Assembly (NCBI GenBank): GCA_028383305.1
Contig: JAOEVD010000017.1
Coordinates: 1 to 49,401, forward strand
DNA length: 49,401 nucleotides
Reading direction: 5' to 3'
DNA from: Candidatus Puniceispirillum sp.
GTDB lineage: Bacteria > Pseudomonadota > Alphaproteobacteria > Puniceispirillales > Puniceispirillaceae
Positions 1 to 49,401 of this stretch are shown piece after piece; positions within the stretch are counted from its first letter, which is position 1, and each line of letters starts with the position of its first letter. Below the pieces are notes generated by a model. That model searched no databases, was not told where the DNA came from, and worked only from the letters and a program-made list of their open reading frames with translations. Both the position numbers and the translations under genes were made by a program.

Positions 1-1
1 G

Positions 2-349
2 ATGGCGGCATCGAAACTAGCCGATAAAATGGTCAAGGCCGGATGGCGCGCGCCCGTTCATGCGCTTGTCGATGGTAATTTACTGCCCCCCGACATGCCG
101 TTACCAGCAACCGCGCTGATTAAAGGGGACAGCCGGTCACTATCAATCGCAGCGGCGTCACTCATTGCCAAAACATCGCGCGACCAAATTATGCAGGATC
201 TTGCTTTGGCGTATCCCGATTATGGCTGGGCAAGCAATATGGGGTATGGCACCAAGGCGCATCAGGCCGGTCTTGACCAATTTGGCCTGACACCGCATCA
301 CCGGCACAGCTTTAAGCCGATCCGCCGCTATCTAGATATTGGCGACTAA
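2..349 (+). CDS. rnhB: Ribonuclease HII, C-terminal part (cut by window edge)
   Basis: RNase HII removes RNA from RNA-DNA hybrids and excises single ribonucleotides from DNA in the cytoplasm. The visible 115 residues hold the C-terminal half of the family: a DGN motif near residue 24, the KGDS element followed by SIAAASLIAKTSRD (the conserved AAAS-I-AK-RD helix), YPDYGWASNMGYGT, and a terminal HHRHSFKP motif. The N-terminal catalytic DEAGRG region lies before the window, so the ATG at base 2 is an internal methionine, not the start. The gene sits directly upstream of ccrM in the same direction, an arrangement I recall from other alphaproteobacteria. Confidence 0.93.
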   Translation: MAASKLADKMVKAGWRAPVHALVDGNLLPPDMPLPATALIKGDSRSLSIAAASLIAKTSRDQIMQDLALAYPDYGWASNMGYGTKAHQAGLDQFGLTPHHRHSFKPIRRYLDIGD

Positions 350-498
350 CGCGCCGACACAGCAGCCATTTTTGATTTTTTTGTGCTAAGATCGGTTTGG
401 CAGCGGCCAAGCAGGATGCCCTCATCACAAGATAGGCGTGTTCATAGGCATTTCAGCCACAATATATTGATATAGCTTTAAGAAAGCCTGATAAGTTG

Positions 499-523
499 TT
501 GACTTATATTGATTCTGTGATTC
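499..523 (+). promoter_or_regulatory. ccrM leader with two GANTC methylation sites
   Basis: Two GATTC sequences (positions 511-515 and 519-523) lie eight bases apart, about 60 bases before the ccrM start. GANTC is the recognition sequence of CcrM. In Caulobacter the ccrM promoter leader also carries two GANTC sites that tie transcription to methylation state. A TTGACT sequence at 499-504 could be a -35 element, but no good -10 follows at standard spacing. A weak CtrA-like TTAA half-site lies at 478-481. The GANTC pair is seen directly; its regulatory role is inferred. Confidence 0.5.
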
Positions 524-529
524 TTTTAG

Positions 530-1669
<1,140 letters not shown>

Positions 1670-1692
1670 CCGGTGTCCACCGGACATGAGAA

Positions 1693-1728
1693 AGGCTGTG
1701 AAGCGTTACCGCGTCACAGCCTGTTTTG
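1693..1728 (+). terminator. Intrinsic terminator after ccrM
   Basis: A perfect 9-bp stem (AGGCTGTGA / TCACAGCCT) with a 12-base loop that can extend the helix (GCG/CGC) is followed by GTTTT. It lies 24 bases after the ccrM stop and just before the end of the convergent malate synthase gene, so it may serve both strands. Confidence 0.75.
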
Positions 1729-1744
1729 CGTTCTGTCAGATGTT

Positions 1745-3913
1745 TTAGGCGGCTTGGGCTTGTGCCTTTTTTTCCAGCCTGCGCGCGTGCAAAACCGGCT
1801 CGGTATAGCCTGACGGCTGCTCAATGCCTCTAAAGACAAGGTCAAGCGCTGCTTGAAAGGCAATTGACTGGTCAAAGCGCCCAGCCATTGGTTCATAAGA
1901 TACATCACCGGCATTTTGCGCATCGACGACAGCGGCCATTTCCTTCATCACATCCATAACAAGATCGGCATTACAGATTTTATGGTGAAGCCAATTGGCA
2001 ATATGCTGTGATGAAATCCGCAAAGTGGCGCGGTCTTCCATCAAACCGACATTGTGAATATCGGGCACCTTCGAACAGCCAACACCCTGATCAATCCAGC
2101 GAACGACATAGCCAAGAATCCCTTGGGCATTATTGCGCAATTCAGCGCGGATATCTTCATCTGACCAATTTGGATGGCTGGCAACGGGAATTGAAAGAAT
2201 ATCTGACCGGCTGGCGCGTGCCTTTCCGGTCAATTCGGCCTGACGTTTGGCAACATCAACCTCATGATAATGCAAGGCATGCAAGGTGGCGGCAGTTGGT
2301 GATGGCACCCAAGCACAATTGGCACCGGCTTTTGGGTGGCTAATCTTCTGGGTAATCATATCGGCCATCAAATCGGGCATGGCCCACATGCCTTTGCCAA
2401 TTTGCGCCTTGCCCGAAAATCCACAAGCAAGCCCAATATCGACATTCCAATCTTCATAGGCCGAAATCCACGCTGCGGCTTTCATATCGCCTTTGCGGAT
2501 CATCGCGCCAGCATACATTGATGTGTGAATCTCATCGCCGGTGCGATCAAGGAATCCGGTATTGATAAAGGCAACGCGTGATTTTGCCGCCCGAATACAT
2601 TCTTTCAAATTAACCGTGGTGCGGCGTTCTTCATCCATGATGCCGATTTTGATAGTATTGGCAGGAAGCTGCAAAAGCTGTTCGACCATATCAAAGGTTT
2701 CAACAGCAAAAGCCACTTCATCGGGGCCGTGCATTTTCGGTTTTACAACATAGATTGAACCGGCTGGTGAATTCTGCTTGCTGTCAAAATCGGGCAGCGC
2801 CGCGGCGACTGAAATAAACGCATCTAAAATCCCTTCGGGAATTTCACGCCCATCAGATAAAAGCATGGCTGGGTTACTCATCAAATGCCCAACATTGCGA
2901 ACCAACATCAAGGCCCGTCCGCGCAGCGTTTGGCGGCTGCCGTCAGCGGCGATAAAGCTTTTATCGTCATTCAATTTGCGATCCATCATTTCACCGTTCT
3001 TGGTGAAACTCGCGGTCAAGGTGCCGCGCATGATCTTATTCCAATTGCGATAGGCAAGAATCTTATCTTCGGCATCAACCGCAGCAATTGAATCTTCAAG
3101 ATCAATGATGCTTGTCAGTGCTGATTCAATCATCACATCATTAATATGCGCTGCATCACCGGCACCGATGGTGCCATTGGCATCAATGATGATCTCAAGA
3201 TGAAGCCCGTTCTTGATCAAGATAATGCTGCTTGGTGAATCGGCTTTGCCGGTATAGCCGACAAATTGATCATGATTGCCAAGGCCTGTATGACCATCCC
3301 CCATTGTCACGACAAGCGCTCCATCGGCAATGGCAAAACCGGTTGCATCATTCCAGCTGCCAATTGCCAGCGGTGCTGATTTATTCAAAAGATCACGAGC
3401 AAAGGCAATGACCTTATTGCCACGAACCGGATTATAGCTGTTCGTTTTTTCGGCACCACCAGCATCACTAATCGCATCAGTTCCGTATAGCGCGTCATAA
3501 AGACTGCCCCAGCGTGCATTGGCGGCGTTCAGCGAATAGCGTGCATTAGTGATTGGCACAACAAGCTGTGGGCCGGCAATGGTGGCAATTTCAGGATCGA
3601 CATTGCTGGTTTCAATGTCGAAATCGCCGCTATCTGCATGAAGATAGCCAATGTCACTTAAAAATGATTCATAGGCGACTGGATCAATGCCGTCATTGGT
3701 ATGCGTTTTAAGCCAGTCATTAATCTGGTTTTGCAGCTTCGCCCTTGTTTCCAAAAGCGCCTGATTTTTTGGCGCGAGTTGGTGCGCCGCCTGATCAAAA
3801 CCGTTCCAGAAATCTGCAGGCGTAATATTGGTGCCAGTAAGAATTTCGTCATTCACTAAATCATAAAGAACCGTGGCAATGGTTAAACCGCCATGGATGG
3901 TAACATCTGACAT
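1745..3913 (-). CDS. glcB: Malate synthase G
   Basis: Condenses glyoxylate with acetyl-CoA to malate, the second step of the glyoxylate shunt and the route for glycolate-derived glyoxylate. The 722-residue length matches the G isoform (about 720). Recognisable family segments include the N-terminal [85 protein letters not shown] and [12 protein letters not shown]. The reading frame is open 33 codons further upstream. I chose the internal ATG because GGAG lies seven bases before it and because the protein then starts where family members start. It is the last gene of a leftward galU - mutase - glcB group, about 196 bases after the mutase. The leader has a GATGAAA/TTTCATC hairpin but no recognisable riboswitch. 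Confidence 0.96.
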
Positions 3914-4109
3914 TATTTGCTCCGCTTTAGCAGGCAACCCGTGAGTTTCATCGGGAAGGGGGGCATGGATGAAATTTTTTTCATCTTTAACCGAAGCAGC
4001 CCGTCGTTTCAAGTTGCAAGGCGTGTGTTTTGCCGGAAATCGTCATATTTCGTGGGTAGATTTTTTGGTAATTGGTTTTTGATGACCAAGCTGTTCGAGG
4101 CAGCTGGTT

Positions 4110-5495
4110 TTACGGCCGCCGCCATATCAGCCCAGCACCAGCCAACGCGTCTTCGATTTGACCAACAAGTTTGTCAAGAATTTCGGGTGTTTTGCCCTCG
4201 GCCCGCGCGACAAGTGCCGCCTCGGTGTTTGAGGCTCGAACAAGCCACCAACCGTCATCATTTCGCACTCTTACGCCATCAATAAGGCTTAAGCTTTCTT
4301 CGCCAAACCAGGCTTTTGCTTCATTGGCAAGCCGTTCAATGACACCGAATTTCTGATCATCAGGGCAATCAATACGTAATTCGGGCGTCGCATGTTGCGG
4401 TGGCAAGCCATCAACAAAATCGGTGATGCTTTGGCCGGTCTTGGTCATCTGACAAAGAACGCGAAGGCCAACATAAAGCGCATCATCAAATCCGTAAAAC
4501 CCGTCTTTTATGAAAATATGTCCTGACATTTCACCGGCCAATGGCGCGTTGATTTCAGCCATTCGGGTTTTCATATGGCTATGTCCGGTTTTCCAGATTT
4601 GCGCATCACCGCCAGCCTCGGCAATTAAAGCCATTGCCATATCGGATGATTTCACATCGAGAATAACTGGCGCACCGGCATGCCGTGCCAAAATATCACG
4701 CGCCAGAAAGGCGGTTAAGAAATCCCCTGGTACCTGACGGCCTTTGGCATCGACAATGCCAATCCGGTCGCCATCACCATCAAAACCAATGCCAAGATCC
4801 GCGCCAGCATCGGCAACGGCTTTTCGCAAAATGGCCAAAGTTTCAGGATCAACAGGGTTGGGATGATGATTGGGAAATGTACCATCAATATCGCCAAACA
4901 GAACTTTATGGCTGCCACTAATTTTCTGTGTTGCGGCAATTGTCGCTGGCCCCGATGCGCCATTGCCACAATCCCAAATCACGGTGAAATCGCCGGTCTT
5001 GGTATCGGCAATTAGGCGGCTGATATAATCGTCAAAAATCGGCACTTCGCTGTGGCTACCGCCTTTTTGAAGGGCGGGTCCATTGGCGCTGATGGCACCA
5101 AGGTCTTGAATGTCATCACCAAAGAAAACCGTACCATCCATCACCATTTTAAACCCGTTATGCGTTGGCGGGTTATGCGATCCGGTTACTTGAATGGCGG
5201 CGTTGGCGTTTAGGGTGACACCAGCGTAATAAAGCATCGGTGTGGGGCCACATCCAATATCACTAACGCGCGCCCCGCCGGCAACCAACCCATCGCAAAG
5301 CGCTGCTGCCAAAGCGGGTGATGATAATCGTCCATCACGGCCAACCGCGACATGATTGCCATAGCCGCGCTGGCGAAGACAGGCCGCAAAGGCAATGCCG
5401 ATGGCTTTTGCATCACTCAGAGTCAATGTTTCATCGACAATGCCGCGAATGTCATAGGCGCGTAAAATGCTTGGATGAAAAACATGCTTTGTCAT
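4110..5495 (-). CDS. Phosphomannomutase / phosphoglucomutase
   Basis: Interconverts hexose 6- and 1-phosphates, giving glucose-1-P or mannose-1-P for sugar-nucleotide synthesis. It belongs to the alpha-D-phosphohexomutase superfamily. The phosphoserine loop VTGSHNPP has its Ser near residue 106. The metal-binding loop FDGDGDRIG is near residue 245, the sugar-binding GEMSGHIF loop near 320, and the phosphate-binding RASNTEA loop near the C-terminus. Length (461) is normal for the AlgC/ManB type. It lies 93 bases downstream of galU in the same direction, so mutase and uridylyltransferase would act in sequence: Glc-6-P to Glc-1-P to UDP-Glc. Sequence alone does not settle whether Glc or Man is preferred. 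Confidence 0.93.
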   Translation of the reverse strand: MTKHVFHPSILRAYDIRGIVDETLTLSDAKAIGIAFAACLRQRGYGNHVAVGRDGRLSSPALAAALCDGLVAGGARVSDIGCGPTPMLYYAGVTLNANAAIQVTGSHNPPTHNGFKMVMDGTVFFGDDIQDLGAISANGPALQKGGSHSEVPIFDDYISRLIADTKTGDFTVIWDCGNGASGPATIAATQKISGSHKVLFGDIDGTFPNHHPNPVDPETLAILRKAVADAGADLGIGFDGDGDRIGIVDAKGRQVPGDFLTAFLARDILARHAGAPVILDVKSSDMAMALIAEAGGDAQIWKTGHSHMKTRMAEINAPLAGEMSGHIFIKDGFYGFDDALYVGLRVLCQMTKTGQSITDFVDGLPPQHATPELRIDCPDDQKFGVIERLANEAKAWFGEESLSLIDGVRVRNDDGWWLVRASNTEAALVARAEGKTPEILDKLVGQIEDALAGAGLIWRRP

Positions 5496-5588
5496 GTAAA
5501 GGCCTTTGATCGAAATCTTTTTGATGGGGTCGGCAACAGCGCAATGGGTCAGAACAATATCTTGCGCCGATCATTGACGCTGCGGGGT

Positions 5589-6449
5589 TTAGGATAATGC
5601 CATGCGGTTTTTAATCCAGCTGGCAAGCGGTTTGGCAAGATCATCGCGCGACATGGCAAAAGCGATATTGGCCTGTAAAAACCCGATTTTTGATCCGCAA
5701 TCAAATCGTTCGCCTGAAAAGCGAAATCCATGAAATGGCACTTTGCCAATCTGGCGTGCCAGCGCATCGGTCAATTGCACCTCGTTACCGGCGCCGCGAC
5801 CTTGCGTGCCAAGCTGGGCGAAAACCCTGGATTCGATGATATAGCGGCCAACAACACCAATATTTGATGGGGCATTTGCCGGATCAGGTTTTTCAACAAG
5901 CCCTGATACTTCGACAAGTTGTCCATGAACGGCACCGGGGGTAATGATTCCATAAGAGCCGGTTTCGGATTTTGGAACATCCATAACGGCAACCATGTTG
6001 CCGCCTTGATATGATGCCACCATTTCAGCCAGACAACTTGTACCAAGGATCAAATCATCAGCAAGAAGAACGGCAACCGGTTCATCATGGATCAAATGAC
6101 GCGCGCACCAAACAGCATGGCCAAGACCAGCAGGTTCTTGCTGGCGAACATAGGCCACGGTTCCCGGTTCGTGGATCATGCCGCGCACAGTTTCAAGCGC
6201 CACTGCTTTGCCCTTGGCAAAAAGCGTTTCTTCCAATTCAAAGGAATGATCAAAATGATCTTCAATGGCGGTTTTATTACGGCCGGTCACAAAGATGAAT
6301 TCTTCAATACCGGCAGCCGCGGCTTCTTCGACGGCATATTGGATTAACGGTTTATCAACAACGGGAAGCATTTCCTTTGGCAGCGCCTTTGTGGCTGGCA
6401 AAAACCGTGTGCCAAGTCCGCCAACGGGGAAAATCGCTTTTTTGATCAT
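5589..6449 (-). CDS. galU: UTP-glucose-1-phosphate uridylyltransferase
   Basis: Makes UDP-glucose from UTP and glucose-1-phosphate. The N-terminal nucleotide-binding signature GGLGTRFLPATKALPKEMLP is complete. The GLGHAVWCA, VLLADD, GLVEKP and FDCGSKIGF segments follow in family order. Length 286 is typical. An AAGGA sequence lies nine bases before the ATG. It is divergent from ugd, whose product consumes UDP-glucose, across a 225-base intergenic region that must hold both promoters. It is followed by the phosphohexomutase that supplies its substrate. Confidence 0.96.
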   Translation of the reverse strand: MIKKAIFPVGGLGTRFLPATKALPKEMLPVVDKPLIQYAVEEAAAAGIEEFIFVTGRNKTAIEDHFDHSFELEETLFAKGKAVALETVRGMIHEPGTVAYVRQQEPAGLGHAVWCARHLIHDEPVAVLLADDLILGTSCLAEMVASYQGGNMVAVMDVPKSETGSYGIITPGAVHGQLVEVSGLVEKPDPANAPSNIGVVGRYIIESRVFAQLGTQGRGAGNEVQLTDALARQIGKVPFHGFRFSGERFDCGSKIGFLQANIAFAMSRDDLAKPLASWIKNRMALS

Positions 6450-6674
6450 TCGTGTTGTTCCTTAAAATGCGGCTGATCGAAATGGTGATGCCACCATCAC
6501 AAAGGCTTACTCTGCAGTGGTAAAATAGGTCAAGTTACCTTTGCGTGAAACCTTGCCATAAAAAATGCGAAAATCCTAATCTGTGATGAATCTTGCCGCT
6601 TGCCCCAACTCTTTGATTGATCAAATTTTGCCTGCCTGTTATCAAACCTTAGGGCGATCATAGGAATCAATATT

Positions 6675-7979
6675 GTGAAAATTGCAGTCATTGGCACTGG
6701 ATATGTAGGTCTTGTCTCGGGGGCATGTTTTTCCGAATTTGGATTTGATGTCACCTGCATCGATAAAGACCCGGTTAAAATTCAAAAAATCAACCAAGGC
6801 GAAATGCCAATTTACGAGCCCGGTTTGGCCGAGCTTGTGGTGCGTAATGTCAAGGCTGGAAGGCTGCATTTTGATCTTGATCTCGGCGCGGCGGTTGCCG
6901 CTGCTGATGCTGTTTTTATCGCTGTTGGCACCCCGACACGTCGCGGCGATGGCCATGCTGATTTGTCATTTGTGTATGCTGCGGCTGAAGACATTGCCAA
7001 GCATCTGTCAGGCTATACGGTTGTTGTGACCAAATCGACCGTAGCGGTTGGCACTGGCCGCGACGTTGCTGGTATCATTGCCAAAGTAAACCCTGATGCA
7101 AAATTTGATATTGCCTCAAATCCAGAATTTTTGCGGGAAGGCGCAGCGATTTCTGATTTTATGCGTCCTGACCGTGTTGTTGTTGGTGCCGAAACCGACG
7201 CTGCCCGCGATGTCATGCGCGCGTTATACCGGCCGCTATTTCTGATCGAAACACCAATTTTATTTACCAGTCTGGAAACATCCGAATTGATCAAATATGC
7301 CAGTAATGCCTTTTTGGCGGTAAAGATTTCCTATATCAACCAGATGGCCGACCTGTGTGAAAAAGTTGGGGCAAATGTCCATGATGTTGCCAAGGGCATG
7401 GGGCTGGATAAACGGATTGGCAATAAATTTCTGCATCCGGGGCCGGGTTATGGCGGGTCTTGTTTTCCAAAAGACACATTGGCGCTTGTCAAAACAGCCG
7501 AACAACAGTCAAGCGATCTAAGCATTGTTGATGCGGTTGTTGGCTATAATCAGGCGCGAAAAATCGCCATGGCCGATCGTGTTATCACCGCCATGGGCGG
7601 GTCAGTTGCCGGCGCAAAGATTGCCATTTTGGGGCTGGCCTTCAAGCCGGAAACCGATGATATGCGCGACAGCCCATCGCTTGATATCATTGATGCCTTG
7701 ACCAAGGCAGGGGCTGTTCTGCGCGCCTATGATCCAAAGGCGATGGATGAGGCGCGCCATCTTTTGCCACAAGATGTCACATTTTGTGATAGCGCAGCTG
7801 ATTGCCTGAACGGCACTGATGCTGCCGTTATTGTTACCGAATGGAACGAATTTCGCGCTTTGACGCCAGCGCAATTTGCCACCGCAATGCGCGGGCGCGT
7901 TCTTGTCGATTTGCGTAATGTTTATGAACCAGACGCGATGCAGGATGCTGGCTTTACCTATCTGTCGATTGGCCGCTAA
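6675..7979 (+). CDS. ugd: UDP-glucose 6-dehydrogenase
   Basis: Oxidises UDP-glucose to UDP-glucuronate with two NAD+, supplying uronic acids for surface polysaccharide. The N-terminal Rossmann motif GTGYVGLVSGACFSEFG is intact. The catalytic cysteine, near residue 263, lies in GPGYGGSCFPKDT. The C-terminal UDP-binding domain starts near ILGLAFKPETDDMRDSPS. Length 434 is normal. The start is GTG. The gene is transcribed away from galU, which makes its substrate. Confidence 0.96.
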   Translation: MKIAVIGTGYVGLVSGACFSEFGFDVTCIDKDPVKIQKINQGEMPIYEPGLAELVVRNVKAGRLHFDLDLGAAVAAADAVFIAVGTPTRRGDGHADLSFVYAAAEDIAKHLSGYTVVVTKSTVAVGTGRDVAGIIAKVNPDAKFDIASNPEFLREGAAISDFMRPDRVVVGAETDAARDVMRALYRPLFLIETPILFTSLETSELIKYASNAFLAVKISYINQMADLCEKVGANVHDVAKGMGLDKRIGNKFLHPGPGYGGSCFPKDTLALVKTAEQQSSDLSIVDAVVGYNQARKIAMADRVITAMGGSVAGAKIAILGLAFKPETDDMRDSPSLDIIDALTKAGAVLRAYDPKAMDEARHLLPQDVTFCDSAADCLNGTDAAVIVTEWNEFRALTPAQFATAMRGRVLVDLRNVYEPDAMQDAGFTYLSIGR

Positions 7980-8034
7980 CAGGCTGCAATCACGTTAAAG
8001 ACTAGTCTCGTTTTGGTGTTTTAAAGGAGCTAAA

Positions 8035-8439
8035 ATGCAAAAGCCTGAAATTCAATCGATTGACCATATTGTTATGCAGGCGGCTGATCTGGTGGCAACG
8101 ATCAAATTCTATACTGAAATTCTGGGCATGGAGCATAGCTCATTCCAGCCGCCAACAGGGGGGCCGGTGCGCCAGTCTTTGCATTTCGGATTGCAAAAGA
8201 TCAATTTGCATGACGCCGCATCACCGTTTATTCCACATGCTAAAAATCCGGTGGCTGGCAGTGTTGATCTATGTTTCATTACAACGCAGCCGCTTGCCGA
8301 TTGGCAAACGCATCTTGCGGATCATGGCATCGATATTGAAGATGGGCCGGTTCGCAAAACTGGCGCAAGTGGCCCGCTTTTGTCAGTCTATATTCGTGAC
8401 CCCGACCATAATCTGATCGAAATTTCCAACTATATCTAG
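8035..8439 (+). CDS. VOC-family (glyoxalase-like) protein
   Basis: A single-domain vicinal-oxygen-chelate protein of 134 residues. It shows the beta-alpha-beta-beta-beta repeat with a metal-ligand-like His in SIDHIVMQAADL near residue 11 and a terminal Glu in DPDHNLIEIS. Members act as lyases, isomerases, dioxygenases or resistance proteins, and the substrate cannot be read from sequence. The pattern resembles the virulence-protein/glyoxalase subgroup. A strong AAAGGAG lies six bases before the ATG. It stands between ugd and a convergent oxidoreductase gene, leaving only 11 bases between stops. Confidence 0.85.
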   Translation: MQKPEIQSIDHIVMQAADLVATIKFYTEILGMEHSSFQPPTGGPVRQSLHFGLQKINLHDAASPFIPHAKNPVAGSVDLCFITTQPLADWQTHLADHGIDIEDGPVRKTGASGPLLSVYIRDPDHNLIEISNYI

Positions 8440-8450
8440 CAAGATAAACC

Positions 8451-11400
8451 CTATTCGGCAGCCATACCAATTGGCGGTGGCAGGGTTGAGATTTGCTCAA
8501 TGATTGCGGTGATTTGAGGCGCATAGCGCGAATGATTTGCTGCCCTGACATGACCATAGCCGCGAATCTTCAGCATTAGCTCAAGCGCTGTTTTGATTTG
8601 ATCCTGTTGGTCAGGTGATGCCGCCATACCAAGCGTGTCAAGCCAATCAATCACCAGTTCACGATAAGCGCGTTCGGCGCGCCGATCGGTTGCATAGCCA
8701 AAAGGATCAGCCCAGCTATCGCGCAGCCATGATAGGCGTGCAAGACCGCGCAAATAAGGTGTCAACCAGCGGCCAAAACGTATCTTGCGTGGGCTGCCAT
8801 CACGCGCCTTTAGCCAGGCCAGCATCGGCGGGGCAAGATGATAGGAAATGGCGGCATCATCGCCAGCGACTGCGTCAATCCTTGCGGTAAAATCGCTGCT
8901 GGTTAGATGACGCGCCACTTCATATTCATCCTTGATTGCCATCGCCCGATATAGCGCCCGCGCCGCCGCCACACCAGTGTCGCTTGACAGACTATCTTGG
9001 CTTCTTAGCCGTGCCATAAACTGCGTAATGATTGATTCATAGCGCGCGGCATAGGCGGCATTTTGATAGCTTGTTAATTGCGCGGTAAAATAGGCAATCG
9101 CCCTATCGGGATCGGTCAATGCCGCCTCATTTTGCGGGATCGTTGTGATCGCATCAAGACAGGCAAACAGCTTGTCCGGCGCATGCGCCAGCAACCGGCC
9201 CCATCGCAATGCAGAAAGGTTATTTTCAAGCGATGTGCCGTTCAGCCGCAAGGCTGCCTCAACCGCATCAATGCCAAGCGGGATAAACCCTTTTTGAAGT
9301 GCCCAACCAAGCATGATGATATTGCTTGATGTCGTGCTTCCAAAAAGTTGATTGGCAAGCGATGAAATGGCCCATTTGACGATGCGATCCGGATCCATGA
9401 CTGTGCCAAGACGGGTCATCACAAGTGGCATATCAACAATGCTTCCAATCCCGACGCCAGCAACGCCGACCGGATCAATATTATCATTGAGAATGGCATG
9501 GCTTTGGGTTTTGTTTAGAAGGCCAAGAACCATATCATTTGCCGCCACCACCGCATCACAGCCAATCAAAAAATCAGCTTCATGGCTTGGTAGCCGCACC
9601 ATATGACCATCAAGTGATTGATCGCGGGCAAGCCTGATTTGCGAGGTAACGCCACCGTTTTTTTGCGACAGGCCAGTTTGATTGACCGCGGTTCCAGCAA
9701 TGCCATCAACCCGTGCGGCCATAATCAAAATACCGGCAAGCGTGGAAACGCCAGTACCGCCAATGCCAGCAATGAAAATGTTGCAAATATCGCCGCTGGC
9801 TGGTGGTGGCATTGGCAGTGTTATATCTTCTGGAAAAGCTGGCTTAATATGTGTCTTTGACGGGGTTGATGCATCGCTCCCACCCGCTTTTTTGACCGTG
9901 ACAAAACTTGGGCAAAACCCATTGAGACAAGACATATCTTTATTGCATAGGCTTTGATCAATCTGGCGTTTTTCACCTTCGGGTCGCATCAAGGGTTTGA
10001 CAGCGACACAATTTGATTTGACCGCACAATCACCACAGCCTTCACAGACAGCGTCATTGATGATGATCGTTTCGGTTTTATCCGCAATCAGTCCGCGCTT
10101 GCGTTTGCGGCGCAATTCGGTTGCACAGCCCTGAACATAAATGATTGCGGTAACGCCCGCGATTGATTTGAGTTCCTGCTGCAATGGCAACATATCTTGG
10201 CGATCATAAAACTGGCAATTGCTGGCCCAATTGGCACCAGTCAGCAACGCATCCGGCGCGTCACTGACAACAGCGATTTTGACCACGCCTTCGGCGGCAA
10301 GCTGGCGTGAAATAACCCATGGTGGTTGTCCACCTTCAACCGTCTGGCCGCCGGTCATTGCCACAGCGCCATTATATAGAATTTTAAAGGTGATATTGAC
10401 CCCCGCCGCCACCGCCGCGCGAATGCCAAGATAACCCGAATGGGCATAGGTGCCATCGCCGATATTCTGGAAACTATGGTGATGGCTTGAAAAGGGTGCA
10501 CGCCCAATCCAGAAGGCACCCTCGCCGCCCATTTGGGTGAAATTAGTGATAATGTCAGGCGTTAAAAACCCACTGATCGAATGGCAGCCGATGCCCATCC
10601 CAACAATTTCACCGTCGGGAAGCTTGGTGCTGGAATTGTGTGGGCAGCCTGCACAATACCATGGCGTGCGCGCGGCTATTTTGGGCAGGTCGGCTGAAGT
10701 GACTTCTGCCTTTATGATTGGGCGCATTGCAATGCCATGCGCGTTGGCGCGCTCGCCTATCGCCGTCATTAAAATGGCATGGGTGATTTCGCCAGTCTCG
10801 GGCAAAAGGCGTGATCCATCTGGGGCTAATTTGCCGGTGATGACTGCGCGTTCGGCAAGATTAACCACCGCCCGCGCCACTTGATCTTCAACGATGGGAC
10901 GTTTTTCTTCGACCACCATCACCTCATCATAATATTGCGCAAAATCAACAAGGCTTGCTGGGTCAATTGGCCATGGCATGACAACAGAAAACAGGCCAAT
11001 GCCGGCTTTTGCCGGATCATCAATGCCAAGGCTGGCAAGCGCGTCATTAACTTCATAAGTTGTTTTTCCAACCGTCATGATGCCAAGCTTGCCAATGGCC
11101 GGCTTGCTGCCGATCATGCTGTTTATATTTTGCGCTTTTTGAAACCGGCAAACGGCTGGAAGCCGCAGATTAAACAGCCGGTCTTCGCGAACTAATGCCA
11201 GATCATGGCGGCCAATATGAACTGGTCCCAATTCATCATTTGCGGTGATTTTGGGGCGAATACGGTTAAGATCAATAATGCTGCTTGCATCGGCCGTATC
11301 GACAACAATTTTCATACCAACACAGCATCCGGCCAAACGCGATAAGGCAAAAGCCTGCAACCCCATGGGAATAATGTCATGGATTGATCGCGGGTAGAAA

Positions 11401-11903
11401 AATGGCACACCAGCGGCAATGAAGGTTTGTTCGGACTGATAGGCAAGGGTTGATGATTTGCCTGTGGCATCATCGCCAACCGCCAATACCATGCCGCCAT
11501 ATTTGGCAACGCCGCCCATATTGGCATGGCGAATGGCGTCAAGTGCGCGATCAAGGCCCGGCCCCTTGCCATACCAAAGGCCAAACACCCCATCAATTTC
11601 GGGCTGATCATAAAGATGGATATGCTGGCTTCCCCAGATTGCGGTTGCCGCCAGCTCTTCATTGATTGCTGGCTGGAATGTCACCCCGTCTTTTTCCAGC
11701 AGGTCAAGATTGCGATTTAATTCGAGGTCGAGCCCGCCAAGTGGCGACCCTGGATAACCACTGACAAGGCCACGGCTATTGATTCCCTGTTCGCGGTCAA
11801 GACGCGCCTGCTCGAGAAGTAGGCGCACCAAGGCTTGAGTTCCAGTCATGTAAGCTGGCCCATGATCCTTTGTGTAGCAATCCAGAAGTTTTATTTTATC
11901 CAT
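8451..11903 (-). CDS. Indolepyruvate:ferredoxin oxidoreductase family, fused subunits
   Basis: A 1,150-residue fusion of the alpha, beta and gamma modules of 2-oxoacid (arylpyruvate) ferredoxin oxidoreductases, which decarboxylate 2-oxoacids to acyl-CoA using TPP and iron-sulfur clusters. The N-terminal pyrimidine-binding module carries GLVSGYPGSPLGGLD. The TPP/beta module begins near WYCAGCPHNSS and continues through GMGIGCHSISG and GGEGAFWIG. A Cys cluster follows (CEGCGDCAVKSNC ... CLNGFCPS). The gamma Rossmann-like module starts at FIAGIGGTGVSTLAG. Fused forms of this length occur in aerobic proteobacteria. I chose the second ATG (MDKIKLLD); the frame also opens at 11921. Neither start has a clear ribosome binding site. 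Confidence 0.9.
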   Translation of the reverse strand: MDKIKLLDCYTKDHGPAYMTGTQALVRLLLEQARLDREQGINSRGLVSGYPGSPLGGLDLELNRNLDLLEKDGVTFQPAINEELAATAIWGSQHIHLYDQPEIDGVFGLWYGKGPGLDRALDAIRHANMGGVAKYGGMVLAVGDDATGKSSTLAYQSEQTFIAAGVPFFYPRSIHDIIPMGLQAFALSRLAGCCVGMKIVVDTADASSIIDLNRIRPKITANDELGPVHIGRHDLALVREDRLFNLRLPAVCRFQKAQNINSMIGSKPAIGKLGIMTVGKTTYEVNDALASLGIDDPAKAGIGLFSVVMPWPIDPASLVDFAQYYDEVMVVEEKRPIVEDQVARAVVNLAERAVITGKLAPDGSRLLPETGEITHAILMTAIGERANAHGIAMRPIIKAEVTSADLPKIAARTPWYCAGCPHNSSTKLPDGEIVGMGIGCHSISGFLTPDIITNFTQMGGEGAFWIGRAPFSSHHHSFQNIGDGTYAHSGYLGIRAAVAAGVNITFKILYNGAVAMTGGQTVEGGQPPWVISRQLAAEGVVKIAVVSDAPDALLTGANWASNCQFYDRQDMLPLQQELKSIAGVTAIIYVQGCATELRRKRKRGLIADKTETIIINDAVCEGCGDCAVKSNCVAVKPLMRPEGEKRQIDQSLCNKDMSCLNGFCPSFVTVKKAGGSDASTPSKTHIKPAFPEDITLPMPPPASGDICNIFIAGIGGTGVSTLAGILIMAARVDGIAGTAVNQTGLSQKNGGVTSQIRLARDQSLDGHMVRLPSHEADFLIGCDAVVAANDMVLGLLNKTQSHAILNDNIDPVGVAGVGIGSIVDMPLVMTRLGTVMDPDRIVKWAISSLANQLFGSTTSSNIIMLGWALQKGFIPLGIDAVEAALRLNGTSLENNLSALRWGRLLAHAPDKLFACLDAITTIPQNEAALTDPDRAIAYFTAQLTSYQNAAYAARYESIITQFMARLRSQDSLSSDTGVAAARALYRAMAIKDEYEVARHLTSSDFTARIDAVAGDDAAISYHLAPPMLAWLKARDGSPRKIRFGRWLTPYLRGLARLSWLRDSWADPFGYATDRRAERAYRELVIDWLDTLGMAASPDQQDQIKTALELMLKIRGYGHVRAANHSRYAPQITAIIEQISTLPPPIGMAAE

Positions 11904-12098
11904 CAGGGAACAATTAAACATAAATTTGGATTAACTATAAAGTGATTATTAGAATCGAGTTGTCTTTAAACTTCACTTTTAAATTCGAAAAGCTTTGCAT
12001 GGCGCATATGCTAAAATATGTCTAAGAATAATATTCATCGATAGCACCTACATTTCTTTTTTGTTTTTTGACCTCATACAGTGCCGGAAGATTCAATC

Positions 12099-12980
12099 AT
12101 GACAATAAGATCTGAACCGCTGAAGGCAACAGTTTGGATGATTGGGGCGATGGTGTCATTTAGTTTGATGGCGGTTTCAGGGCGAGAGCTTGCAACCAGC
12201 TTGAACACTTTTGAGATAATGCTGTATCGGTCTATAATTGGCCTTTTGATTGTTTTAGTTATTGGCTTTTTTGCTAAAACCCTTAATGAAATCAGGTGTG
12301 ACCGCCTTGGTCTGCATTTGTTCCGAAACTTGGCTCATTTTTCTGGACAAAATTTATGGTTTTTAGCTGTTGCTTACATTCCATTTTCACAACTTTTTGC
12401 ATTAGAGTTTTCCACACCAATCTGGGTTGCGTTATTTGCTCCTTTATTTTTGGGCGAGGCCTTAACAAGGCAGCGTGTTTTAACTGTTATATTAGGATTT
12501 GCAGGTGTATTGATCGTTGCTAGGCCAGATATGGAACAAATTGATTTTGCAATTATTGCAGCGGTTGCTTGTGCTATCTGTTTTGCCGGCTCTATGATGG
12601 CGACTAAAAAGCTGACAAACGATCAATCCATTACATGTATTCTTTTTTGGCTGACCTTAATGCAGCTTTTCATGGGCCTTATGGCAACGTTTTTTATGGG
12701 TATGAACACCTTTCCAGAAGGCATTGATATCATATGGGTTGTGATCGTGGGTATCGGTGGTTTGATGGCTCATTTTTGTATCACCAATGCACTGGCACTT
12801 GCTCCAGCCATTGTTGTCATCCCCCTAGACTTCATGCGTTTGCCATTAATTAGTGTGATTGGCTTTTTGATTTATGGTGAGGCCTTTGAGCTACCAATTC
12901 TTTTGGGCGCAGGGATTATTTTCATCGCAATTTTGTTAAATTTGAAAGCTGAAAAGCAGCGTCAGTCTAAGCTGGCCTAA
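12099..12980 (+). CDS. DMT-superfamily (EamA) permease
   Basis: An inner-membrane transporter of the drug/metabolite family with two five-helix EamA repeats, about ten hydrophobic segments over 293 residues. The first repeat ends near GFAGVLIVARPD and the second near the C-terminal LLGAGIIFIAILLNLKAEK. The ATG was preferred over an upstream in-frame GTG because GGAAG lies eight bases before it. The substrate is unknown; relatives export amino acids or other metabolites. It opens the A+T-richer accessory block and is co-directional with the GMC oxidoreductase 128 bases downstream. Confidence 0.88.
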   Translation: MTIRSEPLKATVWMIGAMVSFSLMAVSGRELATSLNTFEIMLYRSIIGLLIVLVIGFFAKTLNEIRCDRLGLHLFRNLAHFSGQNLWFLAVAYIPFSQLFALEFSTPIWVALFAPLFLGEALTRQRVLTVILGFAGVLIVARPDMEQIDFAIIAAVACAICFAGSMMATKKLTNDQSITCILFWLTLMQLFMGLMATFFMGMNTFPEGIDIIWVVIVGIGGLMAHFCITNALALAPAIVVIPLDFMRLPLISVIGFLIYGEAFELPILLGAGIIFIAILLNLKAEKQRQSKLA

Positions 12981-13108
12981 ATGGTGTTATTTAATAGCTG
13001 TGTTTGTCTGGGACTAATGAATGTGATCTGCAAATCAGACTTGTCACTTTAAGACTGATTAGTCACTATCATATGCTAAGAGCCTTATTTGAGTTTGAAA
13101 GCAGATTA

Positions 13109-14728
13109 ATGTCAGAAAAATATGATTATGTGATTGTTGGTGCTGGCAGTGCTGGGTGTGTTCTAGCAAATCGCTTGACTGCATGTGGTACCTATAAGGT
13201 TTGTCTTTTGGAAGCAGGTCCGCCTGATTGGAATCCGATGATCCATATCCCTGCTGGTTTCATCAAAACGCTGGTCAATCCATCAGTAAATTGGATGTAT
13301 CAAAGTGAGGCTAGTAAAGGAACGAACGGCCGTACAATTCCAATGCCTCGCGGCAAAGTTCTCGGTGGGTCAAGTTCAATCAACGGCTTGATTTTTAACC
13401 GTGGTCAAAAGATGGATTTTGACGTCTGGGCGCAAAAAGGAAATCGGGGCTGGTCATATGATGACGTGCTTCCTTATTTTCGCCGTTATGAGTCCCACGA
13501 GGATAGCCCAGATGCGAGCTATCGAGGCCAGACGGGGGAAATGAAGATAACCAACCTTGCGTGGCGCGACCCACTTTGTGAAGCTTTTATTGAAGGTGCT
13601 GAAAGCATTGGGATACCGAGGAATCCAGATTATAACGGTGCTTACCAAGAGGGCACCTCTTATGTTCAACGCACCGCCACTGGCAAATTACGAATGAGCT
13701 CAGCTCGCGCCTTTCTGAAGCCGGCACGCAATCGTTCTAACCTTCATGTCATTACCAACGCACATGCAACAAAAATTTTACTGGATGGTAAGCGGGCAAT
13801 TGGTGTTGCTTATAATCGAGGTGGAGCTAATGGCCGCCCAGATCAGGTTTATGCGGGTCGTGAGGTAATTATTGCTGGCGGCACAATCAACTCACCACAA
13901 TTACTTCAGTTATCAGGAATTGGGCCAGGGAAGCTTTTGAATGAGCTTGGTATTGAGGTGAGGCATGAATTGTCTGGTGTTGGTGAAAATTTGCGTGATC
14001 ATTACGGCACGCGTCTGACTGCTCGAGCAAAAAATGTAAAAACTATAAATGAACTCGCTCGTGGCCCAAAATTGATTGGTCAAATCGCCAAGTATTTTTT
14101 AGGAAGGCGTTCTATTCTTGAGTTAGGGCCAACCCTGGTTTACTGCTTTTGGCATTCGGATGAAACTGTTCGTAGTGCTGATCTTCAAGTGAGCTTTACG
14201 CCTGCTAGCTATAAGGAAGGTTTGCAAGCCTGGCTTGATGATGAACCGGGATTCACCCTTGCCACTTGGCAACAACGTCCTGAAAGTCTTGGTTATGTTC
14301 GCGCAAAGAGTAGCGACCCTTTCGTCAAACCCTTGATACAGCCAAATTATTTGGCGAGTGAGGAAGACCGACGTGTACTGCTAGCTGGTATTAAACTAAG
14401 CCGCCGACTTATGAATACTGAACCATTAGCGCCTTATTTTGATTATGAGGGCTATCCAGGTGCGCATATTCAAAGTGACGATGAATTACTGGACGTAGCT
14501 CGCCAGCGAAGCACTACAGTCTACCACCTTATGGGAACTTGTCGGATGGCGCCAGAGACGGATCCAACTGCAGTGGTCGATGATCAATTGCGGGTTCATG
14601 GCATGCAAAACTTGCGTGTTATTGATGCCTCTATAATGCCAACTATGCTTTCGGCAAATTTGAATGCTGGTGTTTTGATGATTGCAGAGAAAGGCGCTGA
14701 TTTGGTGCTTGGCAAACCACCACTTTAA
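13109..14728 (+). CDS. GMC-family FAD oxidoreductase (choline dehydrogenase-like)
   Basis: An FAD-dependent alcohol dehydrogenase of the glucose-methanol-choline family, 539 residues. The dinucleotide-binding motif VIVGAGSAGCVLANRL is at the N-terminus. GMC signature 1 is GGSSSINGLIFNRG and signature 2 is AGGTINSPQLLQLSGIG. The C-terminal catalytic region contains YHLMGTCRM with the expected His, then SANLNAGVLMIAEKGA where most members have SANTNAPT. An upstream TTG gives a longer frame, but the ATG at MSEKYDY places the FAD motif at the usual distance. Related enzymes oxidise choline, polyethylene glycol or other primary alcohols. Neither a betaine-aldehyde dehydrogenase nor betI is beside it, so choline is not assured. 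Confidence 0.92.
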   Translation: MSEKYDYVIVGAGSAGCVLANRLTACGTYKVCLLEAGPPDWNPMIHIPAGFIKTLVNPSVNWMYQSEASKGTNGRTIPMPRGKVLGGSSSINGLIFNRGQKMDFDVWAQKGNRGWSYDDVLPYFRRYESHEDSPDASYRGQTGEMKITNLAWRDPLCEAFIEGAESIGIPRNPDYNGAYQEGTSYVQRTATGKLRMSSARAFLKPARNRSNLHVITNAHATKILLDGKRAIGVAYNRGGANGRPDQVYAGREVIIAGGTINSPQLLQLSGIGPGKLLNELGIEVRHELSGVGENLRDHYGTRLTARAKNVKTINELARGPKLIGQIAKYFLGRRSILELGPTLVYCFWHSDETVRSADLQVSFTPASYKEGLQAWLDDEPGFTLATWQQRPESLGYVRAKSSDPFVKPLIQPNYLASEEDRRVLLAGIKLSRRLMNTEPLAPYFDYEGYPGAHIQSDDELLDVARQRSTTVYHLMGTCRMAPETDPTAVVDDQLRVHGMQNLRVIDASIMPTMLSANLNAGVLMIAEKGADLVLGKPPL

Positions 14729-14735
14729 GGGTTTT

Positions 14736-14753
14736 TGCAAAATCATTTTTGCA
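14736..14753. terminator. Possible bidirectional terminator
   Basis: A 7-bp A/T-rich hairpin (TGCAAAA/TTTTGCA, 4-base loop) with flanking T runs lies between the convergent ends of the GMC oxidoreductase and the hydroxyisobutyrate dehydrogenase. The stem is weak, so the call is tentative. Confidence 0.35.
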
Positions 14754-15644
14754 CTATTGATCTTTACTGCGTGAAGTGAGGGATTGGAGTATTGCAGAAA
14801 AATCTAGCGCTCCGCCTTTGCTTGATTTAACAAAATCTTGATATAATTCCAAAGCAAGTTGACCGGTTCTGATTGGTGTGCCGTGGATTGTTGCGGCTTC
14901 TTGAGAAAGCATCAAATCTTTCAGCATTAAAGAAGCTGAAAAACCAGGTAAGTAATCATTGTCAGATGGGCTTTCTGGTCCAACTCCAGATGCTGGACAA
15001 TAGGTGCTCATTGACCAGCTATTGCCTGATGAGGTGCTGACAACGTCAAAAAGCTTTTGCCGGTCTAGTGCCAAATCATCAGCAAGAGCAAAGGCTTCAC
15101 ATGTTGCTATCATGGTAACACCGAGGATCATATTATTACAAATTTTGGCGGCCTGTCCGGCGCCGTCAGCACCACAATGAATAACACGTTTACCCATAAT
15201 TTTGAAAAGTGGGTTTCCTATGGCAAAGCTATCTTCACTGCCACCAACCATAAAAGTGAGTGTGCCTGCGCCCGCGCCGCTGACACCACCTGAGACTGGA
15301 GCGTCAAGCACGTGAATGGCCGCATTTTTTAGCAGTGTAGCCACCTGCCTTGTAGTATTTATATCAACTGTTGAGCAATCAATAAAACATGATCCCTTCG
15401 GCATAACAGAAATGATTGCTTCTACAACCTTGATAAGCGCTTCACCATTGGGAAGCATTGTTATGACAACGTCCTGTTCGCGGGCTGCTGTTAAAATGTC
15501 TTTGGAAAAACTCATTTTTACTTCTGATAAAGCAGCCATAGCGCTCTCCATTACATCATAACCAGTGATGTCGTGTCCTGATGCCACAAGTCGTTTCACC
15601 ATTGGAGCGCCCATATTACCTAGTCCAATAAACCCAATTTTCAT
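14754..15644 (-). CDS. mmsB: 3-hydroxyisobutyrate dehydrogenase-like beta-hydroxyacid dehydrogenase
   Basis: An NAD(P)-dependent beta-hydroxyacid dehydrogenase, 296 residues. The N-terminus has the Rossmann motif IGFIGLGNMGAPMVKRL. The substrate-binding loop reads DAPVSGGVSGAGAGTLTFMVGG. The catalytic Lys is in GAGQAAKICNNMILG. The C-terminal segment PASGVGPESPSDNDYLPGFSAS (shown in part by its PGFSASLMLKDL) is characteristic of true 3-hydroxyisobutyrate dehydrogenases of valine breakdown. AAGGAG lies seven bases before the ATG. It is divergent from the gamma-glutamyltransferase gene. No other valine-degradation gene is nearby, so a related substrate remains possible. Confidence 0.88.
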   Translation of the reverse strand: MKIGFIGLGNMGAPMVKRLVASGHDITGYDVMESAMAALSEVKMSFSKDILTAAREQDVVITMLPNGEALIKVVEAIISVMPKGSCFIDCSTVDINTTRQVATLLKNAAIHVLDAPVSGGVSGAGAGTLTFMVGGSEDSFAIGNPLFKIMGKRVIHCGADGAGQAAKICNNMILGVTMIATCEAFALADDLALDRQKLFDVVSTSSGNSWSMSTYCPASGVGPESPSDNDYLPGFSASLMLKDLMLSQEAATIHGTPIRTGQLALELYQDFVKSSKGGALDFSAILQSLTSRSKDQ

Positions 15645-15730
15645 TTTTTTCTCCTTACCATCACCTCACGCTGCTTATATGGCTGGTGATATTATATTGC
15701 TCAAATAAGCCTAGGTACTGTATTACTCTG

Positions 15731-15755
15731 ACCTCAAGTTGTTTTTGAGGTTTTA
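15731..15755 (+). promoter_or_regulatory. Hairpin in the divergent region upstream of ggt
   Basis: A 7-bp perfect inverted repeat (ACCTCAA/TTGAGGT, 7-base loop) is followed by TTTTAT just before the ggt ribosome binding site. It could be an operator for the divergent pair or an attenuator-like leader hairpin. Confidence 0.3.
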
Positions 15756-15770
15756 TTATGAGGAAATGTG

Positions 15771-17366
15771 ATGCGTAGTTTACAACGGCCGGGTCGGTCA
15801 CCAGTTCTAGCCCCAAATGGGATGGCTAGCACGTCTAATCCCTTATCAACTCAGGCTGCGGTCACAGTTCTTCAAAATGGCGGAAATGCAATGGACGCAG
15901 CCATAGCTGCAAGTGCCGTACAAGCGGTTGTCGAGCCAGAATCTACAGGTATTGGTGGTGACTGCTTCTGCCTTTATTCAGAAGCTGGAAGAGACAAGGT
16001 TATTGCCTTGAATGGATCTGGACGTGCGCCGATGAGTTTAACCGCTGATTGGTTGTTGGCACAGGGAATCAAAGAGATTCCTCAACAATCCCCTCATGCA
16101 GTGACAGTGCCAACAGCAATTGATGCTTGGGTACAATTGAACCGCGATTATGGAAAAAAATCGCTTGGCGATCTTCTTCAGCCAGCAATTGGCTATGCCC
16201 GCGACGGATTTCCGATTGGTCAACGAGTTGAAGCAGATTTTGCTGCAAGTCGCGAGCTAATTTTGGGTGATGCTGACTTGAGTGCGTTATACCTTAAAAA
16301 TGGTGAAAATTATAAAATGGGTGATCGGTTTATTAATAAAAACCTCTCCAAAGCATTGGAGGCTGTTGCAAAAAATGGCCGCGCTGGATTTTATGAAGGC
16401 TGGGTAGCAGACGATATTTTAACCAAGCTAAACACACTTGGTGGTTTGCACACACAAGCTGATCTTGACTCGGCATTGGCAAATTATGTTACCCCGATTA
16501 AAACCAACTTCCGTGGTTATGATATTTGGGAATGCCCACCAAATGGGCAAGGCGTCATAGCCTTGATGTTGCTAAACATTATGTCCGGTGTAGATAAGTT
16601 TGGTGATCATCCTATTTCTGTTGAACGTATTCACCATGAGATTGAAGCAGGCCGAATAGCTTATCGTGATCGAAACCTATATTTGTCTGATCCGGAGTTT
16701 TCTGCCATGCCGATTGATGACATGTTAAGTCAGGAGACAGCTGATCTCATCCGCGCTCAAATTAACCCAAATAGGGCACTTGATAAACTTCCTGAAACCA
16801 CACTTCCTAAGCATAAAAGTACAGTTTACATCAGTGTTGTTGATAAAGATCGGAATGCATGTAGTTTTATAAACACTGTGTTTCATAATTTTGGTGCCGG
16901 TATTCTTGCGCCAAAATCAGGTGTCATTTTGCAAAACCGTGGCCAGGGATTTGTAGTTGAGCCAGGTCATCCAAATTGTATTGAACCTGGCAAACGCCCG
17001 CTGCATACGATCATTCCGGGCATGGCCACTAAAGATGGTAAAACCGTAATGCCATTTGGCGTTATGGGCGGTGAATATCAGGCGTTCGGCCATATGCAGT
17101 TTTTGACTCGTCTTTTCGATTATGGGATGGATATTCAAGAGGCGCAGGATATGCCGCGCTTTATGCCGGACCCGTTTAGTGATGTTGTCGAGGTTGAAGA
17201 GCCAATTAGTGATGAAATCTGTGAAGCATTGCGTGCACTTGGGCACAACATTCAGCCAGCTAGCAAGCCTATCGGCGGCTCGCAAGCAATCTTTATTGAT
17301 TGGGATACAGATTTATTAACTGCTGGGTCTGACCCACGCAAAGATGGATGCGCCATTGGCTATTAA
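15771..17366 (+). CDS. ggt: Gamma-glutamyltransferase family hydrolase
   Basis: An N-terminal-nucleophile enzyme that cleaves gamma-glutamyl bonds or transfers the glutamyl group; it would self-cleave into two subunits. The family start MASTSNPLST, the GGNAMDAAIAA segment and GIGGDCFCL are present. The predicted nucleophile is Thr near residue 351 in KSTVYISVVD, aligned with the TTHYSVVD of E. coli. Later segments are EPGKRPLHTIIPGM and GVMGGEYQAFGHMQ. Length is 531. GAGGA six bases before the ATG decides the start over an upstream GTG. No export signal is visible, unlike the periplasmic E. coli enzyme, so a cytoplasmic role on an imported substrate is likely. Confidence 0.92.
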   Translation: MRSLQRPGRSPVLAPNGMASTSNPLSTQAAVTVLQNGGNAMDAAIAASAVQAVVEPESTGIGGDCFCLYSEAGRDKVIALNGSGRAPMSLTADWLLAQGIKEIPQQSPHAVTVPTAIDAWVQLNRDYGKKSLGDLLQPAIGYARDGFPIGQRVEADFAASRELILGDADLSALYLKNGENYKMGDRFINKNLSKALEAVAKNGRAGFYEGWVADDILTKLNTLGGLHTQADLDSALANYVTPIKTNFRGYDIWECPPNGQGVIALMLLNIMSGVDKFGDHPISVERIHHEIEAGRIAYRDRNLYLSDPEFSAMPIDDMLSQETADLIRAQINPNRALDKLPETTLPKHKSTVYISVVDKDRNACSFINTVFHNFGAGILAPKSGVILQNRGQGFVVEPGHPNCIEPGKRPLHTIIPGMATKDGKTVMPFGVMGGEYQAFGHMQFLTRLFDYGMDIQEAQDMPRFMPDPFSDVVEVEEPISDEICEALRALGHNIQPASKPIGGSQAIFIDWDTDLLTAGSDPRKDGCAIGY

Positions 17367-17414
17367 AACCTAAGAGACAAATTGATAAGTGCTGAGTTAT
17401 TTAGAAAAGATTGT

Positions 17415-18554
17415 CTAATTGGCAGTCTTTTCTATATCGAGAATTATGTGGACATAGTCCATTGCATGACCGATTGGGTTTGCCGCAACCTCGTCACGAT
17501 AGGCCTTATAAAAACGATCAATAATTTGCAGGCTTTCATCGTCACTTCGATCAGAAATTGCTGTTCTGAAAACCGTTTCAGACCAAGATCGCATGGTTGG
17601 AATAAGGCTATCGGCGTATTCAGCGTTTGTCATCGATCCACCAGATCCACCGGCTTTTATGAATGCTGCTTGATAGGGGCATTTTGTGAGTTTGCTGTGA
17701 CAGGATTTTAGCACCAAACCGGCTTTACTGACTGGACTTTGTGGGTCATTGAAGGGCGCACAAAACTCGTTAATATTGCGGTAGTATTGTGCAAATGTTG
17801 CCTTTTCATATTCAACTTTGGTGATAGTGTTGTCCTGATATAGGGCATTCCAATGTTTGTGAAACTGGTCAAACATATGAACCCCGCCAGTATTGCCTAG
17901 ATAGCGCCCCTTTTCGTCTATGCCAAAATTAAGCGCAATAAAACGACCTCCTGGAACCAGCTCAGCAGCGCGGGCAAGCAAAATGTTTTGCCAATCAAGT
18001 GCCGCTTGCTCTGCAAAGGCTGCATTACTCGTATGATCGGCTCTTGCGGCATGCACATGTTTTGGAATTTCCAGCGGTTTGACTGAAACATAATGCATGG
18101 CGGTAGCGCTAAACCCTAAATGCAGGGATTCACTCGCCATTAGTTGTTGGTGAAAACCGGTTCCACACCCATGCACAAAAACATTCTCATGATGCTTTTG
18201 ATAGGCATGGGTTGGGCTGCCTTGCATACCTTGCATCATTCTGAACAGGGTTGAAAAATCATTACTTGCAAGGTCGGTATAGAGTATTTCAATTTGCCGG
18301 TTATCCCCGGACTTGCGGAGCATTTCTATAACCGTACTCCACATTTGTTGGCTAGTACCACCATCAGCGGCGCCAAAATCTGCAAGTCGTAGGCTTTCTG
18401 CATCGGAAAGAGTCTCAAGTGCCGTCAGCACCAGTTCTCTTGCATCATTAATGACATCCCGTGCACCTGCGGTTCGCTCAGAATAATAACCTGCACCTCG
18501 CATGGCCAAAACGGCTTGGGTATTTATACCCCCACTGTCACTTTGGTTTGACAC
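17415..18554 (-). CDS. SABATH-type SAM-dependent carboxyl methyltransferase
   Basis: A 379-residue member of the family best known from plant salicylate, jasmonate and caffeine methyltransferases, which methylate carboxyl groups or ring nitrogens. The N-terminal AMRGAGYYSERT matches the family MxGGxGxxSY start. The SAM-binding DFGAADGGTSQQ is at residues 59-70. YTDLASNDFSTLFRMM (about 92-107) corresponds to the plant NDLPxNDFNxxF element. VPGGRFIALNFGIDEKGR and the mid-protein FSATAMHYVS match the LVPGG and SLHWLS elements. It begins with GTG behind a GGAG, 63 bases after the TRAP permease and in the same direction, with no visible terminator between. It is therefore probably the last gene of the TRAP operon. 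The substrate is unknown; an imported carboxylate is a natural guess. Confidence 0.85.
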   Translation of the reverse strand: MSNQSDSGGINTQAVLAMRGAGYYSERTAGARDVINDARELVLTALETLSDAESLRLADFGAADGGTSQQMWSTVIEMLRKSGDNRQIEILYTDLASNDFSTLFRMMQGMQGSPTHAYQKHHENVFVHGCGTGFHQQLMASESLHLGFSATAMHYVSVKPLEIPKHVHAARADHTSNAAFAEQAALDWQNILLARAAELVPGGRFIALNFGIDEKGRYLGNTGGVHMFDQFHKHWNALYQDNTITKVEYEKATFAQYYRNINEFCAPFNDPQSPVSKAGLVLKSCHSKLTKCPYQAAFIKAGGSGGSMTNAEYADSLIPTMRSWSETVFRTAISDRSDDESLQIIDRFYKAYRDEVAANPIGHAMDYVHIILDIEKTAN

Positions 18555-18617
18555 ACGTTATCTCCACTATTTTATCTTTTTAAGTATAAATTGCTGACGG
18601 GTCTCGCGCGATTTACA

Positions 18618-21269
18618 TTAAAATTGAAGAGCAAGGCTCCTATGTTTTGCTAGGCATGACGTGATTGAGTCAACTTGCTCTTGGTTCAACCTGTCCTGTT
18701 CCCGCAGGCCAAGGTTTGATCTTGCATAAGCTTCAAATGCTGCAAGTTTTTCGTATGGGCTCTGTTTAGCTTTACCACGCCAAGTTAATTCGGCATTAAT
18801 TGAAGCTAATGTTTCATCAACAAACGCAACCGCTTTTGGTAAATTTGGATCTTTCCTATCGATCAAACGGCGCGCATTTGACAATGATTTGGCGGCGTTA
18901 TTGGCCCCAGGGATTCTGGTTAAAACACTATAGGCTGCTTTGAGTTCACTCAGTGCCTCATCAACAGATTGTTGGCCTATCCGGGCTTTGACATTGACTA
19001 TGTCTTGGCGGACCTCATCCAAAATGGAAACAGAGTTGATTGAATACACTATTCCACGGATCTCTGAATAGGCTTGATCTGATTGACGTCGGAATTGCAT
19101 GCGCGCACGATTCAACTTTGTCGTTATGAGTTTAAAATCTTTATTTGTTTTCTGCCAACTGTTTGGAATTAATGCAAGTTTTTCTGTAATGTTTGTCTCA
19201 AGCGTTGAGATTGACTGTTTAATGTCGGTCTTTTTGCTGACATCGTCAGTTCCCCTTAATTCATTTTTTAAAGTTTTGATCTCTTCTTGATTTTGTTTGA
19301 TGGTGCGTTCAAGGCTGCGAACCTCAGTATGAATTGGCGCATAAGCAACTGATGCACGTGCCATTTCAGCTTGAGCTTCCTTGATTTCGTCTATCAAAAC
19401 GAAAATATCACCAGCAGATTTTAAACTACGCTGAAGCCCTGCCATCGTTGTTTTTGGAAGTGAGGAATAATCAAGATTATTTAGCAAACTAACTTGCGAT
19501 AAATATTCGCTCTTATTGGCATCATAAAAACTAAATAGGTGGCTTTCTAAGCACAACTGTAGGCGTGGGTTTTTTGGTGGCGGCGCAGTCTCACTTGATA
19601 AAAATGTTTTGGTTGGCAGGTAGTTCACCAAACTTGGATTAAAACCTACGATTGCGAGTCCTAGTAATTGTAGGCCAATAAACGGAACGACGCCTTTATA
19701 CATGTCTATGGTTTTGACTGCTTTGGATGCCACTCCCCGTAGATAAAATAATGCAAAACCAAATGGTGGCGTGAGGAATGAGGTTTGGATGTTGAGGCCA
19801 ATCATAACGCCAAGCCAAACAGCTGTTATATTGGCAGATGGATCAGCAAGCAAAATTGGCGCAACGATTGGTACCACGACCACTGCAATCTCAATAAAGT
19901 CGAGAAAGAAACCAAGCAGGAATATTACCAGCATGACTACCATGAATTGTGCCCAAAACCCTCCGGGCAAACCCGACAGGAAATGCTTTACAACTTCTTC
20001 GCCGCCAAATCCTCGGAAAGCAGCCGTCAGCATTGCGGCGCCGAGCAAAATAATAAAGACAAGGGAGGTTGTCTTTGCTGTTTCAGACATAACTTCACGA
20101 AGCGTGTCTTCAATCTTAAACGCGCGCCATCCACTCCATGCGATACCAGCACAAAGGCCAATAACAGCTAACGTGACAAAAAACACCCCAAACCAGTCAG
20201 AGGGATCCGTAACGGTCTTGATGCTAAGATTAAAGTTAGTTTTAATAAGCCAAATTAATAAAAGCGAAACGATGGTTAAGATCGATGGGTAAAAAGCAGA
20301 TTTTGACCCCTCATGGAGTTTGTAGCCTGCCATAATCAGAGCTCCCACTGCGCCGATTGCTCCAGCTTGGTTTACTGTAGCAATACCTGCAATGATCGAA
20401 CCGAGGACTAGAAAAATTAGTAGTAGGGGCGGCACCAACGCTAGAGCCACTTTTAACAGAAAGCTTCTTTCTAATAATTTACCATCATATTTTACAGCGG
20501 GTGCTAAAGAAGGGCGAATTAACGCAGCAATCAAGATGTAGGCCATGTAGATACCGACAAGCAGAATTCCAGGCAAAAAAGCGCCAAGGAACATATCTCC
20601 AGCACTAGTTGAAATGATATTAAATTCAGACGGCATGCTGAACTGACCGGTTGCTTGCTTGTATAATGCTTTACGCGCCGTTGCCGCTTGATCGGCAGCG
20701 CTTGCCAGCTGATCGGCTAAAATTATTAGAACAATTGAGGGTGGAATAATTTGTCCTAAAGTGCCTGATGCGCATATCGCGCCTGTTGCAAGGGGTTTTG
20801 AATAGTTGTTGCGCAACATAGCTGGCAACGAAATCAGGCCCATTGCAACAACCGTCGCGCCCACAATACCTGTGGTCGCAGCTAAAAGCCCCCCTACAAA
20901 TACCACTGAAATGCCGAGCCCGCCGGGAACAGCTCCGAATAATTGTGCCATAGTGACAAGAAGATCTTCAGCAATCTTTGATCGCTGGAGCATGATGCCC
21001 ATAAATATGAATAATGGGATCGCTATGAGGGTGTCCCGTTCCACCTCCCAATAAATTCCCCGAAAGTTTGTAACACCTGCCGTTAGCCATTCAATAGGCC
21101 CATCCTGAATAAAATAAGCACCGCTATCACCTTCAAAAAGTGTTCCAGTTAGGCCGGCAAGAGTGATTGTAACGATGGCAGCACCTGGCAATGCAAATGC
21201 AACGGGATAGCCAGAACCAAGGGCATACATCATCAACAAAAATAGGATTGCTAGGAATAAAAGTTCCAT
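18618..21269 (-). CDS. dctM: TRAP transporter large permease (DctM) with long C-terminal extension
   Basis: The membrane channel subunit of a sodium-driven TRAP uptake system. Residues 1 to about 560 are the DctM domain with more than a dozen hydrophobic segments. Family landmarks include IPLFIFMGIML, GGLLAATTGIVGATVVAMG, GTLGQIIPPSIVLII and FLDFIEIAVVVVPI. From about residue 565 the protein continues for some 310 hydrophilic, charged residues with several likely coiled-coil stretches (for example EVRSLERTIKQNQEEIKTLK). At 883 residues it is about twice the usual DctM length. The start codon overlaps the dctQ stop in TAATG, so the two are translationally coupled. I see no named domain in the tail. 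Confidence 0.92.
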   Translation of the reverse strand: MELLFLAILFLLMMYALGSGYPVAFALPGAAIVTITLAGLTGTLFEGDSGAYFIQDGPIEWLTAGVTNFRGIYWEVERDTLIAIPLFIFMGIMLQRSKIAEDLLVTMAQLFGAVPGGLGISVVFVGGLLAATTGIVGATVVAMGLISLPAMLRNNYSKPLATGAICASGTLGQIIPPSIVLIILADQLASAADQAATARKALYKQATGQFSMPSEFNIISTSAGDMFLGAFLPGILLVGIYMAYILIAALIRPSLAPAVKYDGKLLERSFLLKVALALVPPLLLIFLVLGSIIAGIATVNQAGAIGAVGALIMAGYKLHEGSKSAFYPSILTIVSLLLIWLIKTNFNLSIKTVTDPSDWFGVFFVTLAVIGLCAGIAWSGWRAFKIEDTLREVMSETAKTTSLVFIILLGAAMLTAAFRGFGGEEVVKHFLSGLPGGFWAQFMVVMLVIFLLGFFLDFIEIAVVVVPIVAPILLADPSANITAVWLGVMIGLNIQTSFLTPPFGFALFYLRGVASKAVKTIDMYKGVVPFIGLQLLGLAIVGFNPSLVNYLPTKTFLSSETAPPPKNPRLQLCLESHLFSFYDANKSEYLSQVSLLNNLDYSSLPKTTMAGLQRSLKSAGDIFVLIDEIKEAQAEMARASVAYAPIHTEVRSLERTIKQNQEEIKTLKNELRGTDDVSKKTDIKQSISTLETNITEKLALIPNSWQKTNKDFKLITTKLNRARMQFRRQSDQAYSEIRGIVYSINSVSILDEVRQDIVNVKARIGQQSVDEALSELKAAYSVLTRIPGANNAAKSLSNARRLIDRKDPNLPKAVAFVDETLASINAELTWRGKAKQSPYEKLAAFEAYARSNLGLREQDRLNQEQVDSITSCLAKHRSLALQF

Positions 21270-22285
21270 TATTCAGTAGCCCCTTCCGCACCCAAATCAT
21301 CAGTAATATTTTCCTGAATGTCTGCCATTGACTGAAATAGGTAGGCGGTAAACTGCAAAATCATACTTAGAGCAAAAACCATAAGGAAAGCTGCCATCAA
21401 ATATTTCACATACATTCCAAAGCCGCTCATTGACGTTTCAAAATTCATCATTGGGCTATTAATTAGACTGGATTTTCCCCACATGCCACGTATCAGGATG
21501 AGCCAGCAAAGTGGAATCCCAAAAAACAATGTCCCAATCGTATTAAGTATTGATTTGGTGCGCCTTTCCAAGCCTGCATAAAACACATCAACTCGGACAT
21601 GGCCATCCTCTTTTAATGTGTAGGCAGATGCAAAAAGGAACAGAGCCGCATACCAGAAGCGCACAAGGTCTCCCATAAAGGTTTGTTCATAACCGTAAAT
21701 GAAACGGCCAACCACAATAAGGAACTCAGCAATCACAACCAACAGGGTCAACCAAACCAAAGAAACTGATTTATCACGTAAAGCAATCAGAGCTGCAACA
21801 ATCATCAAAGGAACATGGATGTATATTCCGCGAGAGCTTGGTAAAGCAATTATAGCCCCCCCTAAATCACCAAAAACTGTTTTATGAAAATCTTCAACGC
21901 GCATGAAAGACATTATAGCGTCGGCAATTCCAACAATTAGCACTGCCCAAAAGGCAGCACGAATAACATATGCGGAAAGCCAGTCAAGGCGCTCGGCATC
22001 TAAACGAAGCTGGCCTTTTTTTATGGTATGGAAACAAGCCCAAAAGATCACTCCAAAAACAGATGCAGTTTGCACCAACCCAACAATATATAATCCACTG
22101 CTGTACCCACCCTTTAGGCTCTCAACACCAAAAATTTTGTTTAGGCCAAGCACATTGATCACACCTGGAGCATTAAATCCAAAAATTAGAAAATTATTTA
22201 CCACAAAAAGAACTGATAAAAATGCGCTGCAAAGCCCTACTAAATGCAGCATGGAAGACAAATTACTTTTTCGTTCTGACAGCAT
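21269..22285 (-). CDS. dctQ: TRAP transporter small permease (DctQ), enlarged
   Basis: The small membrane subunit that pairs with DctM. At 338 residues it is about twice the usual 160-200. I count about eight hydrophobic segments. The C-terminal half (from about residue 185) is the classic four-helix DctQ domain with RFWYAALFLFASAYTLKEDGHVRVDV. The N-terminal half supplies about four extra helices. A TTG three codons upstream also opens the frame; ATG is preferred although neither has a strong ribosome binding site. It follows dctP after a stable hairpin and overlaps dctM by one base. Confidence 0.88.
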   Translation of the reverse strand: MLSERKSNLSSMLHLVGLCSAFLSVLFVVNNFLIFGFNAPGVINVLGLNKIFGVESLKGGYSSGLYIVGLVQTASVFGVIFWACFHTIKKGQLRLDAERLDWLSAYVIRAAFWAVLIVGIADAIMSFMRVEDFHKTVFGDLGGAIIALPSSRGIYIHVPLMIVAALIALRDKSVSLVWLTLLVVIAEFLIVVGRFIYGYEQTFMGDLVRFWYAALFLFASAYTLKEDGHVRVDVFYAGLERRTKSILNTIGTLFFGIPLCWLILIRGMWGKSSLINSPMMNFETSMSGFGMYVKYLMAAFLMVFALSMILQFTAYLFQSMADIQENITDDLGAEGATE

Positions 22286-22326
22286 TATGATCAACTTAAA
22301 TATGATTAACCAAATAATTAAAACAT

Positions 22327-22358
22327 TGAGATCCGCTATTTACAGATAGCGGATCTCA
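22327..22358 (-). promoter_or_regulatory. Intercistronic hairpin between dctP and dctQ
   Basis: A perfect 13-bp inverted repeat (TGAGATCCGCTAT/ATAGCGGATCTCA) encloses a 6-base loop between the dctP stop and the dctQ start. On the transcribed strand it is followed only by a weak T-rich stretch (ATGTTTTAATTATTT). It may be a partial terminator or 3' stabiliser that keeps binding-protein mRNA in excess over the permease mRNA. Confidence 0.65.
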
Positions 22359-22371
22359 GTTGATTTTTTAT

Positions 22372-22409
22372 CCCAGAGCAGCGCTACGCTCCCAGAGCAG
22401 CGTTACGCT
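22372..22409. repeat. 19-bp tandem duplication over the dctP stop codon
   Basis: Two adjacent 19-base copies (CCCAGAGCAGCGCTACGCT and the same with one C-to-T difference) span the 3' end of dctP. The second copy supplies the present TAG stop. Removing one copy would end the protein one residue earlier at a TAA, so the duplication is nearly neutral for the protein. Confidence 0.8.
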
Positions 22410-23478
22410 TATTTGTGTACGCAACGTCATTTAACTGGACGTAATCACCAACTATTTTTCTAGCATTTACCATAGATTCGTGGATCTTTTTTGCCAGCGC
22501 TGAATGAGTTTGGACTTCCTCATATACCTCGTCTGAGCCACGTTTGAAGGCAGCGTATACGTCATCATTGAATTCTTTAACGACAACACCTTGATCATTC
22601 ACCAAACGCTCAAGTGCGGCACCATTTTTGGCATTGTACTCAGCCATGAAATCATTATCTCCACCGGCTGCAACTGCTTGGATAAGCGCTTTATCAGATG
22701 CACTCATACCGCTCCAGAATGATGCGTTAAATCCAACATGCAGCTGTGAAGCTGGCTCATGCATGCCTGGATAGTAATAGTATTTTGCAGCCTCATAAAA
22801 CTTCATCGCTTCGTCGTTCCATGGGCCAACCCATTCTGTTGCGTCAATTGCACCAGAGACAAGGTTTTCATAGATTTGGCCACCTGGAAGTGAAACTGGA
22901 GACGCACCAAGCTTGGCCATAACATCTCCACCAAGGCCAGGGATACGCATTTTTAGTCCTTTTAAATCATCTCCAGAGTTGATTTCTTTGTTGAACCAAC
23001 CGCCCCACTGAACTCCAGTGTTGCCCATTGGCACACATTTTAAACCAAATTCACCAGCTAATTCATCGTGAAGCTCTTGGCCACCCATCCAGCGAAGCCA
23101 AGCCTTCATTTCTGGGTAAGTAAGGCCAAATGGAACGGCTGTAAAATAGGCCCATCCAGGATGCTTTCCTTTCCAATAATAATCTGCTGCATGATAGGCT
23201 TGTGCATTACCTGAGGCTACCTCGTCAAAGGAATCAAACGCGCCCACACGCTCACCGGCAGCATAGTAGGTGACTTGAATGCGACCATCAGTTACGTCTG
23301 AAAGCTTCTGCGCAAAGCGCTGAGCACCAGTGCCAAGGCCAGGAAAATCTCTTGGCCAAGTTGATACCATTGCAATTTCGATTCGGTCTTGAGCAATAGC
23401 TGGCGCAGCAAGCGTAGACGCAGCAACTGTGCCTGCTCCGACCAAACCCGCTTTAGTAATAAAATCTCTACGTTTCAT
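22384..23478 (-). CDS. dctP: TRAP substrate-binding protein, TakP-like
   Basis: The periplasmic solute receptor of the TRAP system, 364 residues. It begins with a twin-arginine-like signal (MKRRDFITKAGLVGAG ... APAIAQ). The mature protein shows DctP-family segments YYWKGKHPGWAYFTAVPFG, NTGVQWGGWFNKEI, LKGLKMRIPGLGG and GAIDATEWVGPWND, then KYYYYPGMHEP. These closely follow the 2-oxoacid-binding protein TakP of Rhodobacter (GNTGVQ-GGWF-KEIN, DATEWVGP, YYYYPG), so a 2-oxoacid or similar small carboxylate is the likely ligand; lactate- and mannitol-type relatives share much of this. It is the first gene of the leftward dctP-dctQ-dctM-methyltransferase operon. Confidence 0.93.
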   Translation of the reverse strand: MKRRDFITKAGLVGAGTVAASTLAAPAIAQDRIEIAMVSTWPRDFPGLGTGAQRFAQKLSDVTDGRIQVTYYAAGERVGAFDSFDEVASGNAQAYHAADYYWKGKHPGWAYFTAVPFGLTYPEMKAWLRWMGGQELHDELAGEFGLKCVPMGNTGVQWGGWFNKEINSGDDLKGLKMRIPGLGGDVMAKLGASPVSLPGGQIYENLVSGAIDATEWVGPWNDEAMKFYEAAKYYYYPGMHEPASQLHVGFNASFWSGMSASDKALIQAVAAGGDNDFMAEYNAKNGAALERLVNDQGVVVKEFNDDVYAAFKRGSDEVYEEVQTHSALAKKIHESMVNARKIVGDYVQLNDVAYTNKRNAALGA

Positions 23479-23720
23479 GAGAGTGTCTCCTCAGTTTTGA
23501 TTAGGCTTGTGAAGCGCTGCTTGATGCAGCTTGGGTTCACGCTAGCAGAAAAAATAAAACAGGCAACAAAATCGTATAAAAAGATTGTGCAGATTGAAGA
23601 AAAATATTTTTGATAAGCTGTTGTGGAAATACAAATTTGTCAGCTAATTTTAAAAACTCTGAACAAAGCCGTGCTGAAAAAATCAAATATCTAATTTTTC
23701 AAAATTTTTGGAGGCAGCAC

Positions 23721-24338
23721 ATGCCCAAAAGCAATCAAGCGCCCGTAGGTTTGTTTTTTGAAGTTGTTCCAAACTCTGGTCATTTACATCATTATTTTTC
23801 ATATGTTGAAAAGCTTAAACCCGAACTGGAAAAACATAAGGGACTGATTTGGTTAAACCGATATGAAGCCCAGCTTGATGATTACAGTCTTTTGTCTCAT
23901 CAATTATGGGATAGTGAAAAATCACTTGAAAATTGGCGGCAAAATAAACAGCATCGCCTGGCGCAAAAGGCCGGCATTAAGAAGCATTTCAAAGATTACA
24001 GAATTCGAATTGGACAGAGGCTAGCCTGCTGGCAAGCTGACTTAGTAACCGAAACAAATTTTGAGTTAACCTCAAAGTCAGATGCGTTGTTGGTAAGCAT
24101 ACAAAGTAGGACAGTTATTTCTAATACTGCGTTTAATAAGCATGCGGTTTTGGATGGTGCGTATAACGGCTTATCAGCGTCAGACCAGTTTATAACTTTG
24201 GTGACTCCAAATGATTTACCTTCTGTAATGGCGCTTACCTCCTTAATATCAACAGACTTAATTGACAAAATAGAATTATTTTTGATTAGCCGAGACTACA
24301 GCATGACAAATCGTATTCAGGCACCGCGCGATAGCTAA
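23721..24338 (+). CDS. ABM-like (dimeric alpha/beta barrel) protein of unknown role
   Basis: A 205-residue soluble protein. Residues 5 to about 100 resemble the antibiotic-biosynthesis-monooxygenase / ferredoxin-like barrel fold: FFEVVPNSGHLHHYFSYVEKLKPEL, then GLIWLNRYEAQLDDYSLLSHQLWDSEKSLENWRQNKQHRLAQKAG. In that fold the WxSEKSLxxWRxxxxHR stretch is a hallmark. Residues 100-205 form a second part I do not recognise. GGAGG seven bases before the ATG decides the start. It is divergent from dctP with a 242-base gap. ABM proteins include heme-degrading and quinone-forming oxygenases as well as many uncharacterised small-molecule enzymes. Confidence 0.7.
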   Translation: MPKSNQAPVGLFFEVVPNSGHLHHYFSYVEKLKPELEKHKGLIWLNRYEAQLDDYSLLSHQLWDSEKSLENWRQNKQHRLAQKAGIKKHFKDYRIRIGQRLACWQADLVTETNFELTSKSDALLVSIQSRTVISNTAFNKHAVLDGAYNGLSASDQFITLVTPNDLPSVMALTSLISTDLIDKIELFLISRDYSMTNRIQAPRDS

Positions 24339-24483
24339 CGTGAACTATCAATAAACGGCGCGCCCTAGTTGGTTCAATAGTGCCCCGGTTTTTTGAATAT
24401 CTGGTTGTAAAAAATAAAAAGATCCAAAAAATGCCGCGCACACATGAAATGGCGTGATTTGCCGGCACATTATGTCAGGTATT

Positions 24484-25170
24484 TCAGGAGGATGATTGGA
24501 TATCAGCTAGACAGTTTTCGTAAAAAAGAATGCTTTTTCCGCTCGCGGTTTTGAAAGAGAATTGTATTCTTGGTTCTCCAAGTTCAATATTTATTGGGCC
24601 CAAAATATTTAGCTTGGATAAAATGCCTTTGATTTTTTTTGGATTTGGATAAAATAAGGTCAGTTGCTGTAAACACACGTTGCTCTCCGGCATTCTTTCG
24701 GCAGGATTTTTCCCATTTGGCCATTCAATTAAAATAGGTAAAACGCCATCAAAAGATAATTTCCCATTCTCGGGGACTGTTAACCTCCACCGTAAGTCGT
24801 CTCTTGTTACCTCAATAATTTTACCGGGGTTGTAACCACAATGTGATACTGCTTGTTCGATATTATCAACGGCGGCAACCCAGCACAAAGGTTGTGGTGC
24901 CAGTGATAACCGGCGTTTTGTGGACTGCGAGTCAAGCGAGAACCAACGCTTTTTGTGGCCTGAAGATTGAGGCATTGTAGCGCTGGGGTCTATAGATATA
25001 ACTTCCATGTATATTGAATTTTGAAGTTTGATTAAGCGGTTATGTGTTGCCATCAATGGATGCTTTCCACCGCTCGAAAAGTCAGCTTTTATATACTGCT
25101 CAATCCTTTTTGTTGCTTTTTCTAAATTTGCTGCGCCAATAACGATATGATCGATAGTTGATTGAATCAT
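24484..25170 (-). CDS. Glyoxalase-like (VOC) domain protein
   Basis: A 228-residue protein whose start (STIDHIVIGAANLEKATKRIEQYI) is the glyoxalase-like VOC module with an early His. GGKHPLMATHNRLIKLQNSIYMEVISIDP follows, as in the Glyoxalase_3 group, where GTHN-x-L and YLE-x-I-x-x-DP are usual. The second half has ILIEWPNGKNPAERMP, matching the W-P-x-G-x-x-P element of the group. GGAG lies eight bases before the chosen ATG; an ATG two codons upstream would be too close to it. The substrate is not known. It is convergent with the ABM-like gene. Confidence 0.82.
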   Translation of the reverse strand: MIQSTIDHIVIGAANLEKATKRIEQYIKADFSSGGKHPLMATHNRLIKLQNSIYMEVISIDPSATMPQSSGHKKRWFSLDSQSTKRRLSLAPQPLCWVAAVDNIEQAVSHCGYNPGKIIEVTRDDLRWRLTVPENGKLSFDGVLPILIEWPNGKNPAERMPESNVCLQQLTLFYPNPKKIKGILSKLNILGPINIELGEPRIQFSFKTASGKSILFYENCLADIQSSS

Positions 25171-25236
25171 TAGCATTTCTCCGAATTAGTTTTAGAAAAT
25201 ATTGATGTGAAAGATGAAATCTATAGGCCTCAATAA

Positions 25237-25827
25237 ATGCTAACAGTTGCCCTTACAGTTTTTCTTTTAATAATCAAACTTGGGCCAGGCGTGTTATCAT
25301 TGGCAGGAGTAGGAGCCGTATATGGTTGGCGGCAAGGATTACGGTACCTTTTTGGTTTGTTCCTTGGCACTAATCTTGTTTGCTTTACGGTTATTTCGGG
25401 CCTTGCAACTGCAGTCTTGGCAGATTCAAACATTTGAACGATGTTGCTGATTATATCTGTTGGATATCTTGTTTATCTATCCTTAAGTATTGCTCTTGCC
25501 GGCTCAAAAATTGCATTAATCCATATTACAAAACGGGGAGTTATATCCGGTTTAACGCTTCAGTTTATCAATCCAAAAGCATATGCGGTTAATACAGCAC
25601 TTTTCAGCGGTTTCGCTTTTTACCCTGAAAGCCTCATCATTGAAACTGGAATCAAGCTGATAATTGCAAACTTTATTTGGTTGTTACTCCACTGTCTTTG
25701 GTTATTTTTTGGACTAAAAATCAATCGATTAGAGTTGTCCATCCGAACCCAAAGACTAATAAATTTGTCAATGGCACTCTGCCTATTGGCCGTCGTGTCT
25801 CTTTCTGTTTGGTCAATGTTTTCATAA
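25237..25827 (+). pseudogene. LysE/RhtB-family exporter interrupted by an in-frame TGA
   Basis: Two frames in exact register encode the N-terminal 66 residues (MLTVALTVFLLIIKLGPGVLSLAGVGAVYGW...) and the remaining 128 residues of one LysE-family amino-acid exporter. They are separated by TGA at 25435-25437, one codon before a possible ATG restart. The second part holds the family landmarks VGYLVYLSLSIAL, LTLQFINPKAYAVNTALFSG and LIIANFIWLLLHCLWL. Together they would make a normal protein of about 196 residues. A single substitution explains the break, so this is a recent pseudogene, a base-call error or, less likely, readthrough. Confidence 0.78.
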
Positions 25828-26067
25828 CCCAACAATAATGCCAAATTAAACCGTCAGTTTTCTTGCAAATGATATTTTCTTTGTAGAGCTTTGTGGAATT
25901 AATACATAATAAGTTATCTTAAATATTGGGCTAAGAATCCAGAAACTGGGCACAAAATACTTGTCTTGGGCTACCAATTGGGCCGGTGGGGACTAGCATC
26001 TTCAGTCAAATAATGTGATTAATGAATTGTTGTTTAGTCGGCTCATTACCAAAGGGTTGAAAAATTG

Positions 26068-26838
26068 ATGAAAGTTCTTCAGTGGATCAAAAGTTCGGGA
26101 CGTTTCCTTACCTTCTTGCCGGTATTTTTATTTTTGGGGTTTAGTGTGAACGCGGCCGATTTGTCATTTGAGGTCATTGCCGAAGGCGATGGCGAAACAG
26201 CTAAGAACGGAATGCAGGTATCAGTGCATTATCAAGGACGCCTGACCGATGGCACCATTTTTGATGATTCGCAAAAGCGTGGCACGCCCTTTAGCTTTAC
26301 CCTTGGCAGTGGACAGGTCATTCCGGGCTGGGAACAGGGCATTGCCGGCATGAAAATTGGCGAAAAGCGGGTTCTGACAATCCCGCCAGAGCTTGGCTAT
26401 GGCGCGGCGGGTGCCGGCGGGGTAATCCCGCCAAATGCAACATTGGTTTTCGATGTCGAGCTGGTTGCTGTTGCTATACCCCCGAATCTGGGTGATGCCA
26501 CAGCTGCCGATTTAAAGGCGGCGCAGAAAAACGGTGTTGTGGTGATTGATATCCGCCGCGCTGAAGAATGGGCTGAAACCGGAATCATCGAAGGTGCGCA
26601 TACCATTACCGCCTTTACCCAATCAGGGCAGTTGCATTCGGAATTTCAGACAAAATTTACCGCCATCGTGCCAACGCCAGATACGCCCGTCATGCTGTAT
26701 TGCCGTACCGGAAACCGAACCGGCATTATCGGCAATGCGCTTGTCAGCCAGCTTGGTTACAGTGATGTCACCCATCTGAGTGACGGTATTGTTGGCTGGA
26801 TCGCAGGCGGTGCGCCGGTTGTTGCGTTCAAGCCATAA
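26068..26838 (+). CDS. Exported FKBP-type prolyl isomerase fused to a rhodanese domain
   Basis: A 256-residue protein with a signal-peptide-like N-terminus (FLTFLPVFLFLGFSVNAAD). Residues about 34-135 are a complete FKBP peptidyl-prolyl isomerase domain (VSVHYQGRLTDGTIFDDS, VIPGWEQGIAGMKIGEKR, PPELGYGAAGAGG, IPPNATLVFDVEL). Residues about 148-255 are a rhodanese domain with DIRRAEEWAETGIIEGAH and an active-site loop CRTGNRTGI whose Cys is near residue 212. It would act in the periplasm, combining protein folding with sulfur transfer, or with a rhodanese fold used for binding. The ATG was preferred over a TTG one codon upstream. Confidence 0.92.
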   Translation: MKVLQWIKSSGRFLTFLPVFLFLGFSVNAADLSFEVIAEGDGETAKNGMQVSVHYQGRLTDGTIFDDSQKRGTPFSFTLGSGQVIPGWEQGIAGMKIGEKRVLTIPPELGYGAAGAGGVIPPNATLVFDVELVAVAIPPNLGDATAADLKAAQKNGVVVIDIRRAEEWAETGIIEGAHTITAFTQSGQLHSEFQTKFTAIVPTPDTPVMLYCRTGNRTGIIGNALVSQLGYSDVTHLSDGIVGWIAGGAPVVAFKP

Positions 26839-26956
26839 GCAAAACTGGCTGGCGGCAAAACTGGCTGGTTTGGCCACGGCTATTGGCGTGTTACGTTGGG
26901 TGATCTGGAGATGGCGGTTCTAAGAACATCACTTGGGTGTTTGTAAAGGGGTTGCC

Positions 26957-27208
26957 ATGCGTTCCGTAACGGTAATGCTATTGTTTTTTTTGCTTGGTTG
27001 CGCGCCGCTGGATCGGTCAATTCTCACCCGCGATGGGGATGAAGCCCTTGATTGCGCCGCGTTAAAAGCCGAATTTGATTTCGCTGCCGAACTTGGCGAA
27101 AATGCCCCAGCCCGCCGTCGGCATATCAGGGCGCTTCAGACTGAAAAGCAATGTGTGACGCCGCACAAAATATCAATTTCAATTGGCGTGTCAAAATCTT
27201 TTAACTGA
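26957..27208 (+). CDS. Small predicted lipoprotein
   Basis: An 83-residue protein beginning MRSVTVMLLFFLLGCAPLDRS, a lipoprotein signal with lipobox LLGC, so it should be lipid-anchored after Cys. The rest is short, charged and contains a second and third Cys (DCAALKAEF, EKQCVTP). AGGGG six bases before the ATG supports this start over an upstream in-frame one. I recognise no family. It follows the FKBP-rhodanese gene by about 118 bases in the same direction. Confidence 0.65.
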   Translation: MRSVTVMLLFFLLGCAPLDRSILTRDGDEALDCAALKAEFDFAAELGENAPARRRHIRALQTEKQCVTPHKISISIGVSKSFN

Positions 27209-27284
27209 TGGTTTGGTCATGGTCAGCTGCGCTTGCTTGAGGCTGATCCCATCATTGGCGCTGTGGCCGGTGCGTGAGGAAATT

Positions 27285-28148
27285 ATGAGTGCAAATCTGA
27301 AAAGCATAATCCTAATGATTATTGGGATGGGTTGTTTAACCTTATGTGATTTAATGATCAAAATCGCCAGCCAAACATTACCGCTCGGACAAGTAATGAT
27401 TATATTTGGTGTAGGCTCGATAATGGTGTTTTTGGGGATCATGCGTATTGAGGGAGAGTCTGTTCGCCTATCACCATTCACTAATCTTGCAGTGGTGGTG
27501 AGAAATATTGGGGACCTCATTGCCATTAATGGTATGTGCTTGGCATTAGTATTTGTCCCCATATCCATTATTGGAGCAGTGATTCAAACTGTACCGCTGA
27601 TGGTTACCGCCGCCGCAGCTTTGTTTCTTGGAGAGAGAGTTGGTACGAGGCGATGGTTGGCCATAGTCATTGGTTTTTTGGGAACTTTATTTATCATCCA
27701 GCCTGGTGCTGCTACTTTTGATATCACAATGGCCTTTGTATTGATTGCTGCAGTAGGTATGGCGTTGCGAGATATCACGACTAAGCTAGTTCGAGACAAT
27801 TTTTCAACGCTACTTCTATCGTCTTACACGTCAGTATTATTTATCGTCAGCGGTAGTGTTTTACTCATTATTTCAGGGGGAGCCATCGTGCCTGATTTAT
27901 GGATGAACGCCATACTTGCGGCAATGATCGCCTCTGGTTCTTTAGGTTTTTTCTTTACAACGAAGGCTGTCAGATTGGGAGATGTATCTGTTGTCATCCC
28001 GTTTCGTTACACTCGACTTCTGTTTTCTGTAGCAGCTGGCATTTTAATCCTTGGCGAGCAGATAAATGCAATGATGTTATTTGGCAGTGCTTTAACGATT
28101 TTGTCCGGTCTTTACATCTGGCGCAGAGAAATTGCGATTAAAAATTGA
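27285..28148 (+). CDS. DMT-superfamily (EamA) permease
   Basis: An inner-membrane permease of 287 residues with two EamA repeats of about five helices each. The first repeat ends at GFLGTLFIIQPGAATFD and the second at GSALTILSGLYIWRREI. The segment RDITTKLVR after the first repeat and VIPFRYTRLLFS in the second are typical of the RhaT/EamA group. GAGGA five bases before the ATG fixes the start; a 34-codon upstream extension is unlikely. It is distinct in sequence from the DMT gene at 12.1 kb. The substrate is unknown. Confidence 0.88.
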   Translation: MSANLKSIILMIIGMGCLTLCDLMIKIASQTLPLGQVMIIFGVGSIMVFLGIMRIEGESVRLSPFTNLAVVVRNIGDLIAINGMCLALVFVPISIIGAVIQTVPLMVTAAAALFLGERVGTRRWLAIVIGFLGTLFIIQPGAATFDITMAFVLIAAVGMALRDITTKLVRDNFSTLLLSSYTSVLFIVSGSVLLIISGGAIVPDLWMNAILAAMIASGSLGFFFTTKAVRLGDVSVVIPFRYTRLLFSVAAGILILGEQINAMMLFGSALTILSGLYIWRREIAIKN

Positions 28149-28163
28149 AATAGGCGAGGCAAT

Positions 28164-28349
28164 TTACTGAACAAACTCAAAAATATGCAGGAGCATCCGC
28201 TTTTGTTTGTCCGTCTGCCATTTTTCACCATTCCACAAATACCAGTGCTTATCGTCAAAGCAGAACACGACCTTAGCTTTAAGCCGAAAGGCAAAGATGT
28301 CAGCAAGTGTGGATTCTGTCACAGTCTCTGGCCGTCTTATGAGACGCAT
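28164..28349 (-). pseudogene. Fragment resembling a phage/plasmid P4-type primase-helicase
   Basis: A 61-codon open stretch reads LADIFAFRLKAKVVFCFDDKHWYLWNGEKWQTDKQKR. This resembles the D5/P4 primase N-terminal element in which a W-Y-x-W-x-G-x-x-W-x-x-D pattern follows a phrase about the reading strand of the replicon. The full protein is many hundreds of residues, so only a remnant is present; the frame closes 30 bases upstream. It sits 15 bases past the DMT permease and next to a 490-base gene-poor stretch, a setting that fits a decayed mobile element. A short orphan gene is the alternative. Confidence 0.4.
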
Positions 28350-28840
28350 ATCAGCTATGTTGCCATGATGCGCTTACTCACTGTCTGTTGAGACTTAGCC
28401 CTCTTCTTTTGTCATGATGTAAATCATTCCAAAAGCGAGCCACAAAGCTTATGCCGTTTTGCTATTAGATAGGCTTATGAGGCGTGACTGTCGCGCGGCA
28501 TACAGGCCCATTAGAAGGTGCTATCTCACAAATAGACCTAAAGTGTTAAGATTAAAATACAAGTAATACATATATTTAAACATCAAAGGACAATTTATGA
28601 ATTGCCTTTTTATCCAACTTGGCTTGCGTGTTTACTTTTTGAATTTAGCAAAATCTGATATTATCAATCTCGAGGCGGTGACAGTTCCTCTTCAATTGCA
28701 GCGGTTTGCGAACTCACCATACAAAAGCATATGAAAAAATATCCCTCAGGTAACCTGCTCTAAAGTAGATATGCGTAATTGACAAAATTAGGCGGAATGA
28801 TGTTTTAAGCGTTTATCAGGAATTAACATAGGATCAAATT
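28350..28840. other. Gene-poor intergenic stretch
   Basis: About 490 bases without a convincing gene. One 45-codon frame (28597-28734, +) has AAAGGA six bases before its ATG, but its translation resembles nothing I know. No clear terminator or riboswitch is visible. The promoter of the photolyase-like gene should lie in the last part, where AGGA precedes the GTG start. It may be decayed mobile DNA linked to the neighbouring primase-like fragment. Confidence 0.5.
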
Positions 28841-29992
28841 GTGCCGCCCATTACCGAACATGTGTACAAGACTGCTCATGAAGACCTAGGACGGTTTTTA
28901 GAGGGCTCCATCAATTCCTATGATCATTTACGTAATTTTGATTTTGGCCCAGATAACCGGCGCAATGTGTCATGCCTATCTAAATACATCTCACACCGGG
29001 TCTTATTTGAGTATGACATAATTACCCAGACTCTGGCTTTGCATAGCCACGATCATGTCGAAAAGTTTGTCCAGGAAGTTTTTTGGCGGGTCTATTGGAA
29101 GGGCTGGCTTGAACACCGACCAACGGTGTGGGATGATTTTGTTTCATTCGTTTCCGACAACGCGTCGAACTCAAATTACCAAAATGCCATTAAAGGTAAA
29201 ACTGGGATCAGGTGCTTTGACAGCTGGGTAAATGAGTTACGGGATAGGAATTATCTGCATAATCACACTCGAATGTGGTTTGCCAGCATTTGGATTTTCA
29301 CCCTTGGCTTGCCTTGGCAATTAGGCGCACGTTTTTTCATGCACCATTTGCTTGATGGCGATGCCGCGTCAAATACACTTGGTTGGCGGTGGGTGGCAGG
29401 CGTGCAAACAGTGGGTAAACACTATCTTGCTCGTTCGAACAATATTTCACGTTATACTGATGGTATGTTTGGTGATGATAATCTAAACGAGGAGGCAGAG
29501 CCGTGTTTTGATAATACTGATCATACCACTCTTCCAATTGATCCAGCCGGTGGCATGACACAGAAATTTAATACGCTTGTTGTCTTTGATACTGACCTAC
29601 ATCTTGAAAGTGAAAATATCTACGACAACTATGAAACTGTTTTTGTTATTTGCCTAAACAATGATGAACGCAGTATTTTGCTGAGCAACAATGTGCTTGC
29701 TTTTAAGCAGGCGCTTAGCAATGATTTTGTAGCGCGCTGCCAAAATGCTAGATTGTGTGATCCTTCCAATTTCATCGAAATAGCATCCACCATTGAGGGA
29801 CTTGATGTTGTATATCCGTTTGTTGGGGATAATCTTGATTATCTGAAACGCCTTCAATCATTGACCAATGTGACACTGCATATCCGCAAGCGCGCAGAAG
29901 ATCTCCATTGCTGGCAATATGCAAAAAAGGGATTTTTCAACTTTAAAAAACAAATTCCATCGATAATCAATACATTGGGTTTGCAATCTTAA
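28841..29992 (+). CDS. Photolyase/cryptochrome-family FAD protein with reversed domain order
   Basis: Residues about 20-210 are the FAD-binding helical domain of DNA photolyases: VSCLSKYISHRVL, EKFVQEVFWRVYWKGWLEHRP, then YLHNHTRMWFASIWIF, FFMHHLLDGDAASNTLGWRWVAG and KHYLARSNNISRYT. The usual N-terminal antenna (Rossmann-like) domain is absent from the front. The C-terminal part (about 240-380) begins NTLVVFDTDLHLES and ends with a KKGFFNFKKQIPSI motif, and looks like an alpha/beta domain placed behind the FAD domain. I recall proteins of this layout in Rhodobacteraceae. Light-driven DNA repair or photoreception is likely but not proven. The start is GTG with AGGA upstream. Confidence 0.82.
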   Translation: MPPITEHVYKTAHEDLGRFLEGSINSYDHLRNFDFGPDNRRNVSCLSKYISHRVLFEYDIITQTLALHSHDHVEKFVQEVFWRVYWKGWLEHRPTVWDDFVSFVSDNASNSNYQNAIKGKTGIRCFDSWVNELRDRNYLHNHTRMWFASIWIFTLGLPWQLGARFFMHHLLDGDAASNTLGWRWVAGVQTVGKHYLARSNNISRYTDGMFGDDNLNEEAEPCFDNTDHTTLPIDPAGGMTQKFNTLVVFDTDLHLESENIYDNYETVFVICLNNDERSILLSNNVLAFKQALSNDFVARCQNARLCDPSNFIEIASTIEGLDVVYPFVGDNLDYLKRLQSLTNVTLHIRKRAEDLHCWQYAKKGFFNFKKQIPSIINTLGLQS

Positions 29993-30125
29993 TTGATGGG
30001 TGTGACGGCAAAACATGCGGTTCAAAAAGCTGGTTAGGCTATGCATGATTTGTTAGCTTGAATGAGCCAACGAAAATAGGGTATTTTGTCTCGATGGCAT
30101 GGTTATTTTTGAGTTTCAAATGTCT

Positions 30126-30155
30126 CCGTCAGTGCCAAGTTGCTTTAACTGACGG
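30126..30155 (+). promoter_or_regulatory. Inverted repeat upstream of the liv operon
   Basis: An 8-bp perfect repeat (CCGTCAGT/ACTGACGG) with a 14-base spacer lies about 55 bases before the binding-protein start. It is a candidate operator or leader hairpin for the operon. Confidence 0.35.
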
Positions 30156-30208
30156 CGCATCAGAGATTTATAAACTATTTTGATTGAAAACTACTAGGGG
30201 TGGATATT

Positions 30209-31390
30209 GTGAAAAAAACTCTCGCTTTAGCGGTGACGGCCGCTTTTCTGGCAACGCCAGCGTTTGCTGCTGATGTGAAAATTGGCGTGCTATTAGGATT
30301 CACTGGGCCTATCGAATCGTTAACACCAGATATGGCAAGCGGTGCTGAATTGGCAATGAAAGAAGCCAGTGAAAGCGGTGCTTTTATGGGTGGCTCGAAA
30401 ATTATCTCTGTTCGTGGTGACTCAACTTGTGTTGATGCGGCAGCAGCAACTGCAACCGCAGAACGGTTGATCACCGCAGATGGTGTCAGTGCCATTATGG
30501 GTGCCGACTGTTCAGGTGTGACCACAGCAGTTTTGCAAAATGTTGCGCTTGCAAAAGGCGTGGTTATGATTTCACCATCAGCGACCTCACCGGCTCTTTC
30601 TACTGTCGAAGACAATGGACTATTTTTCCGAACTTCGCCATCAGATGCACGTCAAGGTCAGGTGCTAGCGGAAATCCTCAAAGAGAAAGGTGTGAAATTG
30701 GCAGCCATCAGCTATACAAATAATGACTATGGCAAGGGTCTGGCAGCCAGCATCCAGAGCAATTTTGAAGATTTGGGTGGTAAAGTAACCATCTCGACTT
30801 CGCATGAAGATGGTAAAGGTGATTATGGCGCAGAGGTTGCTGCACTGGCGCAGGCTGGCGGTGATGTGTTGATTGTCGCCGGTTATCTTGATCAGGGTGG
30901 TAAGGGCGTTATTCAGGCGTCGATTGACGCAGGTGCATTTGATGTTTTTGTTTTGCCTGATGGCATGATTGGCGACAGCCTTCCAGCCGCAATCGGTAAG
31001 GATTTGAACGGTTCATATGGCACTTTGCCGGGCACAGACAGCGCCGGTGCAGCCAAGTTCAATGGTCTGGCTACGGCGGCTGGCTTTAAGCCGGGACCTT
31101 ATGCACCACAATCCTATGATGCAGCGGCATTGATGATCCTTGCCATGCAAGCATCCTCTTCTTCTGACAGCCTCAAATTCAAAACGAAGATTACTGATGT
31201 TGCGAATTTGCCTGGCGAAAAAATTTACCCAGGCGAATTGGCAAAGGCCTTGAAAATCTTGGCCTCTGGCGGTGATGTGGATTATGTCGGCGCAACGGAT
31301 GTCGAGTTAATTGGCCCGGGTGAGTCCGCTGGCGCTTTCCAAGAGATCATGATCAAAGATCAGAAAATTACGCCTGTTCGTTATCGTTAG
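30209..31390 (+). CDS. livK: Branched-chain amino acid-type ABC transporter, periplasmic binding protein
   Basis: A 393-residue periplasmic receptor of the Leu/Ile/Val-binding family. The signal peptide MKKTLALAVTAAFLATPAFAA has a clear AFA-A cleavage site. The mature protein starts DVKIGVLLGFTGPIESLTPDMASGAELA, the usual family opening. The segment GADCSGVTTAVLQNVA and the phrase ISPSATSPALS form part of the ligand site region. It starts with GTG behind AGGGG eight bases away; a GTG three codons upstream is less well placed. It is the first gene of a complete five-gene operon. The family also binds amides, urea and other small molecules, so the ligand is uncertain. Confidence 0.93.
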   Translation: MKKTLALAVTAAFLATPAFAADVKIGVLLGFTGPIESLTPDMASGAELAMKEASESGAFMGGSKIISVRGDSTCVDAAAATATAERLITADGVSAIMGADCSGVTTAVLQNVALAKGVVMISPSATSPALSTVEDNGLFFRTSPSDARQGQVLAEILKEKGVKLAAISYTNNDYGKGLAASIQSNFEDLGGKVTISTSHEDGKGDYGAEVAALAQAGGDVLIVAGYLDQGGKGVIQASIDAGAFDVFVLPDGMIGDSLPAAIGKDLNGSYGTLPGTDSAGAAKFNGLATAAGFKPGPYAPQSYDAAALMILAMQASSSSDSLKFKTKITDVANLPGEKIYPGELAKALKILASGGDVDYVGATDVELIGPGESAGAFQEIMIKDQKITPVRYR

Positions 31391-31449
31391 TCATTAACCA
31401 AAAACCCGGCCCTGAACATGCGTTTGGGGCCGTGTTTGAAAGCTGATCC

Positions 31450-32244
31450 ATGCTATCTGTTCAAAATGTCGGCATGCATTTTGGCGGCATCAAGGCTGTT
31501 GATAATATCAGCTTGTCTATTGAAACTGGTTCAATTACTGGCCTGATTGGACCAAATGGTGCTGGAAAAACGACGCTTTTCAACGTAATTGCCGGTCTTT
31601 ACAGGCCTAATACTGGCCGGGTTTTTCTGGACGGGCAGGATATCACCGGTGCAGCGCCGCATGAGTTGTTTCACAAAGGTCTGTTGCGTACCTTCCAGCT
31701 AGCGCATGAATTTTCATCGCTGACTGTTCGGGAGAATCTAATGATGGTTCCGCCCAACCAGTCCGGCGAACGCCTGATTGATATATGGCTATCACCAAAG
31801 AAAATCCGTGCCGAAGAAGCCGCAAACCGTCAGCGTGCCAACGATGTCATTGCGTTTTTGCAAATTTCCCATCTTGCTGATGAATATGCTGGCAACCTAT
31901 CGGGGGGACAAAAGAAGCTTCTTGAACTGGGCCGAACTATGATGACAGACGCTAAGATTGTGTTTCTGGATGAGGTTGGCGCTGGTGTGAACCGTACGCT
32001 TTTGCACCAGATTGGCGATGCAATTTTGCGCCTTAACACCGAATTTGGATACACTTTCTGCATGATTGAGCATGATATGCAATTTATTGCGCGCATGTGT
32101 GATCCAGTAATCGTGATGGCACAAGGCAGAGTTCTGGCTGAAGGTAGTGCGGCCCAGGTTCAGGCAAATGAGGATGTCATTGATGCTTATCTGGGCACAG
32201 GCCTAAGAAACCAGACACGCAAATCCAGAGACCGCCAGCAATGA
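31450..32244 (+). CDS. livG: Branched-chain amino acid-type ABC transporter, ATPase (LivG)
   Basis: One of the two cytoplasmic ATPases of the system, 264 residues. Walker A is GPNGAGKTTLF, the signature is LSGGQKKLLELGR, and Walker B is IVFLDEVGAGVN, where many LivG proteins have DEPAAGLN. The terminal segment MIEHDMQFIARMCDPVIVMAQGRVLAEG is typical of the LivG class. It overlaps livF by four bases (ATGA). The ribosome binding site is weak. Confidence 0.94.
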   Translation: MLSVQNVGMHFGGIKAVDNISLSIETGSITGLIGPNGAGKTTLFNVIAGLYRPNTGRVFLDGQDITGAAPHELFHKGLLRTFQLAHEFSSLTVRENLMMVPPNQSGERLIDIWLSPKKIRAEEAANRQRANDVIAFLQISHLADEYAGNLSGGQKKLLELGRTMMTDAKIVFLDEVGAGVNRTLLHQIGDAILRLNTEFGYTFCMIEHDMQFIARMCDPVIVMAQGRVLAEGSAAQVQANEDVIDAYLGTGLRNQTRKSRDRQQ

Positions 32245-32945
32245 CATTCATGATTGGTGAAAATATGGTTGGCGGCTATGGCAGCACAGATATTTTGAAC
32301 GGCTGTTCTATTTGTGTTGACCTTGGTGAAATTGCCGTTGTTGTTGGTCCAAATGGAGCTGGCAAATCCACCGCGATGAAAGCCATTTTTGGCATGTTAA
32401 ATCTCCGTGGTGGGAAAATATCAATTGATGGTGAGGATATAACCGCACTCGCGCCATTTGAACGCGTGAGAAAAGGAATGGCCTTTGTTCCGCAAACCCA
32501 CAATGTTTTTAACTCGATGACGGTTGAAGAGAATCTTGAGATGGGCGCCTTTATCAATACCAGCCCGATCGCCGGCATCATGGCGCAGGTCTACGACCTG
32601 TTTCCGGTTTTAAAAGAAAAGCGTCACCAGCGTGCTGGTGAATTATCCGGTGGACAGCGGCAGCAGGTCGCTGTCGGACGTGCGTTGATGACAGAACCAA
32701 AACTGCTAATGCTTGATGAACCCACCGCTGGCGTCTCACCAATTGTGATGGATGAGTTGTTTGATCGCATCATCGACGTGGCCAGCACCGGCATTGCTGT
32801 TTTGATGGTTGAACAAAATGCCAAACAGGCTCTTGGCATTGCTGATCAGGGCTTTGTGCTGGTGCAAGGCGAAAATCGCTATACTGGCAGTGGAACGGCT
32901 TTGCTGCGCAATGCCAATGTTCGCAAAGCCTTTTTGGGAGGCTGA
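32241..32945 (+). CDS. livF: Branched-chain amino acid-type ABC transporter, ATPase (LivF)
   Basis: The second ATPase, 234 residues. Walker A is GPNGAGKSTAMKAIFGM, the signature LSGGQRQQVAVGRALM and Walker B LLMLDEPTAGVSP. VPQTHNVFNSMTVEENLEMG is the usual LivF Q-loop region. It would pair with LivG on the LivH/LivM channel. It overlaps livG by ATGA and is followed almost directly by livH. Confidence 0.94.
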   Translation: MTFMIGENMVGGYGSTDILNGCSICVDLGEIAVVVGPNGAGKSTAMKAIFGMLNLRGGKISIDGEDITALAPFERVRKGMAFVPQTHNVFNSMTVEENLEMGAFINTSPIAGIMAQVYDLFPVLKEKRHQRAGELSGGQRQQVAVGRALMTEPKLLMLDEPTAGVSPIVMDELFDRIIDVASTGIAVLMVEQNAKQALGIADQGFVLVQGENRYTGSGTALLRNANVRKAFLGG

Positions 32946-32948
32946 TTG

Positions 32949-33962
32949 GTGGAAATGCTGTTAAATCCACTGGTGCTTTTGGCGAATTTCGTTCTGGTTC
33001 CGGGCCTGGCCTACGGCAGCCAACTTGCCCTTGGTGCGCTTGGGGTAACAATGGTGTATGCGGTGCTGAATTTCTCAAATTTCAGCCATGGCGAGGTTAT
33101 GTCTTTCGGTGCCATGATCACCATCCTTTCAACCTATTGGCTAAAATCTATCGGCTTGTCGATTTCACCATTGCCAACAGCCCTTTTGGCACTACCCTTG
33201 GGCATTCTTGGCACAATTGGACTTTGCCTCTTATTGGACCGGCTGGTGTTTCGCTTTTATCGCCATCAACGGGCCAGTTCAGTCACCTATTTGATCGTGT
33301 CAATTGGGGTGATGTTTGTGATTGGAGGGGTTATACGTTTCGTCATTGGGCCCAATGACCGAAACTTCAATGATGGCGACCGGTTTCTGTTGAAGGCTCG
33401 CGAATTTAAGGAAATCAGTGGCTTGTCCGAAGGCTTGGCAATCAAATCATCGCAGGCCATTACGGTGTTTACTGCAGTCATCGTGGTGGCAGCTATATTC
33501 TGGTTCTTGAACCGAACACGCACTGGTAAATCAATGCGAGCCTATGCCGACAATCAGGATCTAGCGCTTTTATCGGGCATAAATCCGGATCGTGTTGTTA
33601 GCATCACATGGATTATTACAGCGGGGCTGGCGGCGGTCGCTGGAACTTTATATGGACTTGATAAAAGCTATAAACCACTGGTTTATTTGCATCTTGTTCT
33701 GCCTATCTTTGCCGCTGCAATCGTTGGCGGTGTTGGTAACCCACTTGGCGCAATTGTCGGTGGTTTTGTCATTGCTTTTTCCGAATTACTGCTCACTTTC
33801 GCCTACAAAAAAGTAGCTGCCTATTTATTTGGTGAAGGGCTTTTTGGCGATGGGCTTTTACAGATATTATCTACTGATTATAAATTTGCAGTTTCCTTTA
33901 TGATATTGGTTGTGGTGCTGCTGATAAAGCCAACTGGCATTTTTAGTGGGAAGTCATTATGA
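32949..33962 (+). CDS. livH: Branched-chain amino acid-type ABC transporter, permease (LivH)
   Basis: An inner-membrane permease of 337 residues with about eight to nine hydrophobic segments. GLAYGSQLALGALGVTMVYAVLNFSNFSHGEVM is the LivH opening, and MRAYADNQDLALLSGINPDRVVSITWIITAGLAAVAGTL contains the ATPase-contact EAA-like loop. GGGAGG seven bases upstream supports the GTG start; a TTG one codon earlier is possible. The stop overlaps the livM ATG (ATGA). Confidence 0.93.
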   Translation: MEMLLNPLVLLANFVLVPGLAYGSQLALGALGVTMVYAVLNFSNFSHGEVMSFGAMITILSTYWLKSIGLSISPLPTALLALPLGILGTIGLCLLLDRLVFRFYRHQRASSVTYLIVSIGVMFVIGGVIRFVIGPNDRNFNDGDRFLLKAREFKEISGLSEGLAIKSSQAITVFTAVIVVAAIFWFLNRTRTGKSMRAYADNQDLALLSGINPDRVVSITWIITAGLAAVAGTLYGLDKSYKPLVYLHLVLPIFAAAIVGGVGNPLGAIVGGFVIAFSELLLTFAYKKVAAYLFGEGLFGDGLLQILSTDYKFAVSFMILVVVLLIKPTGIFSGKSL

Positions 33963-35332
33963 ACAAGCCATCAAAAAATGCGCCTGCGCGCAACCATATA
34001 TTTAGCTTGCCAGCAGACTGGTCGGCTCATCGGCGCAATTTGGTACTCGCTTGCATAATGGCATTAATGCTCAGTTTTGTGGGGTTCGTCCAAAGTTGGA
34101 ATTTGGCATTTTCACTTCTAAACATGTGCTTGATTTCCGCGATAATGTCGCTGGGGGTGAATATCCAATGGGGCTATGCTGGTCTGTTTAATGCTGGGGT
34201 TATGGGATTCGCTGCACTTGGTGGACTGGCTGCAGTGCTTGTGTCGATGGACCCAGTGCCGTCAGCCTGGGCTGCTGGTGGCGGCGGGATAAGTCTTGGT
34301 TTGGTGATTGGCTTTGTGACTATTTGTGTCAACATCTATCTCTGGAAACGGGCCCGGTCACAAGGCAAGAAACGCTATTGGCTGATCGGCTTGGTTGTTG
34401 TGGTCGGCTATAGCCTGATGCGCATGACGATTGATCCATCAGTGGCCGCAATCGAGGCGGTTGACCCCGCCATGACCGGTTACCTTGGTGGGCTTGGCTT
34501 GCCAATTGTCTTGTCATGGATAGTTGGTGGTTTGTTTGCCGCTGCAGCGGCATGGGTTGTTGGCAAGGTCGCACTTGGCCTTCGTTCAGATTATCTGGCT
34601 ATTGCGACGCTTGGTATTTCGGAAATAATTCTTTACGTGCTGAAATTTGAAGATTGGCTCACACGCGGTGTAAAGAATGTGAACGGCTTGCCGCGGCCGG
34701 TGCCCTATGAGGTGGATTTGCAAGAGGCCACATGGTTTCAAGAAATCATCACGCAGTTCAACCTGTCAATTGTTGAGGCTTCATCTTTGCTGGTAAAACT
34801 GTGTTATGCAGGCCTTTTCCTCATTGTTCTATTGACCATAATTTGGCTCTCGGAAAGCGCCCTCCGTGGACCGTGGGGGCGGATGATGCGAGCCATTCGT
34901 GACAATGAGGTTGCGGCAAATGCGATGGGCAAAAATGTTACTTCCCGGCATTTGCAGGTGTTTGTTTTGGGTTCGGCAGTAATTGGAATTGCTGGTGCGA
35001 TGCTGGTGACACTTGATGGACAATTCACCCCGACAAGTTATCAGCCACTCCGTTTCACCTTTCTGATTTGGGTGATGGTGATTGTTGGTGGTTCGGGTAA
35101 TAACTGGGGTGCGGTTCTGGGCGGCTTTGTTGTCTGGTTCTTCTGGATTGAGGCCGAACCAATTGGCCTTTGGCTTATCACTTTGCTGACGTCGGGCATG
35201 GAACCAACCCATTGGCTGCGATTGCATCTAATCGAAAATGCAGCGCATACACGCCTCATAACCATGGGGTTGGTCCTTTTGTTAACGCTGCGTTTTGCGC
35301 CGCGTGGTTTAATCCCCGAAGTCAAAAGATAA
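33959..35332 (+). CDS. livM: Branched-chain amino acid-type ABC transporter, permease (LivM)
   Basis: The partner permease, 457 residues, longer than the usual 320-420. Extra hydrophobic residues lie between the first permease segments (VNIQWGYAGLFNAGVMGFAALGG) and LRSDYLAIATLGISEIILYVLK. The conserved MRAIRDNEVAANAMGKNVT loop contacts the ATPases. WVMVIVGGSGNNWGAVLGGFVVWFFW and the terminal LTLRFAPRGLIPE are typical. It is the last gene of the operon and is followed at once by a terminator-like palindrome. Confidence 0.93.
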   Translation: MNKPSKNAPARNHIFSLPADWSAHRRNLVLACIMALMLSFVGFVQSWNLAFSLLNMCLISAIMSLGVNIQWGYAGLFNAGVMGFAALGGLAAVLVSMDPVPSAWAAGGGGISLGLVIGFVTICVNIYLWKRARSQGKKRYWLIGLVVVVGYSLMRMTIDPSVAAIEAVDPAMTGYLGGLGLPIVLSWIVGGLFAAAAAWVVGKVALGLRSDYLAIATLGISEIILYVLKFEDWLTRGVKNVNGLPRPVPYEVDLQEATWFQEIITQFNLSIVEASSLLVKLCYAGLFLIVLLTIIWLSESALRGPWGRMMRAIRDNEVAANAMGKNVTSRHLQVFVLGSAVIGIAGAMLVTLDGQFTPTSYQPLRFTFLIWVMVIVGGSGNNWGAVLGGFVVWFFWIEAEPIGLWLITLLTSGMEPTHWLRLHLIENAAHTRLITMGLVLLLTLRFAPRGLIPEVKR

Positions 35333-35350
35333 AACCAGCGCTGGTTTTGG
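35331..35350 (+). terminator. Terminator-like palindrome after livM
   Basis: An 18-base perfect palindrome (AAAACCAGCGCTGGTTTT) begins inside the livM stop codon. It folds as a 7-bp stem with a GCGC loop and ends in TTTT, so it can act as a short intrinsic terminator. Confidence 0.55.
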
Positions 35351-35364
35351 CGTTTGGAGGCATA

Positions 35365-35424
35365 ATGCTGCCTTACGCCTTATGGAACGCGTCTTATATC
35401 ATCATAGACTCCAGCCCGACATGA
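35365..35424 (+). CDS. Possible 19-residue small ORF
   Basis: A short frame, MLPYALWNASYIIIDSSPT, is preceded by GGAGG with a 4-base spacer, just after the liv operon terminator. It is too short to classify. It may be a small protein, the stub of a lost gene, or chance. Confidence 0.2.
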   Translation: MLPYALWNASYIIIDSSPT

Positions 35425-35531
35425 TATGTAACGATCATCAAACCGGTACATCACTTTGGACATCACTCACCACCTGCAAACAATCAATATGTCTACAAAT
35501 CAGTGAGATACATGTTCGTTGTTAAGAAAAT

Positions 35532-35606
35532 TGGAGCGGGTGAAGGGATTCGAACCCTCGACCCCAACCTTGGCAAGGTTGTGCTCTACCACTGAGCTAC
35601 ACCCGC
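35532..35606 (-). tRNA. tRNA-Gly (anticodon GCC)
   Basis: The minus strand reads GCGGGTG...CACCCGC with a seven-pair acceptor stem, a discriminator U, and an encoded CCA end. The D-arm is TAGCTCAGTGGTAGAGCA, the anticodon arm holds CTTGCCAAG with GCC as anticodon, and the T-arm is GAGGGTTCGAATCCCTT. All four arms are intact. Confidence 0.97.
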
Positions 35607-35777
35607 GTCGCATCCATAAAATCAGTTGGGATGCGGATATCGCGAACCGCTGAGAGCTGGTATAATCCAAGCCTTGCGCCCTTGCAAGAGACAAATTACC
35701 CAATCAAGTGGTGTTGGCAGCGGTTTTTTTATTTGCATGCCATCTGCTGGTGCGGCAGACCCTCAGAATTGATAATT

Positions 35778-36911
35778 TTAGGCCGTATCCAGCGCGTCTT
35801 TCAGGCTGCTGGCAATAAGCGCTTGCTGGGCTGTTTCAAGATAGGGATGCATTGGCAAGGCCAACACATGATCGCATAAATCCATTGTCACCGGCAGATT
35901 GCAAGCACTAACCGGGTAATGTGCATAGGGTGGCTGACGATGCATTGGCACAGGATAATAAATTGCTGTCGGCACACCGGAATTCGCGAGCGATTTGCAG
36001 ATGGCGTCACGGTTGCTGCCTTGTGGCAATTGAATCACATATTGCGCCCAGCTTGATGTGACGCCTGCCGCAAGCGATGGCGTGCTAACCACACCCTCAA
36101 GCAAAGCCGCGTAGTGGTTGGCAGCATTTTGGCGATGCACAAGCTCATCGGCAAAAATATCAAGCTTGGCGTCAAGCACCACCGCCTGCATGGTATCAAG
36201 ACGGCCGGTCATGCCAATGCGGATATTTTCATATTTATCGCGCCCCATGCCATGAACACGGCATGAACGGATGATTTCGGCAATTTTATCATCATTGGTA
36301 AAAATTGCGCCGCCATCACCATAGGCACCAAGCGGTTTGGCCGGAAAAAAGCTTGTGCAGGTGACATCGGCAAGCTGGCCAACCGGTTTGCCATGCCATG
36401 TCGCGCCAAAGCTTTGCGCGGCGTCATCAATCAGCCACAGCCCATTTTCACGCGCGAAATTGCCAATGGCGGCATAATTGGCAGGCTGGCCAAACAGCCC
36501 AACGCCGATAATGCCAACAATATCGATGCCGGCGGATTTGCCCGCGGCAAGCGCTTGCGGCAATTTTTCTGGATCAAGGTTAAAGCTGGTTTTATCGACT
36601 TCGGCAAAAATCGGTATTGCGCCCATGACAGGCATCACCTCAGCGCTTGCGGCAAAGGTAAAAGAGGGAACGATAACGCCTTGGCCGGGTTGCAGCTCTA
36701 GCCCCATAAGCGCCAGCAATAACGCATCGGTTCCTGACGAACAGGAAATATTATGCGCAACGCCGGTCCATTCACCAAGACGCGCCTCCAATGCGGAAAT
36801 TTCCGGCCCCATAATATAGGCACCATGATCAAGCACCGTTTGGAGTCCGGCTTCGACCTTGTCACGAATGCGGGCTTGCTGGGCTTTTAAATCAATAAAG
36901 GCGATGCTCAT
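35778..36911 (-). CDS. DegT/DnrJ/EryC1-family sugar aminotransferase (WbpE-like)
   Basis: A PLP-dependent aminotransferase of 377 residues that acts on nucleotide-linked keto-sugars. It opens with FIDLKAQQARIRDKVEAGL, typical of WbpE/WlbC relatives (GPEISALEARLGEW, CSSGTDALLLALM). The PLP Lys is near residue 192 in FFPAKPLGAYGDGGAIFTND. The HGMGRDKYENIRIGMTGRLDTMQAVVL segment is also characteristic. Its ATG overlaps the stop of the upstream oxidoreductase gene (ATGA), so the two are coupled. In the WbpB/E/D pathway this enzyme adds the 3-amino group in making UDP-2,3-diacetamido-glucuronate. Confidence 0.9.
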   Translation of the reverse strand: MSIAFIDLKAQQARIRDKVEAGLQTVLDHGAYIMGPEISALEARLGEWTGVAHNISCSSGTDALLLALMGLELQPGQGVIVPSFTFAASAEVMPVMGAIPIFAEVDKTSFNLDPEKLPQALAAGKSAGIDIVGIIGVGLFGQPANYAAIGNFARENGLWLIDDAAQSFGATWHGKPVGQLADVTCTSFFPAKPLGAYGDGGAIFTNDDKIAEIIRSCRVHGMGRDKYENIRIGMTGRLDTMQAVVLDAKLDIFADELVHRQNAANHYAALLEGVVSTPSLAAGVTSSWAQYVIQLPQGSNRDAICKSLANSGVPTAIYYPVPMHRQPPYAHYPVSACNLPVTMDLCDHVLALPMHPYLETAQQALIASSLKDALDTA

Positions 36912-37936
36912 TTGGGCCTCACTGGCTGATGATTCGAGGGTGCAGCGGATGTGTCGATGAGGTGGCTTTGCATGGTTTCAAGAACCTGTTGAACCATAAT
37001 CGCTTCGGCAATATCAGTTGGCGCTGGCTTGCCCGTTTCGCAGGTTTGGATAAAGGCGCTCATCTCATCTTTTAATGGTTCGGCTTCGGGAACCGGAAGC
37101 GCGATTGGGCTTGCTCGATCAATGATGAAATGTTCGCCATTCAACCGCATTTGATCCTGAAACAGCGTCAATTTTTCCGGCCAAGCTTTGGTATCATCAA
37201 AAACTAGCGATCCGGTAGTTCCGGTGACCGTCAGACGATGTTCTTTGAACGGGCTTAGCCAGCTTGTTTGCATGCCCGCCGAAACCCCATTTTCAAAACC
37301 CATAAAGCTGGTCAGAAAATCAACAATATTCGGGGTCATATGGCTTGCGCCGGCACAATGAATTTTTGTCGGAAGGCTGCCAATCAGCGCAAGGATAAGT
37401 GATAGATCATGCGGGCACAAATCAAACAATACAGACTCGGTATTGCGAATACGCCCCATTGCCAACCGGCTTGCCTGAACATGGCGAAGGCTGCCAATGG
37501 CACCAGCGGCAAGCTGTTTCTGCAATTCGATAAAGGCGGCATGATAGCGGATCAAATGTCCGACCATCACTTGTTTTTTGGCCGTATGCGCAGCGTCTTG
37601 AATGGCTTTTGCCCCAGCCAAATTCAGCGATAATGGCTTTTCCACATAGATATGTTTGCCAGCGGCCAAGGCGGCAATGGCAAGCGCATAATGGCTTGGT
37701 GCGGCGGTGGCAATGACAATGCCGTCAATTGATTCATCTTCGATTAGCGTGTCAACATCAACCGGTTTGGCGGCAAAGGCTGATCCAAACTCGGCGGCGT
37801 TTTGGGTATGGCGATCGGCAACCGCGGCCAACACCTCAAACTGGGCAAGATTGCGCGCCAAGTTCCGGCCCCACATGCCACATCCGATTAGACCAATATT
37901 CATCATCGTCTGAATTTCATTTTGTAACGCAACCAT
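36908..37936 (-). CDS. Gfo/Idh/MocA-family oxidoreductase (WbpB-like)
   Basis: An NAD-dependent sugar dehydrogenase, 342 residues as called. The Rossmann motif IGLIGCGMWGRNLARNL comes after about 12 residues. The family EKP motif is in HIYVEKPLSLNLAGAKAI. GHLIRYHAAFIELQKQL and the ICHDLSL-type region (DLCPHDLSLILALIG) match UDP-N-acetylglucosaminuronate 3-dehydrogenases such as WbpB/WlbA. It is directly coupled to the WbpE-like aminotransferase, which would use its 3-keto product. The start may instead be one of two ATGs 30-33 bases downstream (MMNIGLIG); no ribosome binding site decides. Confidence 0.88.
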   Translation of the reverse strand: MVALQNEIQTMMNIGLIGCGMWGRNLARNLAQFEVLAAVADRHTQNAAEFGSAFAAKPVDVDTLIEDESIDGIVIATAAPSHYALAIAALAAGKHIYVEKPLSLNLAGAKAIQDAAHTAKKQVMVGHLIRYHAAFIELQKQLAAGAIGSLRHVQASRLAMGRIRNTESVLFDLCPHDLSLILALIGSLPTKIHCAGASHMTPNIVDFLTSFMGFENGVSAGMQTSWLSPFKEHRLTVTGTTGSLVFDDTKAWPEKLTLFQDQMRLNGEHFIIDRASPIALPVPEAEPLKDEMSAFIQTCETGKPAPTDIAEAIMVQQVLETMQSHLIDTSAAPSNHQPVRPK

Positions 37937-38158
37937 ACCTGTCGCTGTAATCTCGTGTCTTAATATGCGCGACGATTCGCGTCAATCGTTGCATTTCGTT
38001 ACATTTTTCACAGAATTCAACCAGATTTATCACCAGCTTGCGGCGTGGCAAACTGATGGTCTTGCAGAGGCGTGTTCATCCGGCTAGAAATAGATCAGGC
38101 CAGCCTATGGTCATCGTCATTATGGCGACGGATTAATCCACCTCATCAGGGCCGCATT

Positions 38159-38677
38159 ATGGACGCATCATCACAATTCAAAGACAGCTTGCCAACGACG
38201 CCGGAATCCCTTTTGGCGGTTCTTGACGCGCTGGCAATTGATTATGTCACGCATCATCATCCGCCTTTGCGAACGGTTGAAGATGCCAAAGCGCATCGCG
38301 GCGATATGCCGGGGGTTCATATTAAAAATCTGTATCTTCGCGATCGGAAAAAGCGAAATTTCCTGATTGTCGCCCAAGAAGATCGGGTGATTGATTTAAA
38401 AACTCTTGATCAGAAAATTGGATGTGACCGGCTATCATTTGGCAGTGCTGACCGGCTATTTGAAATGTTGGGTGTGCGTCCTGGCGCGGTCAGCCCGCTG
38501 ACAGTGATTAATGATTCTGATCATAAAGTTTCGCTATTTCTTGATTCGGCGCTTCAAACCGATGATCGGATCTACGCCCATCCGCTTGTAAATGACATGA
38601 CGATTGGCATCACCGGATCAGGCTTGCAGCAATTTTTGGCGCATACAGGCCATCAGCTGCGCTGGCTTGATTTTTAA
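38159..38677 (+). CDS. YbaK/ProX-type aminoacyl-tRNA deacylase
   Basis: A 172-residue free-standing editing protein. It resembles ProX-like prolyl-tRNA deacylases that clear alanine mischarged on tRNA-Pro. Landmarks are YVTHHHPPLRTVEDAKAHRG, HIKNLYLRDRKKRNFLIVAQ with the catalytic-type Lys, LSFGSADRLFEMLGVRPGAVSPL and VSLFLDSAL. The ATG was chosen because the protein then begins at the usual place; the 29-residue upstream extension has no family match. It stands alone between a leftward sugar operon and the thioredoxin gene. Confidence 0.9.
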   Translation: MDASSQFKDSLPTTPESLLAVLDALAIDYVTHHHPPLRTVEDAKAHRGDMPGVHIKNLYLRDRKKRNFLIVAQEDRVIDLKTLDQKIGCDRLSFGSADRLFEMLGVRPGAVSPLTVINDSDHKVSLFLDSALQTDDRIYAHPLVNDMTIGITGSGLQQFLAHTGHQLRWLDF

Positions 38678-38750
38678 ATGGCTTTGGGGTCAGTCATGGC
38701 GCGCCCCTTGTTTTGCAACGCCTGATGATTACATCTATATGGAGAGTCAA

Positions 38751-38818
38751 AAAAGGGCGTGACCGCCGATTAAAATGCACCGTCTTGACGGTGGATCACA
38801 ATCGGATCACCGCCTTTT
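38751..38818 (+). promoter_or_regulatory. Structured leader of the thioredoxin gene
   Basis: An imperfect outer stem (AAAAGGGCGTGACCGCCGATT against AATCGGATCACCGCCTTTT) encloses a nearly perfect inner hairpin (CACCGTC/GACGGTG, 38778-38793). The structure ends about 19 bases before the ATG, so it would sit in the 5' end of the mRNA or include the promoter. It matches no riboswitch I know. Confidence 0.35.
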
Positions 38819-38837
38819 AAAGAAGGTTTAGGACAAA

Positions 38838-39740
38838 ATGGAACAGCTTATCGCGGCCGCTGCCGATACCACACCAATCGACGTGAATATGGATAATTTC
38901 ATTGCTGAGGTCATTGATGGTTCGGCAACAACGCCAATCGTCGTGCAATTTTGGGCGCCATGGTGTGGGCCGTGTAAACAGCTTGGTCCGCTTTTGGAAA
39001 AGGTCGTTGCCGCCGCCAAGGGCAAGGTCAAGATGGTGCGAATCAATATTGATGAGAACCAACAGATCGCCCAACAGATGCGGGTACAATCAGTGCCAAC
39101 GGTTTATGGTTTTTTCAATGGACAGCCGGTTGACGGTTTTGCCGGTGCGCAGCCCGAATCAACGCTAAAGCAATTTATTGACAAGCTGGTGGCGGCTGGC
39201 AGCAGTGGCCCCGATATCGCGGCAATAGTCGAGGCGGCAAACAACCTTCTTGAAACACAAGATTATGACAATGCGATGGCGCAATATCATGAAATCATGG
39301 CGGCTGATCCTGAATCACCTGATGGTCTTTCAGGCATGATCCGTTGTATGGTCGGGATGAAAGATATTGATGGCGCGCGCGAAATCGTTGATCAGCTTGA
39401 TGATGAATTTCGCGATAAACCCGCCATGGTGATTGCTATCGACTCGCTTGAATTGGCCGAAAAGGCGGGGGCGGCGGCTGGCGGTTTGGCGCAAGCGCGT
39501 GCGGCGGTTGATGCTGATCCGAATGATCTTGTCGCGCGCCAAGAACTGGCATTGGCGTTATTTGCCACTGGCGAACAAGCCGAATCAATGGAGCAGCTTC
39601 TTGAATCCATCCGCATTGACCGCGCTTGGAATGACGAGGCAGCCCGCATGCAACTATTGGAGTTTTTCAAGACGCTTGGCCCGGCAAACCGCGATGTGAT
39701 GGCGGCGCGGCGCAAGCTATCGACGTTACTTTTCGCCTAG
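38838..39740 (+). CDS. Thioredoxin-domain co-chaperone (YbbN/CnoX-like)
   Basis: Residues about 14-120 are a thioredoxin domain with an intact WCGPCK active site (Cys 43 and 46) and the cis-Pro in SVPTVYGFF. Residues about 125-300 are TPR-like repeats (LLETQDYDNAMAQYHEIMAADPESPDGL, LVARQELALALFATGEQAESMEQLLES). E. coli YbbN has the same layout but lacks the CGPC pair, so this form should be redox-active. It is likely a redox-linked chaperone partner. Length (300) is usual. Confidence 0.93.
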   Translation: MEQLIAAAADTTPIDVNMDNFIAEVIDGSATTPIVVQFWAPWCGPCKQLGPLLEKVVAAAKGKVKMVRINIDENQQIAQQMRVQSVPTVYGFFNGQPVDGFAGAQPESTLKQFIDKLVAAGSSGPDIAAIVEAANNLLETQDYDNAMAQYHEIMAADPESPDGLSGMIRCMVGMKDIDGAREIVDQLDDEFRDKPAMVIAIDSLELAEKAGAAAGGLAQARAAVDADPNDLVARQELALALFATGEQAESMEQLLESIRIDRAWNDEAARMQLLEFFKTLGPANRDVMAARRKLSTLLFA

Positions 39741-39760
39741 CTGGATTATGCCCATAATGG

Positions 39761-39800
39761 GCAACGATAATGTGGCCAGAATAAACAGCCTTATCGTTGC
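39761..39800. repeat. Inverted repeat between thioredoxin and LON-domain genes
   Basis: A perfect 10-bp inverted repeat (GCAACGATAA/TTATCGTTGC) with a 20-base spacer follows the thioredoxin gene. A smaller palindrome GCCCATAATGGGC lies just before it. No T run follows on the plus strand, so it is not a standard terminator; an operator or mRNA stabiliser is possible. Confidence 0.5.
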
Positions 39801-39865
39801 AAAAGGGTAAACGCAGTCATAATGCAAATGCGGAATGGCTTGGATCTGATTTTTAAGGAGTGATT

Positions 39866-40567
39866 ATGGCAGGTGGTATTTTTGATCCGGAATTTGACCA
39901 GCTACCGATGCGGATTCCGATTTTTCCTCTGCCAAGCGCCCTTTTGCTTCCGGGCGGGCAATTGCCATTGAATATTTTTGAACCGCGCTATCTGGCAATG
40001 GTAAGGCATGCGCTGGCAACGCCAACAAGGCTGATTGGCATGGTTCAGCCACTTGATCACCATGCTGGTGGTGACATTGCTAATGATGACGGAGCCAATG
40101 ATGAAGGGGCTGATGCGGCGGGTTTGTTTGAAACTGGCTGTGCTGGACGTTTGTCATTTTTTCAAGAAAGTGATGATGGCCGTTTTGTCATCGCGCTTAA
40201 CGGCGTGTGCCGGTTTCACCGTCTTCGCCAAGAGCTTGACCCGAATGGGTTTCTGGTTGCGGATGTTGATTGGCAGCCTTTTGCGAATGATCTTCGCATC
40301 GATGTTAGCGCGCTTGACCGTGATCCGCTGATCAAAGTGATGAAACGCTATTTCGATATGAAGGGTTTTGAGACCGACTGGACGCAAATTGAAAACTCGG
40401 ATAACCATCAGCTATTGGCTACATTATCGATGATCTGTCCGTTTGAAGTTGCCGAAAAACAGGCGCTTTTAGAAGCGGATTCAATGGCAAAACGCGCCGA
40501 TCTATTAATTGCCATGATGGAAATGGCATTGCATGACGAAACTGGAGGCAATGATGCACGACACTGA
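39866..40567 (+). CDS. Stand-alone LON N-terminal (substrate-binding) domain protein
   Basis: A 233-residue protein consisting of the LON substrate-binding domain without the AAA and protease parts. Family landmarks are [31 protein letters not shown], then [36 protein letters not shown] six bases before the ATG fixes the start. Such proteins are common in alphaproteobacteria beside a YbbN-like thioredoxin and a Trm112-like protein, as here. The biochemical role is not established. Confidence 0.9.
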
Positions 40568-40760
40568 CCCTGCGGCAGATTATGAAATTGATCCACGGCT
40601 TCTTGAAGTGCTGGTTTGCCCCTTGACGCGCGCCCCCTTAACCTATGATCGCGTAAATCATGAATTGATTAGCCATCAGGCACGCAAGGCCTATCCAGTT
40701 CGCGCTGGTGTGCCAATCATGCTTGGCGATGAAGCGCGTGATCTTGGCGAAGATGAATAG
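40554..40760 (+). CDS. Trm112-like protein (YcaR/UPF0434)
   Basis: A 68-residue Trm112-type protein: [42 protein letters not shown] (given in part: VCPLTRAPL and [11 protein letters not shown]). Homologues activate methyltransferases in eukaryotes and archaea; the bacterial role is less clear. Only one Cys is present, so zinc binding is doubtful. The ATG with GGAGG five bases upstream is chosen; it overlaps the end of the LON-domain gene by 14 bases. Confidence 0.88.
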
Positions 40761-40841
40761 GTTTTTGCCGCCCATGACTGCCAAAATTTCCATGACCGCC
40801 AAAGTTAACGGCCAAGATTAAATGCTAGGATATTGGACTCC

Positions 40842-41225
40842 ATGACCACCTCACCGCCGCAAACACCATTACAAGATGTCTGGCCGGAAGAAATCCGGCT
40901 TTCAAAAGCCAAGGATCGGCTGGAAATTCGTTTTGATGATGGCGCGCAATTCTCGCTATCAGCAGAATTATTGCGCGTTGAATCGCCATCGGCCGAGGTG
41001 CAGGGTCATGGCGCTGGTCAGAAAACCACGCCAGCGGGAAAACAGGATATCCTGATTAGCAGCATTGAACCGGTTGGCAATTATGCAATCCGGCTTGGCT
41101 TTAGCGACGGGCATAATACCGGCCTGTTTAGCTGGGGTCTACTTTATGATTATGCGCTTCGCCAAGATCAATTGATGGCTGATTATCTGGCGCGTCTTGC
41201 AAATGATGGTGCGCGCCGCAACTAG
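40842..41225 (+). CDS. DUF971-domain protein
   Basis: A 127-residue protein with the DUF971 / gamma-butyrobetaine-hydroxylase N-terminal-like fold: WPEEIRLSKAKDRLEIRFDDGAQFSLSAELLRVESPSAE, then GNYAIRLGFSDGHNTGLFSWGLLYDYAL. In alphaproteobacteria this domain is often found near Mrp/iron-sulfur genes, though not here. No catalytic residues are recognised. An upstream in-frame TTG is possible but the ATG is preferred. Confidence 0.88.
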   Translation: MTTSPPQTPLQDVWPEEIRLSKAKDRLEIRFDDGAQFSLSAELLRVESPSAEVQGHGAGQKTTPAGKQDILISSIEPVGNYAIRLGFSDGHNTGLFSWGLLYDYALRQDQLMADYLARLANDGARRN

Positions 41226-41245
41226 GCTCTATAATTTAGGCTCTA

Positions 41246-42526
41246 TTATGTAGGCAAACGCCCCTCAAGAAGGTTGGCGCGTGCCAGGTGACCACCCATC
41301 GCACTTTTCTGAAAAAATGATTTTATCGGACCAACATTGACTAGCCCCATACCCGCGCCGGTGATTTTGGCAATGGCTGGTTGAAATGACATAAGCTGGT
41401 TCAGCCCGCTTGTCATGGCTGTCATGGCGGTGACTTCGAATTTGCGTCCGGCAAGATAATCAGTTTCAACCGACCGGTGATCAGCGCCAAGCCCGCGTGC
41501 GCTGGCGCGGGCAAGACAATCGGCAAGAACCGCCGCATCACCAAGCGCCAGATTATATCCCTGACCGGCAAGCGGGTGGATCGCATGGCTGGCATCGCCT
41601 GCCAGAATCAGATGTGAGCCGGTCATTTGGCGGCTAATCGTTGGCTTTAACGGCCAGTCAAGACGCGGCCCGTCAAGCTGCAACCCGCCAAGCGTTTCAC
41701 CAAAAGCGGTCAATAGCACAGTGGCAAAACCGGCTTCATCAAGCGCCATAAAATGATCGGCATCGGCCTTTGGTAACGTCCAGACAAGGGAAGCCCGAAA
41801 CGGGCCATGCGGCATCAATGCCAATGGCCCGCTTGGCAAAAACCGCTGATAGGCAATATTGGCATGATCGCGTTCAAGCGTGAGATTGGCAACAATGGCG
41901 GTTTGCCGATGTGGTTCGGCCAAGCTGCGGATGCCGGCATAATCGCGCAATTTGCTTTTCGCACCATCACAAGCAACAACCAGCGGGCAGGATAAATCGG
42001 GCCGGTTGGCAAATTGCAATCGGGCAAAATCACCTGCCCCGTCAAAGCTTGTCACCTCGGCGTCGGTGATATGAGCTATTGGCCGCGTTGCCATCACCAT
42101 GTAGAGGGCATCAAGAAGCTGGTCATTGGCCACAACATAAGCCATTGGTTGGTCAGCATCATGCCAATCAAGACTGAATTCGGGGCGTTGACGCCGCGCA
42201 AGCCCGCCTTGGCGCGGTGCGCCATTGGCAATTTTGATGCGGGTGATCGGCGTTGCCATATCGCCAATAAGCGGCCAGACGCCAAGCGTTTCAAGCATGG
42301 TTTTGCCAGCAGCGTGAATGGTGGTGGTGCGATGATCACCGCTTGCGGTTTTGCTGGTGCTTGATGCAGAATCTGGTGATTTGCTGTGTGCTGGGGCGCG
42401 GTCAACAAGCGCAATTGCCGGTGCCGCAGCCGATCCATAGCCGCCATAAGACAGCGCCAATGCCATCATCACCCCGGTCAGCCCACCGCCAACAATAATC
42501 ACTTCATAATGTGTCTGATCGGTCAT
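41246..42526 (-). CDS. UbiH/UbiF/COQ6-family FAD monooxygenase
   Basis: A 426-residue flavin hydroxylase of ubiquinone ring synthesis. The dinucleotide motif EVIIVGGGLTGVMMALAL is at the N-terminus. The second FAD motif is GDASHAIHPLAGQGYNLALGDAAVLADCL. The DG-type motif lies in VACDGAKSKLRDYAGI. Which ring carbon it hydroxylates cannot be read from sequence. Its ATG overlaps the stop of the upstream phosphatase (ATGA). Confidence 0.9.
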   Translation of the reverse strand: MTDQTHYEVIIVGGGLTGVMMALALSYGGYGSAAAPAIALVDRAPAHSKSPDSASSTSKTASGDHRTTTIHAAGKTMLETLGVWPLIGDMATPITRIKIANGAPRQGGLARRQRPEFSLDWHDADQPMAYVVANDQLLDALYMVMATRPIAHITDAEVTSFDGAGDFARLQFANRPDLSCPLVVACDGAKSKLRDYAGIRSLAEPHRQTAIVANLTLERDHANIAYQRFLPSGPLALMPHGPFRASLVWTLPKADADHFMALDEAGFATVLLTAFGETLGGLQLDGPRLDWPLKPTISRQMTGSHLILAGDASHAIHPLAGQGYNLALGDAAVLADCLARASARGLGADHRSVETDYLAGRKFEVTAMTAMTSGLNQLMSFQPAIAKITGAGMGLVNVGPIKSFFQKSAMGGHLARANLLEGRLPT

Positions 42527-43059
42527 TTGCTGCCATCCGTCTTTGCCGTAAAATGGCGATCCATCACTTGTTTGGCAAGCTGATCCAGATCACCCCGATC
42601 AAAAAGATAGGCGGCCATGCCAGCCCGCTTTCCAGCTTCAACATCGCTATCACGATCGCCAATCATCACTGAGGCACCAAGGTCAATTTGCCATTTTTGT
42701 GCAAGATCAAACAGCAATCCCGGTTCGGGTTTGCGGCAACGACATGCCGCCGCCATTGCCGGATCAGGCGAAAGCGGATGATGGGGACAAAAGGCAATAT
42801 CGGTAATGGTGCCGCCGGCCTTTTTGGCAGCATCAATCAGATGATGATTGAAGTTATGCATATCGCCTTCGGTAAAGATGCCGCGTCCAATGCCACCTTG
42901 ATTGGTCACGATAAATACCGGCAATCCGGCCTGATGAAACCGTTTTAATGCTGCCACCGCACCAGTGATCCAGGCAAATTTTTCAATCTCGAAAATATAG
43001 CCATCATCACGGATCAGCGTATTGTCGCGATCAAGAAAAATGGCTGGCTTTTGCGGCAT
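42523..43059 (-). CDS. gmhB: D,D-heptose 1,7-bisphosphate phosphatase-like HAD phosphatase
   Basis: A 178-residue HAD-superfamily phosphatase. The nucleophile motif is FLDRDNTLI (Asp 10 and 12), motif II is FIVTNQGGIGRG, and the Lys/Asp motifs are in RKPEPGL and MIGDRDSDVEAGKRAG. The zinc loop CPHHPLSPDPAMAAACRCRKPEPG (given by its ligands C-x-H ... C-x-C) is diagnostic of the GmhB/histidinol-phosphatase group. GmhB supplies ADP-heptose for LPS core; no other heptose gene is adjacent. It is coupled to the UbiH-family gene, a functionally unrelated neighbour. Confidence 0.88.
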   Translation of the reverse strand: MPQKPAIFLDRDNTLIRDDGYIFEIEKFAWITGAVAALKRFHQAGLPVFIVTNQGGIGRGIFTEGDMHNFNHHLIDAAKKAGGTITDIAFCPHHPLSPDPAMAAACRCRKPEPGLLFDLAQKWQIDLGASVMIGDRDSDVEAGKRAGMAAYLFDRGDLDQLAKQVMDRHFTAKTDGSK

Positions 43060-43291
43060 GGGGGCGTGATCCTTTTCAAGGTAAGATGGTGCGCTGGCAC
43101 CAGATCACTCATCACAATCAATCTGGTTGAAATCAGTTTACTGAAAAAGGTCTATTTTGCTAGTGAGTAACATCATCGCAGCCATTGCCCCAGCGCAAGG
43201 CATGCGCTACCAATGAGGGCGAAATAACCAATTAGCGGGCCAAGCCGTCTTTTTGATCAAGCCGTTCTTTTGACCAAGCCTTTCATTTGAT

Positions 43292-44512
43292 ATGGTGAAA
43301 ACATCCATGAAACTTAATCCAGCGCATGCCATTTTTGACGGCAATATGTTTGTCCAGCTTCGCGGGCTTCTTGAATCGTTAACGCCGCCAGCAAATCTGC
43401 ACGTTCTTGATATGTCGATTGGCGAGCCACAACAGCCGCCAGTTGCCCTGTTGATCGACAGTGTGTCGCGTCATAATGACCAATGGCAATTCTATCCAAA
43501 GGCAACGGGAAGCCCGCGGTTTACCGCAGCGATTGAAGGCTATATTGCGCGGCGTTGGCCTGAAGCGGCAGGGCTTGCCGATGCAAGCCAAATCATTCCG
43601 GTTCCCGGAACGCGCGAACCGCTTCATTTGCTTGGCCATCTGGTAACAACAAGCAAGCCCAATGCCGCCGCGCTGGTGACCAATCCCTTTTATCACGCAT
43701 GGCGCGCTGGTGCGCTTGCCAGTGGTGGCGAGACGATCTGGCTGAACAGCGGTGCCAATCAGAATTTTCTTCCCGATCTTCATGCGGTTGCATCTGCCGA
43801 TCTTGACCGCGCCAGCATTCTCTATCTGTGCAGCCCGACAAATCCGCAAGGCAGCGTTATGGACATGGATTATCTGGTCGATGTAATCCGGCTTGCCCGC
43901 AAACATGACTTTTTACTGGTGATGGATGAATGCTATGCCGATATTTGGCGGGGCAGTCCGGCAACGGGTCTGATGCAGGCCGCCGCCTTGGTTGCACGCC
44001 AAGATGGCATCGCTGGCGATGCAGATCCTCTGGCCAATTTGGTGGTGTTGAATTCACTGTCAAAACGGTCGGGTGCGGCTGGTCTTCGCGCCGGATTCAT
44101 GGTTGGTGACAGGCAGGTTGTGGCGCAATATTTAAAACTTGTCGGCAATGGTGGATCACTGGTGCCAACACCGCTTTTGGCTGTCGCTGCCGATCTTTAT
44201 GATGACGAGGCGCATGTTGCGGCAATCCGTGCCTATTATGATGCCAATTTCGCCCTTGTTGAAAAACATCTTGGCATCGCGCCACCGCAAGGCGGCTTTT
44301 TCCTGTGGCTCAAGGTCGATGATGATATTGAATTTGTCAAAAGGCTGATGGCCGAACAGGCGGTAAAGGCTGTTCCCGGATCTTTTATGGGTCTGGAAAC
44401 CAAAGATGGCAATCCGGGTGCTGGATATGTCAGATTGGCGCTTGTTCATGATGCCGAACGCACCGATGAGGCGCTTTCACGGGTGGCGAAAATTTATAAA
44501 AGCCAGCAATGA
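43292..44512 (+). CDS. Class I aminotransferase, DapC-like
   Basis: A PLP aminotransferase of 401-406 residues. It resembles the N-succinyldiaminopimelate aminotransferase DapC used by alphaproteobacteria for lysine and peptidoglycan. Segments are LDMSIGEPQQPP, YPKATGSPRFTAAIEGYIARR, PGTREPLHLLGHL, YLCSPTNPQGSVM, VMDECYADIWRG and the PLP-Lys motif LNSLSKRSGAAGLRAGF. A second ATG five codons in (MKLNPAHAIF) is where relatives usually begin. No ribosome binding site is decisive. Confidence 0.86.
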   Translation: MVKTSMKLNPAHAIFDGNMFVQLRGLLESLTPPANLHVLDMSIGEPQQPPVALLIDSVSRHNDQWQFYPKATGSPRFTAAIEGYIARRWPEAAGLADASQIIPVPGTREPLHLLGHLVTTSKPNAAALVTNPFYHAWRAGALASGGETIWLNSGANQNFLPDLHAVASADLDRASILYLCSPTNPQGSVMDMDYLVDVIRLARKHDFLLVMDECYADIWRGSPATGLMQAAALVARQDGIAGDADPLANLVVLNSLSKRSGAAGLRAGFMVGDRQVVAQYLKLVGNGGSLVPTPLLAVAADLYDDEAHVAAIRAYYDANFALVEKHLGIAPPQGGFFLWLKVDDDIEFVKRLMAEQAVKAVPGSFMGLETKDGNPGAGYVRLALVHDAERTDEALSRVAKIYKSQQ

Positions 44513-44586
44513 TAATGCTTTTGACCAAAAATAACGCTCATGGCAATGCCTAGATTGCCACACAGATTTACCCTATAAGGAAAGTC

Positions 44587-46938
44587 ATGGCTGATAGTGA
44601 CGACAAGAAACCCATTTTTTCCATTGCGATGATGCAGTTTTTGCAGAATCGGTTAATGGAAATTTTTGGTCTTGGGCTTTTTTTGATATCGGGTTTGTTG
44701 CTGATTGCGCTTATCACCGCTGGTAAAAATGACCCGTCCTTTAATCAGGTTTCAACGGCGCCTGTGGCCAATTGGCTTGGGCCGATTGGCGCCAATATTT
44801 CGGCCGGGCTTTATGCGGCAACTGGGCTTGCGTCATTTTTTCTGGCTTTGGTGCCGTTATTCTGGGGCTTGTCCTATTTCCGGAAACAGCCAGTGCCATG
44901 GATACGATTTCGGATCATTGTTCTGCCATTAAGCCTGTTCTTTCTGGCTGGTAGTCTTTTTGCGCTTGATGGTGGCGGTGCCAGTGATAATGGCGGGGCG
45001 GCAGGCGCGGTGATCATTGGCATGATCATGCGAGTCATGCAGCCGATACCGCCCTTAATGGGACTAGAGACGATTCATTATGTTGGCGGTGCGGCGCTGT
45101 TTTTCGGCTTGTTATCATGGCTATGGGTGGTGGCAATTTCGCCTCGGCAATGGTTAAAACGATCTGATAGAACCAGTAAAATCGGACTTTTGTTCAAAAT
45201 TATTGCTGGCCTTGGCCAAAAGGTTGCAGGTTCGGTCAATAATGCGCAACAGCGGGTTTCGGCAAAACCGCCGCGCAAACCAAAACCATCAAGACAACGC
45301 CAAGAACCGGTGCTTATTGCCGATGCGGCTGGTCATGTGGCAGACCAGAGTGCCGCGGGTGGCAAAGCGCGCTCACCGCGCGCCACCAAAAAGAATGCCA
45401 AGCAGGAAATGTTTGATTTTGGCAATGGTTCGGGATTCCAATTGCCGCCTGCCCGCCTGTTGAATCCACCAGCAAAAACCCAATCAGGCCCGTCAAAATC
45501 GATCCTTGAAGATCATGCACGCCAGCTCGAAAATGTCCTATCGGATTTCAGCGTCAATGGCACGATTGCCGATGTGCGCTATGGGCCGGTTGTCACCCGC
45601 TATGATTTGAACCCTGCACCGGGCACTAAATCGCAACGCGTGATTTCGCTTGCCGATGATATCGCCCGTTCAATGAGCGCCATTTCGGTTCGGGTTGCCG
45701 TTGTGCCCGGCCAGAATGTGATTGGCATCGAATTGCCAAACGAAGACCGGCAGGTTGTTATGCTTCGTGATATTCTTGACCATGATAGCTGGGCCAGTGA
45801 TCGTTCAAGTCTGCCAATGGCGCTTGGCAAGGATATTGCCGGCGTGCCGGTGGTGGTTGATCTCGCCAAATTCCCGCATCTTCTGGTTGCGGGCACCACC
45901 GGTTCCGGAAAATCAGTTGGCATCAATGCGATGATCCTGTCGCTTCTTTACCGGCATACACCCGAAACCTGCCGGATGATTATGATTGATCCGAAAATGC
46001 TGGAACTATCGGTTTATGATGGCATTCCGCATCTTTTGAGTCCGGTTGTGACCGATCCGTCAAAGGCAGTTACTGCATTGAAATGGGCGGTTCGCGAAAT
46101 GGAAAACCGCTATCGCAATATGGCCAAGATGGGTGTTCGTAATATTGGCGGTTATAATGACCGTCTTGCCGAAGCGCGGGCCAAGGGCGAAGTTTTGACA
46201 AGACGCGTTCAAACCGGCTTTGATCCTGAAACCGGCAAACCGATTCATGAAGAAGAAATTCTCGATCTGGCACCGCTTCCATTCATTGTGGTGCTGATTG
46301 ATGAAGTGGCCGATCTGATGCTTGTTGCGGGCAAGGAAATCGAAGGTGCGGTTCAGCGTTTGGCGCAAATGGCGCGGGCGGCGGGAATCCATGTCATCAT
46401 GGCAACCCAGCGCCCGTCAGTCGATGTGATTACCGGCACAATCAAGGCGAATTTTCCAACAAGAATAAGCTTTCAGGTCACGTCACGGATCGACAGCCGC
46501 ACAATTCTTGGCGAACAGGGTGCCGAACAGCTTCTTGGTCGGGGCGATATGCTGTTTATGGAAGGTGGCGGCAGGGTTGTTCGCGTGCATGGCCCGTTTG
46601 TCGATGATGGTGAGGTTGAGGCTGTTGCCAATTTCCTGCGCCAGCAAGGCGAGCCTGAATATGATGACCGCGTTGTTGAAGAGGTTGAAATTGGCGGCGA
46701 TGGTGCTGGTGACGGGGCGGTGCCAAGCAATGGCGGCAGCCTTTATGAACAAGCGGTGGCGTTGGTCGTTCGTGAACAAAAAGCATCAACAAGCTTTGTT
46801 CAGCGGCATTTGAAAATTGGCTATAACCGCGCCGCAACGATCATTGAAGAAATGGAAAGCAACGGCATTATTTCAGCGGCGAATCATGTTGGCAAACGCG
46901 ATGTCCTGCTAACTGATAATGAAAATGGTGGCCTGTAA
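44587..46938 (+). CDS. ftsK: DNA translocase FtsK
   Basis: A septum-anchored motor that pumps DNA during division and activates chromosome-dimer resolution. Residues 1-190 hold about four to five membrane segments. A low-complexity basic linker follows (about 200-300). The motor domain has Walker A GTTGSGKSVG near residue 436 and Walker B VVLIDEVADLM near 570. The C-terminal gamma winged helix (LYEQAVALVVREQKASTSFVQRHLKIGYNRAATIIEEME) is intact. Length 783 is usual for alphaproteobacteria. AAGGA lies six bases before the ATG. The stop overlaps the lolA-like start in TAATG. Confidence 0.95.
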   Translation: MADSDDKKPIFSIAMMQFLQNRLMEIFGLGLFLISGLLLIALITAGKNDPSFNQVSTAPVANWLGPIGANISAGLYAATGLASFFLALVPLFWGLSYFRKQPVPWIRFRIIVLPLSLFFLAGSLFALDGGGASDNGGAAGAVIIGMIMRVMQPIPPLMGLETIHYVGGAALFFGLLSWLWVVAISPRQWLKRSDRTSKIGLLFKIIAGLGQKVAGSVNNAQQRVSAKPPRKPKPSRQRQEPVLIADAAGHVADQSAAGGKARSPRATKKNAKQEMFDFGNGSGFQLPPARLLNPPAKTQSGPSKSILEDHARQLENVLSDFSVNGTIADVRYGPVVTRYDLNPAPGTKSQRVISLADDIARSMSAISVRVAVVPGQNVIGIELPNEDRQVVMLRDILDHDSWASDRSSLPMALGKDIAGVPVVVDLAKFPHLLVAGTTGSGKSVGINAMILSLLYRHTPETCRMIMIDPKMLELSVYDGIPHLLSPVVTDPSKAVTALKWAVREMENRYRNMAKMGVRNIGGYNDRLAEARAKGEVLTRRVQTGFDPETGKPIHEEEILDLAPLPFIVVLIDEVADLMLVAGKEIEGAVQRLAQMARAAGIHVIMATQRPSVDVITGTIKANFPTRISFQVTSRIDSRTILGEQGAEQLLGRGDMLFMEGGGRVVRVHGPFVDDGEVEAVANFLRQQGEPEYDDRVVEEVEIGGDGAGDGAVPSNGGSLYEQAVALVVREQKASTSFVQRHLKIGYNRAATIIEEMESNGIISAANHVGKRDVLLTDNENGGL

Positions 46939-47609
46939 TGCCAATTACCTTAATGCCGAAAACTCTCCCACCATGGATTATGACGCGGATAATGATTAGA
47001 GAGCGAGTCATGGTTTTCGGGTCAAGGGTGATGTTCCTTGTCAGCTTGCCCATCATGCTGGTTTCGATGCCGTCGATGGCCAATGATGATGTGATGCGCG
47101 CCGAAGCGTGGTTTAATAAGATCAGAACGATTTCAGCCGATTTTGTGCAGGTGGCGTCAGATGGCACCACTGCCGAGGGAAAATTGGCATTTCGCCGTCC
47201 GTCACGCATGAAAATCACCTATGGCAAAGGTGATGAATTGCAGTTGATCACCAGCAGTGTCTGGCTTCATGTTGACCGTCCAGATGAACGTCTGCTGACA
47301 AGCTATCCAATTTCTGAAACCCCGCTTTCGCTCATTCTGGCAGATAAAGTCTCTCTTCGGCCTGATGGATATGAAACGCGTGTTTTACCGACGAGTGGGG
47401 GCATTGTGCGGATTCAAATTGGCAAAGATGATGGCGAAGGGGCTGGCCGTTTGACCCTTGCATTTTCTGAAAAGCCATTTCAGTTTCGGCGCTGGATCGT
47501 GCTTGATGCGGCTGGCATTGAAACCAGTGTGACATTACAAAATATCGTTTATGACCAGCCCATTGCCAATGAGGTGTTTCGTCTTCCCGAATATTCTGAC
47601 GGGAATTAA
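46938..47609 (+). CDS. lolA: LolA-like outer-membrane lipoprotein carrier
   Basis: A periplasmic chaperone of about 195 mature residues that carries lipoproteins to the outer membrane. After a signal segment ending VSMPSMAND comes AEAWFNKIRTISADFVQVASDGTTAEGKLAFRRPSRMKITY, the LolA opening, then LILADKVSL and FRRWIVLDAAGIETSVTLQNIVY. The called start is coupled to the ftsK stop (TAATG), but ATGs 54 or 72 bases later would give a more normal signal peptide. The ftsK-lolA-xthA order is common in alphaproteobacteria. Confidence 0.9.
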   Translation: MPITLMPKTLPPWIMTRIMIRERVMVFGSRVMFLVSLPIMLVSMPSMANDDVMRAEAWFNKIRTISADFVQVASDGTTAEGKLAFRRPSRMKITYGKGDELQLITSSVWLHVDRPDERLLTSYPISETPLSLILADKVSLRPDGYETRVLPTSGGIVRIQIGKDDGEGAGRLTLAFSEKPFQFRRWIVLDAAGIETSVTLQNIVYDQPIANEVFRLPEYSDGN

Positions 47610-47691
47610 CCCACCTTTGCCTCCGGCCAACAAAATTTAGCTGGTACTGCGGCGACAGTGATCAAACCGCCCCTTTAAGGAGCCATTCGAA

Positions 47692-47811
47692 ATGAAAATT
47701 GCAACTTGGAATATCAATAGCGTTCGGCTTCGTCTCGAGACGGTGCTGGCATTTTTGCAGCAGGCCGATATTGATGTGTTATGTCTTCAAGAGACGAAGA
47801 CAGACAGTTAA
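47692..47811 (+). pseudogene. xthA: Exonuclease III, first 39 codons, cut by an inserted element
   Basis: The frame MKIATWNINSVRLRLETVLA continues to LCLQETKTDS and a TAA. This is the N-terminus of exodeoxyribonuclease III (about 260 residues), with the metal-site N (WNINS) and E (LQETK) still present. AAGGAG nine bases upstream and the position after lolA show a normal xthA start. The match stops just after QETK, immediately before an integrase gene, so the gene has been split by integration. The rest should lie at the far end of the element. Confidence 0.88.
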
Positions 47812-47846
47812 CTAGCTGATAAACAATGATTCATTATTTTAAAAAT

Positions 47847-47905
47847 GTGGGAATTGTGTGGGAACACTGTGGATTTTAGTTGCATCAGTGGGAACTTTGT
47901 GGGAA
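47847..47905 (+). repeat. Helically phased GTGGGAA repeats, likely integrase arm sites
   Basis: Four exact GTGGGAA copies start at 47847, 47858, 47888 and 47899, with a degenerate GTGGATT at 47869. Spacing is 11 bases within each group, one helical turn. They lie between the xthA break and the integrase start, where arm-type binding sites for a tyrosine integrase or its excision factor are expected. Confidence 0.6.
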
Positions 47906-47914
47906 TTTTCTCAA

Positions 47915-49249
47915 ATGGAGAGAGTTCAACTTACAAAACATTTTGCTGATGAGGTTTATCTCTACAGAATAAAAAAAAATGGCGACGAATTGCCGTTTTG
48001 GTATTTCGCAATCCGTATTCCAAACCAACAGCCCATACGAGACAAATCAACTAAGCAACGTGATTTCGCTTCTGCTTTGACGTTTGCTTCCACACAATAT
48101 CAGAAATTAAAAGAACGAGCGATGATGGGAATAAGCATCGCGGCGACCTCATATTGGCAAGTCTTTAAACAAGCTCAAAAGTATTACGGCGATCGTGTTG
48201 ATGCTGGGTTTCTTGACCCGCTCAGATTTCACAGATTTGAGGCAGTAAATACTCGCGCTGTCAGACCGTATTTTGAAGAAATTGACCGTGATTTTGCAGA
48301 GATCAATTCGCTTGATATTGAAAATTGGATTGTCTGGCGTAAAGCAAAAGGGCAACGCCAACGCGGTTGGCACAACAAATCTAAACTCCCTGAGTTTCAT
48401 CCTGATAGACCAGTTTCAAACGGAACAATAAATATCGAATTGCAGATGATCAGGATGGTTTATGAATATGCCGAAAAAGCAGAATTGATGCTTCCAGCTC
48501 AGCGCCCAACAATCAAAAGTTTAAAACACTCAGTAAAGCAGAACAGACGTTCAGAATTCACTTGGAGCGAGTGGAACAAGATTACCAATTACATCACCAA
48601 CCATTATTTAGATGATATGCCGCCACACATGGCAAAAACTAATCTTGCTCCCATCTACGCATTTTTTCGAAAAAATAATCAATATTTCTGGCAGTTGCTT
48701 TTTATGTCGATGTGTCGAATTGGTGAGCTGAAAACTCTCAAGTGGGGGAATATCGATGACAGAAAAGTCAAAGACCCAAAGACAGGAGAGAGAGTTCAGC
48801 GTCTTATTTTGTCAGTCGATGGCAAGACTGGAAAAAGACAAGTTGTCTGCCAGCCATATGCCGCAAAACTGTTTTCTGATTGGAAACGAACCTGCGAAGA
48901 GTTCAATAGTCCCACAGGAACAAAAGACTTAGTTTTCAAACACCCTGAAAGCACAAACCATGGCAAAGACAAAAAGGGTGAAGTAATTGAGACAACTAAT
49001 GTTGCGTTCAAAGGCGTTTTAGACAAGCTGGGAATTGGAACTGACGCTGATGGAAAACAGAGAACTGTTTATTCAATTCGCCACACAGCAATAAGTCAGG
49101 CATTGCGAAGAAATGTGTCGCTGAATGCGATATCTAAAAATGCTGGTGTATCAATTGAGACGCTCACTAGAGCCTATGATCACACACAAAGTTCAGATTA
49201 CATCATGGAGTTGACTAAACATGACTATACGAGTTTTGATGATAGATAG
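47915..49249 (+). CDS. Tyrosine recombinase / integrase
   Basis: A 444-residue integrase. The N-terminal part has a DNA-binding look (about 1-190), and the catalytic domain follows. The first Arg is in SMCRIGELKTLKWGNID, the Lys region is SVDGKTGKRQVV, the second Arg is in YSIRHTAISQAL, and the nucleophile Tyr is in TRAYDHTQSSDY. The usual GHSS element is replaced by AGVS, losing the typical His. The frame is open to a GTG at 47858, but that would run through the GTGGGAA repeats; the ATG is more likely. It is transcribed away from xthA into the element. Confidence 0.9.
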   Translation: MERVQLTKHFADEVYLYRIKKNGDELPFWYFAIRIPNQQPIRDKSTKQRDFASALTFASTQYQKLKERAMMGISIAATSYWQVFKQAQKYYGDRVDAGFLDPLRFHRFEAVNTRAVRPYFEEIDRDFAEINSLDIENWIVWRKAKGQRQRGWHNKSKLPEFHPDRPVSNGTINIELQMIRMVYEYAEKAELMLPAQRPTIKSLKHSVKQNRRSEFTWSEWNKITNYITNHYLDDMPPHMAKTNLAPIYAFFRKNNQYFWQLLFMSMCRIGELKTLKWGNIDDRKVKDPKTGERVQRLILSVDGKTGKRQVVCQPYAAKLFSDWKRTCEEFNSPTGTKDLVFKHPESTNHGKDKKGEVIETTNVAFKGVLDKLGIGTDADGKQRTVYSIRHTAISQALRRNVSLNAISKNAGVSIETLTRAYDHTQSSDYIMELTKHDYTSFDDR

Positions 49250-49276
49250 TTTAAAGACTGGCTGAGGTAAACAATT

Positions 49277-49401
49277 ATGAGCAAAGCTATCATCTCAACC
49301 CTAATTTTTATCTTTTGGGCATCGTTGGTTGGTGCTCAAGAAATAGAGACCGTTACAGTAACGGGTATTGGCTCAACAAAATCTGAAGCAATAATTGATG
49401 C
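49277..49401 (+). CDS. Secreted protein, N-terminal part (cut by window edge)
   Basis: The first 41 codons of a gene 27 bases after the integrase. GAGG lies nine bases before the ATG. The protein starts MSKAIISTLIFIFWASLVGAQ, a signal peptide, followed by ETVTVTGIGSTKSEAIID. The G-x-G-x-T/S-x-x-x-A-x-x-D/A pattern recalls secreted proteins of the FlgT/LPP20 type, but too little is visible to assign a family. Confidence 0.6.
   Translation, partial: MSKAIISTLIFIFWASLVGAQEIETVTVTGIGSTKSEAIID

Follow-up and report, generated by a model that had tools for sequence, protein, structure and literature searches.

A SABATH-family methyltransferase gene in Candidatus Puniceispirillum sp. directly follows a complete set of TRAP transporter genes whose binding protein carries the ligand residues of the keto-acid-binding protein TakP. 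The same kinds of genes have been united in several alphaproteobacterial lineages in differing orders, and this repeated joining suggests, at the level of sequence comparison, that the SABATH enzyme and the keto-acid importer work together on an acid. More specifically, the enzyme might methylate the imported 2-oxo acid or its product, probably on the carboxyl group, a tentative reading that falls a little short of being probable yet ranks ahead of the alternatives.

Organization of the locus and its importer

The window analysed here, the whole stretch of 49,401 nucleotides, belongs as contig C9 to a genome of 2.41 Mb with a completeness of 84%. Its relevant features are as follows:

22384-23478, minus strand: dctP, a TakP-like TRAP solute-binding protein with a Tat-like signal (by eye); PF03480 (1.2e-50) and TakP ligand positions
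22327-22358, unstranded: stem-loop in the dctP-dctQ gap that resembles a terminator on either strand; z = -4.2
21269-22285, minus strand: dctQ, a TRAP small permease of 338 aa with about 187 residues ahead of the DctQ domain; PF04290 (1.4e-11), residues 188-317
18618-21269, minus strand: dctM, a TRAP large permease of 883 aa; PF06808 (6.9e-63)
18621-19559, minus strand: tail of 313 aa at the DctM C terminus, predicted to be all helical; predicted structure and aligned tails
18555-18617, minus strand: dctM-SABATH junction of 63 bases with GGAG at 18562-18565; sequence
17415-18554, minus strand: SABATH-family SAM-dependent methyltransferase of 379 aa with a GTG start; PF03492 (6.9e-32), profile alignment and AlphaFold model
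15768-17366, plus strand: gamma-glutamyltransferase (GGT)-family gene, a convergent neighbour listed for context, with no claim that it belongs to the system; PF01019 (4.8e-143)

The dctP, dctQ, dctM and SABATH genes are four open, complete frames running from 23478 to 17415 on the minus strand; all four products exceed their own Pfam cut-offs, and DctP, DctQ and DctM, which together mark a TRAP transporter, are found side by side. The layout described in the earlier note is thus borne out throughout, including the common direction of the four genes, the one-base overlap of dctQ and dctM (base 21269), and the 63-base gap between the end of dctM (18618) and the GTG start of the methyltransferase gene (18554), with its own GGAG 7 bases before that start. 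In line with the lack of a terminator stated in the note, this gap has no conspicuous structure (z = 0.27). The terminator scan gave one weak 6-pair site, at 18641-18627 within the last bases of dctM; the region around it holds 7 terminator-like sites against 7.2 expected by chance. The dctM-SABATH junction is present in 11 of 11 genomes with a strong SABATH match in genus g1 (16 genomes, window included), a twelfth match (G011; 8.3e-4, six internal stops) having been dropped, and the short same-strand gaps across the genus support a putative single dctPQM-SABATH operon. The strong stem-loop parting dctP from dctQ may lower expression downstream; this element and the DctM tail go beyond what the earlier note described.

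The GGT-family gene lies 48 bases from the SABATH stop. Its relatives occur beside SABATH genes in genus g1 and, arranged otherwise, in genus g10. As a functional partner it was set aside and kept as a lead only, with an occurrence without SABATH in one genome (G020) and several GGT-family matches in two others (G000 and G004). In other genomes of SAR116, GGT relatives form part of a gene run that contains SABATH.

The best solved relative of DctP is 2hzk (TakP, formerly SmoM; 3.3e-74), and 7ug8, whose chain is named a ketoacid-binding protein, is also among its structure matches. Excerpts of PMC1839085 give the pyruvate and sodium ligands of TakP as Tyr100, Gln156, Arg177, Glu214, Trp215 (main chain) and Glu240, and all six positions are kept in the window as Y101, Q157, R178, E215, W216 and E241. 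By these ligand residues, DctP is a predicted TakP-type 2-oxo-acid binding protein. The resemblance to the TakPQM system of Rhodobacter sphaeroides (2hzk/2hzl) thus covers both overall sequence and the complete ligand set, whereas DctM here carries a 313-residue tail, DctQ has about 187 extra residues before its domain, and no methyltransferase is mentioned for TakP in those excerpts. The tail follows a permease part of 570 residues, and its AlphaFold model has a pLDDT of 88.5; two cysteines are invariant among the nine tails aligned, and a PDB search with the tail gave no match with E <= 0.001.

Distribution of the enzyme beside TRAP importers

When 84,980 species genomes were scanned for the pattern, 77 loci emerged, and a search for the family among 61 relatives gave 21 places. 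Once repeats (L001, L099-L128 and L149-L187) had been left out, 103 loci had a SABATH match spanning 850 bases or more; these were thinned to 60 at 95% identity for counting, and gene contexts were read from tblastn maps. Counting how often the methyltransferase lies beside TRAP genes, as the earlier note had proposed, gave 22 of the 60 non-redundant relatives within 1.5 kb of such genes, 31 without them and 7 too near a contig end. Twenty of the 22 adjoin a TRAP system whose DctM is of the tailed type and two adjoin another TRAP, while two later-found genomes carry the enzyme without TRAP alongside. The first TRAP search used TakP-like queries, with which other kinds might be missed; when 62 loci were searched anew, using 29 diverse DctP proteins and 20 DctM-like ones, no additional TRAP-adjacent SABATH gene emerged, and TRAP genes lay 5-8 kb off in three loci.

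On the enzyme tree, adjacency requires five changes (gains or losses); the arrangements span four gene orders, and their DctM is of two kinds:

Puniceispirillum: dctPQM>SABATH
Low-GC AG- genomes: SABATH> <dctMQP (SABATH facing dctM)
Hyphomicrobiales MAGs L063/L064: SABATH>dctPQM
Acuticoccus mangrovi L044: dctQMP>SABATH
G088: SABATH>dctPQM, with a tail-less DctM

The neighbourhood, the lack of which in relatives the earlier note had named as evidence against its proposal, is therefore conserved within the genus and re-made in other lineages with a TakP-like TRAP. In seven larger genomes, TRAP-adjacent positions make up 1.3-4.4%, a somewhat high figure obtained from DctM matches with split pieces counted apart. 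At 2-4.4%, the chance of five adjacent contexts among about 24 is 1e-4 to 3e-3, and that of four among 23, without the window's own lineage, is 1e-3 to 0.017; both estimates are rough, since the number of contexts is our own reading of the maps.

The binding proteins adjacent to the enzyme are TakP-like in all five lineages, with the ligand set complete in four; the Acuticoccus partner has Asp for Glu and Phe for Trp at TakP positions, and the Gln, Arg, Glu/Asp and Glu of the cation site are found in the partners of all five. Binding proteins with a TakP-like site number three in G088 (6 of 16 DctP matches checked, the rest lower-scoring) and two in Acuticoccus (7 of 41 checked, the rest lower-scoring), in genomes with 27 and 59 DctM matches, respectively, split pieces counted apart. 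In searches with the profile A3, the ranks of the Acuticoccus and OFTM binding proteins are not independent because the profile contains both proteins; the G088 partner, which is absent from A3 and so is ranked independently, comes first of 16.

Co-occurrence at the genome level points in the same direction. In the class sample of 385 genomes, to which the window's belongs, SABATH is carried by 13 (one of them, G359, by a weak match of 1.1e-31), the tail-type TRAP by 31 and both by nine (Fisher 2.5e-8), four of the nine double carriers being from the window's family. By genus, four of seven SABATH genera possess this TRAP (p = 0.001), and with the five listed genomes of the window's family removed, five of nine SABATH genomes still do (p about 1e-4). 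Among the 61 relatives, a strong SABATH match is accompanied by the tail-type TRAP in every one of 20 genomes, versus 16 of the 41 others that have this TRAP (p = 1.2e-6); 11 of these 20 carriers belong to one genus, and by genus the comparison is 6 of 6 versus 5 of 11 (p = 0.04).

Of the 31 class-sample genomes that have the tail-type TRAP, 22 lack SABATH, as do the 16 relatives just counted. This TRAP is therefore not dedicated to the enzyme, as most sampled genomes with it have no SABATH. Also against a dedicated system, about half of the enzymes, the 31 of 60 without TRAP alongside, stand in widely varying contexts. In 8 of the 11 mapped class loci (L197-L207) the tail-type TRAP lies within about 2 kb of parC, with no SABATH gene between the two in any of these loci, and the order-level relatives L138-L140 likewise have the TRAP by parC with no SABATH between. 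Its presence by parC without the enzyme indicates that this transporter has a job of its own. In the AG clade, the enzyme gene sits between parC and the TRAP genes, an arrangement that could be an insertion at the parC-TRAP site.

Besides TRAP genes, the enzyme recurs beside an M19 dipeptidase, a protein of about 570 aa (c35), DUF3726 and often Ldh_2. These neighbours suggest that the enzyme serves the metabolism of short 2-oxo or imino acids, which agrees with a TakP-type importer. They also give rise to another, rather unlikely explanation, in which the SABATH enzyme is one component of a catabolic module with M19 dipeptidase, 2,5-dioxovalerate-type aldehyde dehydrogenase, c35, DUF3726 and Ldh_2, the TRAP system is one feeder among others, and the enzyme acts on a pathway intermediate instead of the imported acid; the substrates of such a module would perhaps be hydroxyproline-like or five-carbon 2-oxo or imino acids. 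In favour of this, the distance between c35 and SABATH is under 2 kb in four separate contexts with differing gene orders, namely order family f2 (L130 and its relatives L012 and L013), Acuticoccus (L044), Rhodospirillaceae (L047, L050, L053 and L056) and G491 (L248), with a chance of about 1e-7 to 1e-8 for a single-copy gene, c35 having been chosen after the maps were inspected. The module also comes near TRAP genes: it follows the tail-type transporter on one contig in G046; in G037 it lies between TRAP and SABATH, which are some 14 kb apart, starting some 6 kb from the tail-type TRAP genes; and in Acuticoccus TRAP, SABATH and module form one run. In the window's own genome, c35, M19, DUF3726 and a 2,5-dioxovalerate-dehydrogenase-like gene (under cut-off) are on another contig, C34. 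However, the Puniceispirillum, AG-clade and OFTM genomes have the enzyme beside TRAP and not beside the module, the module dehydrogenases do not reach NCBIfam equivalog cut-offs, and c35 is near-universal (51 of the 61 relatives), so its presence is uninformative and adjacency alone was used. A connection of the module with hydroxyproline is a lead and not a result. Excerpts of PMC5343134 name a malate-dehydrogenase-like hypS and HypH in HypR hydroxyproline regulons.

Two further neighbourhood clues were considered and rejected. Nicotinate as substrate was raised by the gene before SABATH in L013, which passes a nicotinamidase cut-off (212 versus 174 bits) and has relatives of 72-79% identity at the matching position in L012 and L130; with no match in G000, G004, the AG genome G444 or the OFTM genome G443, this gene cannot explain the window. 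The contexts of deeper SABATH branches were mutually discordant, comprising TGT with histone-deacetylase-like genes, a TPP enzyme, a corrinoid methyltransferase set, and a sigma factor with a ChrR-like cupin.

Family and active site of the methyltransferase

The enzyme scores 111.4 bits against PF03492 (Methyltransf_7/SABATH; curated cut-off 29.8), as the sole match in the window's genome, and the family has no match in 14 control genomes. Its AlphaFold model (pLDDT 85.0, pTM 0.84) retrieves SABATH structures exclusively at ranks 1-29 of a PDB fold search. Between the gene and its counterpart in L002, pn is 0.006 and ps 0.076, indicating purifying selection. The nearest structure by both sequence and predicted fold is the mycobacterial fatty acid O-methyltransferase FAMT (5f2k, 5f2n and 5f2o), a member of the shared family with a sequence E of 7.4e-25, a fold TM of 0.80-0.81 and 25-26% identity over the whole length. 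The plant SABATH enzymes come next, SAMT (1m6e), IAMT (3b5i) and LAMT (6c8r) sharing PF03492 at a fold TM of 0.67-0.73.

The SAM-binding residues S33, D68, D108, L109 and F140 of IAMT, the roles of which are given in excerpts of PMC13376665, correspond by eye to T28, D59, D94, L95 and F134; the profile alignment and aligned relatives give Ser to Thr as the one change. The carboxylate ligands differ more strongly. The same excerpts describe K10, Q25 and W151 of SAMT as conserved in the family, whereas the window enzyme has R19, A31 and Y155 at these positions (by eye, from the profile alignment). All 15 bacterial sequences in the alignment share A31 and Y155, and position 19 is Lys in most and Arg in the window. 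Carboxyl methylation is therefore not assured. The earlier note had called the enzyme plant-style, a description that holds for family and fold and fails for its closer kinship and active site, as the enzyme falls in a bacterial branch nearest to mycobacterial FAMT and two of the three clamp residues are replaced. By sequence, it is a predicted member of a bacterial SABATH branch with a changed carboxylate clamp.

The kinship with FAMT bears on a further explanation, in which enzyme and transporter have independent functions, the enzyme methylating an internal acid, such as a fatty acid as FAMT does, and TRAP adjacency arising from the abundance of TRAP genes together with a parC-TRAP locus that accepts insertions. 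TRAP genes are indeed numerous (seven searched genomes of at least 2.4 Mb have 11-59 DctM matches each, with split pieces counted apart), and the AG-clade enzyme lies between parC and a TRAP that elsewhere adjoins parC without it. Nevertheless, the partners are TakP-like in all five lineages, though G088 and Acuticoccus yielded few such proteins, the enzyme and the tail-type TRAP also share genomes in which they are not neighbours, and Q154 and W155 of FAMT are replaced by H154 and Y155 in the window enzyme, all of which makes this explanation doubtful. It is still more improbable that the enzyme acts on the imported compound at another atom, whether N, S or an enol O, N being the acceptor in caffeine-type SABATH enzymes: two of the three plant carboxylate-holding residues are Ala and Tyr in all 15 sequences and SABATH N-methyltransferases exist (excerpts of PMC9822479), yet the clamp Lys (Arg in the window) is kept in most.

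Proposed pathway and its significance

According to the tentative reading that importer and enzyme share a substrate, dctPQM would import a short 2-oxo (or 2-hydroxy) carboxylate, which DctP would bind through a cation in the manner of TakP and DctQM would move inward. The SABATH enzyme, presumably co-transcribed, would then transfer a methyl group from SAM to the imported acid or to an intracellular product of it, most likely at the carboxyl group, and the purpose may be detoxification of a reactive keto acid or production of a diffusible ester. Gene order, family membership, the retained TakP and SAM residues, purifying selection and the recurrent pairing are observed; that the genes share one transcript, which acid is handled, which atom accepts the methyl group and what the pathway is for are points that we infer. 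A broader claim is possible and, in our estimate, unlikely to hold in full: that a SABATH enzyme whose active site is not of the plant type has been coupled to TakP-type keto-acid importers on several occasions in alphaproteobacteria, SAR116 among them, and turns 2-oxo acids of seawater into methylated, diffusible products, a chemistry not described for bacteria.

Parts of such a system are already known, since FAMT is a bacterial SABATH enzyme and TRAP transporters with a co-encoded enzyme exist. In E. coli, the TRAP transporter YiaMNO and the Ldh_2 enzyme YiaK are encoded in one operon, YiaK using as its substrate the 2-oxo acid that is imported. The present locus is similar in placing a TRAP importer in a putative operon with an enzyme, which is a reductase there and a methyltransferase here. 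We know of no methyltransferase partner for TakPQM and of no TRAP partner for mycobacterial FAMT. Within the open-licence literature, no paper was found that contains both SABATH and a TRAP transporter, mentions DUF3726, combines alpha-keto acid, TRAP transporter, methyltransferase and marine, or deals with an alphaproteobacterial SABATH enzyme, and the excerpts of PMC11449224 and PMC7762392 carry no word on bacterial SABATH genes.

Most work on SABATH enzymes concerns plants, in which they produce hormone esters and scents, and the family papers found were plant papers. If the proposed pathway is true, the bacterial SABATH branch in surface-ocean bacteria would gain a first testable class of substrates, and a function would be provided for one of the many TRAP systems that lack assigned substrates. 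TRAP uptake would, moreover, be tied to methylated and possibly volatile marine compounds.

DctM tail and the dctP-dctQ spacer

The TRAP gene run of the window, on the minus strand, contains the following two features.

22327-22358: a strong stem-loop (z -4.2) in the dctP-dctQ spacer, resembling a terminator on either strand
18621-19559, minus strand: C-terminal tail of DctM, about 313 amino acids

The stem-loop may govern how much binding protein is made relative to permease. The DctM tail, predicted to be all-helical, gave no match at E <= 0.001 in a PDB search, and is present in 31 of the 385 class genomes. Two cysteines are invariant across nine aligned tails, where they perhaps form a periplasmic disulfide. 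Besides the window, class loci L197-L207 and the order-level relatives L138-L140 encode tail-type DctM, and the gene parC often lies near such loci. In two genus-g15 genomes (L141 and L148), both with no SABATH match, genes for nicotinamidase-like and ferredoxin-reductase-like proteins adjoin the tail-type TRAP genes, and L141 also carries a tandem pair of dctP-like genes.

Taxon labels of SABATH records

SABATH loci occur in records labelled Porticoccaceae (L003, 98% identical to that of the window), Euryarchaeota (L039, 57%) and Acidimicrobiaceae (L049, 45%). In L003 and L039 the genes are arranged as in alphaproteobacterial groups, so binning errors probably account for at least those two labels.

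An aldehyde dehydrogenase-M19-DUF3726 module

6147-11017 of contig C34 in the window's own genome (L208): aldehyde dehydrogenase, M19 dipeptidase, a protein of about 570 amino acids and DUF3726, a module often joined by Ldh_2

Further loci with the aldehyde dehydrogenase-M19-DUF3726 module are L044, L047 and L248. The ~570-residue protein, which belongs to no Pfam family, was found in 51 of the 61 relatives, mostly as a single match each.

Other gene contexts of SABATH

In genome G004, the gamma-glutamyltransferase-family gene (GGT) adjoining SABATH encodes a protein 78% identical to its counterpart in the window; a second relative (G004:C1:1447967-1449562), 84% identical, lies far from that locus. 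Elsewhere, SABATH has the following neighbours.

L145, L146, L014, L030 and L046, other SAR116-order genomes: alpha/beta hydrolase, GGT, DUF1330, nitronate-monooxygenase-like, AMP-binding and RraA-like genes, in a run with SABATH as its last gene
L057, 7265-9770: homocysteine S-methyltransferase, corrinoid-binding protein and DUF1638, directly ahead of SABATH

Relatives of all three L057 genes are present at L067, in another Rhodobacteraceae MAG, and these two loci represent another methyl-transfer context for SABATH.
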